The notes under the pieces are model-generated. The model did not search any database. It was given only the letters and a program-made list of their open reading frames with translations, and was not told the DNA's origin. The position numbers and the translations under genes were made by a program. This document shows positions 1 through 51,386 of a DNA stretch of 51,386 nucleotides, piece by piece (the first letter of the stretch is position 1; the number at the start of each line of letters is the position of its first letter). This stretch comes from a virus: positions 1 to 51,386 of IMG/VR virus record IMGVR_UViG_3300036790_000208; one strand, 5' to 3'.

Positions 1-12
1 CCCTGGTCAGGG
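1..12. repeat. 12-bp terminal direct repeat, left copy
   Basis: CCCTGGTCAGGG is repeated exactly at 51375-51386. Overlaying the copies gives a circular junction with a 22-bp dyad: arms GGCGCCCCTG and CAGGGGCGCC around a central GT. The rightmost reading frame continues through it. It could be the overlap of a circular assembly, or a cohesive end; coding DNA around it and its distance from terminase argue against an ordinary cos site. Confidence 0.85.
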
Positions 13-43
13 GCGCCGTCGAACCCGAGAGGAAACGAGATCA

Positions 44-187
44 ATGAGCAGGCGAGCAGACGACAAGCCGGAGACGGCAGCCGACAAGAGGTTCTTCGAC
101 CTCCGCGAGAGCGGCTACAAGGGCCCGGTCGACCACAACGGCCAGCCCGTTGAGGACCTGGACCAGTGGATTAAGGAGCACTCCTGA
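44..187 (+). CDS. Small acidic hypothetical protein (47 aa)
   Basis: Not recognised. ATG at 44 is preceded by GAGAGGAAACGAG, a usable ribosome site, and overlaps (ATGA) the stop of the gene arriving across the circular junction. The product is charged and ends DLDQWIKEHS; the same tail recurs in the 18-aa gene at 366-422. Its stop overlaps the next start (TGATG), so it is probably translationally coupled within the plus-strand operon that contains the translocase. Confidence 0.7.
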   Translation: MSRRADDKPETAADKRFFDLRESGYKGPVDHNGQPVEDLDQWIKEHS

Positions 188-363
188 TGAGCTGGTTCGG
201 CACCACGAGGGTAGACCCGGACGCGCAGCCGGAGGGCATTGACCGCCCCGTGCTCGGCCTTGAGGGACCGAAGCCGTTTAACAGCCGCTACTGGGCAACG
301 GTCAACCGGGGCACCGACCCGGACGAGGACGCCGAGCAGGACGTGCCCTGGTGGAGGCGGTAG
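187..363 (+). CDS. Hypothetical protein (58 aa)
   Basis: Not recognised. ATG at 187 overlaps the previous stop. Soluble, acidic in the C-terminal half, and ends in PWWRR. No cysteine motif or membrane segment. It is assigned to the small-gene run by coupling and by G/C-rich third positions. Confidence 0.65.
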   Translation: MSWFGTTRVDPDAQPEGIDRPVLGLEGPKPFNSRYWATVNRGTDPDEDAEQDVPWWRR

Positions 364-365
364 CG

Positions 366-422
366 GTGGGATTCTTCAGCAGCAGCAGCGACCTGGACCA
401 GTGGATAAAGGACCATTCCTGA
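366..422 (+). CDS. 18-aa peptide with duplicated C-terminal tail
   Basis: GTG start at 366, with an AGGAGG-like site (GGAGGCGG) overlapping the previous stop. The product is MGFFSSSSDLDQWIKDHS. Its last ten residues match the tail of the 47-aa protein (44-187). At DNA level 155-189 and 390-424 agree at 32 of 35 bases, including the TGATG stop/start junction. Either a real micropeptide or a duplicated gene end kept for coupling to the next gene. Confidence 0.5.
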   Translation: MGFFSSSSDLDQWIKDHS

Positions 423-640
423 TGGGACCCGGATTCCAGCCTGGCGAGCAGCGCGCCGCGGACGAGCGGCTTGTCGGGGAGACGATGGCGGAGGAGTTCC
501 CCGAGTGGGAGTGGAGCCGGACGTTCGGCGGCTACCGGGCGGTCCCGAAGGGGACGCCGGTTGTCGAGTCGGTGAGCATGCGCGGGCTGCTGGCGAAGCT
601 CGTGAAGCGGCGGGACGAGGCGGACGGTGCCGGGTCCTGA
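422..640 (+). CDS. Hypothetical protein (72 aa)
   Basis: Not recognised. ATG at 422 overlaps the preceding stop (TGATG). Soluble, with an acidic Trp-containing stretch (EEFPEWEW) near residue 25 and a basic C-terminus (LLAKLVKRRDE). It overlaps the following GTG-start gene by 14 bases. Confidence 0.65.
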   Translation: MGPGFQPGEQRAADERLVGETMAEEFPEWEWSRTFGGYRAVPKGTPVVESVSMRGLLAKLVKRRDEADGAGS

Positions 641-848
641 CCCGCACGAGCTGCTGATCGAGCCCGACTCGGCGTACTCGGTCGGCACGGGTGCCAACAC
701 GGGCCAGCGGGCGAACCTGCGGCTGCCGTGGCACTACCCGGTTGAGGCTGTGTGCGTCATCTGCGGGTACGTGGTGCGCCGGGAGAAGCTGGACCCGGCG
801 TGCCCGGACTGGATGCACCTGGACCGGCTGCCGGGCGATACGATTTAG
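627..848 (+). CDS. Small zinc-ribbon-like protein (73 aa)
   Basis: GTG start at 627 inside the end of the previous gene. CVIC near residue 43 and CPDWMH near residue 58 can form a CxxC...CxxxH metal site. Family not recognised; many small actinophage proteins have this build. Confidence 0.6.
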   Translation: MPGPDPHELLIEPDSAYSVGTGANTGQRANLRLPWHYPVEAVCVICGYVVRREKLDPACPDWMHLDRLPGDTI

Positions 849-880
849 CCGCGCGCTCGCGCCCGCCCCCCGGAGGACCG

Positions 881-1042
881 TTGGACCCGTCGTGCTGTGC
901 CGCGCTGCTGGACGTGGCGCGGCCCGCGCTGCCGCCCGGCCTGGTCGCCCGGCTGGCGCGGTGGGATGAGCTGGACGACGCGGAGCGGACGGTGGCGCGC
1001 GGTGACCTGGAGGTGCTCGCGGCGATCATGAGGGCACGCTAA
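881..1042 (+). CDS. Hypothetical helical protein (53 aa)
   Basis: A TTG start at 881 is chosen because GGAGG lies at 872-876, five bases upstream; longer frames lack such a site. The sequence is Leu/Ala/Arg rich and probably helical. Last gene before the promoter at 1050. Confidence 0.5.
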   Translation: MDPSCCAALLDVARPALPPGLVARLARWDELDDAERTVARGDLEVLAAIMRAR

Positions 1043-1049
1043 CTTCCCC

Positions 1050-1090
1050 TTGCGGTGGTACTACAACCTTGGTAGGGTGGTACTACCACC
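1050..1090 (+). promoter_or_regulatory. Promoter with twin palindromic operators
   Basis: TTGCGG (1050-1055), a 17-base spacer and TAGGGT (1073-1078) form a sigma-70-type promoter. GGTGGTACTACAACC (1054-1068) and GGTGGTACTACCACC (1076-1090) are near-identical; the second is a perfect odd palindrome with 7-bp arms. They lie exactly 22 bp (two helical turns) apart, one in the spacer and one over the expected start site: the classic layout for cooperative repression. The ribbon-helix-helix protein at 1351 is the obvious candidate ligand. Confidence 0.7.
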
Positions 1091-1107
1091 AAGCGAGAGG
1101 GACGGAA

Positions 1108-1320
1108 ATGAGCACCACCTACGCAGTCGACACGGTAGTCGCTTACAACCACGAGCTGGGCGAGGGCCACATCCTCAGCTACAACTGCAGCCAGGTCGTG
1201 CACCACGGCACCGTGACCGCCGTTGAGGACGACGCCAGCGGCGACCAGGTCGTCACCGTCGAGTTCGACTGCGGACTCACGCAAGACATCCTGGCCAGCG
1301 AGCTTGAGCCGGCCGAGTAA
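1108..1320 (+). CDS. Hypothetical acidic protein (70 aa)
   Basis: Not recognised. ATG at 1108 follows GAGAGGGACGGAA. Predicted mostly beta (TYAVDTVVAYNHELGEGHIL; TVTVEFDCGL). First gene behind the operator-controlled promoter, in one transcript with the RHH protein. Confidence 0.7.
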   Translation: MSTTYAVDTVVAYNHELGEGHILSYNCSQVVHHGTVTAVEDDASGDQVVTVEFDCGLTQDILASELEPAE

Positions 1321-1350
1321 CGTCCCGCTCATCATCCCTGGAGGGATCAG

Positions 1351-1509
1351 GTGCCCAACCAGCACAAGCGCGCGCCCCTCAGTATCCGGCTCCCGGAGGC
1401 CGAGGAAGCGCGCCTGCGCGCGTACGCCGAAGAGGCGCACATCTCGGTCAACGAGGCAATCAGGCTGGCCGTCCGGGAACTGCTCGGCGACGAGGTGCCC
1501 GAGTCCTAG
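1351..1509 (+). CDS. Ribbon-helix-helix (CopG/Arc-like) DNA-binding protein
   Basis: GTG at 1351, eight bases after GGAGG. The 52-aa product has the RHH pattern: a short beta strand (APLSIRLP), helix A (EAEEARLRAYAEEA), a turn (HISV) and helix B (NEAIRLAVRELL). Such proteins bind palindromic operators as paired dimers. It is the last gene before the terminator and is likely to autoregulate the promoter at 1050-1090. That partnership is inferred from position and operator geometry. Confidence 0.75.
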   Translation: MPNQHKRAPLSIRLPEAEEARLRAYAEEAHISVNEAIRLAVRELLGDEVPES

Positions 1510-1527
1510 CCCCCCCGGAACGCGAAA

Positions 1528-1555
1528 AAGAGGGACCGCCTGAGCGGTCCCTCTT
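1528..1555. terminator. Strong bidirectional intrinsic terminator
   Basis: A perfect 12-bp stem, AAGAGGGACCGC / GCGGTCCCTCTT, with loop CTGA, is flanked by A-rich DNA on the left and TTCCCTTTT on the right. It separates the plus-strand operon from the convergent minus-strand lysis genes and should stop both. Confidence 0.9.
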
Positions 1556-1613
1556 CCCTTTTCCCCGTGTGCAGCCTCAGCTTACGTGAGCAGCCGGCCT
1601 CCGGGGGTCGTCG

Positions 1614-1796
1614 TCATTCGGGGTACCTTCGCAGCGGCATCGTCCGCGCGAGCGCGTGCCGTCTCCGCCGCCGCGCGCCCGGCAGTGCCCGCCGGGCGGC
1701 GGCGACGCTCATCCCGTACAGCGCGCCGAGGAACCCCCCGGCTACCGCGCCGCCGACAAATGCCGCCGCGACGTCCGCGTGAGCGAGCGCCGCCAC
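1614..1796 (-). CDS. Small membrane protein of lysis region (60 aa)
   Basis: The GTG start at 1796 overlaps the upstream stop (TAGTG), suggesting coupling to the hydrolase gene. One hydrophobic Gly/Ala-rich segment (AAAFVGGAVAGGFLGALYG) is followed by a very basic tail. The size and charge would suit a holin-like or accessory lysis protein; the family was not recognised. Last gene of the leftward operon. Confidence 0.5.
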   Translation of the reverse strand: MAALAHADVAAAFVGGAVAGGFLGALYGMSVAAARRALPGARRRRRHALARTMPLRRYPE

Positions 1797-2644
1797 TAGG
1801 GCATCTCGAAGTGAACGTCGGCGTACGCCCCGGCGGTCCCTGCCGCGTCGACCGCCACGGCCCGCAGCGTCATGTGCGTCCCGGACGCGATGCCCTGCAA
1901 GCCGCCGAACTGCTGCGGGGCGGCCCGCATGAACCGCGGGTAGGACGCCACCAGCGTCGCCGGCGACGGGTAGGAGCCGGTGAACACCGAGATCTCGTAG
2001 TGGTCGGGTGACCCGATCGACCCGGCGGGCGGGTCGCAGCGGGTCACCCGCACCGTCGTGTCACCCGGCTGCACGGCGAGGTTACGCGGCGCGCCGTACA
2101 GCGGCTTAGGCGCCGGCCGCGGCTGCGGCGGGTTGCTGATCACCCCGTCCGACCACCAGATAGCCGCGTTCGGCCACACCACCGACTCGTCATAGTCGTG
2201 GCCGGTCTGCTGTGAGCCCTTGTCCTGGCATGCGATCACGCCGGCCAGCTGATCCGGCCCGTAGATCGTCCCGTCCAGGGTCGCTACCCACAGGTAGTAG
2301 TCCCGGTTCAGGACCTGCGAGCCGGTGAGCCGCCGCACCTCGGCGATCGTGTCGCGGTTGCAGTAGATCACCGCGTCCTTGGCCCCGGAGAGCTGGTTGT
2401 GGTCCTTGACCCACTGCTCCAGGTCGCCGCCCTTGTCTCCGGTTTCCCAGTCGCGCGCCTGCGCGCCCGGCGCGTTGCCGAATACGTCGATGGCGACCTT
2501 GGGGATGCCGGGGAAGCGGGCCAGGACCGCGTCCCAGGTCGGGGGAACGCTACTGCCGTTGATGTACCCGCAGGCGATGTCCGTTCCCGCGATCGGGATA
2601 TGGGCAGCGTTGGTGCTGTCGCGCATTCTCAGGGTCGCAGTCAT
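1796..2644 (-). CDS. Rv2525c-like (DUF1906, GH25-like fold) hydrolase with Fn3-like tail; candidate endolysin
   Basis: 282 aa from ATG 2644, which overlaps the stop of the PLD gene (ATGA). Residues 15-190 resemble the glycoside-hydrolase-like DUF1906 barrel: [19 protein letters not shown] (Asp53), DWETGD (65-70) and [16 protein letters not shown]. Residues about 195-282 read as a fibronectin-III-like beta domain. With holin-like genes nearby and no other obvious lysin, it is the best endolysin candidate. Activity on peptidoglycan is inferred, not shown by the motifs. Confidence 0.6.
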
Positions 2645-3177
2645 GACGGGCTGCCCTTCGCGGTGAGCATGTGGTGGTGGATTATGTCGACCCGGGCGCG
2701 CGCCTCGGCGGCCACGTACGGGTCCCTGATCACAGTAAGTTGATTGTCCTGCGCGCTCTCGCCGCCGCCGGACCAGTTCGTCGAGCCGGTCACCACGTCC
2801 AGGCCATCGACCAGGAGCAGCTTCATGTGCATGATCGCCCCCTTCTCCGACCGGCCGACCGCGACCGAGTTGGAGGGGAACGCGTCCTTCGCCAGCAGCG
2901 CCGCCTCGTGCTTCCCGGCGGCCTGGGAGCTGTCGAGGGTGAGCTGCACGAACACCTGCCCGTCGTCGAGCTTCCCGAGCAGCGCGGCGGCGAGCTCGTC
3001 GTCGTCGAACCCGTACATCGCGCAAACCAGCGACTTTGACGCGGACTTGACGAGGTCGACGAGAACCTGATGAACTGAATCAACCGGACTATAAAAGGTG
3101 AGAACGTTCCGAGGGTACGATGGTGCATATGGAACGCTCTTGTATTTGCTCAGAGTCCATAGGTCGTCAAGTGCCAT
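2641..3177 (-). CDS. Phospholipase-D-superfamily (HKD) protein, Nuc-like
   Basis: 178 aa from ATG 3177, behind GGGAG. A single HKD motif is clear: H117-x-K119-x4-D124, then GSTNWS (131-136). Single-HKD proteins usually work as dimers, as nucleases (Nuc family) or phosphodiesterases. It sits between the holin side and the hydrolase gene, in the lysis operon. Substrate unknown: host DNA, phospholipid or cell-envelope phosphodiester. Its start codon overlaps that of the opposite-strand HNH gene (CATG at 3175-3178). Confidence 0.75.
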
Positions 3178-3730
3178 GACGGCTCCCAATCAGGTAACGC
3201 GAATCTGTGGCGCTTGCTCTGGAGTCTTCTCCGTCAAGGCGTCGAAGGTTGCCAGGGGATACGGGCTCTATTGCTCCAGGAAATGCTTCTATGCCGCTCG
3301 GGTGGGGCGCCCGCATCCCAGGAAGGGAATTGCGAACCCGGCGGCGTGGCCAGTGCCGGAGCACGTCTGCGCCGGATGCGGCATGACCTTTGGGCGACGC
3401 ATCGGCTCAAGCAGGAGACCGCGCTACTGCACATTCCAGTGCTACGTGGAACACAGGCCGCCCAGGGTGCCGAAGGCCGCGAAGCGCGAGCTTGCAAGGA
3501 ACGGTTACATCCGGCTCACCCTGACGGACGGGCGTCGTGTCTATGAGCACCGCTGGGTGTGGGAGCAAACGCACGGAATAAAACTCACTCGCGCAAACGT
3601 GGTCCACCACATCAACGAAATCAAGACGGATAACAGGCCCGATAACCTGCAATTCTTTGAAACCGTGGCCGCTCACGCCGAGTGGCACGGATACGTGGCG
3701 GCCCTAGCGAAGCAGGCCGAGAGAGGCTAG
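3176..3730 (+). CDS. Free-standing HNH homing-type endonuclease
   Basis: 184 aa on the strand opposite to its neighbours. Paired zinc half-sites (CGAC...CSRKC, then CAGC...CTFQC) precede a C-terminal HNH domain: [27 protein letters not shown] and HAEWHG. ATG at 3176 shares two bases with the divergent PLD start; the upstream Shine-Dalgarno is weak. Third-position composition is visibly more A/T-rich than its surroundings. Both facts suggest a recent selfish insertion into the lysis operon. Confidence 0.85.
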
Positions 3731-3735
3731 CGGCA

Positions 3736-4008
3736 TCAGGCCGTCGGCGGCGGCTGCTCGGTTGGCGTGACGTGCGCGAACGGCGGCACGACGACGACGG
3801 GCGCCGCGGGCGGGTCGGTCGGCCGCACCGTGTGCTTAGCCAGGTAGCCCGCGCCGAACGCGAGCGCGGCCGGGATGACCGCGTCCACCCAGGACGCCAC
3901 GACGTCGGGGACGTCACCGCGGAACACGTAGCGGGACAGCGCCCACAGCGCCAGCCCGGACACGGCGGCGGCGGCGGTGGACGCCTTGACCTTGCTCTCA
4001 ACGGGCAT
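3736..4008 (-). CDS. Holin-like membrane protein (90 aa)
   Basis: Two hydrophobic segments (about 12-30 and 38-58) separated by a short charged loop (SRYVFRGDVPD), then a Pro-rich tail. Size, topology and location beside hydrolases fit an actinophage holin. ATG at 4008 follows a GA-rich stretch. Confidence 0.6.
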   Translation of the reverse strand: MPVESKVKASTAAAAVSGLALWALSRYVFRGDVPDVVASWVDAVIPAALAFGAGYLAKHTVRPTDPPAAPVVVVPPFAHVTPTEQPPPTA

Positions 4009-4014
4009 GAATCC

Positions 4015-4386
4015 TCACTTCTGGCAGCCGAACTCGCGCTGCAGCGTCACGAAGTCCAGGTACAGCTGGTAGGTGGCTTCCCGGGACGGGTTGGCGGCCG
4101 CGTCGGCGGGCCTGGTGACCGGGGCAGCGGTCAGCAGGTCGATAGCACCGCACCAGCGCTGGTCGGACGCGTGCTGGTTAGCGGTGATCTGCTGGCCGTT
4201 CTGGGCGGTGCTGTCTGCCGCCGCGACGAGCAGGTAGACGACGGCGCCGGTCAGCGCCAGCACCGCGAGCGCCAGCCCGGCGATCAGTACCCTGACGTAG
4301 CGCCAGGATCGCCGCTGCACTTCGGACAGGCGCTCGTCCAGGCCGTCATCGGGAGCCGTGGGCGGTTGTTCGGGGGCTGCTTCCAT
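4015..4386 (-). CDS. Single-pass membrane protein of lysis region (123 aa)
   Basis: Charged cytoplasmic head, one membrane segment at about 31-55 (VLIAGLALAVLALTGAVVYL), then an external domain with WCGAID and a C-terminal FGCQK pair of cysteines. Not assigned to a family. Could be a second holin, antiholin or spanin-like accessory by position. Confidence 0.6.
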   Translation of the reverse strand: MEAAPEQPPTAPDDGLDERLSEVQRRSWRYVRVLIAGLALAVLALTGAVVYLLVAAADSTAQNGQQITANQHASDQRWCGAIDLLTAAPVTRPADAAANPSREATYQLYLDFVTLQREFGCQK

Positions 4387-4398
4387 CGTCGCTTCTCG

Positions 4399-4773
4399 TT
4401 AGCTCGCTGGTGAGAGGGCGTGCAAGAGGTCGCGGTTCTGCCGGATCTCGGCGATGATCGCGGACTGGGCGTCGCCGACCTGAACGCCGAGGTTCTCGAT
4501 CGCGGTCCTGCCGGTCACCACGTCCTGCAGCGCCTCGTGCTTCTGCAGCAGGGACGTGTACTGCTGCCTCAGCTCGGTCATCTCGGTGCGCATGCTGGTC
4601 AGCTCGGAGTCGGTCGCCTCGGCTTTCTCCCGCCACGACTCGGCGGCGTCCCGGAAGTTCTTTACCGTCTGGGTGTGCTGGGCGGTTCGCATCGCCAGCC
4701 ACACGCCGATCACCCCGGCCACCGTCAGCAGGATGCCGAGGACGGCGACGGCGGTGATGACCACGGCGCTCAC
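4399..4773 (-). CDS. Membrane-anchored coiled-coil protein (124 aa)
   Basis: GTG at 4773 lies nine bases after AGGAGG. An N-terminal membrane segment (VVITAVAVLGILLTVAGVIGVW) is followed by about 70 residues of heptad-rich helix (DSELTSMRTEMTELRQQY...). This is a typical accessory lysis protein in actinophages; precise role unknown. Confidence 0.65.
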   Translation of the reverse strand: MSAVVITAVAVLGILLTVAGVIGVWLAMRTAQHTQTVKNFRDAAESWREKAEATDSELTSMRTEMTELRQQYTSLLQKHEALQDVVTGRTAIENLGVQVGDAQSAIIAEIRQNRDLLHALSPAS

Positions 4774-4801
4774 TGGCTTTTACCTCCTGGAGCGCTGAGG
4801 C

Positions 4802-5545
4802 CTACGGGTACGAAACAGGAGGAACGACCGCCACGGGGTGCGTCACCTTCGCGTAGGTGAAGTTCGCGACCACCGCGTACCCGGCCGGGTTGAGGTGCGG
4901 GACGCTGGTGACCGGGTTGACGGTCTGCCCGTTGGCCACCAGCTGCGGGCTGAGCTTGACGGGCGTGCCCAGGGCCGCCTCCAGGTCGATCGTGCCGTCT
5001 TGCCCGTGACCCTGGCGTATCCAGTTGTTCACGTTCCGCCGCTGCGTCTCGCGGATGGCGGCGAGCCCGGCGACCGGCGGCAGCGTGGCGAGGAAGATGA
5101 GGTCCCCGGCGTCGTGCGCGGCCGTGATCATCCGCGCGTACCCGGTGACAATCTGGGACCCGCCGACAGCGTGCTCGACGTCGTTGACGCCGATCCACAC
5201 CACGAACACGGTGCCTGCCGGCTCCGTCGGCGCGAGCTGCTCGAACCGGACGGTCGCGTTGAGCGGGTCGTTGACGGACCCGCTCGTCACCATGTCGCCG
5301 TTGATGCCCTGATTGGTGACCTGCCAGCCGGACAGCGCCGCCAGCTGGGAGGGGTAGCTGTCGCCCTGGTAGCCGGACCCGTCCGGGCCGCTCACGCCGG
5401 GGCCGTTGCTCGACCCTGACCCGGCGCCCCAGGTCAGGGAGTCGCCGAAGGCGACGACGGCCCTTGGCGAAGTGCTGGCGAGAGGGGACGCGGCCAGCGT
5501 GGCGGCGGTAACCACGCCGGCGGCGACGACCTGGGGGATAGTCAC
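4802..5545 (-). CDS. SGNH/GDSL-family hydrolase
   Basis: 247 aa. The blocks are present: FGDSLTWG (Ser36), the Gly/Asn blocks (QGINGDM, WIGVNDVE) and a C-terminal catalytic region VPHLNPAGY. These enzymes are Ser-His esterases or deacetylases. The N-terminus has a hydrophobic Ala-rich start (VVAAGVVTAATLAASPLA) that may be a signal. GTG start after GGAAAGG. It could de-esterify surface glycan during adsorption, or envelope lipid during lysis; its place between tail and holin genes allows either. Confidence 0.8.
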   Translation of the reverse strand: MTIPQVVAAGVVTAATLAASPLASTSPRAVVAFGDSLTWGAGSGSSNGPGVSGPDGSGYQGDSYPSQLAALSGWQVTNQGINGDMVTSGSVNDPLNATVRFEQLAPTEPAGTVFVVWIGVNDVEHAVGGSQIVTGYARMITAAHDAGDLIFLATLPPVAGLAAIRETQRRNVNNWIRQGHGQDGTIDLEAALGTPVKLSPQLVANGQTVNPVTSVPHLNPAGYAVVANFTYAKVTHPVAVVPPVSYP

Positions 5546-5579
5546 GGTCCGGGCCTTTCCGTGGTCATGCCGGGGTAAT

Positions 5580-8500
5580 TCACGCGCCCAGCCTTTCGAA
5601 GATTGACCCGTAGCACGTAAGGGCGACCGTGGTCGCCCCTGTCGCGAACGTGCCCTCGACGTGCATCGTGTTACTCACGGTCGTGTCGAACGCCTGGGGG
5701 GAGCTGGACGCGCCCACCCCGGACGAGTTGTTGAGCCACGCTGTCAGCGTGTACTGCGCGGTTCCGCCGGCCCCGGCGCTGAGCACGTTGATGATGTACT
5801 CGACGCGCCAGCAGGTGGACGCGGTGACGAATGAGGCCGGGAAGGTCCAGGCTCCCTCGTTCGTCCCGCTGAAGTAACCGCGGAACCCGATGTTCTGAGC
5901 CGTCCCGGTGTACGTGGCGACGCCCCAGCAGGTCAGCCGGTACGTGGTGGTGGCCAGCGCGTCGCCGGCCGGGATGGGCCATATCGCGGTGATCGGGATG
6001 TAAGAGGCCGTCGTGTTGGTGATCGAGCTGTCGTCGGTCTTAGCCATGCTCAGCTGGCCGTTGAACCCGGCCGGTCCCTTGCGGTAGGCGGGGCTGCTGT
6101 TGCCGTCCGCGTAGAAGATCGAGTTGACCGAAACAGGGGTAGTCGCCTGGGTGGCCACCTCCAGGCCGCCGCCGCCACTGGACCCGGAGCCCAGCGTCAG
6201 GTTCCCCGCGCTGCTGGCCTGCAGGGTGGTGAACTTGCTGGAGCTGTTGAAGATGCCGATGCCCGCCGGGTAGGCGTTGGAGTGCCCGTCCGTGCCCGCC
6301 ATGGCCGACACGCTCAGCACCAGGTTCCCGGTGGCCGGGGTGCCCGAGTAGACGAGGATCTCGCCGGTTGTCCCGTACGCGACGAACTGGGCGCCGCTGA
6401 TCAGGGTGCCGTCGACAATGCCGGCCTTGACGATCCCGGCGGCGAGCTGCGTCGCGGTGACCACCCCGGCGGCGATGTTCCCGGCGATCACGGCGTTCGC
6501 GGCGATCAGCCCGGCGGTGATCGTGCCCGCGCCGAGGATATTGGCGCCGTCGAACACCACCGGCACCCAGGAACCGCCCGTGGCGTCCCAGCGCTTGATC
6601 TGGTAGCCGTTGCTCGAGTCGAACCACAGGTTCCCGTCGGCGGGAGACGACGGCGCGCTGCTGCTGATCGTGCTGGTGATGCCGCCGAACTGGAAGGTCA
6701 GCACTTCCTGGGCTAGCGAGAACAGGCTGATGGCGTCCTCGGCGATCTGCGCGCCGCTGACCGAGCCCGCCTGGCTGACCGTCGTCGGCGTCCCCGGAAC
6801 CTGCCCGGTTACCGCGGTGCCGGGCGCGAACCCCGACTCGAACGGCGCCTCCGGGATCGTGTTGAAGGTGATCGTCCAGGTGAAGGCGCTGAGCACCATG
6901 GTCCAGCCCCATATGAGCTGCTTCTGCGTCGCCGCGCCGCCGTAGGCCGGGATGTTCGCCAGCGTCAGGTAGTCGCCGATCCCCATTGACGGGACGGCGC
7001 TGAACAGGCTGGCCGTCGTGACCCGCGCCAGGTTGACGGTGACGGTCGGGTACCTGGGGTCCGAGACGACACCGCTGTTCAGCAGCTGCTCAGCAAGAGC
7101 GTTGACCTGGGAGTGACTGGTACTGGACACGTTCCCGGTGCGCTCGTACCCGGCGCCCACCCCGTTAGGCGGAGACTGGATGCTGCGCGCCCCGGTGGCC
7201 AGGTAGGCGCGCACCGAGTAGCCGTCGTAGTTGGTGAGCGTCACGTCGTTGCGGATCAGGGCGTCGTTGTCGACCGGCGACAGCGGCGCGGACAGCTGCT
7301 GCGCGGCGTAGTTCAGGGTGAGCGACGACGACTGGTTCTGCAGCGTCGCCAGCGTCCGGTAGCCGAGCCCGAACTGGGTGCGCGTCTCGTAGAGCAGGCC
7401 GCCGTCGGTCGCCTCGACCGCCTGCAGCACGTTCGCGAGGGTGTCGTCGACCTGCGGCCCCATCGTCGTGCCGGAGGTCGACGAGCCGTTCAGCACAGCG
7501 GGGACGCCCGCCTCAGCGCACACCCGCAGGAACCGCGCCCCGGCGAACTCGCCCGTCCAGCCGCTCATCGCCGCCGCGGCGTCCACGATGTTCGGGTTGC
7601 CGTAGATGACGACGCACTGCCCGGCGCCGGCCCCCTTGTACTTGGCCGAGGCCACGTTGAAGTTGACCCCGGTGACGTCGTCCACCGTGCCGGCGACGCT
7701 GCCGGTCACCGACGTGTTCGCCACGGTCCCGTTCGGCAGGATGGTCCGCAGCGACCAGGAGACGTTGGAGCCCGACTGGGTGAGGCCCACCTGCACCATC
7801 AGCGGGATGCCCCAGACGGAGAGCGTGCTGCTGCCGGTGAAGATCTGGGTGCCCGACGAGTTGAAGCCGGTGATCACCAGCGGGCCGCCGCCGGACGCGG
7901 AAAGGCTGACCTCGACCCTGGCGACGGTACCGGAGGTGTTCATCCGGGCGATCGCACCCGACGCGCCAGTGTCCCCGCCGGACGGCAGGAACATGTTGAA
8001 GCGCCAGATCACGTTGGTCGGGTTCGCGGTGGTGCTCACCAGGCCCTGCAGCGACGCGCCGTTCAGCGCCGGGATGGCGTCGCTGCCGGGGAACGCGCTG
8101 ACGCTCGCCAGCGTCGGGGTGCCCGCGGTAACCGTCATCGCCGCCTGCGTGGTGACCAGGTTGGCGAATGTTGTCGAGCCGCTGCCGTCCTCCATCGGCC
8201 AGTAGGAGGCGAGCGTCCAGGCGTTGCGGATGGTGATGTTGCAGTAGCGGGTGTACGGCGACCCGAGCCGCTTCGTCGACTGCGACAGCCTCCGCCAGAT
8301 GCCGGAGGCGGTAATCGGTGCGTAGACGTCCCGGCCGCTCTCGTCCCAGGTCGGCGGCCACTCGGTGACCTCGCCCCAGAACTGGTAGCCGGAGTAGGCC
8401 GTCCCGTTGACGGAGGCGTCATTGACCGAGATGCGGATCTGGGTGTTGAGCTGCACGAACGGGTAGTAGGCGCCGCTGGAGTTGGCCGGGGTGAACCGGC

Positions 8501-8684
8501 CGCTGCGGTTGTTCAGCGTGAGGGTGACCTGCGCCGCCTCCATCGACGACGACTCGTTGGCCCGGCCGAACGGCGAGATGCTGATGTCGTTGCGGAGCTG
8601 GACGTACGCGGTTACGTCGGTCCACGTCGCGTTGATCAGCAGCTCGACCTTGACGCCCAGCTTCTTGAGCGGGAAGCCCGTCAT
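5580..8684 (-). CDS. Minor tail protein, receptor-binding candidate (1034 aa)
   Basis: ATG 8684 overlaps the tape-measure stop (ATGA). Residues about 1-145 form a conserved tail base domain (VKVELLINATWTDVTAYV, FWGEVTEWPPTWD). Residues about 155-400 look like a LamG/concanavalin-type carbohydrate-binding sandwich (SYWPMEDGSGST...). The centre (about 630-760) has repetitive Ala/Ile helices typical of fibre shafts, and the C-terminus is beta-rich. Position and size fit the distal tail protein that touches the host surface. Confidence 0.8.
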   Translation of the reverse strand: MTGFPLKKLGVKVELLINATWTDVTAYVQLRNDISISPFGRANESSSMEAAQVTLTLNNRSGRFTPANSSGAYYPFVQLNTQIRISVNDASVNGTAYSGYQFWGEVTEWPPTWDESGRDVYAPITASGIWRRLSQSTKRLGSPYTRYCNITIRNAWTLASYWPMEDGSGSTTFANLVTTQAAMTVTAGTPTLASVSAFPGSDAIPALNGASLQGLVSTTANPTNVIWRFNMFLPSGGDTGASGAIARMNTSGTVARVEVSLSASGGGPLVITGFNSSGTQIFTGSSTLSVWGIPLMVQVGLTQSGSNVSWSLRTILPNGTVANTSVTGSVAGTVDDVTGVNFNVASAKYKGAGAGQCVVIYGNPNIVDAAAAMSGWTGEFAGARFLRVCAEAGVPAVLNGSSTSGTTMGPQVDDTLANVLQAVEATDGGLLYETRTQFGLGYRTLATLQNQSSSLTLNYAAQQLSAPLSPVDNDALIRNDVTLTNYDGYSVRAYLATGARSIQSPPNGVGAGYERTGNVSSTSHSQVNALAEQLLNSGVVSDPRYPTVTVNLARVTTASLFSAVPSMGIGDYLTLANIPAYGGAATQKQLIWGWTMVLSAFTWTITFNTIPEAPFESGFAPGTAVTGQVPGTPTTVSQAGSVSGAQIAEDAISLFSLAQEVLTFQFGGITSTISSSAPSSPADGNLWFDSSNGYQIKRWDATGGSWVPVVFDGANILGAGTITAGLIAANAVIAGNIAAGVVTATQLAAGIVKAGIVDGTLISGAQFVAYGTTGEILVYSGTPATGNLVLSVSAMAGTDGHSNAYPAGIGIFNSSSKFTTLQASSAGNLTLGSGSSGGGGLEVATQATTPVSVNSIFYADGNSSPAYRKGPAGFNGQLSMAKTDDSSITNTTASYIPITAIWPIPAGDALATTTYRLTCWGVATYTGTAQNIGFRGYFSGTNEGAWTFPASFVTASTCWRVEYIINVLSAGAGGTAQYTLTAWLNNSSGVGASSSPQAFDTTVSNTMHVEGTFATGATTVALTCYGSIFERLGA

Positions 8685-11600
8685 CGCGCCGCCGACGGGG
8701 AGCGCTGCAGCGCGTACGTGAGCTTGCTGCTGCGCGCCAGCTCGTCGATGCTGCTGTGCAGCCAGCGGCTCAGCTCAGCCTGCGACCCGATCACGCCCTC
8801 GTTGTGCAGGTGCACGTGGACCTGGCCGCCGCTCCCGCCGCGGGGGATGACCTGGTGCGGGATGACCTGCTCGCCGCCGCGGAAGTTGACGATCTCCGGG
8901 CCGTTCTCGCCGACCACGGCCAGGCCCGCCCGCGCCGAGCTGGTGCCGTTCGCGTAGCCGTGGCCGTGGCCGAGCACGCCCAGCCAGCCGGGGTTGCCGT
9001 AGCGGTGAACCGCGTAGTTCACCCCGGCGAAGATGTTCGCCTCCGGGTCGTAGATGTTGCTGCTCAGCGACGGGCTGCGGTAGGCGGCGAAGGTCTCGGA
9101 GATGACCTGCATCAGCCCCTTGGACGGGTCGCCGCGCTGCGCGTTGATGTCAGTCAGGTTGATCGCGTTCGGGTTCCCGCCGCTCTCGGTCTGGATCTGG
9201 GACATCACCGTGGGCAGGTCAGCCTGCGGCAGCCCGAGCCAGCTGAGCACCTTTGACACGTCGGGCTCCCACTGGGTGACCCCCGCGACCTTGCTGTACG
9301 CCACCGGGGTGCCCGCGGCCGCCGCGGCGGCAGCCGCTGCCCTGGCAGCCGTGAAGAACGCGGCCACCTCGCCCTGCACCCACGACCCCGCCCAGCCGCC
9401 GGCCGCGCCGCTCCCCTGGGCACCCGCCCACGGCGGCGCGTCAACCAGGCCGCCGGCCGCGTAGCCGGGCACCCCGGCCGCGGAGAACACCCCCGCCAGC
9501 TTCTTCGACGTCACCTTGTCGACGACCGTCTCGCCCGACTCCAGCAGCGCCGGGTGGACATCGCCGCCGCCGAAGCCGGGCAGCTTCCCGCCGGCCGCCA
9601 GGTGGCTCAGCTTGAAGATCCTCGCGGGCAGCCCGACGGCGGACGCCACGATCGCGCCCTCGCCGCCGATGGTGACGTCCACCGCCACCGTCTTGCCCTT
9701 CAGCCCGGCGATCTGCTGCTGCAGCCCGTTCACCAGCTTGGTGGCGGCCTGCCCGTAGATTCCCACCTGGTTCAGGTCGGCGATCAGCTTCGCCCGGTCG
9801 CCCTGGGTGGCGCTGGACTGGGTGCCGGTCCGCAGGACCGCGGTGGCCAGGTTGTTGACGTCCGTGTTGACGGACGGCGTGAACTCGCCCAGGGCCTTCA
9901 GGTTCGCGGTGAAGTTGTCCTTGATGGTGGCGGCTGCCGCCGCCGTCTGGGCGTTCAGCCCGGCGGTGGAGTGCGCCCACGTGTCGTAGTCCCTGGTCAG
10001 CCCCTGGACGTCGGCCCGCTGCGCCGGGGTCAGGTTGTGCAGGCTGTTCAGCCGGTCGATGTTGGTCTGGTAGTAGGCGTTGACCTGCGCGACCGACGCG
10101 CCGTTCTTCTGCAGCGTGCCCACGCCCTGGCCGATGGAGCTCACGTAGGACAGGAAGTCGGACTGCGACGTGAGGCTCTGCGCGCCGCTGCTCTTCACCT
10201 CGGTAACCAGCGCCTGGAATGCCTGGGAGGTCGCCAGGACGGCCTGCTGGTCGCTCACTGAGTTGCCCACCAGCAGGTTCCACGCGTCGGTGAACGCGTT
10301 CAGCTGCGCGGCCGCCCCGAGCGTGTTGTTGCCCAGGGTGGAGACATCGGCGGCGAGCTGCTGGGTCGGGGTCTTCGCCGCCAGGTTCGCGTTCGCGTAC
10401 CCCTCGATGGCCGTCATGGCGGCCCGCGCCGACGCGCCGCCGCCCGCCAGCGCCTGGTTGGTCTGCTTGGCCGCGGCGATGAGCGCCTCCGCCTGGTCAG
10501 CCGACAGGCCGTACTTGTCCTCCAGGGTGACCAGGCTGTCGCCGAGGGAGGTCGAGGCGGTGGCCAGGCTCATGGTGCCGGTCGCCGCGTCGCCCGTGGC
10601 CCTGCCGATTCCCGTGACCTCGGAAATCGCGAGCTTGCTGCTGGCCAGCAGCCTGGTGAACATGTTGCCGCTGTTAGTCTGCACCGCGGCGGCGTTCACC
10701 GACGTGGTGGACAGGGACGGGTTGAGGGTGTCCAGCGCCTTGAGCGCCAGGGTGGCGTCGTCGGCGACGGTCAGCAGCCCCTGGGCGGCCGGCTGGAGCT
10801 CCTCGAGCAGCTGGGGAAGGTCGTTCAGCAGGTCGGTGAACAGGCTGCCGACCAGCTGGATGTCCGGCCCGGCGCTTTGCGCCATGAACCCGAAGAACTG
10901 CTGCCACTGCTGGGTTTTCAGGTCGGCGCTGATGTCGCCGACCAGGACGCCCAGGGCCTTCCCGGTCGCGGCAGCCACCGGCTCGACGTCGCCCAGCAGC
11001 CCGTCGGCGAGCTTCAGCCCCTGGTTGAAAACGCCGAGGGTCTCCGGCTCCAGCGCCTTGGCGAACCCGCCGAACTGGGACTTCAGCGCGCCGAGGGAGT
11101 CGTAGGCGGCTTTCTGCGCCGGGTCAAGGCCGGCGAGGGCCTGCTGCTGCGCCTTCGTCGCGGTGCCCGCGGCCAGGATGGGCGCGACCGCCGCGGCCGC
11201 GGCCGCCCCGAACCCGGCGAGGCCGACCGACGTCGTCACCATCACCGGGGCGAGCAGCACCCCCGCGCCGACTAGCGCGCCCATCGGGCTGGCCAGCAGG
11301 CCGAGCGACGACGAAGCGCCCTCAGCCGACCCTCCCTTGCCGCCGACCTTGTCGAGCGCCACGTCGACGGCGGACAGCTCGGCGACCGCCTTCGCGGTGC
11401 CCTGCACGTCAAGGTTCGGGGTCGACGTCTTGTGGTCGAGGTCGATCAGGCGGGCGTCGATCGCGTCGAGCTGCGCCTGCGCCTCCTTGTTGCCGTCGAG
11501 GCTGACCCTCGCGGCGGCGACCTTCCCGTTCAGCTCGTCCAGGCGCAGCTTCAGGCCGCCGAGGCTGCCGGAGGCGTCGTCGGCGGAGCCGGCCAGGGCA

Positions 11601-11815
11601 AGCTGCGCATCGCGGAGGATGTCGTCGGACTTCGCCAGCGACACCGTCGCCGCCGCGGATACCTGCGCCGACTTGGACTGGATGCCGAGGGAGTCGCTGA
11701 GCTGCTTGGCGCCCTTGGCGGCGAGAGCCGCGTCGTCGGCCGTCTGCTTGAAGGCGCGGGAGGCGGACGAGCCGTCCCCGATGATGTCGAACCGGAGGGT
11801 CTGCGAGCCGGCCAA
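8681..11815 (-). CDS. Tape measure protein with lytic transglycosylase domain
   Basis: 1044 aa. TTG 11815 is chosen because GGGAGGGG precedes it; longer frames run through the divergent promoter. Long Ala-rich helices, a hydrophobic segment at about 190-220, and Gly-rich loops are typical of tape measures. Near residue 900 an SLT-type domain is visible: IQTESGGNPNAIN (Glu), GDPSKGLMQVISETFAAY and NIFAGVNYAVHRYG. It sets tail length and probably cuts peptidoglycan on DNA entry. The chaperone gene upstream fits. Confidence 0.9.
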   Translation of the reverse strand: MAGSQTLRFDIIGDGSSASRAFKQTADDAALAAKGAKQLSDSLGIQSKSAQVSAAATVSLAKSDDILRDAQLALAGSADDASGSLGGLKLRLDELNGKVAAARVSLDGNKEAQAQLDAIDARLIDLDHKTSTPNLDVQGTAKAVAELSAVDVALDKVGGKGGSAEGASSSLGLLASPMGALVGAGVLLAPVMVTTSVGLAGFGAAAAAAVAPILAAGTATKAQQQALAGLDPAQKAAYDSLGALKSQFGGFAKALEPETLGVFNQGLKLADGLLGDVEPVAAATGKALGVLVGDISADLKTQQWQQFFGFMAQSAGPDIQLVGSLFTDLLNDLPQLLEELQPAAQGLLTVADDATLALKALDTLNPSLSTTSVNAAAVQTNSGNMFTRLLASSKLAISEVTGIGRATGDAATGTMSLATASTSLGDSLVTLEDKYGLSADQAEALIAAAKQTNQALAGGGASARAAMTAIEGYANANLAAKTPTQQLAADVSTLGNNTLGAAAQLNAFTDAWNLLVGNSVSDQQAVLATSQAFQALVTEVKSSGAQSLTSQSDFLSYVSSIGQGVGTLQKNGASVAQVNAYYQTNIDRLNSLHNLTPAQRADVQGLTRDYDTWAHSTAGLNAQTAAAAATIKDNFTANLKALGEFTPSVNTDVNNLATAVLRTGTQSSATQGDRAKLIADLNQVGIYGQAATKLVNGLQQQIAGLKGKTVAVDVTIGGEGAIVASAVGLPARIFKLSHLAAGGKLPGFGGGDVHPALLESGETVVDKVTSKKLAGVFSAAGVPGYAAGGLVDAPPWAGAQGSGAAGGWAGSWVQGEVAAFFTAARAAAAAAAAAGTPVAYSKVAGVTQWEPDVSKVLSWLGLPQADLPTVMSQIQTESGGNPNAINLTDINAQRGDPSKGLMQVISETFAAYRSPSLSSNIYDPEANIFAGVNYAVHRYGNPGWLGVLGHGHGYANGTSSARAGLAVVGENGPEIVNFRGGEQVIPHQVIPRGGSGGQVHVHLHNEGVIGSQAELSRWLHSSIDELARSSKLTYALQRSPSAAR

Positions 11816-11832
11816 GCGCCCCTCCCGTGAGT

Positions 11833-11869
11833 TTCGTAAGGTTCGTAAGGTTCGTGGTACCCTGCGGGC
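11833..11869 (+). promoter_or_regulatory. Tandem 9-bp repeats and putative leaderless promoter
   Basis: Three direct 9-mers lie at 11833-11841 and 11842-11850 (TTCGTAAGG) and 11851-11859 (TTCGTGGTA). TACCCT at 11858-11863 could be a -10, six bases before the ATG at 11870, so the transcript may start at the start codon. The repeats are a plausible binding site for the YefM-like protein. Confidence 0.45.
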
Positions 11870-12049
11870 ATGAAGCGAGAGATCAGCAGCGACGACGCTC
11901 GGCGCAACTGGCGCGAGCTGCTCAACGCCGTCGAGCAGGGCGGCGAGCACGTCACGATCCTGCGGTGGGGGAAGCCGGCCGCCGTTGTCGTCCCCGCCGA
12001 CTGGCATGCCCAGGCCACAGCGCTTACCGGCGAGGAAAGACAGGCATGA
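11870..12049 (+). CDS. Phd/YefM-type antitoxin-like protein
   Basis: 59 aa: MKREISSDDARRNWRELLNA, then a beta hairpin HVTILRWGKPAAVVVPADWH. This is the standard N-terminal DNA-binding fold of Phd/YefM antitoxins, which normally repress their own promoter. No toxin (RelE, YoeB, Doc or PIN type) is next to it; the following overlapping gene (ATGA) encodes a lipoprotein. It may be an orphan regulator of a lysogen-expressed cassette, or an antitoxin against a host toxin. Confidence 0.75.
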   Translation: MKREISSDDARRNWRELLNAVEQGGEHVTILRWGKPAAVVVPADWHAQATALTGEERQA

Positions 12050-12414
12050 AGAAGATCACCGCAGCAGCAGCAGCAGCGGTTGCCGTCCCGCTCTTCGCGG
12101 CGTGCTCGGCCGGGCCAGCCGCCCCGGCGGCCAGCGCCCCGTCCTTCCCGGCGCCGCAGTCGGCCGCGCAGGTCGCCAGGCAGGCCGGCGCAACCGGGTT
12201 CACAGACTGCGGCGCGGCCCCCGCGGGCGGCGTCACGGACGCGGGCACCGCCTACATGAACGGCAAGAGGATGGGCATCGCCACGTTCCCGTCATCCGGG
12301 CAGCGGGACACCTGGCTGCAGACCGTAGCCAACTTCGGGATAGTGCCGTCACAGGAAGGCGCTACCTGGGTGCTGTACATCGCCACCGACCAGGCGGCAA
12401 AGGGATGCGGCTAG
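12046..12414 (+). CDS. Secreted lipoprotein (122 aa)
   Basis: Starts with MKK and an Ala-rich hydrophobic stretch, then the lipobox LFAAC with acylated Cys at about 20 and a low-complexity Ala/Pro linker. The mature domain is small and has two Cys pairs (FTDCG, AKGCG). ATG overlaps the antitoxin stop. Phage lipoproteins made in lysogens often block superinfection; that role is only inferred here. Its stop shares CTAG (12411-12414) with the opposing chaperone stop. Confidence 0.8.
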   Translation: MKKITAAAAAAVAVPLFAACSAGPAAPAASAPSFPAPQSAAQVARQAGATGFTDCGAAPAGGVTDAGTAYMNGKRMGIATFPSSGQRDTWLQTVANFGIVPSQEGATWVLYIATDQAAKGCG

Positions 12415-12874
12415 CCGCCGTGCGTCTCCAGGTAGCTGATCAGCGCGTCGAACTCGTCCGTCGTCAGCCGCTCGACTTCCCACGGGCGGATCCCGAAGAC
12501 CGCGGCGAACGCACCGAGGTACTGCTGGACGTCGTAGCCGTGCCATCCGGGTCCGTAAGGGGCGACGCCCCGGACGTAGGGCCCTCCGCCGCGGCCTTCG
12601 CCTCCTCGGCGGCCGCCACGTTGACGGAAACGACCATCTCGGTGTGGTCGAAGTCGACCTTGCCGTCGAGGATGTCCTGCAGCTGGACATCGCGGCCGTT
12701 GCGCCGCCAGACCGCCCACGCCAGCACCGCCCAGCCCTCGGCGGACCCGGCTGCCACTTCGTGCTGGAACTCGGCGTAGCGCCTGCCCCACGCCTTCTCG
12801 ATCGCCAGCGCCTCCGACATGGGACGGCTGTCCAGGTCGTAGTCGAAGGTTTCCCCGCCGATGGTGATCTTCAC
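12411..12874 (-). CDS. Tail assembly chaperone, -1 frameshift fusion (gpGT-type)
   Basis: Read in frame 0 from GTG 12874 to the GGGCCCT slip site, then in the -1 frame to the stop at 12411, giving 154 aa. The extension reads PYVRGVAPYGPGWHGYDV, followed by an acidic helical end (ERLTTDEFDALISYLETHGG). That is the typical C-terminal half of siphophage gpGT chaperones, and it directly precedes the tape measure gene as expected. Confidence 0.8.
12464..12874 (-). CDS. Tail assembly chaperone, unshifted product (gpG-type)
   Basis: 136 aa, GTG at 12874 directly after the upstream stop. The N-terminus KITIGGETFDYDLDSRPMSE is typical of tail chaperones. The last ~35 residues after the slip site are low-complexity Ser/Thr/Arg, as expected for a frame not under strong selection. 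The major product coats the tape measure during tail assembly. Confidence 0.85.
   Translation of the reverse strand: MKITIGGETFDYDLDSRPMSEALAIEKAWGRRYAEFQHEVAAGSAEGWAVLAWAVWRRNGRDVQLQDILDGKVDFDHTEMVVSVNVAAAEEAKAAAEGPTSGASPLTDPDGTATTSSSTSVRSPRSSGSARGKSSG
12551..12584 (-). other. Programmed -1 frameshift signal
   Basis: On the minus strand the heptamer G GGC CCT (12584-12578) fits X XXY YYZ in the zero frame. Six bases further a GGGGC/GCCCC stem with a 3-base loop begins, extended by an outer GTCC/GGAC pairing that starts two bases after the heptamer. Slipping back one base joins the two chaperone frames exactly. Confidence 0.8.
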
Positions 12875-13372
12875 TCAGAGCCCTTTCCCGACGGCCTTCT
12901 CGACCACGTTATCCAGTGCCTGTTCTACGGCATCGCGGATCACCGGCACCGACTCCTCGACCGGGTCACTGAACCAGCCCGGCGTCACAGACGGCGGCTC
13001 GTTCTGGAACCAGCGGTTCCGGGGATCCCTGTACGGGAACCGGCCGAACAGCGGATGCCACAGGATCCCGGCGTCGGACTGCGCCAGCTTCCGCTTCCTG
13101 GCCCCCGTCACCGACGCGAGCACGGTCACCTGCGCGATGTCGCCGGCCGCGCCGAGCGACGTGCTGCGGCGCACCTTCAGCTCCCCGCCCAGCTCGTCCG
13201 CGTACCGGTCAGGCAGGTGCGGCCTCAGTGCGGCGGGGATACTGTCCTTCAGCGGGTCGACGGCGCGCTCGACCGCCGTCTGCAGCTCGCGCGCCAGGCC
13301 CTCGTCGCCCAGCTCGCGCAGGCGGACGGCGACCGCGTTGAGGCCGGACGCCAGCTCGTCTACGCCCGGCAT
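12875..13372 (-). CDS. HK97-gp10-like tail component (165 aa)
   Basis: An N-terminal helix (LASGLNAVAVRLRELGDE) is followed by a conserved block HPLFGRFPYRDPRNRWF and a C-terminal amphipathic helix (IRDAVEQALDNVVEKA). This matches the gp10-type minor tail or completion proteins found near major tail genes. Its start overlaps the major tail stop (ATGA). Confidence 0.65.
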   Translation of the reverse strand: MPGVDELASGLNAVAVRLRELGDEGLARELQTAVERAVDPLKDSIPAALRPHLPDRYADELGGELKVRRSTSLGAAGDIAQVTVLASVTGARKRKLAQSDAGILWHPLFGRFPYRDPRNRWFQNEPPSVTPGWFSDPVEESVPVIRDAVEQALDNVVEKAVGKGL

Positions 13373-13791
13373 CAGTAGGTGGCGCGGTTGACCGGGCCGG
13401 CCGCGTTCCAGGTCGACTTCAGCGACACCGCGGCGCTGACGCCGCCGGCCGCGGAGAAGTCGGGGAGGACCGTGCCGTAGAAGTAGTCGGTCGGGTTCAG
13501 GGCGTTCGGGTACAGGTAGAAGTTCCGCGGGATCCCGTCGCCCGCCGCGATGTAGGTCTGCGGGGTGAAGAAGTCATACCAGCCCGAAAAATCGCCAGTT
13601 GAGTCGGGGAGCCCGGCGACGTACACCTTGTTGCTGTCGCCGAACGCCGTGACCTCGACCTTGTCGGTGGTCTTGTTGACGGTCCAGTCGGTGAGGAACG
13701 CGACCGGCGTCGCAACCGAGCTCACCCCGGCCGACTGGGTGATGCCCATGTAGACGACGCCATTTCTTCCATGTTCTCTCTGCGAGGGCAT
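13372..13791 (-). CDS. Major tail (tube) protein
   Basis: 139 aa from ATG 13791 behind AAGGAG. The beta-rich pattern ATPVAFLTDWTVNKTTDKVEV followed by FGDSNKVYVAGLPD and YDFFTPQTYIAAGD is characteristic of siphophage tube subunits. It lies just upstream of the gp10-like and chaperone genes, the usual order. Very short; no added Ig-like domain. Confidence 0.85.
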   Translation of the reverse strand: MPSQREHGRNGVVYMGITQSAGVSSVATPVAFLTDWTVNKTTDKVEVTAFGDSNKVYVAGLPDSTGDFSGWYDFFTPQTYIAAGDGIPRNFYLYPNALNPTDYFYGTVLPDFSAAGGVSAAVSLKSTWNAAGPVNRATY

Positions 13792-13803
13792 GTCCCGGCT
13801 CCT

Positions 13804-14847
13804 TTACTTGTCGAGCAGCTGAAGTAGCCGCCTCGCGTTCGCCTCGAACGTCCTGTCCGCTACCGCGGCGCGGGCCCCCGCGGCTGCCTTTTCCCGCTGG
13901 CCGTCGCGGGCGAGCCACCAGCGGAGCTTTTCTGACGCGTCCCCGGGGCCGTCGAACACGGGCAGCATCGGGAACAGCTCGTCGCCCTCGCCGCGCGGGT
14001 CGCGGAGGAAAAACGTGCCGGCCGCCGCGAGCTCCACCTCACGCGGGCCGATCGCCCAGCCCTCGCCCGCGTGGGCGTCCTCAGCTTCGCGGCGGTAGAA
14101 GTTAATTCCGGCGCGGGTCGACCGGTAGATGTCGGCGGTCTCCTCGTTGCCGGTGCACTGCACGACGTCGCCGCCGGGCAGGTAGCGGCGCAGCGGCGAG
14201 GACTCCGCCAGGTCCGGCCACGCCCCGGCGAGCAGCACGTCCAGGCCGGAGAAGTCCATCTGCTCGAAGAACTCCACCCGCGACGCGAACCCGGTCCCGA
14301 CGAACGCGAAGTCCGACTTCAGCTCAGGGACGCCCGGCCCGGGACGGTGTACCTGCGGGCGGTAGGCGTGCGGCATGTACTCGGCGGGCCCGAGCTGCCG
14401 GTAGGCGGCGATGTTGACCGGGTCGTTGACGAGGCAAAGGTCCGCGTGCGCGGCCAGGGCGAGCTGCTGGTCATCTTGGTACGGCGATTCCGTCGTCAGC
14501 AGCACCACTTTGTGGCCGCGGTCGCGCATTACGTCCAGGTGCCATGCCGGGACGAAGAACGCCGAGATGCCGAGGACGACGTCGGGCCACCAGGTGTAGC
14601 AAGCGCCCGTTATGCCCTGGATAGCGGCGGCCAGGGCCTGCTCACGGGAGAACGCCTTGCGGACCTCCGGGTGCCCGTCCTCGTCGGCGTTGCCAGTCTC
14701 CAGCAGCGCCGCGTCGTACACCTGGATGCGCTTGTCGAGGTTGAATTCAAGAACGTCCTCGCCGAGGGCCCGCAGCGCCTCAACCCATCCGACGTACACG
14801 TCGTGAACGCTGAACTGCGGGCCGGGATGAACGATCAGCCAGCGCAA
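13804..14847 (-). CDS. Glycosyltransferase (GT-B/CgeB-like)
   Basis: 347 aa. N-terminal Rossmann half starts MRWLIVHPGPQFSVHDVY; central motif FVGTGFASRVEFFEQM; C-terminal half has SRTRAGINFYRREA-like text and GPREVELAAAGTFFLRDPRG, a pattern of group-1/CgeB transferases that hold a nucleotide sugar. It is embedded in the tail operon between the terminator-like protein and the tube gene, so a virion protein is the likely acceptor. Sugar and target unknown. Confidence 0.75.
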   Translation of the reverse strand: MRWLIVHPGPQFSVHDVYVGWVEALRALGEDVLEFNLDKRIQVYDAALLETGNADEDGHPEVRKAFSREQALAAAIQGITGACYTWWPDVVLGISAFFVPAWHLDVMRDRGHKVVLLTTESPYQDDQQLALAAHADLCLVNDPVNIAAYRQLGPAEYMPHAYRPQVHRPGPGVPELKSDFAFVGTGFASRVEFFEQMDFSGLDVLLAGAWPDLAESSPLRRYLPGGDVVQCTGNEETADIYRSTRAGINFYRREAEDAHAGEGWAIGPREVELAAAGTFFLRDPRGEGDELFPMLPVFDGPGDASEKLRWWLARDGQREKAAAGARAAVADRTFEANARRLLQLLDK

Positions 14848-14851
14848 GCGG

Positions 14852-15334
14852 TCACCATTCCGTGGAGTAGGAGACGCGGTAGGCGACCATGACGGCCGCC
14901 CCGCCGAGGGCCTGCCGGTAGATCCACCGGCCGTTGGCGGTGGCGTCGAACGTCATGTCGCTCAGGCCGCCCGCCTTGCCGCCGTTAGCGTCGGCCGCGT
15001 CCTCCAGCGCCTCCAGCAGCGTCGCCGCCTGGGCGCGGAGGACGCCGAGCGCGGCGGCGTCACCGGACTGGCAGATCAGCACGCAGCTGACGAGCCCGGT
15101 CTCCTGCCGGGCGCCCATCTCGATCCACTGCTGCACGAAGTTCCCGGCGACCACATCGGGGGCGAGGGTGCCGTCAGCCTCGAGGGTGCCGTCATGGCCG
15201 ACGATGACGCACGCCGGGTCCGACGCGGTCTGCGGCTGGATTCCGTCATAGACGGGAATCCCTGACATGGCCGGGGCTGCGGTGTAGGCGGTGATCAGGG
15301 CGCTCACCGCGTCACCGAACCGGGTGGCGCTCAC
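14852..15334 (-). CDS. Tail terminator / neck protein candidate (160 aa)
   Basis: GTG 15334 overlaps the stop of the 50-aa gene. Pattern SALITAYTAAPAMSGIPVYDG, then a beta-rich middle and LRAQAATLLEALEDAADANG, resembles tail-terminator or minor capsid completion proteins. Its order, after the connectors and before the tube gene, agrees. Confidence 0.6.
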   Translation of the reverse strand: MSATRFGDAVSALITAYTAAPAMSGIPVYDGIQPQTASDPACVIVGHDGTLEADGTLAPDVVAGNFVQQWIEMGARQETGLVSCVLICQSGDAAALGVLRAQAATLLEALEDAADANGGKAGGLSDMTFDATANGRWIYRQALGGAAVMVAYRVSYSTEW

Positions 15335-15483
15335 CGTCTGGCCATCCAGGCCAGTTCCTGGAGCGCCGTGTCCACGGCCTCACGCCAGGTGAGCCGGGCA
15401 CCCGTTGAGCGTGTCGCCGGAGGCCGGTCGTCGAGGACGTCCCGTTCCCACAGGCCGTCTTCCTTCCAGATCCGGGCCTTCAC
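15331..15483 (-). CDS. Small head-tail joining candidate (50 aa)
   Basis: A short gene coupled on both sides by 4-base overlaps (GTGA at 15480-15483 and 15331-15334). Product begins MKARIWKEDGLWERDVLDDR and ends with a Trp-containing helix (WREAVDTALQELAWMARR). Family not recognised; the position between connector and terminator suggests a stopper or adaptor role. Confidence 0.6.
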   Translation of the reverse strand: MKARIWKEDGLWERDVLDDRPPATRSTGARLTWREAVDTALQELAWMARR

Positions 15484-16364
15484 ACGTACGCCTCGGCCAT
15501 GAACGGGATCCCGTGCTGGCTGCCGTTGAGCAGCTCGGCGGCCTGGTTCGGGATCGCGAAGCCGAAGCCGGGGACCGTCACCAGCGCCTCCCCTGCCATC
15601 GGCATCGCCAGCGGCCCCCGCTGAGTGCTCCAGAGATTCTGCAGGATGATCCGCGCGGCGATGTTGAACGCCGCCGGGACGCTCGTCCCCCAGCCTGCGA
15701 CGTAGGTGACGTTCACCATGGGCAGCCAGGTGAAGAACGGGCCGTAGAACGGCAGCTCCAGCTGGCGCCTGATCAGGCCCGCATTGACGTCGAGGTCCAG
15801 GCCGGCGCTGATGTCGATCGCCCCGCCCGACGCGCCCGTGATCGACGTGACCGAGACGAGGGGACGCTGCCGTACCGGGATGACCGTCTGGTAGGCCTGC
15901 ATCTCCGACCGCTCCGTCACGACCCGGTTGACCAGCGGGCCGCCGGTCATCCGCTCCAGGCAGGAGGTGATCGTCGCAATGTAGCTTTGTATCTCGGTGT
16001 CGCTGGTGGTCGTGGCCTGCGGGATATTCAGGGCGTCCTTCGCGTCGCCGAGCCCGAGCACGGCGGTTTCGAACGGGTCGAACACGTCGAAGTCGCCGAA
16101 GCTGACGCCCGCGCCGGTGCCGGTCGACGTCCAGGTGTACTGGTAGTGGCCGGTCGCGGTCAGGTCGGTGACCGGGACGTCCTGGTGGTAATTACCCGTC
16201 GAGTCGAGCGTCGGGCTGGCGTACGTGCCCGTCGTCAGCCAGGTGCCGTCAGCCTGCGCGGTCTTCACCAGCAGCGTCAGGGTGGTCGGGGTGACCAGGG
16301 TGCCGGTGGCATCCCGGACGGTCGTGGACACGCGGACAGGCTGGTTGAGGGGATACCGGCTCAA
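15480..16364 (-). CDS. Head-tail connector with N-terminal Ig-like domain
   Basis: 294 aa from TTG 16364 (TTGA overlap). Residues 1-90 are a beta sandwich (VRVSTTVRDATGTLVTPTTL...). Residues 100-294 follow the gp6/Gp15-type connector pattern: FETAVLGLGDAKDALNI, SDTEIQSYIATITSCLERMT and NVTYVAGWGTSVPAAFNIAA. The N-terminal fusion is uncommon and may decorate the neck. Confidence 0.7.
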   Translation of the reverse strand: MSRYPLNQPVRVSTTVRDATGTLVTPTTLTLLVKTAQADGTWLTTGTYASPTLDSTGNYHQDVPVTDLTATGHYQYTWTSTGTGAGVSFGDFDVFDPFETAVLGLGDAKDALNIPQATTTSDTEIQSYIATITSCLERMTGGPLVNRVVTERSEMQAYQTVIPVRQRPLVSVTSITGASGGAIDISAGLDLDVNAGLIRRQLELPFYGPFFTWLPMVNVTYVAGWGTSVPAAFNIAARIILQNLWSTQRGPLAMPMAGEALVTVPGFGFAIPNQAAELLNGSQHGIPFMAEAYV

Positions 16365-17842
16365 CTCGGTCCTCCTGTCCTGGTATCCGATGCGGTCAGG
16401 GTGCCGACAGTGAACGGCGGCAGGAACAGCGCCGTCCCGGTGATGGTGACCGCACCCGCTGCGCCGCCCGCTGCCCTCGTCGCGGCAGCGCCGGCCAGGG
16501 TGACCGCCCCGGTGGCGGCGGCGGGCGCCCGCGCGGCGGCCGTGCCCGCGAGCGCCAGCGCGGCGGACGCGGTGACGCCGGGGCCGCTCGCTGCCGCGGT
16601 GCCAGTGAGGTCGGCGTTGCCAGCCGCCGCGGCCTGCGCTGACGCCGTGGCGGTTCCTGCGAGTACCAGGCTCCCGGCCGGGGCCGCGGCCGCTCTCGCT
16701 GTTGCGGTCCCGGCCACGGTGACGCTGCCCGCGGCGGGTGCAGACGGTGCCGCCGCGGTGGCGGTCCCCGTAAGCGCCAGGGAACCGCCCGCACCTGCTG
16801 GCGCTGCGGCGGCGGCGGTCCCGGCTACGGTGACGCTGCCTGCGGCGGGTGCGGGCGCCGTGGCCGAGGCCGTCCCGGTAACGGCCAGCGCGCCTGCGGC
16901 TGTAGCGGCGCCGGGGCCCGTCGCCGAGGCCGTGCCCGCGAAGGCGGCACTACCCGCGACGGTGACCGGGGCCGCCGCCGCCGCAGAACCGGAGACAGCC
17001 AGCGCCCCGGTGGCGGCGGCGGGCGCCCGCGCGGCGGCCGTGCCCGCCAGGGTGACCGCGGCCGCGGCCGAGGCCGGGGCCTGTCCCGCGGCGGTTCCGC
17101 TGACACTCAGCGTTCCGGCTGCCGTGACCGCTCCCGCGGCGGCCAGCACCTCGTAGCCGACGTACTGCCAGGTCTGCGGCCCCGTGAACGTCATGGCCAT
17201 CGTCACCGGGCTGGTGTTCGGCGTCAGCGTCGGGCCGCCGCTGGTGCCGTACCACTCGCCCAGGAAGTACACGGCGGAACTGCCGGGATTAACGCCGTAG
17301 CAGCCCGAGCCAGCCGTCGGGTTGGCCGTGCCGTCGAAAGTTGGGCCGCCGTACAGCACCAGCGCACTGCCCGCGGCTGTCGGGGTAATGGCCTCAGACA
17401 AGGTATTCGACGAAGCGGCGGTGCCCGAAATTACCGCGCCGACAGGGCCGCTGGTATTCGCGCCGGTCCACACGTCAGGCTTGCAGTCGATACCGAATAT
17501 GTACTGGCCCGTGGTAGTGCCGACCGTTACCGAGACGGTCATGTTCGTCTGCGCGCTCGGGCAGTAAGCCCAGAAAACGGCAATGCGCTCGGAATACTGA
17601 GAGTCGCTGTTGTCGTACCTGTCTACCTTCAAGTTCCAGGACAGGTGAGAACCGAGGCTGTCAGTAATGGCGAACGGGGTGGCAGACCAGTCGGATACCC
17701 CGGAGCTGAGGGCGACGGCATTGACGATAATGACAGACCCGGCAGGCGGGGAAAACGTTTTAGATACCTGCGTAGCGGTCTGCGTGCCCGGGTCGTCAGT
17801 AGCATTCGAGACCGGGCTGGAGCTATCCCGCGCCAGCGTCAT
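16361..17842 (-). CDS. Repeat-rich surface/decoration protein (493 aa)
   Basis: The first ~230 residues form a beta-rich domain (ADNs of this type include VIIVNAVALSSGVSDW, VTVGTTTGQYIFGIDC). The rest consists of about 12 imperfect repeats of 17-20 residues with a GTA core (such as GSVTVAGTATARAAAAPA), ending in a short unique tail. Such regular Gly/Ala/Thr/Val repeats suggest a fibrous or beta-solenoid extension. Located among head genes upstream of the connector; role in decoration or adhesion is inferred. Confidence 0.6.
   Translation of the reverse strand: MTLARDSSSPVSNATDDPGTQTATQVSKTFSPPAGSVIIVNAVALSSGVSDWSATPFAITDSLGSHLSWNLKVDRYDNSDSQYSERIAVFWAYCPSAQTNMTVSVTVGTTTGQYIFGIDCKPDVWTGANTSGPVGAVISGTAASSNTLSEAITPTAAGSALVLYGGPTFDGTANPTAGSGCYGVNPGSSAVYFLGEWYGTSGGPTLTPNTSPVTMAMTFTGPQTWQYVGYEVLAAAGAVTAAGTLSVSGTAAGQAPASAAAAVTLAGTAAARAPAAATGALAVSGSAAAAAPVTVAGSAAFAGTASATGPGAATAAGALAVTGTASATAPAPAAGSVTVAGTAAAAAPAGAGGSLALTGTATAAAPSAPAAGSVTVAGTATARAAAAPAGSLVLAGTATASAQAAAAGNADLTGTAAASGPGVTASAALALAGTAAARAPAAATGAVTLAGAAATRAAGGAAGAVTITGTALFLPPFTVGTLTASDTRTGGPS
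16430..17110 (-). repeat. Tandem ~54-bp coding repeats
   Basis: Degenerate in-frame repeats encode the GTA-core units of the surface protein. One 45-bp stretch is exactly duplicated at 16505-16549 and 17003-17047 (498 bp apart), which points to recent unit duplication or conversion. Copy number is likely to vary between isolates. Confidence 0.75.
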
Positions 17843-17919
17843 CGGTGATCACCGCCTTCCCTGGCGGGCGGCTCGCTAGCCCGGCGTCCCTGCCAGCCAC
17901 TGGGTACGGGCGGCGGACG

Positions 17920-18279
17920 TCAGCTCGCCGCCAGGCTGATCGCCCCGGCAGCGACGGTGATCGTCACCGCGGTCACGGACGAGGACAGGTGCGCGCCTAT
18001 GCCGTACACGCCCGACGTGACCAGCGACCAGAACCCGAAGTCGGTCACCGCCGACGCGCCCGACGTGGTGAACGACAGCGTTCCGGAGTTGGTCTTCGCC
18101 CCGGAGCTCGCCGCGTTCCACGTCTCGGCCAGCCGGGTCACCCCCGCGTACTCGTTCGCGCCCGTCGTCGACGGGCTGCCCGTGTGGCAGGAGGCGAAGC
18201 CGAGGTAGTTCACCGACGGCGCGGTGTTGGCCAGCGCGTCGAGCGCGGCATTGGAAGGGACTACGCCCAGGTTCGTCAT
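17920..18279 (-). CDS. Structural protein candidate (119 aa)
   Basis: ATG 18279 overlaps the upstream stop. Starts MTNLGVVPSNAALDALAN and contains NYLGFASCHTGSPSTTGANEY, then beta-rich text. Similar small proteins occur among actinophage head/tail genes; role unknown. A longer frame to 18318 has no ribosome site. Confidence 0.65.
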   Translation of the reverse strand: MTNLGVVPSNAALDALANTAPSVNYLGFASCHTGSPSTTGANEYAGVTRLAETWNAASSGAKTNSGTLSFTTSGASAVTDFGFWSLVTSGVYGIGAHLSSSVTAVTITVAAGAISLAAS

Positions 18280-18578
18280 GACGCCTCCCGCTTCAGCGCG
18301 CCGCAGTGATCGCTGCACGTGTGGGCGAACGGGTCGCCCGCCGTGTGATCCGGGTGGCCGCGCTCCTCGTGCATGACGCCGATCAGGTGCGACACCTCGC
18401 CCGCGTGCTCCGGCGACGCCACCTCGATGTACTGCTCGGAGACGTCGTAGACAGTGCCGTCCGATGTCGTCACCGGCCCGTACGCCGGGCCCGTCATCAC
18501 CACCTGGCCGTCACTGGCGTAGTTGAAGCGCGGGCTTCCGTCGTCGTTCTGGCCTATGTACGTTTTCGTGATCGCCAC
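18276..18578 (-). CDS. Hypothetical protein with His/Cys-rich end (100 aa)
   Basis: GTG 18578 is preferred over ATG 18584, because GAGAGGGG would touch that ATG but lies six bases before the GTG. C-terminus HEERGHPDHTAGDPFAHTC followed by SDHCG could hold a metal. Not recognised. Confidence 0.6.
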   Translation of the reverse strand: MAITKTYIGQNDDGSPRFNYASDGQVVMTGPAYGPVTTSDGTVYDVSEQYIEVASPEHAGEVSHLIGVMHEERGHPDHTAGDPFAHTCSDHCGALKREAS

Positions 18579-18610
18579 GGGCATCCCCTCTCAGGCCGTC
18601 ATCGTTGTCT

Positions 18611-19198
18611 TCACGGGCGGGTGACCTCAACCTCGTCCCACGCCTGCCGGGCGCCCTGCGGCCATGACCAGCCTGCGGGCTTGCGGGCCTTCGCGAACAC
18701 GCCCGGCGACTGCGGGTCCGGGTCCGGCTCCAGGCGCTCGACCTCCAGGCCGGCCGCCTTCAGGATCTGGCCCATCGCCTCAACCGAGAAGCGCCAGTGG
18801 TCCTCCGGGTAGCCGTGCACCGGGAAGCCGGCGCTGCGGGTGGTCAGCACCAGCACGCCGCCGGGCTTCAGGACATGGATCATCCCGATCATCGCTGCCT
18901 GCCAGTCCGCCGCGTGCTCCAGCATCTCCGTCGAGATGACCACGCCGAACCGCTGGCGGTAGAGCGTGCCAGCGTCTGCATGGATGAATTGCGCGGGCAG
19001 GTCCTCGGCCGCGCACACCACGTCCACGCCGGGTCCCTCGCGCATGTCCGTCGCGGTGTACGACGCCGGGCCGAGCGACTCCACGTGACCGCGGACCGAC
19101 CCGTTGACGTTCAGCGCGCCCGCCTCGACCACGATCCTGCCGCGCACGTCGTCCGCGGTCAGCGCCGAGCAGGCGAAAGCCATCGCCGAAGGGTGCAC
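18611..19198 (-). CDS. SAM-dependent methyltransferase (class I)
   Basis: 195 aa from GTG 19198 behind GAGGAG. Motif I VVEAGALNVNGSVR, an acidic strand, STEMLEHAADWQ and LKPGGVLVLTTRSAGF are typical of Methyltransf_11 enzymes acting on small or sugar substrates. Next to a glycosyltransferase and inside the head operon, it probably modifies the transferred glycan or a virion protein. Confidence 0.8.
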   Translation of the reverse strand: MHPSAMAFACSALTADDVRGRIVVEAGALNVNGSVRGHVESLGPASYTATDMREGPGVDVVCAAEDLPAQFIHADAGTLYRQRFGVVISTEMLEHAADWQAAMIGMIHVLKPGGVLVLTTRSAGFPVHGYPEDHWRFSVEAMGQILKAAGLEVERLEPDPDPQSPGVFAKARKPAGWSWPQGARQAWDEVEVTRP

Positions 19199-19206
19199 GG
19201 CTCTCC

Positions 19207-19857
19207 TCAGATCAGCATCGTCGTCTTCATGTGGCCAACCTTCACGCCCGTGTGGACGTGCACCGGGATTCCCGCCGCCGCGCAGCGCAGGCAGAACGTC
19301 AGGTCCTCGCCCATCAGCGCCGTCTTCGTCTGCGACTCGCGGAACCACGGCGCCGCCACGTCGCCAGCCCGCTTCTCTGCCGCCTCCAGCGCCCGGCGGT
19401 GGATCAGCAGCGCCGCCGCGCCCGTCCCGGCCACCTGCATCACCGCGTCTTCCGGCCAGTGCTTGTACCGGATGAACGCCAGGTCGCCGTCAGGCCGCTC
19501 GGTCAGCTCGTACATCGTCGGGTACGGCTCGCCGCCGCCGTTGTCGGTGTTCTGGCTGAAGCACAGCGCGCCGACCACCGGCCGCTCAACCGGGTCGGCG
19601 TCGGCCATCAGGCGGGTCACCGTGTCGGCGGGGAACCACATGTCCGTGTCGCACATGAACAGCCAGTCCGCCTCGTCCTGCTCGAGGAACTGACGGCACA
19701 CGACGTTCCGCGCGTGGCTGATGTTCGGGCCCGACCCGACCGCCAGCACCTGCGTGACCGGCGTCGCCCCCTCCATGCACACCGCCAGCAGCGACGCGCA
19801 GAACTCCGCGCGGACCGTGCCGCCGTGCACGTAGCCGATGACCGCCCGGTCAGCCAC
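19207..19857 (-). CDS. GT-A (family-2-like) glycosyltransferase
   Basis: 216 aa, GTG start. SHARNVVCRQFLEQDEADWL and the metal-binding DxD in MCDTDMWFP, followed by GALCFSQNTD, GEDLTFCLRCAAAGI and VHTGVKVGHMK, follow a GT-A fold. Short, without membrane segments. It probably acts with the neighbouring methyltransferase and the GT-B enzyme at 13.8 kb to decorate virions. Confidence 0.8.
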   Translation of the reverse strand: MADRAVIGYVHGGTVRAEFCASLLAVCMEGATPVTQVLAVGSGPNISHARNVVCRQFLEQDEADWLFMCDTDMWFPADTVTRLMADADPVERPVVGALCFSQNTDNGGGEPYPTMYELTERPDGDLAFIRYKHWPEDAVMQVAGTGAAALLIHRRALEAAEKRAGDVAAPWFRESQTKTALMGEDLTFCLRCAAAGIPVHVHTGVKVGHMKTTMLI

Positions 19858-20143
19858 GGCCCGGCTGCTTCCCCAGGTACAGGTGATGCCGGGATCTCAG
19901 GTCAGCCACAGTCACCTTCCCGTCCGGGTGGTGCCTCCGGCACGCCCGCTCCCCGGCCGCCGTCGTGCGCCGCGCATACCAGTAACAGCCGGTCACATGG
20001 CACTGGTGATGCCACCAGAAGACCGCGGCAATGACGACGCCGTTGAGGAGCGGCGGCAGGACAATGGAGCCCCAGCCCGACGGGAACAGGTACCAGGCCC
20101 CGTTCCCCGAGGAAAGGCCCAGGTGAAACCACAGCCAGTGCAC
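19850..20143 (-). CDS. Membrane protein with Cys/His tail (97 aa)
   Basis: GTG start next to the upstream stop. Hydrophobic segment SIVLPPLLNGVVIAAVFWW, then HHQCHVTGCYW and ACRRHHPDGK, a possible metal site. Not recognised; commonly such proteins lie near actinophage capsid genes. Confidence 0.6.
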   Translation of the reverse strand: MHWLWFHLGLSSGNGAWYLFPSGWGSIVLPPLLNGVVIAAVFWWHHQCHVTGCYWYARRTTAAGERACRRHHPDGKVTVADLRSRHHLYLGKQPGRG

Positions 20144-20386
20144 TCAGCCGCCGGGCTCGGTGTCCGCCGGCCACCCCGCGGCGAACCCCGACATGACGTC
20201 CTGGCCGTCCAGCCCGGCGCCCTGCGGCGACTCCAGCAGCTGCCGTGCCTCCTCCTGCCGCGGCCCGTTCGCCACCGACTCGGCAGCCGCCGCCAGCGCG
20301 GACAGGTCGTCCTGCGGCGCCGCGATGTCCATGGGCTGCACCGGGACCATCATCGACTGGTCCGGCATGCCGTGAATGTCAGCCAC
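20144..20386 (-). CDS. Hypothetical protein (80 aa)
   Basis: Acidic, Met/Pro-rich start (MADIHGMPDQSMMVPVQPMD) followed by an Ala-rich helix. No family recognised. Part of the run of small genes downstream of the capsid gene. Confidence 0.6.
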   Translation of the reverse strand: MADIHGMPDQSMMVPVQPMDIAAPQDDLSALAAAAESVANGPRQEEARQLLESPQGAGLDGQDVMSGFAAGWPADTEPGG

Positions 20387-20395
20387 TATGGCCTC

Positions 20396-20674
20396 CTACG
20401 CGGGGTTGGTCTCAGGGAAGAACGGGCCCTCGAACGGCGGGTTGTCCAGCACGCCCACCGCCGGGTTGAACGGGCTGTGCGGCAGGTCCAGCACGTCACC
20501 GATCGCGCTGCCCTGCCCGAAGGTGTCAGACTCCAGCTCAGCCAGCCGCGCGCCCGCGGCCGCCACCGCGCCGTCCACCGTCGGCGACACGATGTCCCGG
20601 CCGCCCGCGTCATCGTCGGCCGTGAACTGGACGGGGGCCGTGCTGCCCGGCTCGTACGGCGCCTCGATGTCCAT
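20396..20674 (-). CDS. Hypothetical acidic protein (92 aa)
   Basis: No family recognised. Pro/Asp-rich ends flank a helix (GAVAAAGARLAELESD). Probably a minor head component by position. Confidence 0.6.
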   Translation of the reverse strand: MDIEAPYEPGSTAPVQFTADDDAGGRDIVSPTVDGAVAAAGARLAELESDTFGQGSAIGDVLDLPHSPFNPAVGVLDNPPFEGPFFPETNPA

Positions 20675-20675
20675 G

Positions 20676-20891
20676 TCAGGCCTTCGCCTTCGACGTCACG
20701 CGGCGGGCCGGCGCGGGCGCGGGCGTACTGTCCGCGCCGTCGATGTCCAGCGTCCTGAACAGGGCGCCGCCGCCGTTCGCGTCCCGCTTCACCAGCTCGT
20801 GGCTGTCGGGCAGCACCTCGCCCTTCGTCACCAGCCGCTCAGTGCCGTCATCGAGGACCGCGACGAACGTGTCCTGTGCCTGCTGCGCCAT
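20676..20891 (-). CDS. Hypothetical protein (71 aa)
   Basis: ATG 20891 behind AGGGAG. Beta-rich start (DTFVAVLDDGTERLVTKGEVL), basic tail (PARRVTSKAKA). Resembles small head-associated proteins of actinophages; role unknown. Confidence 0.6.
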   Translation of the reverse strand: MAQQAQDTFVAVLDDGTERLVTKGEVLPDSHELVKRDANGGGALFRTLDIDGADSTPAPAPARRVTSKAKA

Positions 20892-20900
20892 GAAAACTCC

Positions 20901-21323
20901 CTAAGAGACCTGCGGGCCGTTCGGGTAGGCCGCCAGGTACCCGGCGGCCACGCCGTTCACGTACGGGTACGTGCCCGCCGCCGGGGCGATGTCCGCCACC
21001 GCGAACGTCGGGGCCGCACTGTAAGTCACCGTGATGCTGCCGCCTGCCGGGACCGTGAACGTCCCGGTCGTCAGGCCCGTGGCCACGCCGTTGACCGCGA
21101 TCGCCGTCACCGTGCCGCCGGTGATCGTCACCGATACCGGGACCGGGTTGGGGTTCAGCGATGCCACCGCCGTGGCGGCCAGCGTCATCGCCGTCGTGAA
21201 CAGCGCCGGGGCGCCCGTCACCACCGCGCCGGCGCTCGGCCACAGCGAGCCCGCGTCCACGAACACGCTCGCGCCAGACGCCAGCTGGACGACAGCCGGG
21301 GCTATCGCGTACCTGTTGGCCAT
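20901..21323 (-). CDS. Head decoration protein candidate (140 aa)
   Basis: Beta-rich with an Ig-like pattern (VSVTITGGTVTAIAVNG, TFTVPAGGSITVTY). It directly follows the capsid gene and a terminator-like hairpin, the usual place for a decoration or stabilising protein. Confidence 0.6.
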   Translation of the reverse strand: MANRYAIAPAVVQLASGASVFVDAGSLWPSAGAVVTGAPALFTTAMTLAATAVASLNPNPVPVSVTITGGTVTAIAVNGVATGLTTGTFTVPAGGSITVTYSAAPTFAVADIAPAAGTYPYVNGVAAGYLAAYPNGPQVS

Positions 21324-21346
21324 CGCTGCCGCCCTCCTTCGTGCAC

Positions 21347-21376
21347 GGAGGGCCGCCCCTGGCGGAACGGCCCTCC
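21347..21376 (-). terminator. Hairpin after the major capsid gene
   Basis: A perfect 9-bp stem GGAGGGCCG / CGGCCCTCC with a 12-base loop lies 20 bases past the capsid stop. No U-run. Probably a partial terminator or mRNA 3'-end stabiliser that sets high capsid expression. Confidence 0.6.
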
Positions 21377-21395
21377 AGAACGTGAAACCTGCTGG

Positions 21396-22814
21396 TCACA
21401 GGCCCTTCATGACCCTGAATGCGTTGGGAACGGCGACCTTGCTGCCTGTCCTCCAGAACATGAACCAGCCAGCTTGCCCGGACGGCAGTGTCGAGGTGGG
21501 GTCCTTGACCAGGGGCTCGTAGATCAGCGAGACGCCGACGCGGTCCACGATGAAGAACTGGCCGAAGTCCCCCATCACGGCCAGCAGGTTGCCGGACGTG
21601 AGCGCGGAGGCCATCGTGGTCGACTCGTAGATCGGGGCGCCGAGCAGCGTCTCCGGCTGCCCCTTGCCGAGGTTCGTCCAGAACGACGCGCCGCCCGCGG
21701 TGTCGAGCTGCCGGAACTTGTTGATGACCGACACGTTCGCGGCCCACGAGGCACCCGGCGCGTTGCGGAACCGGGCCGGGAGCGCGCCCTGGACCGCGTA
21801 GATGTCGCCGATCGCGATGACCAGGGTCGTCGCCGTGGTGATGACCGTGGTCGCGCCGGTGATGACGCCGCCGGGGACGCCGCCCGACCCGGCGCCGGTC
21901 GCGAACGCGGCCTCCTCCAGGCGGTCCTTCGCGTCGGCGAGCAGCCGGGGGAGCTGCTGCCCGAAGTCCGTGTCCTCGAGCACCTCGTAGGAGCCGAACA
22001 CCCACGCGCTGGCCTTCTGCGGGGTGATCTGCACGTTGCCGACCGTCGGCGTGCCGTCGGTGACGGCCGTGCCCTCAGCGAGCCACGCCGCGTTGACGCC
22101 CGCCGACGTGACGCCGTTCCACGTGTTCGACGTGGTCTGCTTCACGTTGGAGATGCGCCGCCACGGGTTCGCCGAGCCCGAGTTCGTCAGGATGATCGTC
22201 GGGTCCAGCACGAACGGCAGCAGGTACCCGCCGTTCGCCAGGGTCAGCGACAGCGCGGCGCGCTGCGCCATGCCCTGCGGGTCCTCGACGTAGGCGCGGA
22301 ACGCCTCCTGGTACTCCTCCGAGCCGGTCAGCAGCATGTGCCGGGCGATCCCCGGCGCGTCCTGCGCCTTGAGCGTGGCCTCTTCGGCGTAGTCGCGGGA
22401 CAGGTTCCCGCGCCGCGCCTCCAGCTCGATCGCGTCGAGCGCCCGGGCGCGCAGGTCGGCGCGGGTCACGACCCGGCTGCGGACCGCGTCCAGGTCCTCG
22501 TACGGGCTGCGGTTGCTCTGCTGCCACAGGTCCGGGCTTCCGGCCGCGCCCCGCCTCACGTTTCCGTCGCCGCCGCCTGCGCCCTCAGGCCGCTCAAGGT
22601 TCGCCGGGTCATCCGCGGTGCGGGTGATCGAGCGGATGCGCGCCATCCGCTCGATGATCGGCTTGGTCTCGGCGTCGAGTTCCTGCCACCGCTCGATCAG
22701 CGTGTCACGGTAGCTTCCGTCGTTCTCCTCCGTGGTCTCCTCGGAGGTTTCCATCCGCTGGAGCTCGGCCTTGATGCGGGCCATCTCCCCGGTCAGTTCC
22801 TTCAGCGCGGGCAT
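21396..22814 (-). CDS. Major capsid protein, HK97 fold
   Basis: 472 aa from ATG 22814 behind GGGAGGCG. Residues 1-130 form a charged coiled-coil delta/scaffold domain (LTGEMARIKAELQRMETSEE...), expected to be removed by the protease. The rest has capsid blocks: NGGYLLPFVLDPTIIL, KASAWVFGSYEVLEDTDF, APIYESTTM and LLAVMGDFGQFFIVDR. Confidence 0.95.
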   Translation of the reverse strand: MPALKELTGEMARIKAELQRMETSEETTEENDGSYRDTLIERWQELDAETKPIIERMARIRSITRTADDPANLERPEGAGGGDGNVRRGAAGSPDLWQQSNRSPYEDLDAVRSRVVTRADLRARALDAIELEARRGNLSRDYAEEATLKAQDAPGIARHMLLTGSEEYQEAFRAYVEDPQGMAQRAALSLTLANGGYLLPFVLDPTIILTNSGSANPWRRISNVKQTTSNTWNGVTSAGVNAAWLAEGTAVTDGTPTVGNVQITPQKASAWVFGSYEVLEDTDFGQQLPRLLADAKDRLEEAAFATGAGSGGVPGGVITGATTVITTATTLVIAIGDIYAVQGALPARFRNAPGASWAANVSVINKFRQLDTAGGASFWTNLGKGQPETLLGAPIYESTTMASALTSGNLLAVMGDFGQFFIVDRVGVSLIYEPLVKDPTSTLPSGQAGWFMFWRTGSKVAVPNAFRVMKGL

Positions 22815-22836
22815 CCCGCGCCTCCCTTCGGGACGG

Positions 22837-24081
22837 TTACCAGACCAGCCCGGCTGCCTCGCGGAGCTTCCTGGACTCCATCTCGTACAGCGAGTGCTGG
22901 TGATACCGGGCCGAGTGCTCGTCGCCGTCAGTGCGGCTGAGCGGGTCGCCGGCGGCGGGCGCGTCATCGGGCGCGGTGCCGGGGTCTTGCTCCTCGTCCG
23001 GGTCCTGGCCGAACTGACCGGGAGTGGACATGCGGACGCCGAGGATCTCAGCGCCCGAGAATGCGGGGAACGGCGTCGGCCCGTACTCGCGCAGGCCTAG
23101 TTCCATGCGCCGGACCGTCGTCAGCTGGCCGCCGCGGGGCCGGTACTTCTCGCCGGCCCGCAGTTGCGGGGTAGAGCGGATGATCCGGCCGCTGTAGGAC
23201 TGCGCAGTGATGCCGCCGGACATGACCGCCTCGAGGATCTCGTCAGCGAGCGGCGTCTTGTTGTACAGGGTGCGGGTCAGCAGGCCGCGCGTCTCGGCCC
23301 GGACTTCCTCCGGCGTCCCGATGGGGATGGAGAACCGCTCGGCCGGGGTGCCGTGGAGCGTCATGCCGTGGTTGTAAATGCAGCGGAACGGGGAGCGCGA
23401 AGCCCGCGAGGCGTGGTCGATCGACCGGTTGAACGCCGTGGGGTCGTTCTCCTCGTTGTAATGGCCCTCGTGGTCGCGGATCTCCGCCGGGACATTGAAA
23501 ACGGCCGCGTACGCCTCGACGAGGCGCCCCGACCCGTCGCCCTCAGCGCGCTTGATGATGCGGATGTCCTCCAGGTCGTAAGTCCGGAAGAACACCGCCT
23601 CCGACCGTGACGCCGGGGCGCTGCTGTCGGCCACGTCGATGCCGAAGTGCTTGCACGCCGCCATGATCGCGGCCTTCACCGCGGCGAGCGCCACGCCGTT
23701 CATCGGGTACTCGGCGGCGTTCTTGTCCTGGTTGATGTACGCCCAGGCAGCCTTGGCGTGGTCCGCCGTGTCGACGGGGTACTTGCCGTTCTTCGGGTCG
23801 GCGTACTTCACGTCGCCGTAAGGCTTGCTGTCCGCCATCGGTGCTGCCCTTCCTGCGTGCTTTTCCATGGCCGCGTGCTGCGCCGGGTACATGCCGGTCG
23901 CCTCTTTGTGAGCGAGGTTGCAGTAGCCCTGCGGGTCCTTGATGTACTTGCCGAGCTCGGCGGTGCACCGGTCGAAGTCGCCGGGCTGCCCCCAGCGGAT
24001 CTTCGCGGCGCCCTCGCCGTGCACCCAGTAGGAGTGCAGCCGCTCCGTCGCCGCGGCGTCACCAGGGCTGGTCTCAGCCAC
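22837..24081 (-). CDS. Prohead maturation protease with N-terminal DUF6582-like extension
   Basis: 414 aa from GTG 24081, overlapping the portal stop. Residues 1-70 are IRWGQPGDFDRCTAELGKYI and following; 70-140 resemble a DUF6582-type module (YPVDTADHAKAAWAYINQDK). The HK97-type serine protease follows: LVEAYAAVFNVPAEI, the His in YNHGMTLHG, and the Ser in AQSYSGRII. The long extension may be a capsid-internal domain. Confidence 0.85.
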   Translation of the reverse strand: MAETSPGDAAATERLHSYWVHGEGAAKIRWGQPGDFDRCTAELGKYIKDPQGYCNLAHKEATGMYPAQHAAMEKHAGRAAPMADSKPYGDVKYADPKNGKYPVDTADHAKAAWAYINQDKNAAEYPMNGVALAAVKAAIMAACKHFGIDVADSSAPASRSEAVFFRTYDLEDIRIIKRAEGDGSGRLVEAYAAVFNVPAEIRDHEGHYNEENDPTAFNRSIDHASRASRSPFRCIYNHGMTLHGTPAERFSIPIGTPEEVRAETRGLLTRTLYNKTPLADEILEAVMSGGITAQSYSGRIIRSTPQLRAGEKYRPRGGQLTTVRRMELGLREYGPTPFPAFSGAEILGVRMSTPGQFGQDPDEEQDPGTAPDDAPAAGDPLSRTDGDEHSARYHQHSLYEMESRKLREAAGLVW

Positions 24082-25549
24082 TCCCGGCCCCGTTCCTGGA
24101 CGACTCCAGGGCCAGCTGAAGCGACAGCTCGCCGGCGAACTCCGCCGCGGCCCGCCGCGCCGCCGACGCCACCGGCGCCGGCCGCGTCCCGTTCCCGCCG
24201 TCACCCGGCGACGTCGATCCCGTCGGCAGCCGCGGCGTAGTCGGCGGCAGCGGGGCCGCGGTTATCCCCGGCGGCGTCTGCGGGAGCATGTGCTGCACGT
24301 TCCCGGCCGGCAGCGGCGGCGGTGTCGCCGAGGGCTTCAGCAGCGACACGTCGCCGGCGCCGACCGCCGCGACCGCCGACATCGGCTCGTAGCCCGCCTG
24401 GTGGTAGGCCAGCAGCGCCTGAGCGCGGATCAGGGAGACCTGCGCCCGGACCTGCTCGCCCTCCTGCAGCGCCGCGATAGCGCCGGTGTCGTACCACAGC
24501 TGCGCCCCGCCCGGGGAGGTCACGACCGGGCCGTCCAGCGCCGCGCACAGCGTCTTCCACAGCGGCCGCAGCGTCAGGTCCGCGAACCGGCGGATCACGT
24601 CTTCGTAGCTCTTGCCCGCGCCCTTGATCGACTCCAGGCCGATCAGCATCGCGGGGACCCCGGACGGGGCGAGGATCCGCTGCACGCCGTCGACGGAGAC
24701 GTTGCTGAAGTCCATCTGGGACAGGCTGTTGCCCGCCAGCGTCAGGTCGGCGCCCTGGTCCAGGATCAGGGTCTTGCCCGCGTTGTCCGCGCCGCCGTAC
24801 CGGGCCGCCATCCTCGCGGTGAGGCTGTCGATCGTCGCGGGCTGGAGCTTCTGCGCGTACTTGATGACGATGTTGGGCGTCGCGTTGTTCTGCAGGTACC
24901 TGACCTTGTAGCGGGTCATCGCGTCGTCGGCCTGGACGTCCCGCATCACCGGGGTCAGCCAGCTCATCCCCCGGAAGTCCGCCGCCGGGTCGGGGATCGG
25001 GTGCCAGTGCGCGACCTCGGCCGCCGGGACCATGAACGGGGCGCCGTGGCCCGTGATGCCCTGCGGCGGCTGGTGCCAGAAGCCGACCTTCCGCCGGTAG
25101 CTGCCGCCGCCGTCCACCGGGACCAGCTCGGAGACGATCGTGACCCAGTCCGGCCGCAGCCGCACCAGGTAGTCCTCCTCCGGCGGGTTCCACACGTACG
25201 CGTTGCCGGCCAGGGAGCCGTCTTGCTCCATCCGGGCGATCAGCTCGCCCGACGTCGACCCAGGGCCGAACGGGTGCTCAAGGACCGCCAGCGACTGGTT
25301 GCCGTACAGGTGCTTGTCAGCCAGGGCCTGGAACTGGAACTGCGCCTCGGCGAGCAGCATCATCCGCACCAGGATCGCGGAGAACACCGGGGAGTCTGAC
25401 CCGTTGACCTGCTGCGCCCAGCCCGCCAGCTGCGGCAGCACCGCCTCCCGGTCCGGGGAGCCGTAGCTGCTGGTCAGGACCGCCGCGCCGCTGGCCTGCC
25501 CCTCCCAGTAGCCCGCGTCCCGGCGTATCAGCCGGTCAAGCAGCCTCAC
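24074..25549 (-). CDS. Portal protein, HK97 type
   Basis: 491 aa. Recognisable portal blocks are LLAEAQFQFQ, GNAYVWNPPEED, AEVAHWHPIPDPAADFRGMS, KVRYLQNNATPNIVIKY and ILAPSGVPAMLIGLESIKGA. The C-terminal ~80 residues are Pro-rich and variable. Adjacent to protease and capsid genes. Confidence 0.93.
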   Translation of the reverse strand: MRLLDRLIRRDAGYWEGQASGAAVLTSSYGSPDREAVLPQLAGWAQQVNGSDSPVFSAILVRMMLLAEAQFQFQALADKHLYGNQSLAVLEHPFGPGSTSGELIARMEQDGSLAGNAYVWNPPEEDYLVRLRPDWVTIVSELVPVDGGGSYRRKVGFWHQPPQGITGHGAPFMVPAAEVAHWHPIPDPAADFRGMSWLTPVMRDVQADDAMTRYKVRYLQNNATPNIVIKYAQKLQPATIDSLTARMAARYGGADNAGKTLILDQGADLTLAGNSLSQMDFSNVSVDGVQRILAPSGVPAMLIGLESIKGAGKSYEDVIRRFADLTLRPLWKTLCAALDGPVVTSPGGAQLWYDTGAIAALQEGEQVRAQVSLIRAQALLAYHQAGYEPMSAVAAVGAGDVSLLKPSATPPPLPAGNVQHMLPQTPPGITAAPLPPTTPRLPTGSTSPGDGGNGTRPAPVASAARRAAAEFAGELSLQLALESSRNGAGSG

Positions 25550-25785
25550 CGGGTGATCTCCCCCGGCGCCTCGATGACTTCCGCGCTGGCGCCCGAGTCG
25601 AGCACCAGGACCTGGATAGCCTTATTCAGTTTCAGCCGGACGCGCACGGCCTCGGTGATCTGGTCGAGCTGCGCCTGGTTAATCGGGCCGGGGAACCGGA
25701 TCACCAGCGCGTCGCCGGGACGCAGCGTCAGCCGCTCGACGGCCGTGATCTCGGGAAGGGCGGCGTCCGCCGAAAGGTCGCTCAC
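25546..25785 (-). CDS. Hypothetical protein beside portal (79 aa)
   Basis: ATGA-coupled on both sides. Contains ERLTLRPGDALVIRFPGPIN and a helix-strand end (LNKAIQVLVLDSGA). Conserved-looking partner of actinophage portal genes; function unknown. Confidence 0.7.
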   Translation of the reverse strand: MSDLSADAALPEITAVERLTLRPGDALVIRFPGPINQAQLDQITEAVRVRLKLNKAIQVLVLDSGASAEVIEAPGEITR

Positions 25786-26000
25786 GCCGCGCCCCGCGCC
25801 CGGTCGAGGATGCTCGCCACCGTCGGGACCTCGTGCACAGACGGCCGCGCACGGTCCCCGTCATCGCGCAGCAGCGCGTACACGCCCGTCGCGAGGCTGT
25901 CGAAGATGACCGCACCGCCCAGCGCGGGCAAGCCGATCAGCGCAGCGCCGCCCAGCACCCCGGCCAGGGAGAGCAGCAGCAGGACAACGGACAGGCGCAT
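25782..26000 (-). CDS. Small membrane protein (72 aa)
   Basis: Start behind AAGGGGAG. One long or two short hydrophobic segments (LSVVLLLLSLAGVLGGAALIG, LGGAVIFDSLATGVYALL), then a polar tail. Function unknown. Confidence 0.65.
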   Translation of the reverse strand: MRLSVVLLLLSLAGVLGGAALIGLPALGGAVIFDSLATGVYALLRDDGDRARPSVHEVPTVASILDRARGAA

Positions 26001-26148
26001 GTCATCTCCCCTTGCTAACGTGGACGGCAGCTGGCGGAAAGGCAGGGCGCTACTGCGGGCGCCCGTACAGGCCCCCTATCCAGACGCAGGGGGGATGACT
26101 TTCCGGCGGCCAGAGAGGTCCGATTGCGCATCGGAGTCTCGCCAGCGC

Positions 26149-26178
26149 ACCGCCCGGTCGTGTGACGTTCCGGGCGGT
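26149..26178 (-). terminator. Hairpin downstream of terminase nuclease gene
   Basis: Perfect 9-bp stem ACCGCCCGG / CCGGGCGGT with a 12-base loop, 11 bases beyond the stop at 26189. No U-run. The surrounding 188 bases (26001-26188) hold no convincing gene. Likely attenuator or processing site between packaging and head genes. Confidence 0.5.
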
Positions 26179-26188
26179 GTTCGGTTTC

Positions 26189-26695
26189 TCAGATCTCCCA
26201 GACGCCCGGCGTGGCCAGTTCCTCCCAGCGCAGGAACGCCCAGACGGCCAGCGTCGCCGCCACCAGCGGCGACTGGTCGACCGCCACCTTCGGGTCCCAC
26301 GCCTGCGCGCCCGCCAGGTCGCGCTGCTGGGCTGCCCGCACCGCAGCGGTAAGCGGCGGCTGGTCCAGGTGCTCAAGGCCCCCGTCGTTCACCAGGTCCA
26401 GGAAAGCGCCGTGCGCCACCGCGACGTCCTCCGCCGACGGAAGCACCGCGACGATCCCCGCCGTCTTCAGCGGCTCCACCAGCGTCCCCGACTGCGCCTT
26501 CGCGTTCACCACCACGGCGACCGGGTCATGCTTGGCGTACAGCTCAGCCAGGGCCGCCACGACGCCTCGCGGGTGAGCGTAGAACGGCGACAGGTCGACC
26601 AGCACCTTCCCGGCCTGGCTGCGGCCTGCCGCGACCACCGACGCGACCTTCCGGTCCTCGCTGATGGCCACGCCGAAGGCGACTTCTCCGCTCAC
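26189..26695 (-). CDS. Terminase large subunit, separate nuclease-domain polypeptide
   Basis: 168 aa from GTG 26695, overlapping (GTGA) the previous stop. The text follows the C-terminal nuclease half of actinophage TerL: VAFGVAISEDRKVASVVAAG, DPVAVVVNAKAQSGTLVEPL, SAEDVAVAHGAF, HLDQPPLTAAV and VDQSPLVAATLAVWAF. Two positions that I remember as Asp in relatives (GVD, VVD) read Ala and Asn. The ATPase half is a separate gene at 26877. Confidence 0.8.
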   Translation of the reverse strand: MSGEVAFGVAISEDRKVASVVAAGRSQAGKVLVDLSPFYAHPRGVVAALAELYAKHDPVAVVVNAKAQSGTLVEPLKTAGIVAVLPSAEDVAVAHGAFLDLVNDGGLEHLDQPPLTAAVRAAQQRDLAGAQAWDPKVAVDQSPLVAATLAVWAFLRWEELATPGVWEI

Positions 26696-26880
26696 AGGGG
26701 AACTCCGTACTTCCGCAGGTAGTGCGCCCGCTCGGCTTCCTTGCGGTGCCGGTACGTGAACGAGGGCAGCCAGTCCAGCCAGCAGCTAACGCCGTCGTGG
26801 CATGCGCGGTGCCACAGGCGCCCGGAAAGCTTCTCCAGCTTCCACCACGCCTCGGCGCGGACGCCCAGCCACTCGCTCAC
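26692..26880 (-). CDS. 62-aa protein interposed in split terminase
   Basis: GTG 26880 overlaps the ATPase stop, and its own stop overlaps the nuclease start (both GTGA). Trp-rich and basic: VRAEAWWKLEKLSGRLWHRA and CHDGVSCWLDW; ends AERAHYLRKYGVPL. Not recognised. Its place between the two terminase halves suggests an assembly or regulatory partner. Confidence 0.65.
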   Translation of the reverse strand: MSEWLGVRAEAWWKLEKLSGRLWHRACHDGVSCWLDWLPSFTYRHRKEAERAHYLRKYGVPL

Positions 26881-27800
26881 AGCAGGCCGCCCTGCGCCGC
26901 CGACGCGCCCCACGCGTCCTCGCCGATTACTCCCCAACCGGGCTTGGCGACCTCCGGCCATTGGCAACCGTAGGCCCGGCGAAACTCGCTCAAATCCATT
27001 AGCCCGAGGTCCGTCGCCACCGTCTCCTCGCTCACCGTGATGCCTAGCGCCGGCATCCGCCGCCGCCACGTCACCGGGTCCGCCGGGTCCTCGTCGTCGG
27101 CGAACGAGTAGCCGACGTAGCAGCCGCCCTCCGTCACGCCCATCTCAGCGCGCGCCCGGCCGTCCTCCACCTTCCCCCGGAAGTACGAGGACTTCTCCGT
27201 GCCCGCCGCCGACACCACCCACAGCTGCGCGTCCCGCGTCATCATCGCCGGGCGCATCGCCTGCTCCAGGTGGTCGTCCTGCTGCGCCCACGCCTCGTCG
27301 ATCACGCCCAGGTCCAGGTTGTCACCGTGACCGCTGGTCTGCGTGTTGCTGACCAGGCCCAGCAGCGACCCGTTCGCGAACACCAGCGCCTCGCTGCCCG
27401 AGCCCTTGCGGATGCCGATCAGCGGCGCCAGCTTGCTCGCCTGGATCCGCGGCCACCACACGTCAAGCAGCCGGTGCCGCGCGTCGAGCCGCGTCTGCGC
27501 CGTGTACGCGATCTGCGTCCCCGGCCGCCGCAGCCCACGCGCGATCATCATCGACAGCAGGTCAACGCTCTTGCCCTGCTGCCGCATCACCTCCAGCACC
27601 ACCTGCCGGTAAGCGAAGCGGCCGTCCGGCTTCAGCTCCGTCGCGACCGCGTTCACCTCGTGCTGCCACGGCATCAGGCCCAGGCCGGCCGACGTGCGGA
27701 ACTTGAGCAGCTCCGCCGTACGCGCGATCCCGTCAGTCAGGTTCGCCCGGCCCGGCGTCGCCGGGGTCGCGAACCTGGGCTTGCAAGGCGTCGAGTTCAC
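26877..27800 (-). CDS. Terminase large subunit, separate ATPase-domain polypeptide
   Basis: 307 aa from GTG 27800 behind AAAGGA. Q motif region MPWQHEVNAVATEL; Walker A VVLEVMRQQGKSVDLL; Walker B DLGVIDEAWAQQDD; coupling motif LWVVSAAGTEKSSYF. It ends just where the nuclease domain normally begins (PEVAKPGWGVIGEDAW). It drives DNA into proheads through the portal. Confidence 0.9.
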   Translation of the reverse strand: MNSTPCKPRFATPATPGRANLTDGIARTAELLKFRTSAGLGLMPWQHEVNAVATELKPDGRFAYRQVVLEVMRQQGKSVDLLSMMIARGLRRPGTQIAYTAQTRLDARHRLLDVWWPRIQASKLAPLIGIRKGSGSEALVFANGSLLGLVSNTQTSGHGDNLDLGVIDEAWAQQDDHLEQAMRPAMMTRDAQLWVVSAAGTEKSSYFRGKVEDGRARAEMGVTEGGCYVGYSFADDEDPADPVTWRRRMPALGITVSEETVATDLGLMDLSEFRRAYGCQWPEVAKPGWGVIGEDAWGASAAQGGLL

Positions 27801-27813
27801 TACGGTGTCCTTT

Positions 27814-28020
27814 ATGGAACAAGTCCACGTAACTAAGCCCGCGCTCGCGACTTACCAGAACCCGGTGATCGCCTGGCACAACGAGGCGCACCCGGCCGCG
27901 TTGCCGGAAACTGACCCGCCGCCGGACCCGTTCCAGGTGACGCGCAGCGAGATCGTCATCCGGACAGAAGCCGCCACCGTGCACATCTGGTATGCCCTTA
28001 TCCCCGCAGTCCGCGCCTAG
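27814..28020 (+). CDS. Plus-strand 68-aa gene in packaging operon
   Basis: ATG 27814 is only 13 bases from the divergent terminase start. There is no Shine-Dalgarno, but TACGGT (27801-27806) lies seven bases upstream, fitting a leaderless transcript. Third positions are G/C rich. Acidic with a beta end (SEIVIRTEAATVHIWYALI). Its stop shares CTAG with the opposing gene. Family not recognised; probably a lysogen-expressed accessory gene. Confidence 0.6.
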   Translation: MEQVHVTKPALATYQNPVIAWHNEAHPAALPETDPPPDPFQVTRSEIVIRTEAATVHIWYALIPAVRA

Positions 28021-28394
28021 GCCTGCAAGGCACTGAACAGTCCGGTGAGGTCGGCATCCGCGTCCGCCTTGCCCTTCGGCATCAGCTCGGCCAGCGTCTT
28101 GCGCAGTTCCGCGCCCAGGATCGCGTTCGACGGGTCAGCACGGTGCGCCTCCGCCATCCGGGCGGCCAGCGCGCGCATCTCCGCCGCCGCGTCGAACTCC
28201 GGCGGCTTAGGCGCGGGAGCGGGCAGCGGCACGGACGCGATCCGCGCGAACGTTTCCCCGGCGCGCGTCGCCGGGCACCTCCGGCACAGCGAGTGATCGC
28301 CCGCCTTGTGCATCCGCGAGCGGCGGGCGCGGAGGGCCTCCGAATCCGCCAAGGTCACCTCACCAGCCGGGTCATCGGGCCGCAGATGCCGCAA
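28017..28394 (-). CDS. Candidate terminase small subunit (125 aa)
   Basis: HKAGDHSLCRRC gives a His/Cys metal-type element at about 30-41. The C-terminal half is helical (AEMRALAARMAEAHRADPSN, LRKTLAELMPKG), reminiscent of actinophage small-terminase C-termini. Assigned by position before TerL; no certain motif. Confidence 0.45.
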   Translation of the reverse strand: MRHLRPDDPAGEVTLADSEALRARRSRMHKAGDHSLCRRCPATRAGETFARIASVPLPAPAPKPPEFDAAAEMRALAARMAEAHRADPSNAILGAELRKTLAELMPKGKADADADLTGLFSALQA

Positions 28395-28609
28395 GACGCC
28401 GATGAGACGTTCATGATGGACATGTGCTGGCAGCGGAACGTGGACGTTCCGCCGGGCATTTCGAAATCAGCCACGGTCGCCCTGTCGAATGCCCCCAGCA
28501 GCGCATCGCGGTTCATTCGCTGGAACCGGCGCATAAAGATCGCGTAGCTGCCGAAAAGGATGCCGAAGGCCAGGAAGGTCACTAGCGGGAGCCAGACGTC
28601 GATGCTCAC
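28355..28609 (-). CDS. Small membrane protein (84 aa)
   Basis: N-terminal membrane segment VWLPLVTFLAFGILFGSYAI, basic loop, then FRCQHMSIMNVSSASCGICG, a possible Cys/His site. Overlaps the next gene by 40 bases. Function unknown. Confidence 0.55.
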   Translation of the reverse strand: MSIDVWLPLVTFLAFGILFGSYAIFMRRFQRMNRDALLGAFDRATVADFEMPGGTSTFRCQHMSIMNVSSASCGICGPMTRLVR

Positions 28610-28722
28610 TGAAAATCACCCTCCGTCACGTGACACGGGACTGGTCAATATAGGTTCAAGGCTGCGGAGTCGGGGGCGAGACGGATCTTCGGTCCGCGAT
28701 TCGACCGCCGCATATCTGCGCA

Positions 28723-28893
28723 GGTCAGCGCACTAGATCGGCGGTCAGTCGCGGGTGGTCGATCAGCCTGCGGGTGGTCACTGATGACCATGACGGGTGG
28801 TCACCGTTGACCGTGGTCACTGCCGGTGACCACCTGCCGTGCCTGACCGCCTGCCGTCGCGTGCCGCGTGCCACTGCGAGCGCAGGTAGGTCA
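28723..28893. repeat. Array of ten GGTCA/TGACC pentamers with nested palindromes
   Basis: GGTCA occurs at 28723, 28743, 28776, 28799, 28815 and 28889, and TGACC at 28785, 28808, 28827 and 28844. They form inverted pairs: TGGTCA-ctga-TGACCA (28775-28790), and an 11-bp perfect arm pair GGTGGTCACCG (28796-28806) / CGGTGACCACC (28824-28834). CGGGTGGTC is repeated at 28752, 28771 and 28794. This fills the intergenic DNA between HNH and the terminase cluster, so a packaging site (cos/pac) or multi-operator control region is likely. Confidence 0.7.
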
Positions 28894-28900
28894 GCGCCAG

Positions 28901-29221
28901 CTACCAGCGCCGCGCCTGCTGCCACTGCCGCGCCAGCCCGCGCATCCGGTTGGCCGTGCGCGCCCCGTCGGCCCGGTTGCAGGACCTGTGCGCCAGGCCG
29001 GGCAGGTAACCGCTCCGGTCAGGCTTGTGCGGCAGGTCCACGAAGCGCCGCACCATCGACGGCGGCCACAGGATCGGCTGCCCGCAGTGCGCGCACATGT
29101 CGCCCGGCCGGTACAAGCGCAGCCTGCGCTCGCGCTCAGCCTGGTGGCTGCGGCCGTAGCCGCGCTGCGTGGTCGTGCCCTTGCGCGCGTACCGCTGGTA
29201 AGCGCGTCGGCTGGGTGCCAT
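28901..29221 (-). CDS. HNH endonuclease, terminase-associated type
   Basis: 106 aa from ATG 29221 (GTG 29233 also possible). GTTTQRGYGRSHQAERERRL, CAHCGQPI, then VDLPHKPDRSGYLPGLAHRS and CNRADGA form a standard small HNH domain. Such genes next to terminase are usual in cos-packaging phages, where they assist DNA cleavage. Confidence 0.85.
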   Translation of the reverse strand: MAPSRRAYQRYARKGTTTQRGYGRSHQAERERRLRLYRPGDMCAHCGQPILWPPSMVRRFVDLPHKPDRSGYLPGLAHRSCNRADGARTANRMRGLARQWQQARRW

Positions 29222-29450
29222 CAGTCGGGCCACTCGGCGACGGCCACTTCTCGCCCCGGTACTGCACCGCCGACTGGTGAAGGCGGCACGGGCAGTACGG
29301 GTGCGTCCGGTCGGTTGACAGGCCGTGCGGGCACTGTGACGCCGACCGCGGCGGAGGGGACGCGAAGCGCCGCGACGGAGGGGGCATGAGGCACCCGAGG
29401 ACGGCGCCGGCGGGGATGATCAGCAGGATCAGCAGCGACCACCAGCCCAT
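29136..29450 (-). CDS. Membrane protein with Cys motif (104 aa)
   Basis: ATG 29450 overlaps the upstream stop (TAATG). Hydrophobic start MGWWSLLILLIIPAGAVLGC, then SQCPHGLSTDRTHPYCPC, a likely metal site. The last ~28 codons overlap the HNH gene in another frame. Not recognised. Confidence 0.55.
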   Translation of the reverse strand: MGWWSLLILLIIPAGAVLGCLMPPPSRRFASPPPRSASQCPHGLSTDRTHPYCPCRLHQSAVQYRGEKWPSPSGPTDGTQPTRLPAVRAQGHDHAARLRPQPPG

Positions 29451-29731
29451 TAGCCGTCTAGTTCCCGCGTGATGCGGTCGATCTGCCCGCGCAGCCACGT
29501 CTCGTCGCCGTCGTCGCCGCTGCCTTCGAGGACGCCGATGACGTGGCCGACGATGTCGTCGGCGCCGAGGTCGACGGCGTGATGGTGCTTGAGGGCGTTG
29601 ACGAGCGTGCCGGCGAGGTTGTACCGCTTGGTGCGCTTGGCGAGCAGCGCCATGTAGGCGAGCCGTCGCGTCTCGTCGAGGTCGGTCGCCCTGGCGTCGT
29701 CGATCGCGGGCTTGCCGTTGTTCTCAGTCAT
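29450..29731 (-). CDS. Hypothetical helical protein (93 aa)
   Basis: Acidic helices (DETRRLAYMALLAKRTKRYN, DIVGHVIGVLEG). First gene after the promoter at 29.8 kb. Role unknown. Confidence 0.65.
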   Translation of the reverse strand: MTENNGKPAIDDARATDLDETRRLAYMALLAKRTKRYNLAGTLVNALKHHHAVDLGADDIVGHVIGVLEGSGDDGDETWLRGQIDRITRELDG

Positions 29732-29798
29732 CTGTGCCGTCCCGTGTCAGGCGTGAATGACGAAGCCGGGCGGTTCCCTGGGGACACGTCCGGCTACT

Positions 29799-29827
29799 GT
29801 ATGCCTCGCATAATGGCACATTGTCAA
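29799..29827 (-). promoter_or_regulatory. Candidate late promoter, leftward
   Basis: On the minus strand TTGACA (29827-29822) is followed after 17 bases by GCATAC (29804-29799). The -35 is perfect, the -10 weak. It stands at the border between the early operon and the packaging/structural operon. Confidence 0.5.
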
Positions 29828-29835
29828 TGGCTTGT

Positions 29836-30135
29836 TCAAGTACCACCTGTAACAGGGGTGGTTGAGCGGTCACGGATCAGCGTCACCGTGCCGCCCTTCA
29901 CGTGGCACATGATCCCGCCGGGCAGCGTGAGCATGGCCCGCAGCGCCTCGTCCGCGAGCCGGGCGCCAACCGTCACGTCGGTCCGCATCCAGTCATCCCA
30001 CGGGCGCGAGTAGTACGACAGGGGCCACGACTCGACCTTGGCCGGGCGTCCCCGAGTACGGCCGAAACGGGCGGCGAGGAGAGCCTCAAGCGCGTCCTCG
30101 TTGGCCTGCTTCGAGGTGAGTGCCTCTTCACTCAT
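29836..30135 (-). CDS. Hypothetical protein (99 aa)
   Basis: ATG 30135 overlaps the HTH gene stop (ATGA). Basic block FGRTRGRPAKVESW, then SRPWDDWMRTDVTVGARLAD and a beta end with TVTLIRDRS. Last gene of the early operon. Not recognised. Confidence 0.6.
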   Translation of the reverse strand: MSEEALTSKQANEDALEALLAARFGRTRGRPAKVESWPLSYYSRPWDDWMRTDVTVGARLADEALRAMLTLPGGIMCHVKGGTVTLIRDRSTTPVTGGT

Positions 30136-30356
30136 GGCCTGGATTCTCCCTCGGTTGCGTACTTGCCTGCCAGGTGCGCGGCCGTGCGCCCGGCGTGCCG
30201 CTGCTCGTAGGACTGCTGCGCGTCGGCGAGCGAGTAGCGGGCTGGCCTGGTGCCGGCTCGCCGCCAGCGGTCTTCCGCTGCCCAGCGGCGCGCGGTGCGC
30301 GGGTGGACGCAGTAGATCTTCGCGAGGTCGGCGAGCGGCAGGTAAGGCGCCGGCAT
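30132..30356 (-). CDS. Small HTH DNA-binding protein (74 aa)
   Basis: LADLAKIYCVHPRTARRWAA is a helix-turn-helix of excisionase/MerR type; the remainder is basic. Possible late-gene regulator, given its place just upstream of the early/late border. Confidence 0.65.
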   Translation of the reverse strand: MPAPYLPLADLAKIYCVHPRTARRWAAEDRWRRAGTRPARYSLADAQQSYEQRHAGRTAAHLAGKYATEGESRP

Positions 30357-30359
30357 CGA

Positions 30360-30554
30360 TCACCAGATCACCTGGTTCCGCGCCCATCCGGTGCCCTGGC
30401 AGGCGCTGCACGGGTGCCACTGGCCGTCGCAGCGCGGGTCGCAGCACTGAATCGGGTCGTCGCACTCCATCGCCCACCAGTCACCGCCACAGTACGAGCA
30501 GCGCTCATCGTCGTACTCATCGCCGTCGTACGGGTCATCGTCGATGTCGACCAT
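30360..30554 (-). CDS. Acidic zinc-ribbon protein (64 aa)
   Basis: Asp-rich start (DIDDDPYDGDEYDDE), then several Cys pairs: CSYCGG, CCDPRCDG and CSACQGTGW. Resembles DnaJ-type zinc ribbon (CxxCxGxG). Function unknown. Confidence 0.6.
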   Translation of the reverse strand: MVDIDDDPYDGDEYDDERCSYCGGDWWAMECDDPIQCCDPRCDGQWHPCSACQGTGWARNQVIW

Positions 30555-30556
30555 GG

Positions 30557-30709
30557 TCACTCGCAGGTGCACGGGCAGTGAAAGCGCCCGTAGTCATCCT
30601 CGCCACACTGCGCTGGGACACAGCCCGCCATGGTGCAGCATGTGCAGCTGTCGCACATCTCGTCTCCGGCACTGTCCGGGTAGGCCAGGCCGCCACCAGC
30701 TTCGCTCAT
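30557..30709 (-). CDS. Cysteine-rich microprotein (50 aa, 9 Cys)
   Basis: ATG 30709 overlaps the hydrolase stop. The second half reads MCDSCTCCTMAGCVPAQC... and FHCPCTCE: nine cysteines in about 33 residues. Metallothionein-like metal binding is possible; no family recognised. Confidence 0.6.
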   Translation of the reverse strand: MSEAGGGLAYPDSAGDEMCDSCTCCTMAGCVPAQCGEDDYGRFHCPCTCE

Positions 30710-31254
30710 CACGCCTCCAGCTTCACGTTCCAGCCGCGCTCCATGATCAGCGCGCACCAGTCGGCCGGCTCGCAGTCGCGGTCAGGCACCTGCGGGCACT
30801 CCCACCCGTACAGCCGGTACAGGAACGCGGCGAAGCTGCTGCACACCACGTGACCGGGCACAACCCCGCCGACCGTCGAGCTGAACAGGTCGCCCATGCG
30901 GAACGCGCGCAGCGTGTCGTCGGTGATCGCCTCCCAGTCGTAGGCGGTGCCGAGCATGTGCTGCGCCTCGGCGGCGACCTGAGCCCGCACAGCGTCCGTG
31001 CGGCCCGGCTGCGCGCAGTTGTCCAGCGTGTACGGGCTGGCCGCGTAGCCGCGCAGGTCGGCCCAGCCGACGCCGCCCGGCTTGCCCTCCAGGCCCCACG
31101 GGACGTCGCCCTGCCAGTGATGGAAAATTGCGACGTGGTTTTCCATGCCGGGCTTGCCGGACAGCTCCTCGCCGACGCGGATCAGCCCGGCGGCCACGCC
31201 GTCGCCGCGGACGGCGAGGACGTCACCCGGCTTGAGGATCGCTTGCAGGTTCAT
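30709..31254 (-). CDS. Permuted NlpC/P60 (YiiX/papain-like) hydrolase
   Basis: 181 aa from ATG 31254. LKPGDVLAVRGDGVAAGLIR, the His in MENHVAIFHHW (about 40) and then the Cys in GHVVCSSFAAFLYRLYGW follow the permuted His-before-Cys order of YiiX-type proteins. These cleave amide or thioester bonds. It lies among early genes, so lysis is less likely than modification of a host target. Confidence 0.65.
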   Translation of the reverse strand: MNLQAILKPGDVLAVRGDGVAAGLIRVGEELSGKPGMENHVAIFHHWQGDVPWGLEGKPGGVGWADLRGYAASPYTLDNCAQPGRTDAVRAQVAAEAQHMLGTAYDWEAITDDTLRAFRMGDLFSSTVGGVVPGHVVCSSFAAFLYRLYGWECPQVPDRDCEPADWCALIMERGWNVKLEA

Positions 31255-31258
31255 CGTG

Positions 31259-31603
31259 TTATCTCTCCTGTCCGGTCCACGGGAGCACGAGGCCGTCGCC
31301 CGCGCGCCGTGGCACGACGTGGATGTGCAGGTGGAACACGGTCTGCGTGGCATCGCGGCCGGCCGACGTGATGAAGTTGGCCGCGCCCAGGTTCATCTGG
31401 TTGGCCAGGTAGCCGGCGAACCGGAGCGCGCGGCCGGCAGCGGAAGGTGACTCAAGGGCGTTCGACACGTGCTTGGTCGGCACGACGAGGAAGTGACCGG
31501 GCGTGACCAGGCTGAGCGGCTGGAAGGCCACGTTGGCGTCGTCGTCGTAGTAGTCGTACTCGCCGCGCTTGATGCGCCCGCAGAACACGCAGTCCGCGTT
31601 CAC
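31259..31603 (-). CDS. HIT-family nucleotide hydrolase
   Basis: 114 aa from GTG 31603, overlapping the RyR stop. CVFCGRIKRGEY is the zinc start, PGHFLVVPTKHV the substrate loop, and VFHLHIHVVPR the histidine triad. HIT enzymes hydrolyse dinucleoside polyphosphates or nucleoside phosphoramidates. Rare in phages; its coupling to a RyR-domain protein and a DNA methylase suggests nucleotide-signal handling or counter-defence (inference). Confidence 0.9.
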   Translation of the reverse strand: MNADCVFCGRIKRGEYDYYDDDANVAFQPLSLVTPGHFLVVPTKHVSNALESPSAAGRALRFAGYLANQMNLGAANFITSAGRDATQTVFHLHIHVVPRRAGDGLVLPWTGQER

Positions 31604-31971
31604 GAGACGGCCCGCATCCGCTGCGCCTGCGCGGTCAGCGCCACGGTGACGGCGCGGAGGATCCGGTCCTTGGCCTGCTGCCGCTCGGGAAGCTGCGCGT
31701 AGGGGAGCAGGCACGGGTGGGTCTTCAAGGTGCGGTCCTTGGCGGGCCCGTAAACCCAGCCCTGGGCGCGCTTGCCGTCGCACCACGCGTCGTGGAGCGC
31801 CTGCGCGGGCAGGCCGTCGCGGGCGAGGCGGACACCCCGGATGGTGAGGGCGCGGACGGCGGGGTCCTCGGACGCCCACGGCGGTGACGGGCACTCGTCG
31901 CCGTCGATGTCCTGGATGGCCCGGTTCGCCTCGTGGACGACGCGGGCGACCTCCTCGTCGGTGTAGGTCAC
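31600..31971 (-). CDS. RyR-domain protein
   Basis: 123 aa from GTG 31971. The RyR domain (ryanodine-receptor repeat family, also in bacteria and phages) is clear at about 28-110: PSPPWASEDP, LHDAWCDGKRAQGWVYGPAK, KTHPCLLPYAQLPE and AKDRILRAV. It has been proposed as a ligand sensor linked to nucleotide-based conflict systems. Coupled by 4-base overlaps to the methylase and HIT genes. Confidence 0.85.
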   Translation of the reverse strand: MTYTDEEVARVVHEANRAIQDIDGDECPSPPWASEDPAVRALTIRGVRLARDGLPAQALHDAWCDGKRAQGWVYGPAKDRTLKTHPCLLPYAQLPERQQAKDRILRAVTVALTAQAQRMRAVS

Positions 31972-33185
31972 GGTGCTGCCTCCTGGATGGTGAAAAGCGA
32001 GCCCTGCCCGTCGGTGACGGGCGGGGGCTTGGGCACGCACATGGCCCTGGCGCGCTCTGCGGGGTCGCTGGTGCGCCAGCGGGCAAGGCGGCAGTAGTCG
32101 GCCGAGCGGTCAACGCTGATGCCCGTGCGGCCGTGCACGGCCGCGACTAGGGCAGTCGTGCCGGTCCCGCCGAACGGGTCGAGCACCACGGCCGGGCGCG
32201 CCGGCGCGTCAGGCTTCGGGCAGGCGCAGGCGTAGCCGGTGATGGTCACGCGGTCGCGGTACTCGACGGCAGTGGCGATCTTGCCGGTGTGCTCGCCGTT
32301 GCGCGTCGCGTCGCGTCGGGTATGCGATCCCATGCGACCGGCGCCGCGGTGATATTCGGGCGTCTTGCTGGTCATCGGCCGTCGTCCCTCGCCGCACTCC
32401 GTGCAGATCCCGGACGGCGACCAGCCGAGGATCGCCCGGCGCGGCAGCTCCATCGGGAACGCGGCGAAGTGGTCCACGCCGAGGTGCGCGGGCACGGTCA
32501 GCGGCTGCGACGGGATCTCCCAGACGGAGCCGGGCAGCTTGCCGAGCGGGTTGAGCTCACGCTCGGGTGTGGCGTGCCATGTCGGATGACCGTCCTTGCC
32601 GCCTGTCTTGCGCCCGTGACGCTCGCCTAGCGTGGCCTGCGGCTCCCGCACCTCGTCGACGGCCGCGAAGTAGCGCGGCTGCTTCGTGAGGTGGAACACC
32701 TGCTCGTGCGAGCGGCGCACGCGGTCGGTGACGCTCTCAGGCAGCCCGTTCGGCTTGGCCCACACGATCTCCGCGCGCAGGATCAGGCCGAGGTCGTCCA
32801 TGCAGCCGAGGGCGTAGCGCCACGGCAGGCCGAGCAGCGACTTCGCGGGCATCCCATCCTGCGGCCGGGCGACGGAGGCGCCCGACTTGTCGCGCCGCCA
32901 GGTGGCGTCATAGGTGGCCCGGCCGCCGCTGGCGTACTTGTCGCCGAGGTTGACGAAGATCGACCCGGACGGCTTGAGCACGCGCACCCACTCGCGGGTG
33001 CAGTCCAGTAGCGCATCGGTGAACTCGCGCGGCGTCGCCTCGCTGCCGATCTGCCCGGCGTAGTGCTCGCCGCCGTCGCTGTACGACCGGAGGCCGAAGT
33101 ATGGTGGCGAGGTTACGATCAGGTCCACGCTCTCGTCCGCCAGCGGCAGGCTCGCGGCGTCGCCGCGCAGGATGACCGCGCTCAC
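31968..33185 (-). CDS. DNA methyltransferase, beta-class (N4-C or N6-A)
   Basis: 405 aa from GTG 33185. Catalytic TSPPY (25-29) precedes the SAM motif DPFGGTGTT (336-344), the beta-class order. Between them LRAEIVWAKPNGLP and a metal-type insert (CTEC...CAC) may hold part of the target-recognition region. No restriction partner nearby; probably protects phage DNA or regulates. Confidence 0.9.
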   Translation of the reverse strand: MSAVILRGDAASLPLADESVDLIVTSPPYFGLRSYSDGGEHYAGQIGSEATPREFTDALLDCTREWVRVLKPSGSIFVNLGDKYASGGRATYDATWRRDKSGASVARPQDGMPAKSLLGLPWRYALGCMDDLGLILRAEIVWAKPNGLPESVTDRVRRSHEQVFHLTKQPRYFAAVDEVREPQATLGERHGRKTGGKDGHPTWHATPERELNPLGKLPGSVWEIPSQPLTVPAHLGVDHFAAFPMELPRRAILGWSPSGICTECGEGRRPMTSKTPEYHRGAGRMGSHTRRDATRNGEHTGKIATAVEYRDRVTITGYACACPKPDAPARPAVVLDPFGGTGTTALVAAVHGRTGISVDRSADYCRLARWRTSDPAERARAMCVPKPPPVTDGQGSLFTIQEAAP

Positions 33186-33814
33186 GCTGCCACCGGCCCG
33201 GTAGCGCGGATGATGTCGCGGCCGAGTTTCAGCCACTGGGTGGCGTCCCACTCGTGACCGCACCCGGCGCAGCCGACCATCGACGGGCGCGGGTCACCGG
33301 GGCCCGTGTAGACGATCGCGGCCAGGCCCCCGGCGGCCTCGCACCTGGGGCAGCGGTTCAGCGCCGCAGGGACGGTGATCCGCACCGCCGGGCGCGGGTC
33401 GAGCAGCGCGACAGCACGGCCCCGGTCGGCGGCGATTGCCCCGGCCATGTCGCCCGCCCACGGGCGGAACGACGCCCAGCGGGCCTGCCCGGCGAGCCAC
33501 CCGGCCAGCGCCGGAACGGTCGGCACCGGCCACGCCATGGGCTGGCGCTCGGTGATGACCTGCCGGGTCCAGACCTGGAGGTCGTGGCGGACCTGGCTCA
33601 TGGCCTCGGCGGCGGCGTCGTTGTACGGGAGCCCGTCGCCCTGGCCGTGGCCGTCGCCGGTGACGCGCGGGTCGAGCAGCTCGGCGAGGTCCGCGTAGAG
33701 CGCCGGGAGGCGGCGCAGGTCGCGGGTCATGCCGGCGGTGCAGGGGCGGCACAGGCGCGCGCCGGGCTCGGCGGGCTCCGGCTCGTCGTGGCGCGGCGCG
33801 AGGCAGTTGGTCAT
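33182..33814 (-). CDS. Zinc-finger protein of unknown role (210 aa)
   Basis: ATG 33814 overlaps the upstream stop (GTG 33817 also possible). N-terminal C..H and CRPCTAGM, C-terminal NRCPRCEAAGGL and GCAGCGHEW: two CxxC pairs. Middle part helical with several Trp. Similar proteins are common in Streptomyces phages; function unknown. Confidence 0.65.
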   Translation of the reverse strand: MTNCLAPRHDEPEPAEPGARLCRPCTAGMTRDLRRLPALYADLAELLDPRVTGDGHGQGDGLPYNDAAAEAMSQVRHDLQVWTRQVITERQPMAWPVPTVPALAGWLAGQARWASFRPWAGDMAGAIAADRGRAVALLDPRPAVRITVPAALNRCPRCEAAGGLAAIVYTGPGDPRPSMVGCAGCGHEWDATQWLKLGRDIIRATGPVAA

Positions 33815-34233
33815 CACATGCCGTCCGGGATGCCGATGAGGTCGCGGGCGGCGCGCTCCACGGCGTTCATCCCGGCGGCGGGTGCAGGCCGCGCCTGCTG
33901 CTCCAACGCGCGGACGGCGATCTTCCGGAGAGCGGCGATCCCGTTGCCGACCTCGCCTCCGGAGATTTTCTCCAGCGCCATGCGGTACTGGTTGCGCTCG
34001 GTGGCGATCTTGGCCAGCTCAAGGTCGGGCGCCGCGTGCTCCCGCTCGTCGGCGCGGATGATCGGCTCGATGGCTTCCGCGATCGCGCTGGCGACGGCTT
34101 GCCGGTCGGACAGGATCATGAACAGATCGTCGGGGAGCGCCCTTGTGAGCGCGTTGAACGCGTGAGCGTGGACGCGGTACTCGATGCTGGTGGGGTCAAT
34201 CCCCGGCCCCGGTGTCGGCGTCGGCGCGCCCAT
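33814..34233 (-). CDS. Hypothetical protein (139 aa)
   Basis: Contains VASAIAEAIEPIIRADERE and LELAKIATERNQYRMALEKI, a helical pair; a related ERNQLRMVL-type block occurs in the protein at 35010-35783. Unknown role. Confidence 0.65.
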   Translation of the reverse strand: MGAPTPTPGPGIDPTSIEYRVHAHAFNALTRALPDDLFMILSDRQAVASAIAEAIEPIIRADEREHAAPDLELAKIATERNQYRMALEKISGGEVGNGIAALRKIAVRALEQQARPAPAAGMNAVERAARDLIGIPDGM

Positions 34234-34577
34234 CAGGTCCTCTGCCCGTCCTGCGCGCCGGTGCCGTTCGGCTGGCGCTGCGGCAGCGGCGGCACGGCGC
34301 GGCCCTCCAGGGACCGCACCAGGGTCAGCACGGCGTCACGGTCGCCGTCCGTCAGCTGCGCGCCGAGGCTCTCCGCGTCGAGGGCGGCGACCAGCGGGTT
34401 GGCACGCGCCTCCCGCATCTCGGCGGCGGCTGTCTCGGCTGCGACGGCGGCGGCCTCCGCTGCCCGCGCGGCTGCTGCCGCCGCGTCCTGGGCGGCCTCG
34501 AGGCGGGAACGGGAACGGCGGCCGTTGCGGTGACGGGCGGCCTGGTCGGCATCGGCCTCGATGCGGGTCACGGTCAT
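34233..34577 (-). CDS. Ala/Glu-rich helical protein (114 aa)
   Basis: ATG 34577 behind AAGGAG. Long Ala-rich helix (AAAAAARAAEAAAVAAETAA). Possibly a coiled coil; no family recognised. Confidence 0.6.
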   Translation of the reverse strand: MTVTRIEADADQAARHRNGRRSRSRLEAAQDAAAAAARAAEAAAVAAETAAAEMREARANPLVAALDAESLGAQLTDGDRDAVLTLVRSLEGRAVPPLPQRQPNGTGAQDGQRT

Positions 34578-34612
34578 GACGGTTCTCCTTCGGCTGGAAC
34601 GGCTGGGACGGG

Positions 34613-34699
34613 TTACTTGTCTTTCAGGTCTTCGAGCAGCCGCGCGCACTTGTCGCACGGGCTGCTCTCGCACTGGTTGCCGCACTTCTCGCAGGTCAT
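34613..34699 (-). CDS. 28-aa zinc microprotein
   Basis: ATG 34699 overlaps the previous stop (ATGA). MTCEKCGNQCESSPCDKCAR has CxxCx3C and CxxC pairs, enough for one zinc site, then a short charged helix. Very short; supported by coupling and motif only. Confidence 0.5.
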   Translation of the reverse strand: MTCEKCGNQCESSPCDKCARLLEDLKDK

Positions 34700-35013
34700 G
34701 ACGGCGGCCCGGCGACCTTGCGGAGCTGGTGGGCGACACCGCCGGGTCCCTGCCCCTCGAACTTGGCGGCGAGGTCGAGCACCTGCTTGCGGAGCTGGTC
34801 GCGGTCCTCGCGGGCGAGGCTGAGCTGCCCGGTCTCGACGGCGGTTGCGGCGGCTTCTTCGTCGGCCTTCATCCCGGCCGGGAGTTCTTCCCAGCGAAGC
34901 CCGATGATGGCGACAAGAGTGCTGTCCGGCTCGCTGTCGGGCGCGCCCATGCGCCGGGCCTTGGCGGCCTGCCGCGCCTCGTACGCCTGCTGCCCGGCGC
35001 TCTTGCCGCTCAT
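34696..35013 (-). CDS. Hypothetical protein (105 aa)
   Basis: Basic N-terminal helix (QQAYEARQAAKARRMG), then IGLRWEELPAGM and LAREDRDQLRKQVLDLAAKF. ATG 35013 overlaps the preceding stop. Unknown role. Confidence 0.6.
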   Translation of the reverse strand: MSGKSAGQQAYEARQAAKARRMGAPDSEPDSTLVAIIGLRWEELPAGMKADEEAAATAVETGQLSLAREDRDQLRKQVLDLAAKFEGQGPGGVAHQLRKVAGPPS

Positions 35014-35783
35014 GACGTGAGCCCGGCGCGGGTGCGCCACTTGGCGATCTGGACCATGCCGACGCGGGCGGTGTGGCCGCTGCCGCTGGGGCCGAACGCG
35101 GCGAGGATCTCGGTGATGACCTCGGCCCGCAGGCGGCTCTCGCGCATCGCGGCGGCCAGCTCGGGCGCGGGCCCGCTTGCAGCCGAAGTCAGCTCGGGCC
35201 GGATCGCGGCGAGCCGGTCGCGGGCTTCCAGGTTGCCGTCGTCTGCTAGCCACTGAAGAACCATGCGGAGCTGGTTGCGCTCGGCGATGATCGAAGCCAC
35301 TTCAAGGTCGGAGGCGTTGCGTGCGGCGGCCAGCTCGGGCGCGGGCTGCGGCTCCGGCACAGGCAGGATGCCCGCGAGGACGAGCGAGTTCGCCAGTACG
35401 TGCCCGCACGTCCACTGGCCGCTCCGCCACTGCATGTGGCTGCCGTCGTGGCCGTCGACAGGGCACGGCGCGAACTGCACCTCGGGCACCGCGTGCGGCT
35501 CCTGCGCGGCGCAGCCGTGCTCGGCCCGGTGCTCGCGGACCTTCGCCGTGAGCGTGTCCCACGAGTCGCCCGGACTGATGGGGTGGATCACGTCGCCGCT
35601 CTCGCTGTCTGGTTCGTCCTTGAAGCAGGCGAGCCAGTGCGTGTCGCCGTCGTAGGTGACGTAGACGTCCGCCTGCCCTGGCGTCGCGGCGGTCACAGGT
35701 CCGCTGTAGGTGCGGCCGTCCGGCGAGTCGAAGCTGTCGGGCGCGTCGCCGTACGCGAGGTCGGGAACTTCGTGCGCGCTCAC
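35010..35783 (-). CDS. Hypothetical multidomain protein (257 aa)
   Basis: Starts VSAHEVPDLAYGDAPDSFDS; contains VYVTYDGDTHWLACF, a Cys/His block (CPVDGHDGSHMQW...WTCGHV) and two helical blocks, EVASIIAERNQLRMVLQWL and ESRLRAEVITEILAAFG. The second resembles blocks in neighbouring genes, suggesting module shuffling. Function unknown. Confidence 0.65.
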   Translation of the reverse strand: MSAHEVPDLAYGDAPDSFDSPDGRTYSGPVTAATPGQADVYVTYDGDTHWLACFKDEPDSESGDVIHPISPGDSWDTLTAKVREHRAEHGCAAQEPHAVPEVQFAPCPVDGHDGSHMQWRSGQWTCGHVLANSLVLAGILPVPEPQPAPELAAARNASDLEVASIIAERNQLRMVLQWLADDGNLEARDRLAAIRPELTSAASGPAPELAAAMRESRLRAEVITEILAAFGPSGSGHTARVGMVQIAKWRTRAGLTS

Positions 35784-35971
35784 AGGTCCACGTCCGCGAT
35801 GTCGGCGAGTGCCTCTTCGGCGGTCGCGCGGGCGCTGTAGTCGTCGCCGTCCTGGTCGATCTTGCGCAGCGCGTCCAGGGCGATGGCGAGCTTCTTGCCC
35901 TGGCGGAAGTACGGGTCCGTGGTGGCCGCGCCGGCTTCGCGCACCGACAGCCACGATTCCAGGTCGCTCAT
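35780..35971 (-). CDS. Hypothetical acidic protein (63 aa)
   Basis: Overlaps both neighbours by 4 bases. Helical: FRQGKKLAIALDALRKIDQD. Unknown role. Confidence 0.6.
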   Translation of the reverse strand: MSDLESWLSVREAGAATTDPYFRQGKKLAIALDALRKIDQDGDDYSARATAEEALADIADVDL

Positions 35972-36300
35972 TTCACCGTCTCCTTTTCCTTCACTTCGAG
36001 TTGCCTTCCGACTTCCTGGTGGCTCCCGCATTCCGACCGGATATCCCACACGTAAATGGCGTGCCCGCATCCCCGGCATTTCTTGTAGGTGGCCGGGAGC
36101 ATGTGGCCTTGCGGGTGGCACACGGGGCAGCGGCGCATCTTGTCGCCGTCACCGGTGCTGAATTCGATGAGGCGGGTCTCCCGGTCGCATCCGGGTTGCA
36201 TGCACCACGGGGGTTTCTGGTCGCCGATTTCCGCCGCGTAAAGTTCTTGCGGGCAGTCCTTGGCCATGTGGCCGTCTTCGCGGCACTGGTAGCACTTCAC
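35968..36300 (-). CDS. Zinc-knuckle (CCHC) protein (110 aa)
   Basis: GTG 36300. The N-terminus has C3-x2-C6-x4-H11-x4-C16, an exact CCHC zinc knuckle of the kind that binds single-stranded nucleic acid. More Cys pairs follow (CMQPGC, CPVCHPQGH, CRGCGH). Position beside replication genes fits a nucleic-acid-binding role. Confidence 0.7.
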   Translation of the reverse strand: MKCYQCREDGHMAKDCPQELYAAEIGDQKPPWCMQPGCDRETRLIEFSTGDGDKMRRCPVCHPQGHMLPATYKKCRGCGHAIYVWDIRSECGSHQEVGRQLEVKEKETVK

Positions 36301-36301
36301 G

Positions 36302-36712
36302 TCAGCCGACCTCGCGGCCTACGTGCAGCGTGGCGGGGTCGAAGCGGCGCGGCCCGGATTCCAGGGCTGGCCTGGCTGGCGCGGGCGGCCTCGGTCCCGC
36401 GAGCGACCTGACGGCGCGCGGGTGGCAGGCGCACATGCACCAGCTCACGCGGCAGTCGCCGTGGTCCTCGCCACGGCAGGCGTTCGAATGGGGCCGGGCC
36501 GCTGACCGCGCCGACGCGATCTCCGCGATGATCTCTGACGGCGAGACGAACGGCTGCCGCGCGTTGATCGCGGCGGCGGCCCGCTTGCACTCGCCGAATT
36601 CGAGGTGGCCTAGCACGTCGTGCCATGCGAGCCCGGTGGTGCTGCCCATTCGCTGCTGGGGAAACAAGTCGCCCACGTACTTGGCGAGGTTGACGCATTC
36701 CTCGCGTGTCAT
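36302..36712 (-). CDS. Replication accessory protein, helicase-loader candidate (136 aa)
   Basis: ATG 36712 overlaps the replisome organiser stop (ATGA). Helical N-terminus VNLAKYVGDLFPQQRMG and FGECKRAAAAINARQPFVSP resemble small loader-type proteins found after initiator genes; the Cys/His block HSNACRGEDHGDCRVSWCMC follows. Assignment mostly by position. Confidence 0.5.
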   Translation of the reverse strand: MTREECVNLAKYVGDLFPQQRMGSTTGLAWHDVLGHLEFGECKRAAAAINARQPFVSPSEIIAEIASARSAARPHSNACRGEDHGDCRVSWCMCACHPRAVRSLAGPRPPAPARPALESGPRRFDPATLHVGREVG

Positions 36713-37554
36713 CGGGCAGCCTCCTGCTCGTCCAGGGCGCGCGCTATGCGGCGCAGCTCGTTGTAATCGGTGTCGCTCGGCTGCCGGGATGACTTGCCCG
36801 ATGCGGCTTTCATCTTGCGAATGGCATCGAGGCGGAGGCGGTCGTATTTCTCGCGGAGCGTGGGCATCGACATGATGTTGCCGCGCCAGAATTCGTCATC
36901 CTGGCTCCAGTCGATGCAGGCGCTTACCTGTTCCTCGGTGCGGCCGTCCTTGTCGATTAGGAGGCGGGCGGCGTCGCGCCATTTCTTGCTGACAACGGGG
37001 CGCTTGCTGCCGTTGGCCGCGATGCGGTCAGCGAGCCGGGCGCAGAGTCGCTCGACGTCGGGGCGGTCGGGGAGCGACGGCGGCTTTGCCGGCGTCTCTT
37101 TAACCTGCTCCAGAGAACTACCTGTAACAGTCAAAAGAATGTCGGAGATTTCTACCCCGGTCGTTTTGACCGGGGTTCCGTTGACCTGCGGTTCTTCGGT
37201 AGGTCCGGTCATTTTGACCGGGGTAGGGGTCCGGTCATTTTGACCGGGGTCAGCCGGGGGTCCGGTCATTTTGACCGGGGTAGGTCCGGTCATTTTGACC
37301 GGGGTCAGCGTCGGCGCGTACCGGCTGATGCCGCCCGGCCGGGGCTCCACGGACAGCTCCCCGAGTGCTTCCAGGGCCTCGACGGAACGCCGCACGCCCT
37401 TATCTGAAAGGCGGCACTTGGCCATCAGCTGGGCCACGCTCATCTCCGTGAATTCCCCCTCTCCGCATTCATCCGCAATTGCCAGCAGGACAATCAGTGA
37501 GCCATTCGAGGCGCGCGAATTCTCCCAAGCCCATTTCGTCGCGCCGGTTGCCAT
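36709..37554 (-). CDS. Replisome organiser / replication initiator with internal iterons
   Basis: 281 aa from ATG 37554 behind AGGAAGG. The N-terminal winged helix (ENSRASNGSLIVLLAIADEC, SVAQLMAKCRLSDKGVRRSV) is typical of phage initiators. The linker has repeats TPVKMTGP and a shifted-frame copy GQNDRT. The C-terminal helical domain (ADRIAANGSKRPVVSKKWRD, NIMSMPTLREKYDRL) resembles loader-binding domains. The divergent HTH gene and operators lie upstream. Confidence 0.75.
   Translation of the reverse strand: MATGATKWAWENSRASNGSLIVLLAIADECGEGEFTEMSVAQLMAKCRLSDKGVRRSVEALEALGELSVEPRPGGISRYAPTLTPVKMTGPTPVKMTGPPADPGQNDRTPTPVKMTGPTEEPQVNGTPVKTTGVEISDILLTVTGSSLEQVKETPAKPPSLPDRPDVERLCARLADRIAANGSKRPVVSKKWRDAARLLIDKDGRTEEQVSACIDWSQDDEFWRGNIMSMPTLREKYDRLRLDAIRKMKAASGKSSRQPSDTDYNELRRIARALDEQEAAR
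37155..37302. repeat. Five palindromic iterons; candidate replication origin
   Basis: CCGGTCATTTTGACCGG is perfectly repeated at 37205-37221, 37231-37247, 37262-37278 and 37286-37302. A variant, CCCCGGTC-gtttt-GACCGGGG, lies at 37155-37175. Each is an inverted repeat with 7-bp arms (8-bp in the variant). Spacings of 26, 31 and 24 bp put one copy in a different reading frame, so DNA sequence rather than protein is conserved. A/T-richer DNA at 37105-37155 could be the unwinding element. Layout recalls lambda ori inside gene O. Confidence 0.75.
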
Positions 37555-37584
37555 CCATGCCTTCCTGTCTCGCTCGTACCACCA

Positions 37585-37641
37585 CTAGTCAAGTGACTAG
37601 CCTTCCGTACTCTTGCCCTCTAGTCAAGTGACTACTAGCAT
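37585..37641 (+). promoter_or_regulatory. Divergent control region with two 16-bp operators
   Basis: CTAGTCAAGTGACTAG (37585-37600) is a perfect palindrome with 7-bp arms. A 15/16 copy lies at 37620-37635. The second copy exactly fills the 17-base spacer between TTGCCC (37613-37618) and TAGCAT (37636-37641), so binding would block the rightward promoter. The -10 ends seven bases before ATG 37649. Confidence 0.75.
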
Positions 37642-37648
37642 CGTGCCT

Positions 37649-37858
37649 ATGGTTCTTGACATGGGACAACTTGCCGGGGCCGCAGAGATCGGGCGCATGC
37701 TCGGCGGCATCAGCCGTCAACGCGTCCAGCAGCTCGTGAACCGCGACGACTTCCCCGCGCCCTTCGACTGGCTTGAGATGGGCAAGGTCTGGAAGCGCGA
37801 GGACGTCGAGGCGTGGGCGCGCTCTCACGGGCGGCTGATCGCGGACAGCGACACCTAG
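37649..37858 (+). CDS. HTH regulator divergent from replication genes (69 aa)
   Basis: AEIGRMLGGISRQRVQQLVN is a helix-turn-helix, followed by FPAPFDWLEMGKVWKREDVE and AWARSHGR, the AlpA/excisionase-like pattern. There is no Shine-Dalgarno; the promoter position implies a leaderless mRNA. Likely autoregulates through the CTAGTCA operators and controls the initiator. Confidence 0.7.
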   Translation: MVLDMGQLAGAAEIGRMLGGISRQRVQQLVNRDDFPAPFDWLEMGKVWKREDVEAWARSHGRLIADSDT

Positions 37859-37868
37859 CCGCGCGCGT

Positions 37869-37907
37869 GCGGAAGCGCCGGGAGGCAGTGCCCCCGGCGC
37901 TTTCCGC
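37869..37907. terminator. Strong hairpin terminator between convergent genes
   Basis: GCGGAAGCGCCGGG (37869-37882) pairs with CCCGGCGC-TTTCCGC (37893-37907), with a one-base bulge and a ten-base loop. It lies between the convergent HTH gene and the 44-aa gene. Confidence 0.75.
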
Positions 37908-37920
37908 GCTGCCCGCAGGA

Positions 37921-38055
37921 TCACCGGGCCGGTTCCGTCACGGTCGCGGTGGGGTGCCCGGTCTTCTTCGTGTGCCGCTCGGCGTCACGGTCAGGGTCGC
38001 CGTCGGGCACCCAGTCGCAGCGGAGGCAGTGCGCGGCGGTGACGGTCTTAGTCAT
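37921..38055 (-). CDS. Mini zinc finger (44 aa)
   Basis: ATG 38055. HCLRCDWVPDGDPDRDAERH and the following TKKTGH give a CxxC...HxxxxxH site, a form frequent in actinobacterial genomes. Last gene of this stretch before the terminator. Confidence 0.6.
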   Translation of the reverse strand: MTKTVTAAHCLRCDWVPDGDPDRDAERHTKKTGHPTATVTEPAR

Positions 38056-38350
38056 CGACGGCCCTGGGCGGCTCGCTGTCATGCCAGCGCAAGGTGGTGG
38101 TCCCGGAGTAGCCACCGATCATCTCGGCGAACCCAGAGGGCATCATCGTCCACCAGGTGGCGTGCTCCTGCTTGACGATGATGACGAAGTCCTCGCCGTC
38201 GTCCGTGGGATACCAGCCGATGGCGGCCGACGGGTCGCCGGTCGCGCTGCGGATGCCGCGCTCAAGGGCGCGCTGCACGATGGCGTGATCGACTGCCGGC
38301 AGCTCTAGCCGCACGCGGTTCGCGTTGCGCGGCAGCGCCTCGTTGCTCAC
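38048..38350 (-). CDS. Hypothetical protein (100 aa)
   Basis: Helix with VDHAIVQRALERGIRS and a beta part (DFVIIVKQEHATWWTM). Coupled (ATGA) to the 65-aa gene. Unknown role. Confidence 0.6.
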   Translation of the reverse strand: MSNEALPRNANRVRLELPAVDHAIVQRALERGIRSATGDPSAAIGWYPTDDGEDFVIIVKQEHATWWTMMPSGFAEMIGGYSGTTTLRWHDSEPPRAVDD

Positions 38351-38544
38351 GGGGTCACCTGTCCCGGCATCGCGGCGCGGTCGAGCATCTCGCGCAGCTC
38401 GTCAGCCCCGTAGTCGCTGAACGTGAAGTCCGTCCCGCTCTCGGGCTCGTACAGCGTCACCGTGGCGTCGGGCCCGGCGAAGACGTCGAGCGGGCAGCCG
38501 CCGACAAGGTGCGCGGTGCCGAGCTTGACCAGCTCACTGGCCAC
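38347..38544 (-). CDS. Hypothetical protein (65 aa)
   Basis: Beta-rich with an acidic helical end (FSDYGADELREMLDRAA). Overlaps the annealing-protein gene end by 11 bases. Unknown role. Confidence 0.6.
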   Translation of the reverse strand: MASELVKLGTAHLVGGCPLDVFAGPDATVTLYEPESGTDFTFSDYGADELREMLDRAAMPGQVTP

Positions 38545-39694
38545 CGGGCACCGTCCCGTCCGCCAGCAGCGCCTCCAGCTCGGCGGCGGCCTTCACCTTG
38601 TCGAGCGCCAGCCGCACCCGCGCGGCCTGCTCGGCGGTCAGGTCGTTCGTGGTGGCGAGCATCACGCACCCGGCGAGCTGCGCCGTCTGCTCCAGCCGCT
38701 GCTCCCGGTCGGCCGGCGTCTCCTCACCCGGGTACAGCTCCGTGAACTTCTTGCGGATCAGGCCGACCTGGCCGGTCGTGGCCAGGCGCGGCCTGGGGGC
38801 CTCGCCCGCGGGCGGCGGCACGTCCGCACTGGGGGCGGCGGACGGAACGGAGCGGGGGGTGGTCTCCGTGCCCGCGGGCGAGGCGTTCTTGGGTGGCGCG
38901 AGGCTGTCCGGGGTGATCCGGTCCGGCTCCGCCGGGAACTCGTCGTCGACCGTGACGGTCCCCTGCTTCAGCGAGTCGTAGATGACGCCGAGCTGCGCGA
39001 CGTCAGAGGCGGTCAGCTCGACGACGTTCTCGTGGCCGAACTTCGCGGCCATCCGCGACGGGCTGACCCGGTAGCGCTCGAACGCCTTCAGCGCGTCGGC
39101 GATCCGCTGGGCGAGCGGCTTGCCGCCGCCGCCCTCGATCGTCGCCTGGCAGAGCGTCTGGGCGCGTGCCGAGTACCAGGCGGGCAGCACCGAGAAGATC
39201 GCCTCGCGGAGCCGCCTGGCCCCGTTGTTGGCGTTGTTCTCGTAGATGTCCCTCATGTCAGTGAGATCCTTGACGCCCTTCTTCGTGTCCCGCTTGTGCG
39301 GCACGAGGAAGGTGTTCGACGAGCGGGTGTTGGTCTGGACGTCCCATGCCCACGCCTGCATCTCGGACTCGCCGCGCACGTCGTCGCGGGCCAGCTCGGT
39401 GATGCCGTGCTGGATGTTCCCCCAGCAGCGGGCCAGCTCGCGGGCAAGGTGCACGGACGGCCCGTTCACGGTCTCGCCGGCGCGCGGGTAGCTGAAGAAC
39501 GCGCGGGCGGCCAGCTCGACCTGGGCGCACGCCTCTTCCATCGCGACGATGGCGGCGGCCACCGACCGGGGGCACTGCTGGGCGACGATGACGGCCGCCT
39601 GGACCTCGGCCACGGCGCGGCTCTGCTCGACGGCCGTGGCCTGCCCGACGCGCGGCGTCGCGACGGGGCGCAGCTCTACTACTCCACTAGACAT
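38534..39694 (-). CDS. Candidate RecT-type single-strand annealing protein
   Basis: 386 aa from ATG 39694, after GAGAGGA. The conserved core is ARAFFSYPRAGETVNGPSVH, IQHGITELARDDVRGESEMQ, KKGVKDLTDMRDIYENNANN and GARRLREAIFSVLPAWY, a family I associate with phage recombinases. A Pro-rich linker leads to a C-terminal tail domain. The adjacent exonuclease gene supports a RecE/RecT-like pair. Identity not certain from motifs alone. Confidence 0.6.
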   Translation of the reverse strand: MSSGVVELRPVATPRVGQATAVEQSRAVAEVQAAVIVAQQCPRSVAAAIVAMEEACAQVELAARAFFSYPRAGETVNGPSVHLARELARCWGNIQHGITELARDDVRGESEMQAWAWDVQTNTRSSNTFLVPHKRDTKKGVKDLTDMRDIYENNANNGARRLREAIFSVLPAWYSARAQTLCQATIEGGGGKPLAQRIADALKAFERYRVSPSRMAAKFGHENVVELTASDVAQLGVIYDSLKQGTVTVDDEFPAEPDRITPDSLAPPKNASPAGTETTPRSVPSAAPSADVPPPAGEAPRPRLATTGQVGLIRKKFTELYPGEETPADREQRLEQTAQLAGCVMLATTNDLTAEQAARVRLALDKVKAAAELEALLADGTVPGGQ

Positions 39695-39701
39695 CGGTAA
39701 G

Positions 39702-40559
39702 TCAGTCCTCTCGGTATGCCCAGTAGGGCAGGTCAAGCAGCTCGATCTCCGGGCTGTAGCCGGGCCAGATGCCCGACTCGGTGCAGTCGCGGTAGATCTC
39801 CATGGCGCGCTCGGCGTCCTCGCGGCCCTTGCGGAGGGCGGCGGGGTCGAGCTCGTAGACGGCGACGCGGTAGGGCGCGGTGCGCTCCTGGGCGATCAGG
39901 GCGTAGCCGGGCATCGCGCCGATGCGGTCGCCGAACACGGCGACGTAGCCGGCGCTGTAGACGTACGCCTGGAGGTAGTAGCGGAAGTCCGCGACGGACC
40001 TGGCGAACTTCGCCGGGGCCGCGCCGTCCTTGGCCGTCGTCTTGTAGTCGCCGATGACGGGCCGGTACCGGGGGTCGGGCTCGGGCATGTGGTCCCAGCG
40101 GCAGCGCCACCAGGTGCCGTATGCCGGGTCGGTCCAGAACGCGGACATCTCCGGGCGTCCGGGCTGGGCGAGCAGCTGGGATGCGCGCTTGTGCTCGCGG
40201 AGCCGGGCGGCCATGGCCGTGACGGTGGCCAGCTCCTTGGTGAGCAGCGGCAGCTTGCCCTTTGCCCGCTCAGCGTCGGCCTCGTCTTGCGCCTTCTTGC
40301 CGCGCCAGTTGTCGGCCTTGACCTCGTGCAGTTCCTGGCCGGTGCCGAGTACCAGCTTGTGCGCGGCGGTGCCCAGCTCCATCTCCTTGGACGGCTCGGG
40401 CGGGTGCTCGCGCTCGTAGGCGTACAGCTCAGGGCCGCCGTCGGCGAGCAGCTTCTTCGCGCCGCTGTAGCTGAGGCTGCCGCCCTTGACGGGGTCCCGG
40501 TGGTAGGCGTCCTCCGGGATGTCGTAGACGCCGGGCTCGGTCACGATGAACTCAGCCAC
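39702..40559 (-). CDS. RecE/RecB-like PD-(D/E)XK exonuclease
   Basis: 285 aa from GTG 40559. LSYSGAKKLLADGGPELY and LGTAAHKLVLG (62-72) are the N-terminal signature; then Glu137 (RPEMSAFW), RWDHM and VIGDYKT with Asp171 and Lys173 form the nuclease site; YYLQAYVYSAGY is the QxxxY motif. Degrades double-stranded ends for recombination or replication with the annealing protein. Confidence 0.85.
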   Translation of the reverse strand: MAEFIVTEPGVYDIPEDAYHRDPVKGGSLSYSGAKKLLADGGPELYAYEREHPPEPSKEMELGTAAHKLVLGTGQELHEVKADNWRGKKAQDEADAERAKGKLPLLTKELATVTAMAARLREHKRASQLLAQPGRPEMSAFWTDPAYGTWWRCRWDHMPEPDPRYRPVIGDYKTTAKDGAAPAKFARSVADFRYYLQAYVYSAGYVAVFGDRIGAMPGYALIAQERTAPYRVAVYELDPAALRKGREDAERAMEIYRDCTESGIWPGYSPEIELLDLPYWAYRED

Positions 40560-40785
40560 GGCCGCCGCCCTCCCTCTCGCACAGCGCCCGGTACTTCTCG
40601 TCGACGTGCGCGGCGAGCCGCGCGATGGCGTCGTCCATCGCCTCGTCTCGTGCCCGTTGCCGCGCTTGCCCGGCTTCCTCCTCGCAGGGGCAGCGCTCCG
40701 CGCGGAGGAACAGGGCCACCATGACGGCGCAGGCGGCGACCCAGGCGAGCAGGATCACGCCGAGCCACGCCAGGACCCCGTTCAC
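40552..40785 (-). CDS. Single-pass membrane protein (77 aa)
   Basis: GTG 40785 behind GGAGGG. Segment VLAWLGVILLAWVAACAVMV spans the membrane; then CPCEEE and a charged helix. Role unknown. Confidence 0.6.
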   Translation of the reverse strand: MNGVLAWLGVILLAWVAACAVMVALFLRAERCPCEEEAGQARQRARDEAMDDAIARLAAHVDEKYRALCEREGGGRG

Positions 40786-41072
40786 GCTGCCCTCCGGTAC
40801 GCGTCGGCGCCCTTGCGCCGCTCGGCCTGCAGGCAGGTCTCGCAGCGGACGGGCTTGCCCTGGTGGCGCAGGTGGCGCCGGTAGGCGGCGGTGGTCCCGC
40901 ACGGCTTGACGTCATGCCGGCGATTCCCGGCCCCGTGCGTGCCGTCGAGCAGGTTCAGGCACATCTGGCAGGTGACTGCCCCGTGGTCGGCGGTGACCTC
41001 GCGGGCCCGTGGGTGGCCGCAGCGGGCGCGCCCGTCGCGGTCGGAGTGGACCTTGACTTCCCAGGCGCTCAC
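40782..41072 (-). CDS. Zinc-binding protein (96 aa)
   Basis: GTG 41072 overlaps the upstream stop. CGHPRAREVTADHGAVTCQMC and KPCGTTAAYRRHLRHQGKPV followed by CETC form two metal-type sites and a basic helix typical of small actinobacterial DNA-binding proteins. Confidence 0.6.
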   Translation of the reverse strand: MSAWEVKVHSDRDGRARCGHPRAREVTADHGAVTCQMCLNLLDGTHGAGNRRHDVKPCGTTAAYRRHLRHQGKPVRCETCLQAERRKGADAYRRAA

Positions 41073-41410
41073 CGGGCCAGCTCCAGCCACGCCAGCTCCA
41101 GCTCGAACGGGGCCACGATGTTCTCGTCGCGCTCGTCGCTGCCGTCCGCGTCGTCGAAGGCCTCAATGAAGCTGGACGCGTGGCCGTCTAGGTCGGCGCG
41201 GAACCGGCGGCGGCTGTCGTCGTCGTCCGAGTCGTTCAGCGTGACGTCGACGTCGCCGGCGCCGACCTGGACGATGGCGACCTTCACGCCCTGGGCGGCG
41301 AGGGCATCAAGCACGGCGAGGGCGATCGGGCACTCGCTGCCCATGCATGCCCTGCCGTCGGCGATGTGCCTGTCCGTCACGCGGACTGTGGTGGCACCCG
41401 GCGCGATCAT
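41069..41410 (-). CDS. Hypothetical protein (113 aa)
   Basis: Beta start with TVRVTDRHIADGRACMGSEC, helix LALDALAAQGVKVA-like, Asp-rich middle (NDSDDDDS). The HIADG...CPIALA pattern recurs in Streptomyces phage proteins; role unknown. Confidence 0.6.
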   Translation of the reverse strand: MIAPGATTVRVTDRHIADGRACMGSECPIALAVLDALAAQGVKVAIVQVGAGDVDVTLNDSDDDDSRRRFRADLDGHASSFIEAFDDADGSDERDENIVAPFELELAWLELAR

Positions 41411-41793
41411 GCCCAGCCCCCGTTCTCGCGGATGGTGGCGCCGGGGACGCGCCTGGGCAGCGGCCCGTTAACGGGTGCCGCGTCGTGCTCCGGGCCGAGG
41501 ACGGGGAAGCCCGCGGGCGCGGTCGCGGGGTGCCCGGTGAGGGCCACGTCCTCGGCGTGCCAGGCGTCCCACTGGCCGCGGACGCTGGCGATCATGTCGT
41601 TGCCCATCACGGGCTCAGCGTCGGCGAGCAGCGGCGTGACCGCCCCTGCCGTACGGGGTGCAGCAGGGGCGGCCTCCTTCCGCCGCACGGCCGCAATCGC
41701 GCGGCGGAAGAACCTGGCGGCCGGGGTGAGCAGGGACGGCTGCGGCTCGCCGATCTCGACGTCGGACGCGTGGAGCGGTCTGTAGGCGGTCAT
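41407..41793 (-). CDS. Hypothetical protein (128 aa)
   Basis: Overlaps both neighbours by 4 bases. Low-complexity Ala/Pro text around ARFFRRAIAAVRRKEA. Unknown role. Confidence 0.55.
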   Translation of the reverse strand: MTAYRPLHASDVEIGEPQPSLLTPAARFFRRAIAAVRRKEAAPAAPRTAGAVTPLLADAEPVMGNDMIASVRGQWDAWHAEDVALTGHPATAPAGFPVLGPEHDAAPVNGPLPRRVPGATIRENGGWA

Positions 41794-41987
41794 GACGCAG
41801 CCACCTCCGCCCGCTCGGTCACGTCAAGGTGCAGGTCTGACATCTCAGCTGAGGCAACGATCTGGGAGAGCATTGCGCCAGGGGTGCCGGCCGGGGTGTT
41901 GTAGAAGCGGTTGCAGGCGCGGGCGAGCAGGCGGGCGACCTCGCGGCGCTCCTTGCGGCTGAGGGGGTCAGCCCAGCAGGCGGTCAT
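41790..41987 (-). CDS. Hypothetical helical protein (65 aa)
   Basis: Basic helix LSRKERREVARLLARACNRF, then an acidic end. Unknown role. Confidence 0.55.
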   Translation of the reverse strand: MTACWADPLSRKERREVARLLARACNRFYNTPAGTPGAMLSQIVASAEMSDLHLDVTERAEVAAS

Positions 41988-42289
41988 GACCTGGCCTCCC
42001 GCTCAAGCTGCTCGGCGGCGAGCGCGGCGATGACGAGCAGCTGGCCGGGGCTCATGGGCATGGCGTAGTCCTCGCGCATGACCTTCTCGACGCAGCCGAT
42101 CGCCTGCGCCACGGCCATGACGATGCGGCCGTTCCCGGGCCCGAACTGCTCGCGGAGCTGCTCGGCTATTCCCTCGGCCAGGATGGTCGCGAGGCTGCCG
42201 TGGCTGAGGCGGTGGTCGCGGGCGAACGCGAGCGCCTGGTCCGTCTCGGCGTCGAGGGCAGCCTTCGGCGGCAGCTGGGAGGCGGTCAT
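41984..42289 (-). CDS. Hypothetical helical protein (101 aa)
   Basis: ATG 42289 overlaps the BldC-like gene stop. Helices ALAFARDHRLSHGSLATILA and EGIAEQLREQFG. Possibly regulatory; not recognised. Confidence 0.6.
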   Translation of the reverse strand: MTASQLPPKAALDAETDQALAFARDHRLSHGSLATILAEGIAEQLREQFGPGNGRIVMAVAQAIGCVEKVMREDYAMPMSPGQLLVIAALAAEQLEREARS

Positions 42290-42567
42290 GACGCGCTCCC
42301 GCACTGCGCCTTGTGCGCCGACGAGGTGTACCTCTCCGTGCACTGCGGGCACTTGCCGGTGTCCTGCTGCGGCCTCGGGGCGCCGGCGAGCTGCTCGTCG
42401 ATCCAGTCGGCGTCAAACCGCCGGTGACCGCCCAGCGTGGTGACGATCTTTTCGGCGGGAATCTTCCCCGTCTTAGCCCAGCGGGCGACGGTCTTGGAAT
42501 CGATCCTGAAGCGCGCGGCCAGTTCAGCCGGGGTGTACAGGCGTCGCGCGCCGCGGTTCACGCTCAT
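42286..42567 (-). CDS. BldC/MerR-like DNA-binding protein with zinc tail (93 aa)
   Basis: YTPAELAARFRIDSKTVARW, then AKTGKIPAEKI and GGHRRF is the BldC-type winged HTH signature (BldC is a Streptomyces developmental regulator). A C-terminal extension has CPQC...C. May regulate early genes or touch host development; that is inference. Confidence 0.75.
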   Translation of the reverse strand: MSVNRGARRLYTPAELAARFRIDSKTVARWAKTGKIPAEKIVTTLGGHRRFDADWIDEQLAGAPRPQQDTGKCPQCTERYTSSAHKAQCGSAS

Positions 42568-42887
42568 GCCGACACCGCCGCGGCCTCGTCGCTGACGGCC
42601 TGCCGGTACCGCTGGCAGTCGCACTCGTCGTCGTAGGTGCACTGGCGGGGCTTGTCGGCACCCAGGACCGCGCCGACGTGGTACGCCTCGAAGTGGCCGC
42701 ACTTGCACACGTGCGCGGAGGGCTTGGCCTCGGCGGTGCGGGCGTGTGTCCGCGCTTCGGCGGCAAGCGCCGCCTCGACCGCCTCCGGGCACCAGCCGTG
42801 CGTGTAGTAGACCAGGAACTCAAGCTGGCCCCGGTCGAGCTGGCTCAGCTTGACCGCCAGCTCCCCGGCGTCCATGTGTGCTGTCAC
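42564..42887 (-). CDS. Zinc-finger protein (107 aa)
   Basis: GTG 42887 behind GAGGAGA. Helical N-half (LDRGQLEFLVYYTHGWCPEA), then CKCGHFEAYH and QCTYDDECDC, metal sites. Unknown role. Confidence 0.6.
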   Translation of the reverse strand: MTAHMDAGELAVKLSQLDRGQLEFLVYYTHGWCPEAVEAALAAEARTHARTAEAKPSAHVCKCGHFEAYHVGAVLGADKPRQCTYDDECDCQRYRQAVSDEAAAVSA

Positions 42888-42899
42888 TTTGTCTCTCCT

Positions 42900-43002
42900 C
42901 GGTTATGGTTGTGATGTCCCGGCGCGGTGTCTCTCCCGCCGGGGGGCGGGGTCTCTCCCGCCACTGCTGGCGGCCCCTGCGCGCGTGCGGGGGCTGCCGC
43001 GT
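42900..43002 (-). promoter_or_regulatory. Intergenic hairpin region
   Basis: GTCTCTCCCGCC is repeated twice near 42928-42961. A GCCCC...GGGGGC inverted repeat lies near 42972-42995. No gene seen. Possible partial terminator behind the 51-aa gene. Confidence 0.35.
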
Positions 43003-43158
43003 TTACGCGGCCTGCGGCTCGCGGGCGGCGAGCTGGCGGCGGACGGGCGCGAGGATCGCGGCGACGAGGTCGGCGGTCGCCTGGGACAGCGGCGGGTCTC
43101 CCGCGCCGTCGGCCGCGCCCGCCGCCCAGATCTCGTCAAGGGTGCGCAAGACGGCCAT
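43003..43158 (-). CDS. Hypothetical helical protein (51 aa)
   Basis: ATG 43158 overlaps the excisionase-like stop (ATGA). MAVLRTLDEIWAAGAADGAG then a helical Arg/Ala end. Second gene of the leftward early transcript. Unknown role. Confidence 0.6.
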   Translation of the reverse strand: MAVLRTLDEIWAAGAADGAGDPPLSQATADLVAAILAPVRRQLAAREPQAA

Positions 43159-43349
43159 CAGGACGCCGCCCGGACGGGGATGACCTTGCGGCGCTCGATG
43201 TAGTCCGCAAGAGCCTCTTCGGTGATGCGGTAAGGAGAGGTCGCGCCGTCGCTGGTGCGGATCGCCTCCAGCTCGCCTGAGGTGATCAGCTTCCGGAGGG
43301 TCTTAGGTGACATCCGGAGCCGCTCGCAGACCTCTGCGAAAGTCAGCAT
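43158..43349 (-). CDS. Excisionase/Cro-like HTH protein (63 aa)
   Basis: MLTFAEVCERLRMSPKTLRK, then LITSGELEAIRTSDG and YRITEEALADYIERRK, is the HTH_17 excisionase fold. It is the first gene of the leftward early operon and divergent from the XRE repressor, so it may act as directionality factor for the serine integrase or as a Cro-like switch. Confidence 0.75.
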   Translation of the reverse strand: MLTFAEVCERLRMSPKTLRKLITSGELEAIRTSDGATSPYRITEEALADYIERRKVIPVRAAS

Positions 43350-43364
43350 GTAACTTCCCTTGGA

Positions 43365-43505
43365 TTGCGCTTACTTTCCTAATGAGCGCAACAATAGGGC
43401 AATTTGGGTAGGCAAGTCAAGGGAGACTTAGGGAGCTTCAGGAAGGTGAGAGGCGTCCGTCACGTTCGTTCCTGTCTTGACTTCCCCAAGATTCCCCATG
43501 ACGAT
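43365..43505. promoter_or_regulatory. Lysogeny switch: divergent promoters and operators
   Basis: Leftward: TTGACT (43420-43415), an 18-base spacer and TATTGT (43396-43391). Rightward: TTGACT (43477-43482), 17 bases and GACGAT (43500-43505), six bases from the repressor ATG. Palindromic elements are TTGCGCT...AGCGCAA (43365-43391), AAGTC-aaggga-GACTT (43414-43429) and TCTTG-n7-CAAGA over the rightward -35. The two GACTT/AAGTC-type sites cover both promoters as repressor operators would. Confidence 0.6.
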
Positions 43506-43511
43506 GGGTGC

Positions 43512-43871
43512 ATGGCCACCGACCTCGGGACCAGGATCAAGCGCGCCCGCGAACGTAAGCGCTGGTCACAGCAGCGACTCGCCGACGCGCTTGGCGTCGA
43601 CCGCAAAACGGTCGACAACTGGGAGAACGGGCGCACCAAACCCCGCAGCTCCGTCGGCGCGCTGGAAGAGGTCCTCGGCGTCAGCCTCGCCGAGGGGACC
43701 GGGCCTGAGGCTGACATCATGCCGCCAGGGTTGCGCGAGCACGTCCGCGAGATCTTCCCGGACCGGGAGCGGGCCGAGAGAGTGGAAGCGGCGATCGAGG
43801 CGGCGCTGCGCGGGGAAACGCCCCAGTCGCGCGGCCCGAACGGGCCGCGCGAGAACCGGGCCGTCGGCTAA
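43512..43871 (+). CDS. XRE-family repressor, immunity repressor candidate
   Basis: 119 aa from ATG 43512. LGTRIKRARERKRWSQQRLA and DALGVDRKTVDNWENGRTKP is a canonical XRE/Cro-CI HTH; the C-terminal ~55 residues are acidic then basic. No Shine-Dalgarno; the promoter implies a leaderless mRNA as for lambda cI. Sits opposite the excisionase-like gene, two genes from the integrase. Confidence 0.85.
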   Translation: MATDLGTRIKRARERKRWSQQRLADALGVDRKTVDNWENGRTKPRSSVGALEEVLGVSLAEGTGPEADIMPPGLREHVREIFPDRERAERVEAAIEAALRGETPQSRGPNGPRENRAVG

Positions 43872-44060
43872 GACCGCGTGCAGGTGCCGCTGATCGCCAT
43901 CGGCACTGAGCTTCTCCACGGTGAGGATCAGCGCTTCCTCTCGCTCCCGCGCCGCGGCGGCGCGGGCCGCCGCCTGTCTCTGGTGCCGCCAGGCCGCCAC
44001 CGCGGCCACGCCGGCGGCCGCAATCACGGCCGTGATCATCAGGAGCAGTCCCCGCTGCAC
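43566..44060 (-). CDS. Membrane protein with tail antisense to the repressor (164 aa)
   Basis: GTG 44060 follows GGGAGGGAACACA, a strong ribosome site. Residues 1-55 give a membrane helix (LLLMITAVIAAAGVAAVAAW) and a basic helix. The frame then runs 306 bases antisense to the repressor gene before a stop. The N-terminal part looks real; the long tail may simply reflect missing stops in GC-rich DNA. Confidence 0.45.
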   Translation of the reverse strand: MQRGLLLMITAVIAAAGVAAVAAWRHQRQAAARAAAAREREEALILTVEKLSADGDQRHLHAVLADGPVLARPVRAARLGRFPAQRRLDRRFHSLGPLPVREDLADVLAQPWRHDVSLRPGPLGEADAEDLFQRADGAAGFGAPVLPVVDRFAVDAKRVGESLL

Positions 44061-44137
44061 TGTGTTCCCTCCCAGGTCGAGCATGGTTACGCCCGCGGGG
44101 TCCAGGCGGGCTGCGGCGAATCATGAACCAGGGGTTA

Positions 44138-44197
44138 AGTGAAGTTTCCTGCAGGAAACCTTCACTGCTGTCATCTTCTGTGCGGTGGCCACCGCAC
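44138..44197. other. Two large palindromes beside the integrase gene
   Basis: GTTTCCTGCAGGAAAC (44144-44159) is perfect and extends to AGTGAA...TTCACT (44138-44166) with one bulge. GTGCGGTGGCCACCGCAC (44180-44197) is perfect. The whole 44061-44350 interval has no gene. Candidates: terminator for the integrase transcript, attP arms or regulator sites. Confidence 0.55.
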
Positions 44198-44350
44198 GCA
44201 AGCTGATTGCACATGCGATTTCACGGCACGCAACACCGAATGCCGCTGGCCTGCGCAAACGCCCGGAAGCAAACACAGTGTCCCAACGGGTTCACTCAGC
44301 GCAAGCGCAGAGGAACGGGAGCAACTCCCGCCTAAGCGGGAATCGGCCGC

Positions 44351-45772
44351 CTACGCCGGGTCCAGGCGGACGTCCTGAACGCGGAAGCCCGGGCCTCGGC
44401 CGGAGGCGGGCAGCACCGTCACGCGGTAGCACGCGGCGACCAGGGCGCGGCGCACCTCAAGCGGCAGCCCCGGCCAGTCCTCGCGGGTGATCCCCGCGTA
44501 CCGCTCGAGCAGCCGGGTGCGCGAGTCGCCAGCCTCGCGCTTGCGGAGCTGCGCCATGCGCGCGTCGATCGAGTCGAGGCGGCCGAGCAGCAGGGGCAGG
44601 CGGCCGGACGACGCGGCATAGTCCCGGGTGAGCCTTTCCGTTTCCGCGCGCTCTCTTGTCAGCGCGGCCCACTCCGGCGCCAGGTCCGGCTCCGGGATGT
44701 CCGGCTCCGGGTTGCGCGGGTCGTTCAGCCGCGCGACAACCCGCGCGCCGACGTAGGCATCAAGGTGCAGCATGTTCCGCGCCACCTTCCGGCAGCCGGC
44801 GCGCACGCAGGCGTAGTTAAGGCTGACACTCCCGGTGCGCCCGCTGTACTTGCGCTGCATCCCGGACCCGCATACCCCGCACACGGCGACGCCGGACAGG
44901 AGCGACCGTACCGTGCTGGACACGTTCGGGTACCTTGCCGCCCGCGCCTCGAGGGTGACGCGCAGCGCCTCCCACGTCGCCCGCTCGAGGATGGGCTCCC
45001 ACGTGCCCTGCGAGCCGTCCGCGAGCAGCCCAGCGATCCGCGGGCGCAGCAGCACCCGCCTCAGGTTCGCGTAATCCAGCGGGACGCCGCTGACCGACGT
45101 GACGCCGCGGGCGGACAGGTCGGCGGCGACGGAGCTGAGCGTCTCGCCGGCGAGGACGCGGGCAGCCGCCTCTCGCAGCGCGTGCGCCTCTTCCGGCACC
45201 GGGACCCGGCCGGCGGTGTTGTAGCCGAACCCGCGGCCCCACCGGCCGCCGGCCGCCGGCGCGATGCCCTCGAGCGCCATCCGCGCGAACCCGTCCTTCT
45301 TGCGCCGGGAGATGTCGTCGGACTCCAGGCACGCCTTGGCGGTCAGGATGCGCAGCACGAACCTGTCGGTTGGGACGTCGAGCCGGTAGTCGCCGGAGCC
45401 GCTCGCGATGATCATCCCGCGCTGGTCGGCGAAGTTCAGGAGGAGCTCCAGGTCCCACGGCTGCCGCACCAGCCGGTCACCGTGGTAGATGACGAGGTGG
45501 CTGAGCAGCCCGGCCTCCACGTCGGCGAGCATCCGGTCCCAGCCGGGCCGCTTGCGTCCCCGCTGCCACGCCGACCTGTTGTTGTCGATGTACGCCCCGT
45601 TGGGGTCCGGGTACCCGACACCCTCGGCGACCGCCCAGTTGCGCCCGGCGGCGATCTGGCGGCAGATGCGCTCCTGCTCGTCCACCTTGGTCTGGTCGCG
45701 GACGCGGCGCCCCATGATGTCCCGCAGGCTGGCGAGTGACAGGCGACCGTAGATTCCGGCAACTTCAGGCAC
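44351..45772 (-). CDS. int: Large serine integrase
   Basis: 473 aa from GTG 45772 behind GGAAGCGAGG. Resolvase domain with catalytic Ser12 (YGRLSLAS) and HGDRLVRQ (Arg100, Arg103); recombinase domain ~150-260; zinc ribbon with Cys298, Cys301, Cys322 and Cys327; coiled coil ~375-430; short C-terminus. Length is close to the ~470-aa actinophage serine integrases. It joins attP to a host attB. No adjacent tyrosine integrase. Confidence 0.93.
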   Translation of the reverse strand: MPEVAGIYGRLSLASLRDIMGRRVRDQTKVDEQERICRQIAAGRNWAVAEGVGYPDPNGAYIDNNRSAWQRGRKRPGWDRMLADVEAGLLSHLVIYHGDRLVRQPWDLELLLNFADQRGMIIASGSGDYRLDVPTDRFVLRILTAKACLESDDISRRKKDGFARMALEGIAPAAGGRWGRGFGYNTAGRVPVPEEAHALREAAARVLAGETLSSVAADLSARGVTSVSGVPLDYANLRRVLLRPRIAGLLADGSQGTWEPILERATWEALRVTLEARAARYPNVSSTVRSLLSGVAVCGVCGSGMQRKYSGRTGSVSLNYACVRAGCRKVARNMLHLDAYVGARVVARLNDPRNPEPDIPEPDLAPEWAALTRERAETERLTRDYAASSGRLPLLLGRLDSIDARMAQLRKREAGDSRTRLLERYAGITREDWPGLPLEVRRALVAACYRVTVLPASGRGPGFRVQDVRLDPA

Positions 45773-45884
45773 ACCAGCCTCGCTTCCTGCGCTGATTACG
45801 CTCTGGCTACACGGAAGAGTGTACGCTGGTCTACGCTCAACAATGAGATGTTGGATTACCGGCTACCCATACAGGAGGCATCTC
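45773..45884. promoter_or_regulatory. Divergent intergenic region, possible attP
   Basis: Between the integrase and the plus-strand module. It has an imperfect dyad TACAC-ggaaga-GTGTA, flanked by TACGCTC direct copies on each side, and CAACA-atgaga-TGTTG. Serine-integrase attP sites are ~50-bp imperfect dyads often next to int, so this is a candidate. AGGAGG precedes the next start. Confidence 0.35.
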
Positions 45885-46283
45885 GTGAGCAGGCCACTGT
45901 TCCCGGTCGAGGACCTTTCATATATTCCTGATGACTGGCTTGAGGCGTTTCTGCTGGTGACCGCTGAAGACGGCGGCGACCCGGATTCCAGGTTCGCCTC
46001 CGAGATTCAGGCGATTTTCAGGATGCGGGACATTCAGGCGCGCGAAGGGCGCTGCCTTGTCGTGCACCCCAAGGCCGCCCGCGCCGAGAAACTCAGGCGC
46101 GAGGGCAGGCCGGTCCCTGTCGAGCGCGACCAGCTTTACGAGCGGGACGGCGGCACCTACGAGGTCGGCCGCGTGTCGGTCAAGGCGGGATGGGCCGAGC
46201 TGCGCACGGACGGCGCACCGCATGCGAAGCGGCACCCGCTGCCGCTGCACGCAGACTTCCGGCTCATCGGGTGGGCGCACTGA
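45885..46283 (+). CDS. Hypothetical protein with DWL/MRxIxAR domain (132 aa)
   Basis: GTG 45885 follows AGGAGG by six bases. Residues 15-55 (DDWLEAFLLVTAEDGGDPDS, IFRMRDIQAREGR) resemble the 51-aa product of the next gene. The rest is basic then beta. Family not recognised; first gene of the plus-strand module. Confidence 0.65.
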   Translation: MSRPLFPVEDLSYIPDDWLEAFLLVTAEDGGDPDSRFASEIQAIFRMRDIQAREGRCLVVHPKAARAEKLRREGRPVPVERDQLYERDGGTYEVGRVSVKAGWAELRTDGAPHAKRHPLPLHADFRLIGWAH

Positions 46284-46690
46284 TGGGGCAGCCGGCGCGT
46301 TTCGAGGATGACCCGGACTGGCTGCGTGCCCGTGCGGTGTACCTGGACCCGGACGCCAACACCCCGGACGGCCGGCTGTTCATCCGGTTCGACGCCGCGC
46401 GGGAGATGCGGAACATCGAAGCCCGCTACGAGCCGTAAGACCGGCCGCTCGGCGACGAACGTGCCCTTGCCCATCGCGGCGACCAGCACGCCGCGGGCGG
46501 CGAGCAGCTTCATGGCGTCGTTGATCGTGGAGTAGCCGACTTCCCACTCCTCGGCGAGCTGCCGGCCGGCTGGCAGCTTGTCACCGGGTGCCAGGTCGCC
46601 GCGCTCCACGGCGCCGGCGACGTGGTCCGCGATCTGCTGCTTGAGCGGGACGGGCGATGAACGGCGCAGGTCAGGACGGGTGAGTGCCAT
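46157..46690 (-). CDS. GntR-family regulator
   Basis: ATG 46690 (46699 possible). Residues 1-85 are a full GntR winged helix: PVPLKQQIADHVAGAVERGD, LPAGRQLAEEWEVGYSTIND and AMKLLAARGVLVAAMGKGTF. No effector domain. The frame then continues ~94 codons antisense to the two plus-strand genes before its stop; that part is probably not informative. GntR (KorSA-type) regulators commonly repress transfer genes in actinomycete conjugative elements, matching the DUF2637/FtsK genes here. Confidence 0.75.
   Translation of the reverse strand: MALTRPDLRRSSPVPLKQQIADHVAGAVERGDLAPGDKLPAGRQLAEEWEVGYSTINDAMKLLAARGVLVAAMGKGTFVAERPVLRLVAGFDVPHLPRGVEPDEQPAVRGVGVRVQVHRTGTQPVRVILETRRLPHQCAHPMSRKSACSGSGCRFACGAPSVRSSAHPALTDTRPTS
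46283..46438 (+). CDS. Small paralogous protein (51 aa)
   Basis: ATG 46283 overlaps the previous stop (TGATG). DDPDWLRARAVYLDPDANTP and DGRLFIRFDAAREMRNIEAR align with residues 15-55 of the preceding product, which suggests a tandem duplication of one module. Overlaps the GntR frame on the other strand. Confidence 0.6.
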   Translation: MGQPARFEDDPDWLRARAVYLDPDANTPDGRLFIRFDAAREMRNIEARYEP

Positions 46691-46768
46691 GCAGGGCATG
46701 TTAAAGCCTACCTGACCTGCGGAAAGATCCGGTAAGCCTTGGCGGGCCTTGCAGGGCATTCCAAAGCG
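46690..46768. promoter_or_regulatory. GntR operator candidates (direct repeats)
   Basis: TGCAGGGCAT-gtt-AAAGC (46690-46707) recurs as TGCAGGGCAT-tcc-AAAGC (46750-46767), exactly 60 bp apart. The first overlaps the GntR start codons. A TTGACA at 46783-46788 lies just downstream, facing the transfer genes. An autoregulatory region is likely. Confidence 0.55.
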
Positions 46769-46782
46769 CGCGTACATTGGCC

Positions 46783-46817
46783 TTGACAAACCGCCGAAAA
46801 CGCGGCGGGCCGCCGCG
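46783..46817 (+). promoter_or_regulatory. TTGACA element and perfect GC palindrome
   Basis: TTGACA (46783-46788) is a perfect -35, but no clear -10 follows. CGCGGCGG-g-CCGCCGCG (46801-46817) is a perfect 17-bp palindrome in the 5' leader of the DUF2637 gene. Possible operator or leader hairpin. Confidence 0.35.
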
Positions 46818-46887
46818 GTGCGCAAACACCAGCGACGGCCCGGAGGCAGAGCCTCACCCCTACCTGACTTCACCAGGAGAGGCCCAG

Positions 46888-47859
46888 ATGGAGCCTACAG
46901 ACACCCCCCCGCCAGCCGCTAGCCTGCCGCGTTTCCGCGGACTGCGGCCGCGCCTGCGGCCACGCTGGCCGCGCCGCCCGGAACGCGCACCGGAACCTTC
47001 CCCCCTCGCTGAGCTCGGCGGCCCGCTGCGCGCGTTCCGGGCGGCTGCCCTGTGGGGCATCGCGGCGCTGATCGCCACCGCCGACGGGGCCGCGTTCACC
47101 GAGTCGTACCGCGGGCTGCTCGAGTGGGCCGAGCATCATCTCCTCGGCGGGTTCTGGGCGGCGGCTTTCCCGCTCCAGGTGGACCTGTTCATCGTGGTCG
47201 GCGAGCTGGTGCTGTTCATCGCCATGGCTGACCGCTGGGGGTGGAGGGACCGGCTGTCCGCGTGGGCTGTCGCGGCCCTCGGCCTGGCGGTGTCGGTCGC
47301 GGGCAACGTCGGCCACATTGCCGCCCATGACCTGCAGTCACGCGGTACGGCCGCCGTGCCGCCGGTGGCCGCGTTCGGCGCGCTGTGGCTTGGCCTCGGC
47401 GTGCTGAAGCGCGTACTGCGGACACGGCGGACGGCAGCCGCGACGGCCGCCCGGGACGTGCAGCAGGCGGCCGAGCGCGACGCCCTGGCGGAGGTACTCG
47501 ACGGCCTGAGCGGCGCAGTCCGGGCGCTGGCCGAAAGGCCCGCACCAGAACCCGCCGCAGCCCTCGACCACGGCGCGCTGCTCGACGAGGCGTGGAAACT
47601 GCTCGCGGCGGTGAAAGACCTCGCCGAGCGTCCCGCCGACGCATTCCCGGCGGAGGTTCCGGCGGAGGTTCCGGCCGACGCCGAGAGCGCGGCGCTGATC
47701 GCGATGAAGGCCACGCTCGCAGCCGGGAATCCGCTGTCCGCGCGCCAGCTTGAACTGCGCTTCGGGCTGAGCCGCGGGCAGGCGGCCAGGGTGCGCGAGG
47801 CGGCCGGCGTTCTCCCTGAGCTGTCGATGAACGGTTCGGCCGCAGGGAGCGCGTCATGA
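46888..47859 (+). CDS. DUF2637 membrane protein (Spd-like), C-terminal HTH
   Basis: 323 aa from ATG 46888 behind AGGAGAGG. After a Pro/Arg-rich start, four membrane segments (~60-180: AALIATADGAAF, WAAAFPLQVDLFIVVGELVL, LGLAVSVAGNVGHIA, VAAFGALWLGLGVL) match DUF2637. These proteins accompany traB/FtsK genes in Streptomyces plasmids and integrative elements, where Spd proteins spread plasmid through mycelium. A Glu/Ala helix and a C-terminal HTH (SARQLELRFGLSRGQAARVR) follow. Confidence 0.8.
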   Translation: MEPTDTPPPAASLPRFRGLRPRLRPRWPRRPERAPEPSPLAELGGPLRAFRAAALWGIAALIATADGAAFTESYRGLLEWAEHHLLGGFWAAAFPLQVDLFIVVGELVLFIAMADRWGWRDRLSAWAVAALGLAVSVAGNVGHIAAHDLQSRGTAAVPPVAAFGALWLGLGVLKRVLRTRRTAAATAARDVQQAAERDALAEVLDGLSGAVRALAERPAPEPAAALDHGALLDEAWKLLAAVKDLAERPADAFPAEVPAEVPADAESAALIAMKATLAAGNPLSARQLELRFGLSRGQAARVREAAGVLPELSMNGSAAGSAS

Positions 47860-48062
47860 ACGGCCACGCCGTCCTCGGCGTCCTCGGCGCGGTCCTGGCC
47901 GTCCTTGGCGCTCACGTCCTGCTCGCGGCCGCCGCGGTCGCGCTCACGGTCGCCGCGGTCGTCATCGCGGTGACGCTCGCCGCGCTCGCGCTCGGCATCG
48001 CGATCCTGGCGGCCGAGTGCGGGTGGGGCATCCAGCCCGTCAGGAGGCGGTTCGCATGGTGA
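47856..48062 (+). CDS. Small hydrophobic protein (68 aa)
   Basis: ATGA overlap with the DUF2637 gene and a 7-base overlap with the translocase gene. Almost wholly membrane: VLAVLGAHVLLAAAAVALTV and ALALGIAILAAECGW, ending in basic VRRRF. Small membrane proteins of this kind are usual between spd and tra genes. Confidence 0.7.
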   Translation: MNGHAVLGVLGAVLAVLGAHVLLAAAAVALTVAAVVIAVTLAALALGIAILAAECGWGIQPVRRRFAW

Positions 48063-50173
48063 CCCGGCTGCACCCCGGCGACGACGACGACGAGGGCGCG
48101 GCGCCGGAGCTGCACCTGGTGCCCCGCGACACCTCGTTCGAGCACGCCCTGGACGAGACCGCCCCGAAGCCTGAGCCCGTCCACGACGGCGACGGGATCG
48201 AGATCCCCTCTCTCGGCGGGGAACGCAAGCTGATCGTTCCCGAGCACCTCCGCACCTGGAAGGGCATCAGGAGCACCGCGGGCAAGCACGGTGACGCCGC
48301 CCGGTTCCACACCGCGTTCCACCTGCTGCGCGTCCCGATGTACCTGGTCATGGGCACGGCCTGGGCGTGCGTCGGTACCGTCAAGCTCACCCGCCGGCAG
48401 GTCAGCTGGTGGTGGCTGGCCGAGCACGGCTACCTGCGGTCGAAGGCCGTGGTTGAGGGCAACTCGCCCGAGTACCGAGCCCTGCTGGCCGCCGCCCGCA
48501 AGACCCGGCGCGTCCGCGGCTTCGTGGTCGGCCTCGAGGTGTTCGCGATCCTGCTCGCGTTCACGCTGATCGCCTGGCTCGCCCCGCCATGGGCGTGGTT
48601 CATCGTCGCCGCGGTGGCCGTGCCGCCGCTCGCCCACGCGGGCAGGCCCAGGCACCGCCCGATCGTCCAGTCCGCGGTGACGACGCCGCTGGTGCGGAAG
48701 ATCAGCACCGACGCGATCGTCCGCGCCTACGAGCGGGCCGGCCTGTGCTCGACGGACCCGAAGAAGCCCGCCGACCACCTCGCGTTCGGCTCCACGATGT
48801 CCCGCGACGCGCTCGACAAGGGGTCGCAGGTCGTCATCCACCTGCCGTTCGGCGGCACGTTCGAGCAGGTAGTCAACGCGAAGACGAAGATCGCTTCCGG
48901 CCTCGACGTGCTCGACAGCCAGGTGTATCCCACCCGCGACGGGAAGTCCGAGCGGCGTCACACGCTGCGCGTCCTCGACGCGGACCCGCTCGCCGAGCCC
49001 GCCGGGCGGACGCCGCTGCTCGACCTCAAGCAGCGGTCGATCTGGCACAAGATCCCGTTCGGCCTCGACCAGTTCGGGCAGAAGACGGCCTTCTGCCTGC
49101 TGTGGACTTCACTGCTGATCGGCGCGCAGCCGCGGCGTGGGAAGACGTTCGCGGGCCGCCTGATCGCGCTGTTCGCCGCACTGGACCCGTTCGTCGACAT
49201 CATCCTCATTGACGGGAAGGCGTCGAAGGACTGGCAGCCGCTCCGCATGGTCGCGCACCGCTTCGTCCAGGGCACGCACCCGACGAAGGACGGCGACCCG
49301 GTGCAGCGCGCACTGGATGCCCTGTACGAGATCGACCGGCACATCGTCCACGTGAACGAGGAACTCGCCAAGCTGCCCGTGTCGGAGTGCCCCGAAGGCA
49401 AGCTGACCGAGAAGCTCTACCGACGTCCTGACCTGCACGTTCAGCTCCTGATCATGGAAGAGTTCCAGGTCTACTACGAGCTGGACGACCAGAAGAAGTG
49501 CAAGGAGTTCGCAGCGGTGCTGTCGCGGATCGGCGCACTCGGGCCGGCCGCCGGAGTCATCATCGAGTCGCTGTCCCAGAAGCCGTCAGGGGTCGGCTCC
49601 GGCCAGGACATGACGCGGCTGTTCAACCGGTTCAGGGATAACCACATCCTCCGGTTCGCGCTGCGGTGCGCCACGCGCGACGTGTCCATGGCGATCATGG
49701 GGAACGAGTCCTACGGCGAGGGGTACGACGCATCGGGCCTGCCGCTCGGCGACGACCGCAAGGGCATCGGGATCCTGTACGCCCTGACCGACGACGCGCC
49801 CACGGTCCGGACCTACCTGGCCGACGGCGAGGACGCCGAAGTCATCAGCCTGGCCGGGCGGAAGCTGCGGGAGAAGAACCGCACGCTGTCCGGTGACGCG
49901 GCCGGCTTCGAGGTCGACGAGCCCGAGTCGGACATTGTCGCCGACCTCCTGGCCGTGATGGAGGGCGACTCCGGGCTGTGGTGGGAGACGGCCGCCGAGC
50001 GGCTTGAGAAGCGGTGGCCGATGCGGCACGCGGACGCGACCACCGAGTCGGTGAGCGCCGCGGCGCGCGGCCGGGGCGTGCCGAGCACCGATGTCCGCTG
50101 GCCGCCCGGCCGTGCTGGCACCAACCGCAAGGGGTGCAAGAAGGCCGACCTAGCCGCCGCGGCACGGCCATGA
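48056..50173 (+). CDS. FtsK/SpoIIIE-like DNA translocase, TraB/TraSA type
   Basis: 705 aa from ATG 48056 behind AGGAGG. Membrane segments ~88-108 and 156-193; Walker A GAQPRRGKT (356-364); ILIDGKASKD; Walker B HVQLLIMEEF (461-470); then the FtsK-type SLSQKPSGVGSG and NHILRFALRCATRDVSMAIM. C-terminal ~65 residues form a helical, basic domain probably DNA-binding. In Streptomyces such hexamers move double-stranded DNA between hyphae without nicking. Unusual cargo for a siphovirus; the repeat array directly 3' may be its recognition site. Confidence 0.85.
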   Translation: MVTRLHPGDDDDEGAAPELHLVPRDTSFEHALDETAPKPEPVHDGDGIEIPSLGGERKLIVPEHLRTWKGIRSTAGKHGDAARFHTAFHLLRVPMYLVMGTAWACVGTVKLTRRQVSWWWLAEHGYLRSKAVVEGNSPEYRALLAAARKTRRVRGFVVGLEVFAILLAFTLIAWLAPPWAWFIVAAVAVPPLAHAGRPRHRPIVQSAVTTPLVRKISTDAIVRAYERAGLCSTDPKKPADHLAFGSTMSRDALDKGSQVVIHLPFGGTFEQVVNAKTKIASGLDVLDSQVYPTRDGKSERRHTLRVLDADPLAEPAGRTPLLDLKQRSIWHKIPFGLDQFGQKTAFCLLWTSLLIGAQPRRGKTFAGRLIALFAALDPFVDIILIDGKASKDWQPLRMVAHRFVQGTHPTKDGDPVQRALDALYEIDRHIVHVNEELAKLPVSECPEGKLTEKLYRRPDLHVQLLIMEEFQVYYELDDQKKCKEFAAVLSRIGALGPAAGVIIESLSQKPSGVGSGQDMTRLFNRFRDNHILRFALRCATRDVSMAIMGNESYGEGYDASGLPLGDDRKGIGILYALTDDAPTVRTYLADGEDAEVISLAGRKLREKNRTLSGDAAGFEVDEPESDIVADLLAVMEGDSGLWWETAAERLEKRWPMRHADATTESVSAAARGRGVPSTDVRWPPGRAGTNRKGCKKADLAAAARP

Positions 50174-50270
50174 TGGCGCGGCACATGTGCCGCGCTGACG
50201 CGGCACGCGCTGACCTGGGAAAACGCCACGGGGCGCGGCACATCGTGATCCGTGCCGCGGGGCGTGCCGC
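50159..50270. repeat. Array of seven GCGGCAC heptamers (clt-like)
   Basis: GCGGCAC lies at 50159, 50178, 50200 and 50235; its complement GTGCCGC at 50187, 50252 and 50264. The pair at 50176-50195 forms a perfect 20-bp palindrome, GCGCGGCACATGTGCCGCGC. The array overlaps the translocase stop and the gap before 50333. Clusters of short repeats next to traB are the recognition (clt/TRS) sites of Streptomyces TraB translocases; the motif itself differs. Confidence 0.7.
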
Positions 50271-50332
50271 GCGCCGGCCTGCGGTTTTGCGGTTCCGCGC
50301 GCCGATCGACGACAACGAAGGATGCCGGCCCC

Positions 50333-50800
50333 ATGGGGTTCAAGCTGACCGGGCCCTTCCTTTGCGGGGCGTGCGGGAAGCCGCGCGGCTTCGGTACTCA
50401 CCCGTGCTCGCCGGGCAAGCGCCGCCGTCGTCGCACCACGCTGCACAACCCGGTCGGCTGGGAGTGCCGGACGTGTCATCAGCCGCGCGGCCCGTGGCAT
50501 ACCTGTGCGACGCGGAGCGACTTCAAGAGCCGCAAGCGGAAGGCCGCGACCGCCGAGAGGCAGCGCAAGCGGAAGGCCACCAGGGAGCGGCAGGCGGCCA
50601 GGCGCAAGCAGGCCGCTGCCGAGCGGCGGGCCCGCGACCGCGCCCGCAAGAAGGCCGCGAAGACCAGGCCGCGCACGCCGCGGCCGAAGGGCGAGAGCCA
50701 CGAGCCGGGCACCTGCGGCGACCGCGACTGCCCGAAGTACGGGTGCAAGAACTACTGGCGCGGGATGGACGACTGCCCGCGCCTGCACGAGGGAGAGTGA
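50333..50800 (+). CDS. Basic zinc-finger protein (155 aa)
   Basis: ATG 50333. N-terminal CGACGKPRGFGTHPC and CRTCHQPRGPWHTC are two zinc sites; the middle (65-125) is an unbroken Lys/Arg/Ala helix (RKRKAATAERQRKRKATRER); C-terminal CGDRDCPKYGCKNYW and MDDCPRLH form a third site. Likely nucleic-acid binding; cotranscribed with the translocase. Confidence 0.7.
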   Translation: MGFKLTGPFLCGACGKPRGFGTHPCSPGKRRRRRTTLHNPVGWECRTCHQPRGPWHTCATRSDFKSRKRKAATAERQRKRKATRERQAARRKQAAAERRARDRARKKAAKTRPRTPRPKGESHEPGTCGDRDCPKYGCKNYWRGMDDCPRLHEGE

Positions 50801-50801
50801 C

Positions 50802-51038
50802 ATGCACGTTATCGAGGCGGTGCTGGCCGTGGCGGCGATCGTGCTGGTGGCCGTGGCCGCGTGGGCGGTGCTCGTGTACGCCAGCCCGGAGCGCGACTGC
50901 CGCTGGTGCCGGGCGTTCGCCTACTTCCACCTGCGCTGCGCGCGGTGCAAGGGGACGCGGCGCACGTGGCGCCTGGGCGCGCGGAAGGTCCACGAGCTGA
51001 AGCTGTCGCTCCAGCAGGCATGGGCAGAGCGGCCATGA
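50802..51038 (+). CDS. Membrane-anchored zinc-ribbon protein (78 aa)
   Basis: ATG 50802. Membrane helix VLAVAAIVLVAVAAWAVLVY, then CRWCRAFAYFHLRCARCKGT, a four-Cys ribbon, and RRTWRLGARKVHEL. This pattern is common beside traB in actinomycete elements. Overlaps the next start by 4 bases. Confidence 0.7.
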   Translation: MHVIEAVLAVAAIVLVAVAAWAVLVYASPERDCRWCRAFAYFHLRCARCKGTRRTWRLGARKVHELKLSLQQAWAERP

Positions 51039-51386
51039 AGGGCACCTTCAGCGCCTACGGCACGTTCGAGACCTCCGGGCCGCGCATCCCCGTCGTCCCC
51101 GTCGTCGCCGCTGTCGTCGCCGCTGTCGTCACCCTTGCGTTCCTGGTGTGGCTGGGCAGGCACCTGCTGGTGGTCGCCATCATCGCCGCAGTCGTGATCG
51201 CGGCCCTGGTCGCCGGGTGCCGGTGGATGCGGCACCGCTACCCGGACTACTCCGCGTCAGTCGCCGAGCAGGCCGCCGCCCTCCGTGCCGACATGACCGC
51301 GCCGAAGGTAATCGAGCACCACCACTACGTTCACACGCTCCCCGGCGAGACCGCCGGGGAGGCCAGCTGGGCGCCCCTGGTCAGGG
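51035..51386 (+). CDS. Membrane protein, continues across the circular junction
   Basis: ATG 51035 overlaps the previous stop. One or two membrane segments (VVPVVAAVVAAVVTLAFLVW, LLVVAIIAAVVIAALVAG), then a cytoplasmic part with IEHHHYVHTLPG. It has no stop before the end. Joined through the 12-base overlap it continues with GAVEPERKRDQ and stops at 45-47, giving 128 aa and an ATGA overlap with the gene at 44. Confidence 0.8.
   Translation, partial: MKGTFSAYGTFETSGPRIPVVPVVAAVVAAVVTLAFLVWLGRHLLVVAIIAAVVIAALVAGCRWMRHRYPDYSASVAEQAAALRADMTAPKVIEHHHYVHTLPGETAGEASWAPLVR
51375..51386. repeat. 12-bp terminal direct repeat, right copy
   Basis: Exact copy of bases 1-12 (CCCTGGTCAGGG). Being 12 bases long it leaves the reading frame intact whether or not one copy is removed. 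Confidence 0.85.

Follow-up and report, generated by a model that had tools for sequence, protein, structure and literature searches.

Do three phage genes that overlap one another by four bases, and that encode a DNA methyltransferase (MTase), a RyR-domain protein (RyR) and a HIT protein (HIT), form one machine against host immunity, or does a single one of them act there next to independent neighbours? The question arises from a sequence-only reading, which described an early counter-defence island, made as a unit, that captures and hydrolyses a host immune nucleotide. The window, that is, the whole stretch of DNA analysed here, is the IMG/VR record IMGVR_UViG_3300036790_000208 (51,386 bases, 70% G+C).

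The gene trio and its phage genome

The three genes and their GTGA overlaps are present as described, in a span (31259-33185) whose last base is the MTase start, and all three products have clear family matches. The features of the locus and of the phage modules around it are as follows.

44351-45772, minus strand: serine integrase
39702-40559, minus strand: exonuclease VIII
36709-37554, minus strand: replication initiator
33182-33817, minus strand: conserved 211-aa gene that borders the swap site upstream (91% identity to the copy in sister phage L001)
31968-33185, minus strand: DNA methyltransferase, 405 aa, N6_N4 class (PF01555, E 1.3e-33)
31968-31971, minus strand: GTGA stop/start overlap from MTase to RyR
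31600-31971, minus strand: RyR-domain protein, 123 aa (PF02026, E 1e-12)
31600-31603, minus strand: GTGA stop/start overlap from RyR to HIT
31259-31603, minus strand: HIT protein, 114 aa, HINT-like (PF01230, E 1.4e-13)
31319-31333, minus strand: HIT catalytic motif H91-L-H93-I-H95
30709-31254, minus strand: conserved 181-aa gene that borders the swap site downstream (92% identity to the copy in L001)
28901-29233, minus strand: HNH (packaging gene)
26877-27800, minus strand: terminase

The portal, major head and tape-measure genes also lie on the minus strand. The phage is temperate, since a serine integrase is part of its phage gene set, and its host probably belongs to the Actinomycetota, to judge from its base composition and from the hosts of related phages. 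A megablast search of window positions 28-38 kb against phages gives no match, and so relatives were drawn from IMG/VR. On one side of the RyR site is the replication-initiation gene (36709-37554), on the other are the packaging genes for HNH and terminase, a position that makes the term "early" doubtful. Elsewhere in the window, a GntR-type regulator (46157-46873) adjoins the serine integrase region, and a glycosyltransferase-like gene (PF13524; 13804-14847) and a GDSL-type lipase/acylhydrolase (PF13472; 4802-5545) are found amid the structural genes.

A GTGA overlap (33182-33185) likewise closes the 211-aa gene upstream of MTase, and about 39 candidate RTGA junctions, many of which join plausible genes, emerge on the minus strand when positions 26-49 kb are scanned, indicating that the GTGA overlap is the usual gene packing of this phage. 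Functional coupling by way of the overlap is therefore rejected. The RyR gene has a good Shine-Dalgarno sequence of its own (AGGAGG), and the claim that the three proteins must be made together goes too far. No Shine-Dalgarno sequence is visible for the HIT gene, the translation of which could be coupled to that of RyR through re-initiation. The 181-aa gene starts 4 bases past the HIT stop codon, and its product is a possible permuted papain-like C92 hydrolase, the match to Peptidase_C92 (PF05708) being weak (E 0.16; 12.4 bits, below the cut-off of 27).

The RyR protein and the RyDEP family

The RyR protein scores 48.5 bits against PF02026 (curated cut-off, 27.4), and its residues 28-107 match PDB entry 35TM with an E value of 2.1e-10. 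Entry 35TM contains the structure deposited for RyDEP, which is gp78 of Mycobacterium phage DyoEdafos (PMC13232231). Phage PF02026 proteins (RyDEP) were shown in a 2026 preprint to act on the Thoeris signals 2'/3'cADPR, either by hydrolysing or by sequestering them (PMC13232231). By an inverting glycosidase activity, which resides in the RyR domain itself, RyDEP converts 2'cADPR and 3'cADPR to ADPR and so defeats Thoeris (PMC13232231). Among eight other phage PF02026 proteins, six bind 2'/3'cADPR, two show no such binding and none cleaves; phages are rescued from Thoeris by the RyDEP glycosidase and also by two homologues of the sponge type (PMC13232231). His-75, Trp-78, His-100 and Asp-117 of DyoEdafos gp78 align with His-60, Trp-63, His-85 and Asp-102 of the window RyR, the codons of which are listed together with those of a variant segment in helix 2.

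31846-31857, minus strand: RyR codons 39-42, helix 2 (V39, L42)
31792-31794, minus strand: H60 codon, equivalent of the RyDEP catalytic H75
31783-31785, minus strand: W63 codon, equivalent of RyDEP W78 (adenine stacking)
31717-31719, minus strand: H85 codon, equivalent of RyDEP H100 (phosphate contact)
31666-31668, minus strand: D102 codon, equivalent of the RyDEP catalytic D117

The alignment comprises DyoEdafos gp78 and 17 other phage RyRs, and a wider set comprises 45 sequences, in all 45 of which the positions of H60, W63, H85 and D102 are invariant. A first RyR profile (A2) was too divergent for scanning and was replaced by a second one (A3). As a separate observation, the adenine-stacking W is replaced by R in the RyR of Pectobacterium phage phiA41 (L028:2791-3339), whereas the near-identical protein of Pectobacterium phage Nepra keeps it. 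The window RyR is 37% identical to the Nepra protein, 32% to its Ruegeria phage kin and 26% to DyoEdafos RyDEP. The RyR tree is built on few columns, is weakly supported and has DyoEdafos on a long branch, and nothing is therefore drawn from it except that the window groups with its sisters.

An AlphaFold (AF2) model of the RyR monomer (pLDDT 94.1) shows the same four helices as RyDEP, at residues 5-23, 37-51, 56-69 and 96-122; a homodimer made through helices 1 and 4 is a further trait of the family. The model matches RyR Repeat12-type chains with Z scores of 8.0-8.6 over 116-121 residues (8.0-8.5 for RyR3 Repeat12 in AMP-PCP/inhibitor complexes), values that helical bundles can also reach by chance. 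In agreement with the sequence match, the top structural ranks are mostly RyR chains. The window RyR is thus most likely a further member of the RyDEP family, a placement that carries experimental support at the level of the family and is to be read in the light of the 26% identity to the characterised enzyme and of the preprint status of the source. The part of the sequence-only reading that gave RyR a counter-defence role against an immune nucleotide of the host holds at this family level, given the published activities and the conserved pocket residues (PMC13232231).

From these characterised relatives, the family, fold and pocket residues of which are all found in the window RyR, we infer its ligand. 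RyR would be made during infection of the probably actinobacterial host and would bind the Thoeris messengers 2'cADPR and 3'cADPR in a pocket formed by helices 2-3 together with H60, W63, H85 and D102. The free concentration of the bound messengers would then fall, so that the NAD-depleting effector would stay untriggered. RyR would act here either as a sponge or, with lower probability, as a hydrolase of the ribose-ribose bond. There is fairly good reason to believe that the window RyR is such an anti-Thoeris immune-evasion protein of the RyDEP family, resident at a swap site at which HIT and MTase are separate cargo.

Helix 2 of the window RyR departs from the rest of the family. A Q found in 41 of 45 phage RyRs is V39 here, an S found in 42 of 45 is L42, and both changes are shared only by the window and the two sister phages. 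The counterpart of L42 is RyDEP Q54, one of the residues mutated in the published work (PMC13232231). Other aligned phage RyRs have S or G there, indicating that Q54 is not a family-defining residue. Because two near-universal polar residues of helix 2 are lost, one of them at the Q54 position, the ligand or affinity of the window RyR may differ. It is accordingly conceivable, but unlikely, that RyR binds a different nucleotide, be it an ADPR derivative of another defence system or an adenine nucleotide of the cell, and leaves cADPR-based Thoeris unblocked. The replacement of residues present in about 92% of the aligned phage RyRs points in this direction, as do structure entries in which animal RyR Repeat12 binds ATP, ADP and AMP-PCP; however, the four ligand-contacting residues named in the preprint are all kept, and 2'/3'cADPR is bound by most of the phage homologues assayed (PMC13232231).

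Somewhat less likely still is that the window RyR is a glycosidase of the RyDEP type, which converts 2'/3'cADPR to ADPR instead of holding it. The equivalents of the catalytic dyad, H60 and D102, are in place; however, this dyad is present in every aligned phage RyR, yet none of the eight homologues assayed cleaved (PMC13232231), and the window protein has L42 at the Q54 position. The NARP1 partners Adps and Namat, whose genes flank RyR in DyoEdafos, have no match in the window, and none turns up at distances of up to 10 kb from 80 viral RyR loci; a NARP1 partnership of the window RyR is rejected on this ground. Since, among the dyad-bearing proteins, cleavage has been seen for DyoEdafos RyDEP only and the window RyR is without Q54, the anti-Thoeris protein would probably be a sponge rather than an enzyme.

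Neighbour exchange and co-occurrence

MTase carries the motifs SPPY and DPFGGTGTT, with the FxGxG pattern read in its sequence, and matches the PADLOC MTase_II model with an E value of 8.6e-60. Copies that are 49-66% identical occur in more than 20 viral contigs, and the nearest one (66%) belongs to a 124-kb phage, where it lies 2.5 kb from the RyR gene. MTase most likely modifies the phage DNA against restriction.

HIT belongs to the HIT superfamily by its PF01230 match, its HxHxH motif and its HIT fold, and its model gives Z scores of 14.4 to a HIT hydrolase, 13.6 to HINT1 and about 11 to FHIT. HIT proteins of the HINT type act on phosphoramidate or phosphoanhydride bonds, not on a ribose-ribose bond. 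The closer likeness to HINT than to FHIT therefore suggests hydrolysis of nucleoside phosphoramidates or adenylates, and the model suggests a HINT-like nucleotide phosphoramidase. The nearest HIT relative found (81-83% identical) is in a record without RyR (L002), and apart from HIT this record shares only some short stretches with the window. HIT proteins called ThsC accompany 2.4% of Thoeris loci and have been proposed as an off-switch for v-cADPR (PMC8565338). The PADLOC ThsC match of the window HIT (residues 35-97; 21.4 bits, E 4.1e-5) is partial and generic, and so a strict ThsC identity is not accepted; a link to ADPR is conceivable from this match and from the presence of HIT proteins at some Thoeris loci. 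No ThsA or ThsB is recognised among the HIT neighbours scanned, and a literature search for other links between HIT proteins and phages gave no result.

Two sister phages show how this site varies. The gene orders are as follows.

Window: 211-aa gene, MTase, RyR, HIT, 181-aa gene
L001/L166 (IMGVR_UViG_3300036855_000036): 211-aa gene, 72-aa orf, RyR, N6/N4 methylase, 181-aa gene
L167 (IMGVR_UViG_3300036800_000076): 211-aa gene, 150-aa CGSTRF protein, RyR, C5-like methylase, 181-aa gene

The genes that adjoin RyR in L167 are the following.

9552-10004: 150-aa CGSTRF-motif protein, just before RyR (no database match)
10369-11022: C5-like DNA methylase, just after RyR (phrog_363, E 3.8e-31)

The CGSTRF motif is one that we take to resemble nucleoside deoxyribosyltransferases. 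The RyR of L001/L166 is 96% identical to that of the window, and the N6/N4 methylase of the same phage, with 257 aa, differs from the window MTase; the RyR of L167 is 74% identical. At the DNA level, identity to the sisters is 86-93% over the 211-aa border gene and 73-92% over the matching parts of the 181-aa border gene, and that of the RyR gene is 96% in L166 and 84% in L167. This homology breaks off near gene ends, and neither of the two sisters has HIT at the site. Since the sisters keep RyR and the flanks and differ in the neighbours of RyR, HIT and MTase are swappable cargo, and with the nearest HIT relative in a record without RyR and the nearest MTase relative 2.5 kb away from RyR, each gene of the trio has travelled separately. 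RyR is most likely the resident gene of a cassette-swapping site between the replication and packaging modules, and HIT and MTase are unrelated, separately acquired cargo genes. A specific association of RyR with a methylase was considered because a methylase touches RyR in the window and in both sisters, and was rejected for two reasons: the methylase is not the same in the three phages, differing in its sequence, its class or its place, and RyR and HIT loci have an MTase (as detected by similarity to two queries) within 10 kb equally often, 8 of 80 in each case.

Wider surveys agree with the sisters. HIT is found in none of 50 whole RyR-bearing viral contigs and in none of 16 RyR-bearing isolate phages (12 and 4 more), and RyR in 2 of 50 whole HIT-bearing contigs; many of the surveyed contigs are fragments, so that absence from any single one is no proof. 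Among contigs selected for MTase, 2 of 39 have RyR and 2 of 39 have HIT above the cut-off, and against these neither the frequency of HIT in RyR contigs (Fisher, p 0.19) nor that of RyR in HIT contigs (p 1.0) is significantly different. No HIT and no similar MTase occurs within 8 kb of 75 RyR loci in cellular genomes. Two large contigs combine the genes at a distance. In the 124-kb G065 (IMGVR_UViG_3300036818_000105; L041, L117), MTase, RyR and HIT follow in that order on one strand, non-adjacent and spread over about 16 kb, with MTase 66% and HIT 67% identical to the window copies; the 98-kb G006 (L006/L074/L103) has two HIT genes and one RyR gene far apart. The co-occurrence on which the sequence-only reading had staked its proposal thus failed to appear, and a coupled HIT/RyR/MTase machine is not supported.

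These data also bear on the remaining explanations. There is little to recommend the view that the genes are self-acting nucleotide housekeeping genes with no role against defence: HIT is common in actinophages (262 phage records) and has no known phenotype there, but RyR has anti-Thoeris phenotypes at the family level, and the site swaps its cargo between sisters as accessory genes would. Slightly weaker is a two-step disposal operon, in which RyR captures or linearises the nucleotide, HIT hydrolyses it further and the methylase gives parallel cover against restriction. The RyR-HIT overlap, the lack of an obvious Shine-Dalgarno sequence for HIT, the gene order in G065, the published ThsC proposal (PMC8565338) and the weak ThsC match would all fit such an operon, which is nevertheless improbable, since sisters with the same RyR carry no HIT, HIT and RyR are no more frequent in each other's contigs than in the MTase-selected ones, the 75 cellular loci have no HIT nearby, the closest HIT relatives are in other contexts, and a HINT fold points to chemistry on P-N or P-O-P bonds. 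Hydrolysis by HIT of a signal captured by RyR consequently finds no support, and of the capture-and-hydrolyse island there stands only the action of RyR on an immune nucleotide, at the family level, whereas the coupled module falls with the sisters and the co-occurrence counts. Least probable of all is a capture-and-destroy pair unlike RyDEP, which cleaves by itself: the V39/L42 clade of RyR would recognise some immune nucleotide that is not 2'/3'cADPR, for removal by the neighbouring HIT.

Significance and comparison with known systems

The anti-Thoeris reading places a counter-defence gene of the RyDEP family in a temperate, probably actinobacterial phage. In three sister phages the anti-immune gene is kept, and methylases and nucleotide enzymes are swapped on both sides of it. 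The helix-2 change of the window clade could help to map what tunes the choice between sponge and enzyme or the choice of ligand. The locus also carries a warning that adjacency and 4-base overlaps are a poor guide to function.

Among known systems, MTase shares its domain and motifs with the phage orphan N6/N4 DNA methyltransferases (phrog_67), which are widespread in actinophage contigs, with no notable difference. HIT resembles the HINT-branch hydrolases human HINT1 and E. coli HinT in its PF01230 domain, its HxHxH motif, a CxxC near the N-terminus and Z scores of 13-14, and differs from them in being encoded by a phage; the actinophage genes annotated as histidine triad nucleotide binding protein have the same HINT-branch features. 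ThsC, the HIT accessory of some Thoeris loci, has the superfamily in common with the window gene, which is phage-borne and gives a partial 21-bit match. The sponge-type RyDEP homologues of Ruegeria and Pectobacterium phages share the family and the conserved pocket residues with the window RyR, which has L42 where the Ruegeria and Pectobacterium phage kin have S; the preprint names its sponge H7 just as a Pectobacterium phage protein, which may differ from both Pectobacterium copies aligned here. RyDEP itself (DyoEdafos gp78) is 26% identical to the window RyR, has Q54 in place of L42 and differs in context, the window gene lying outside any NARP1 operon; the two have in common the PF02026 domain, the equivalents of H75, W78, H100 and D117, the four-helix fold and the form of a small stand-alone phage protein.
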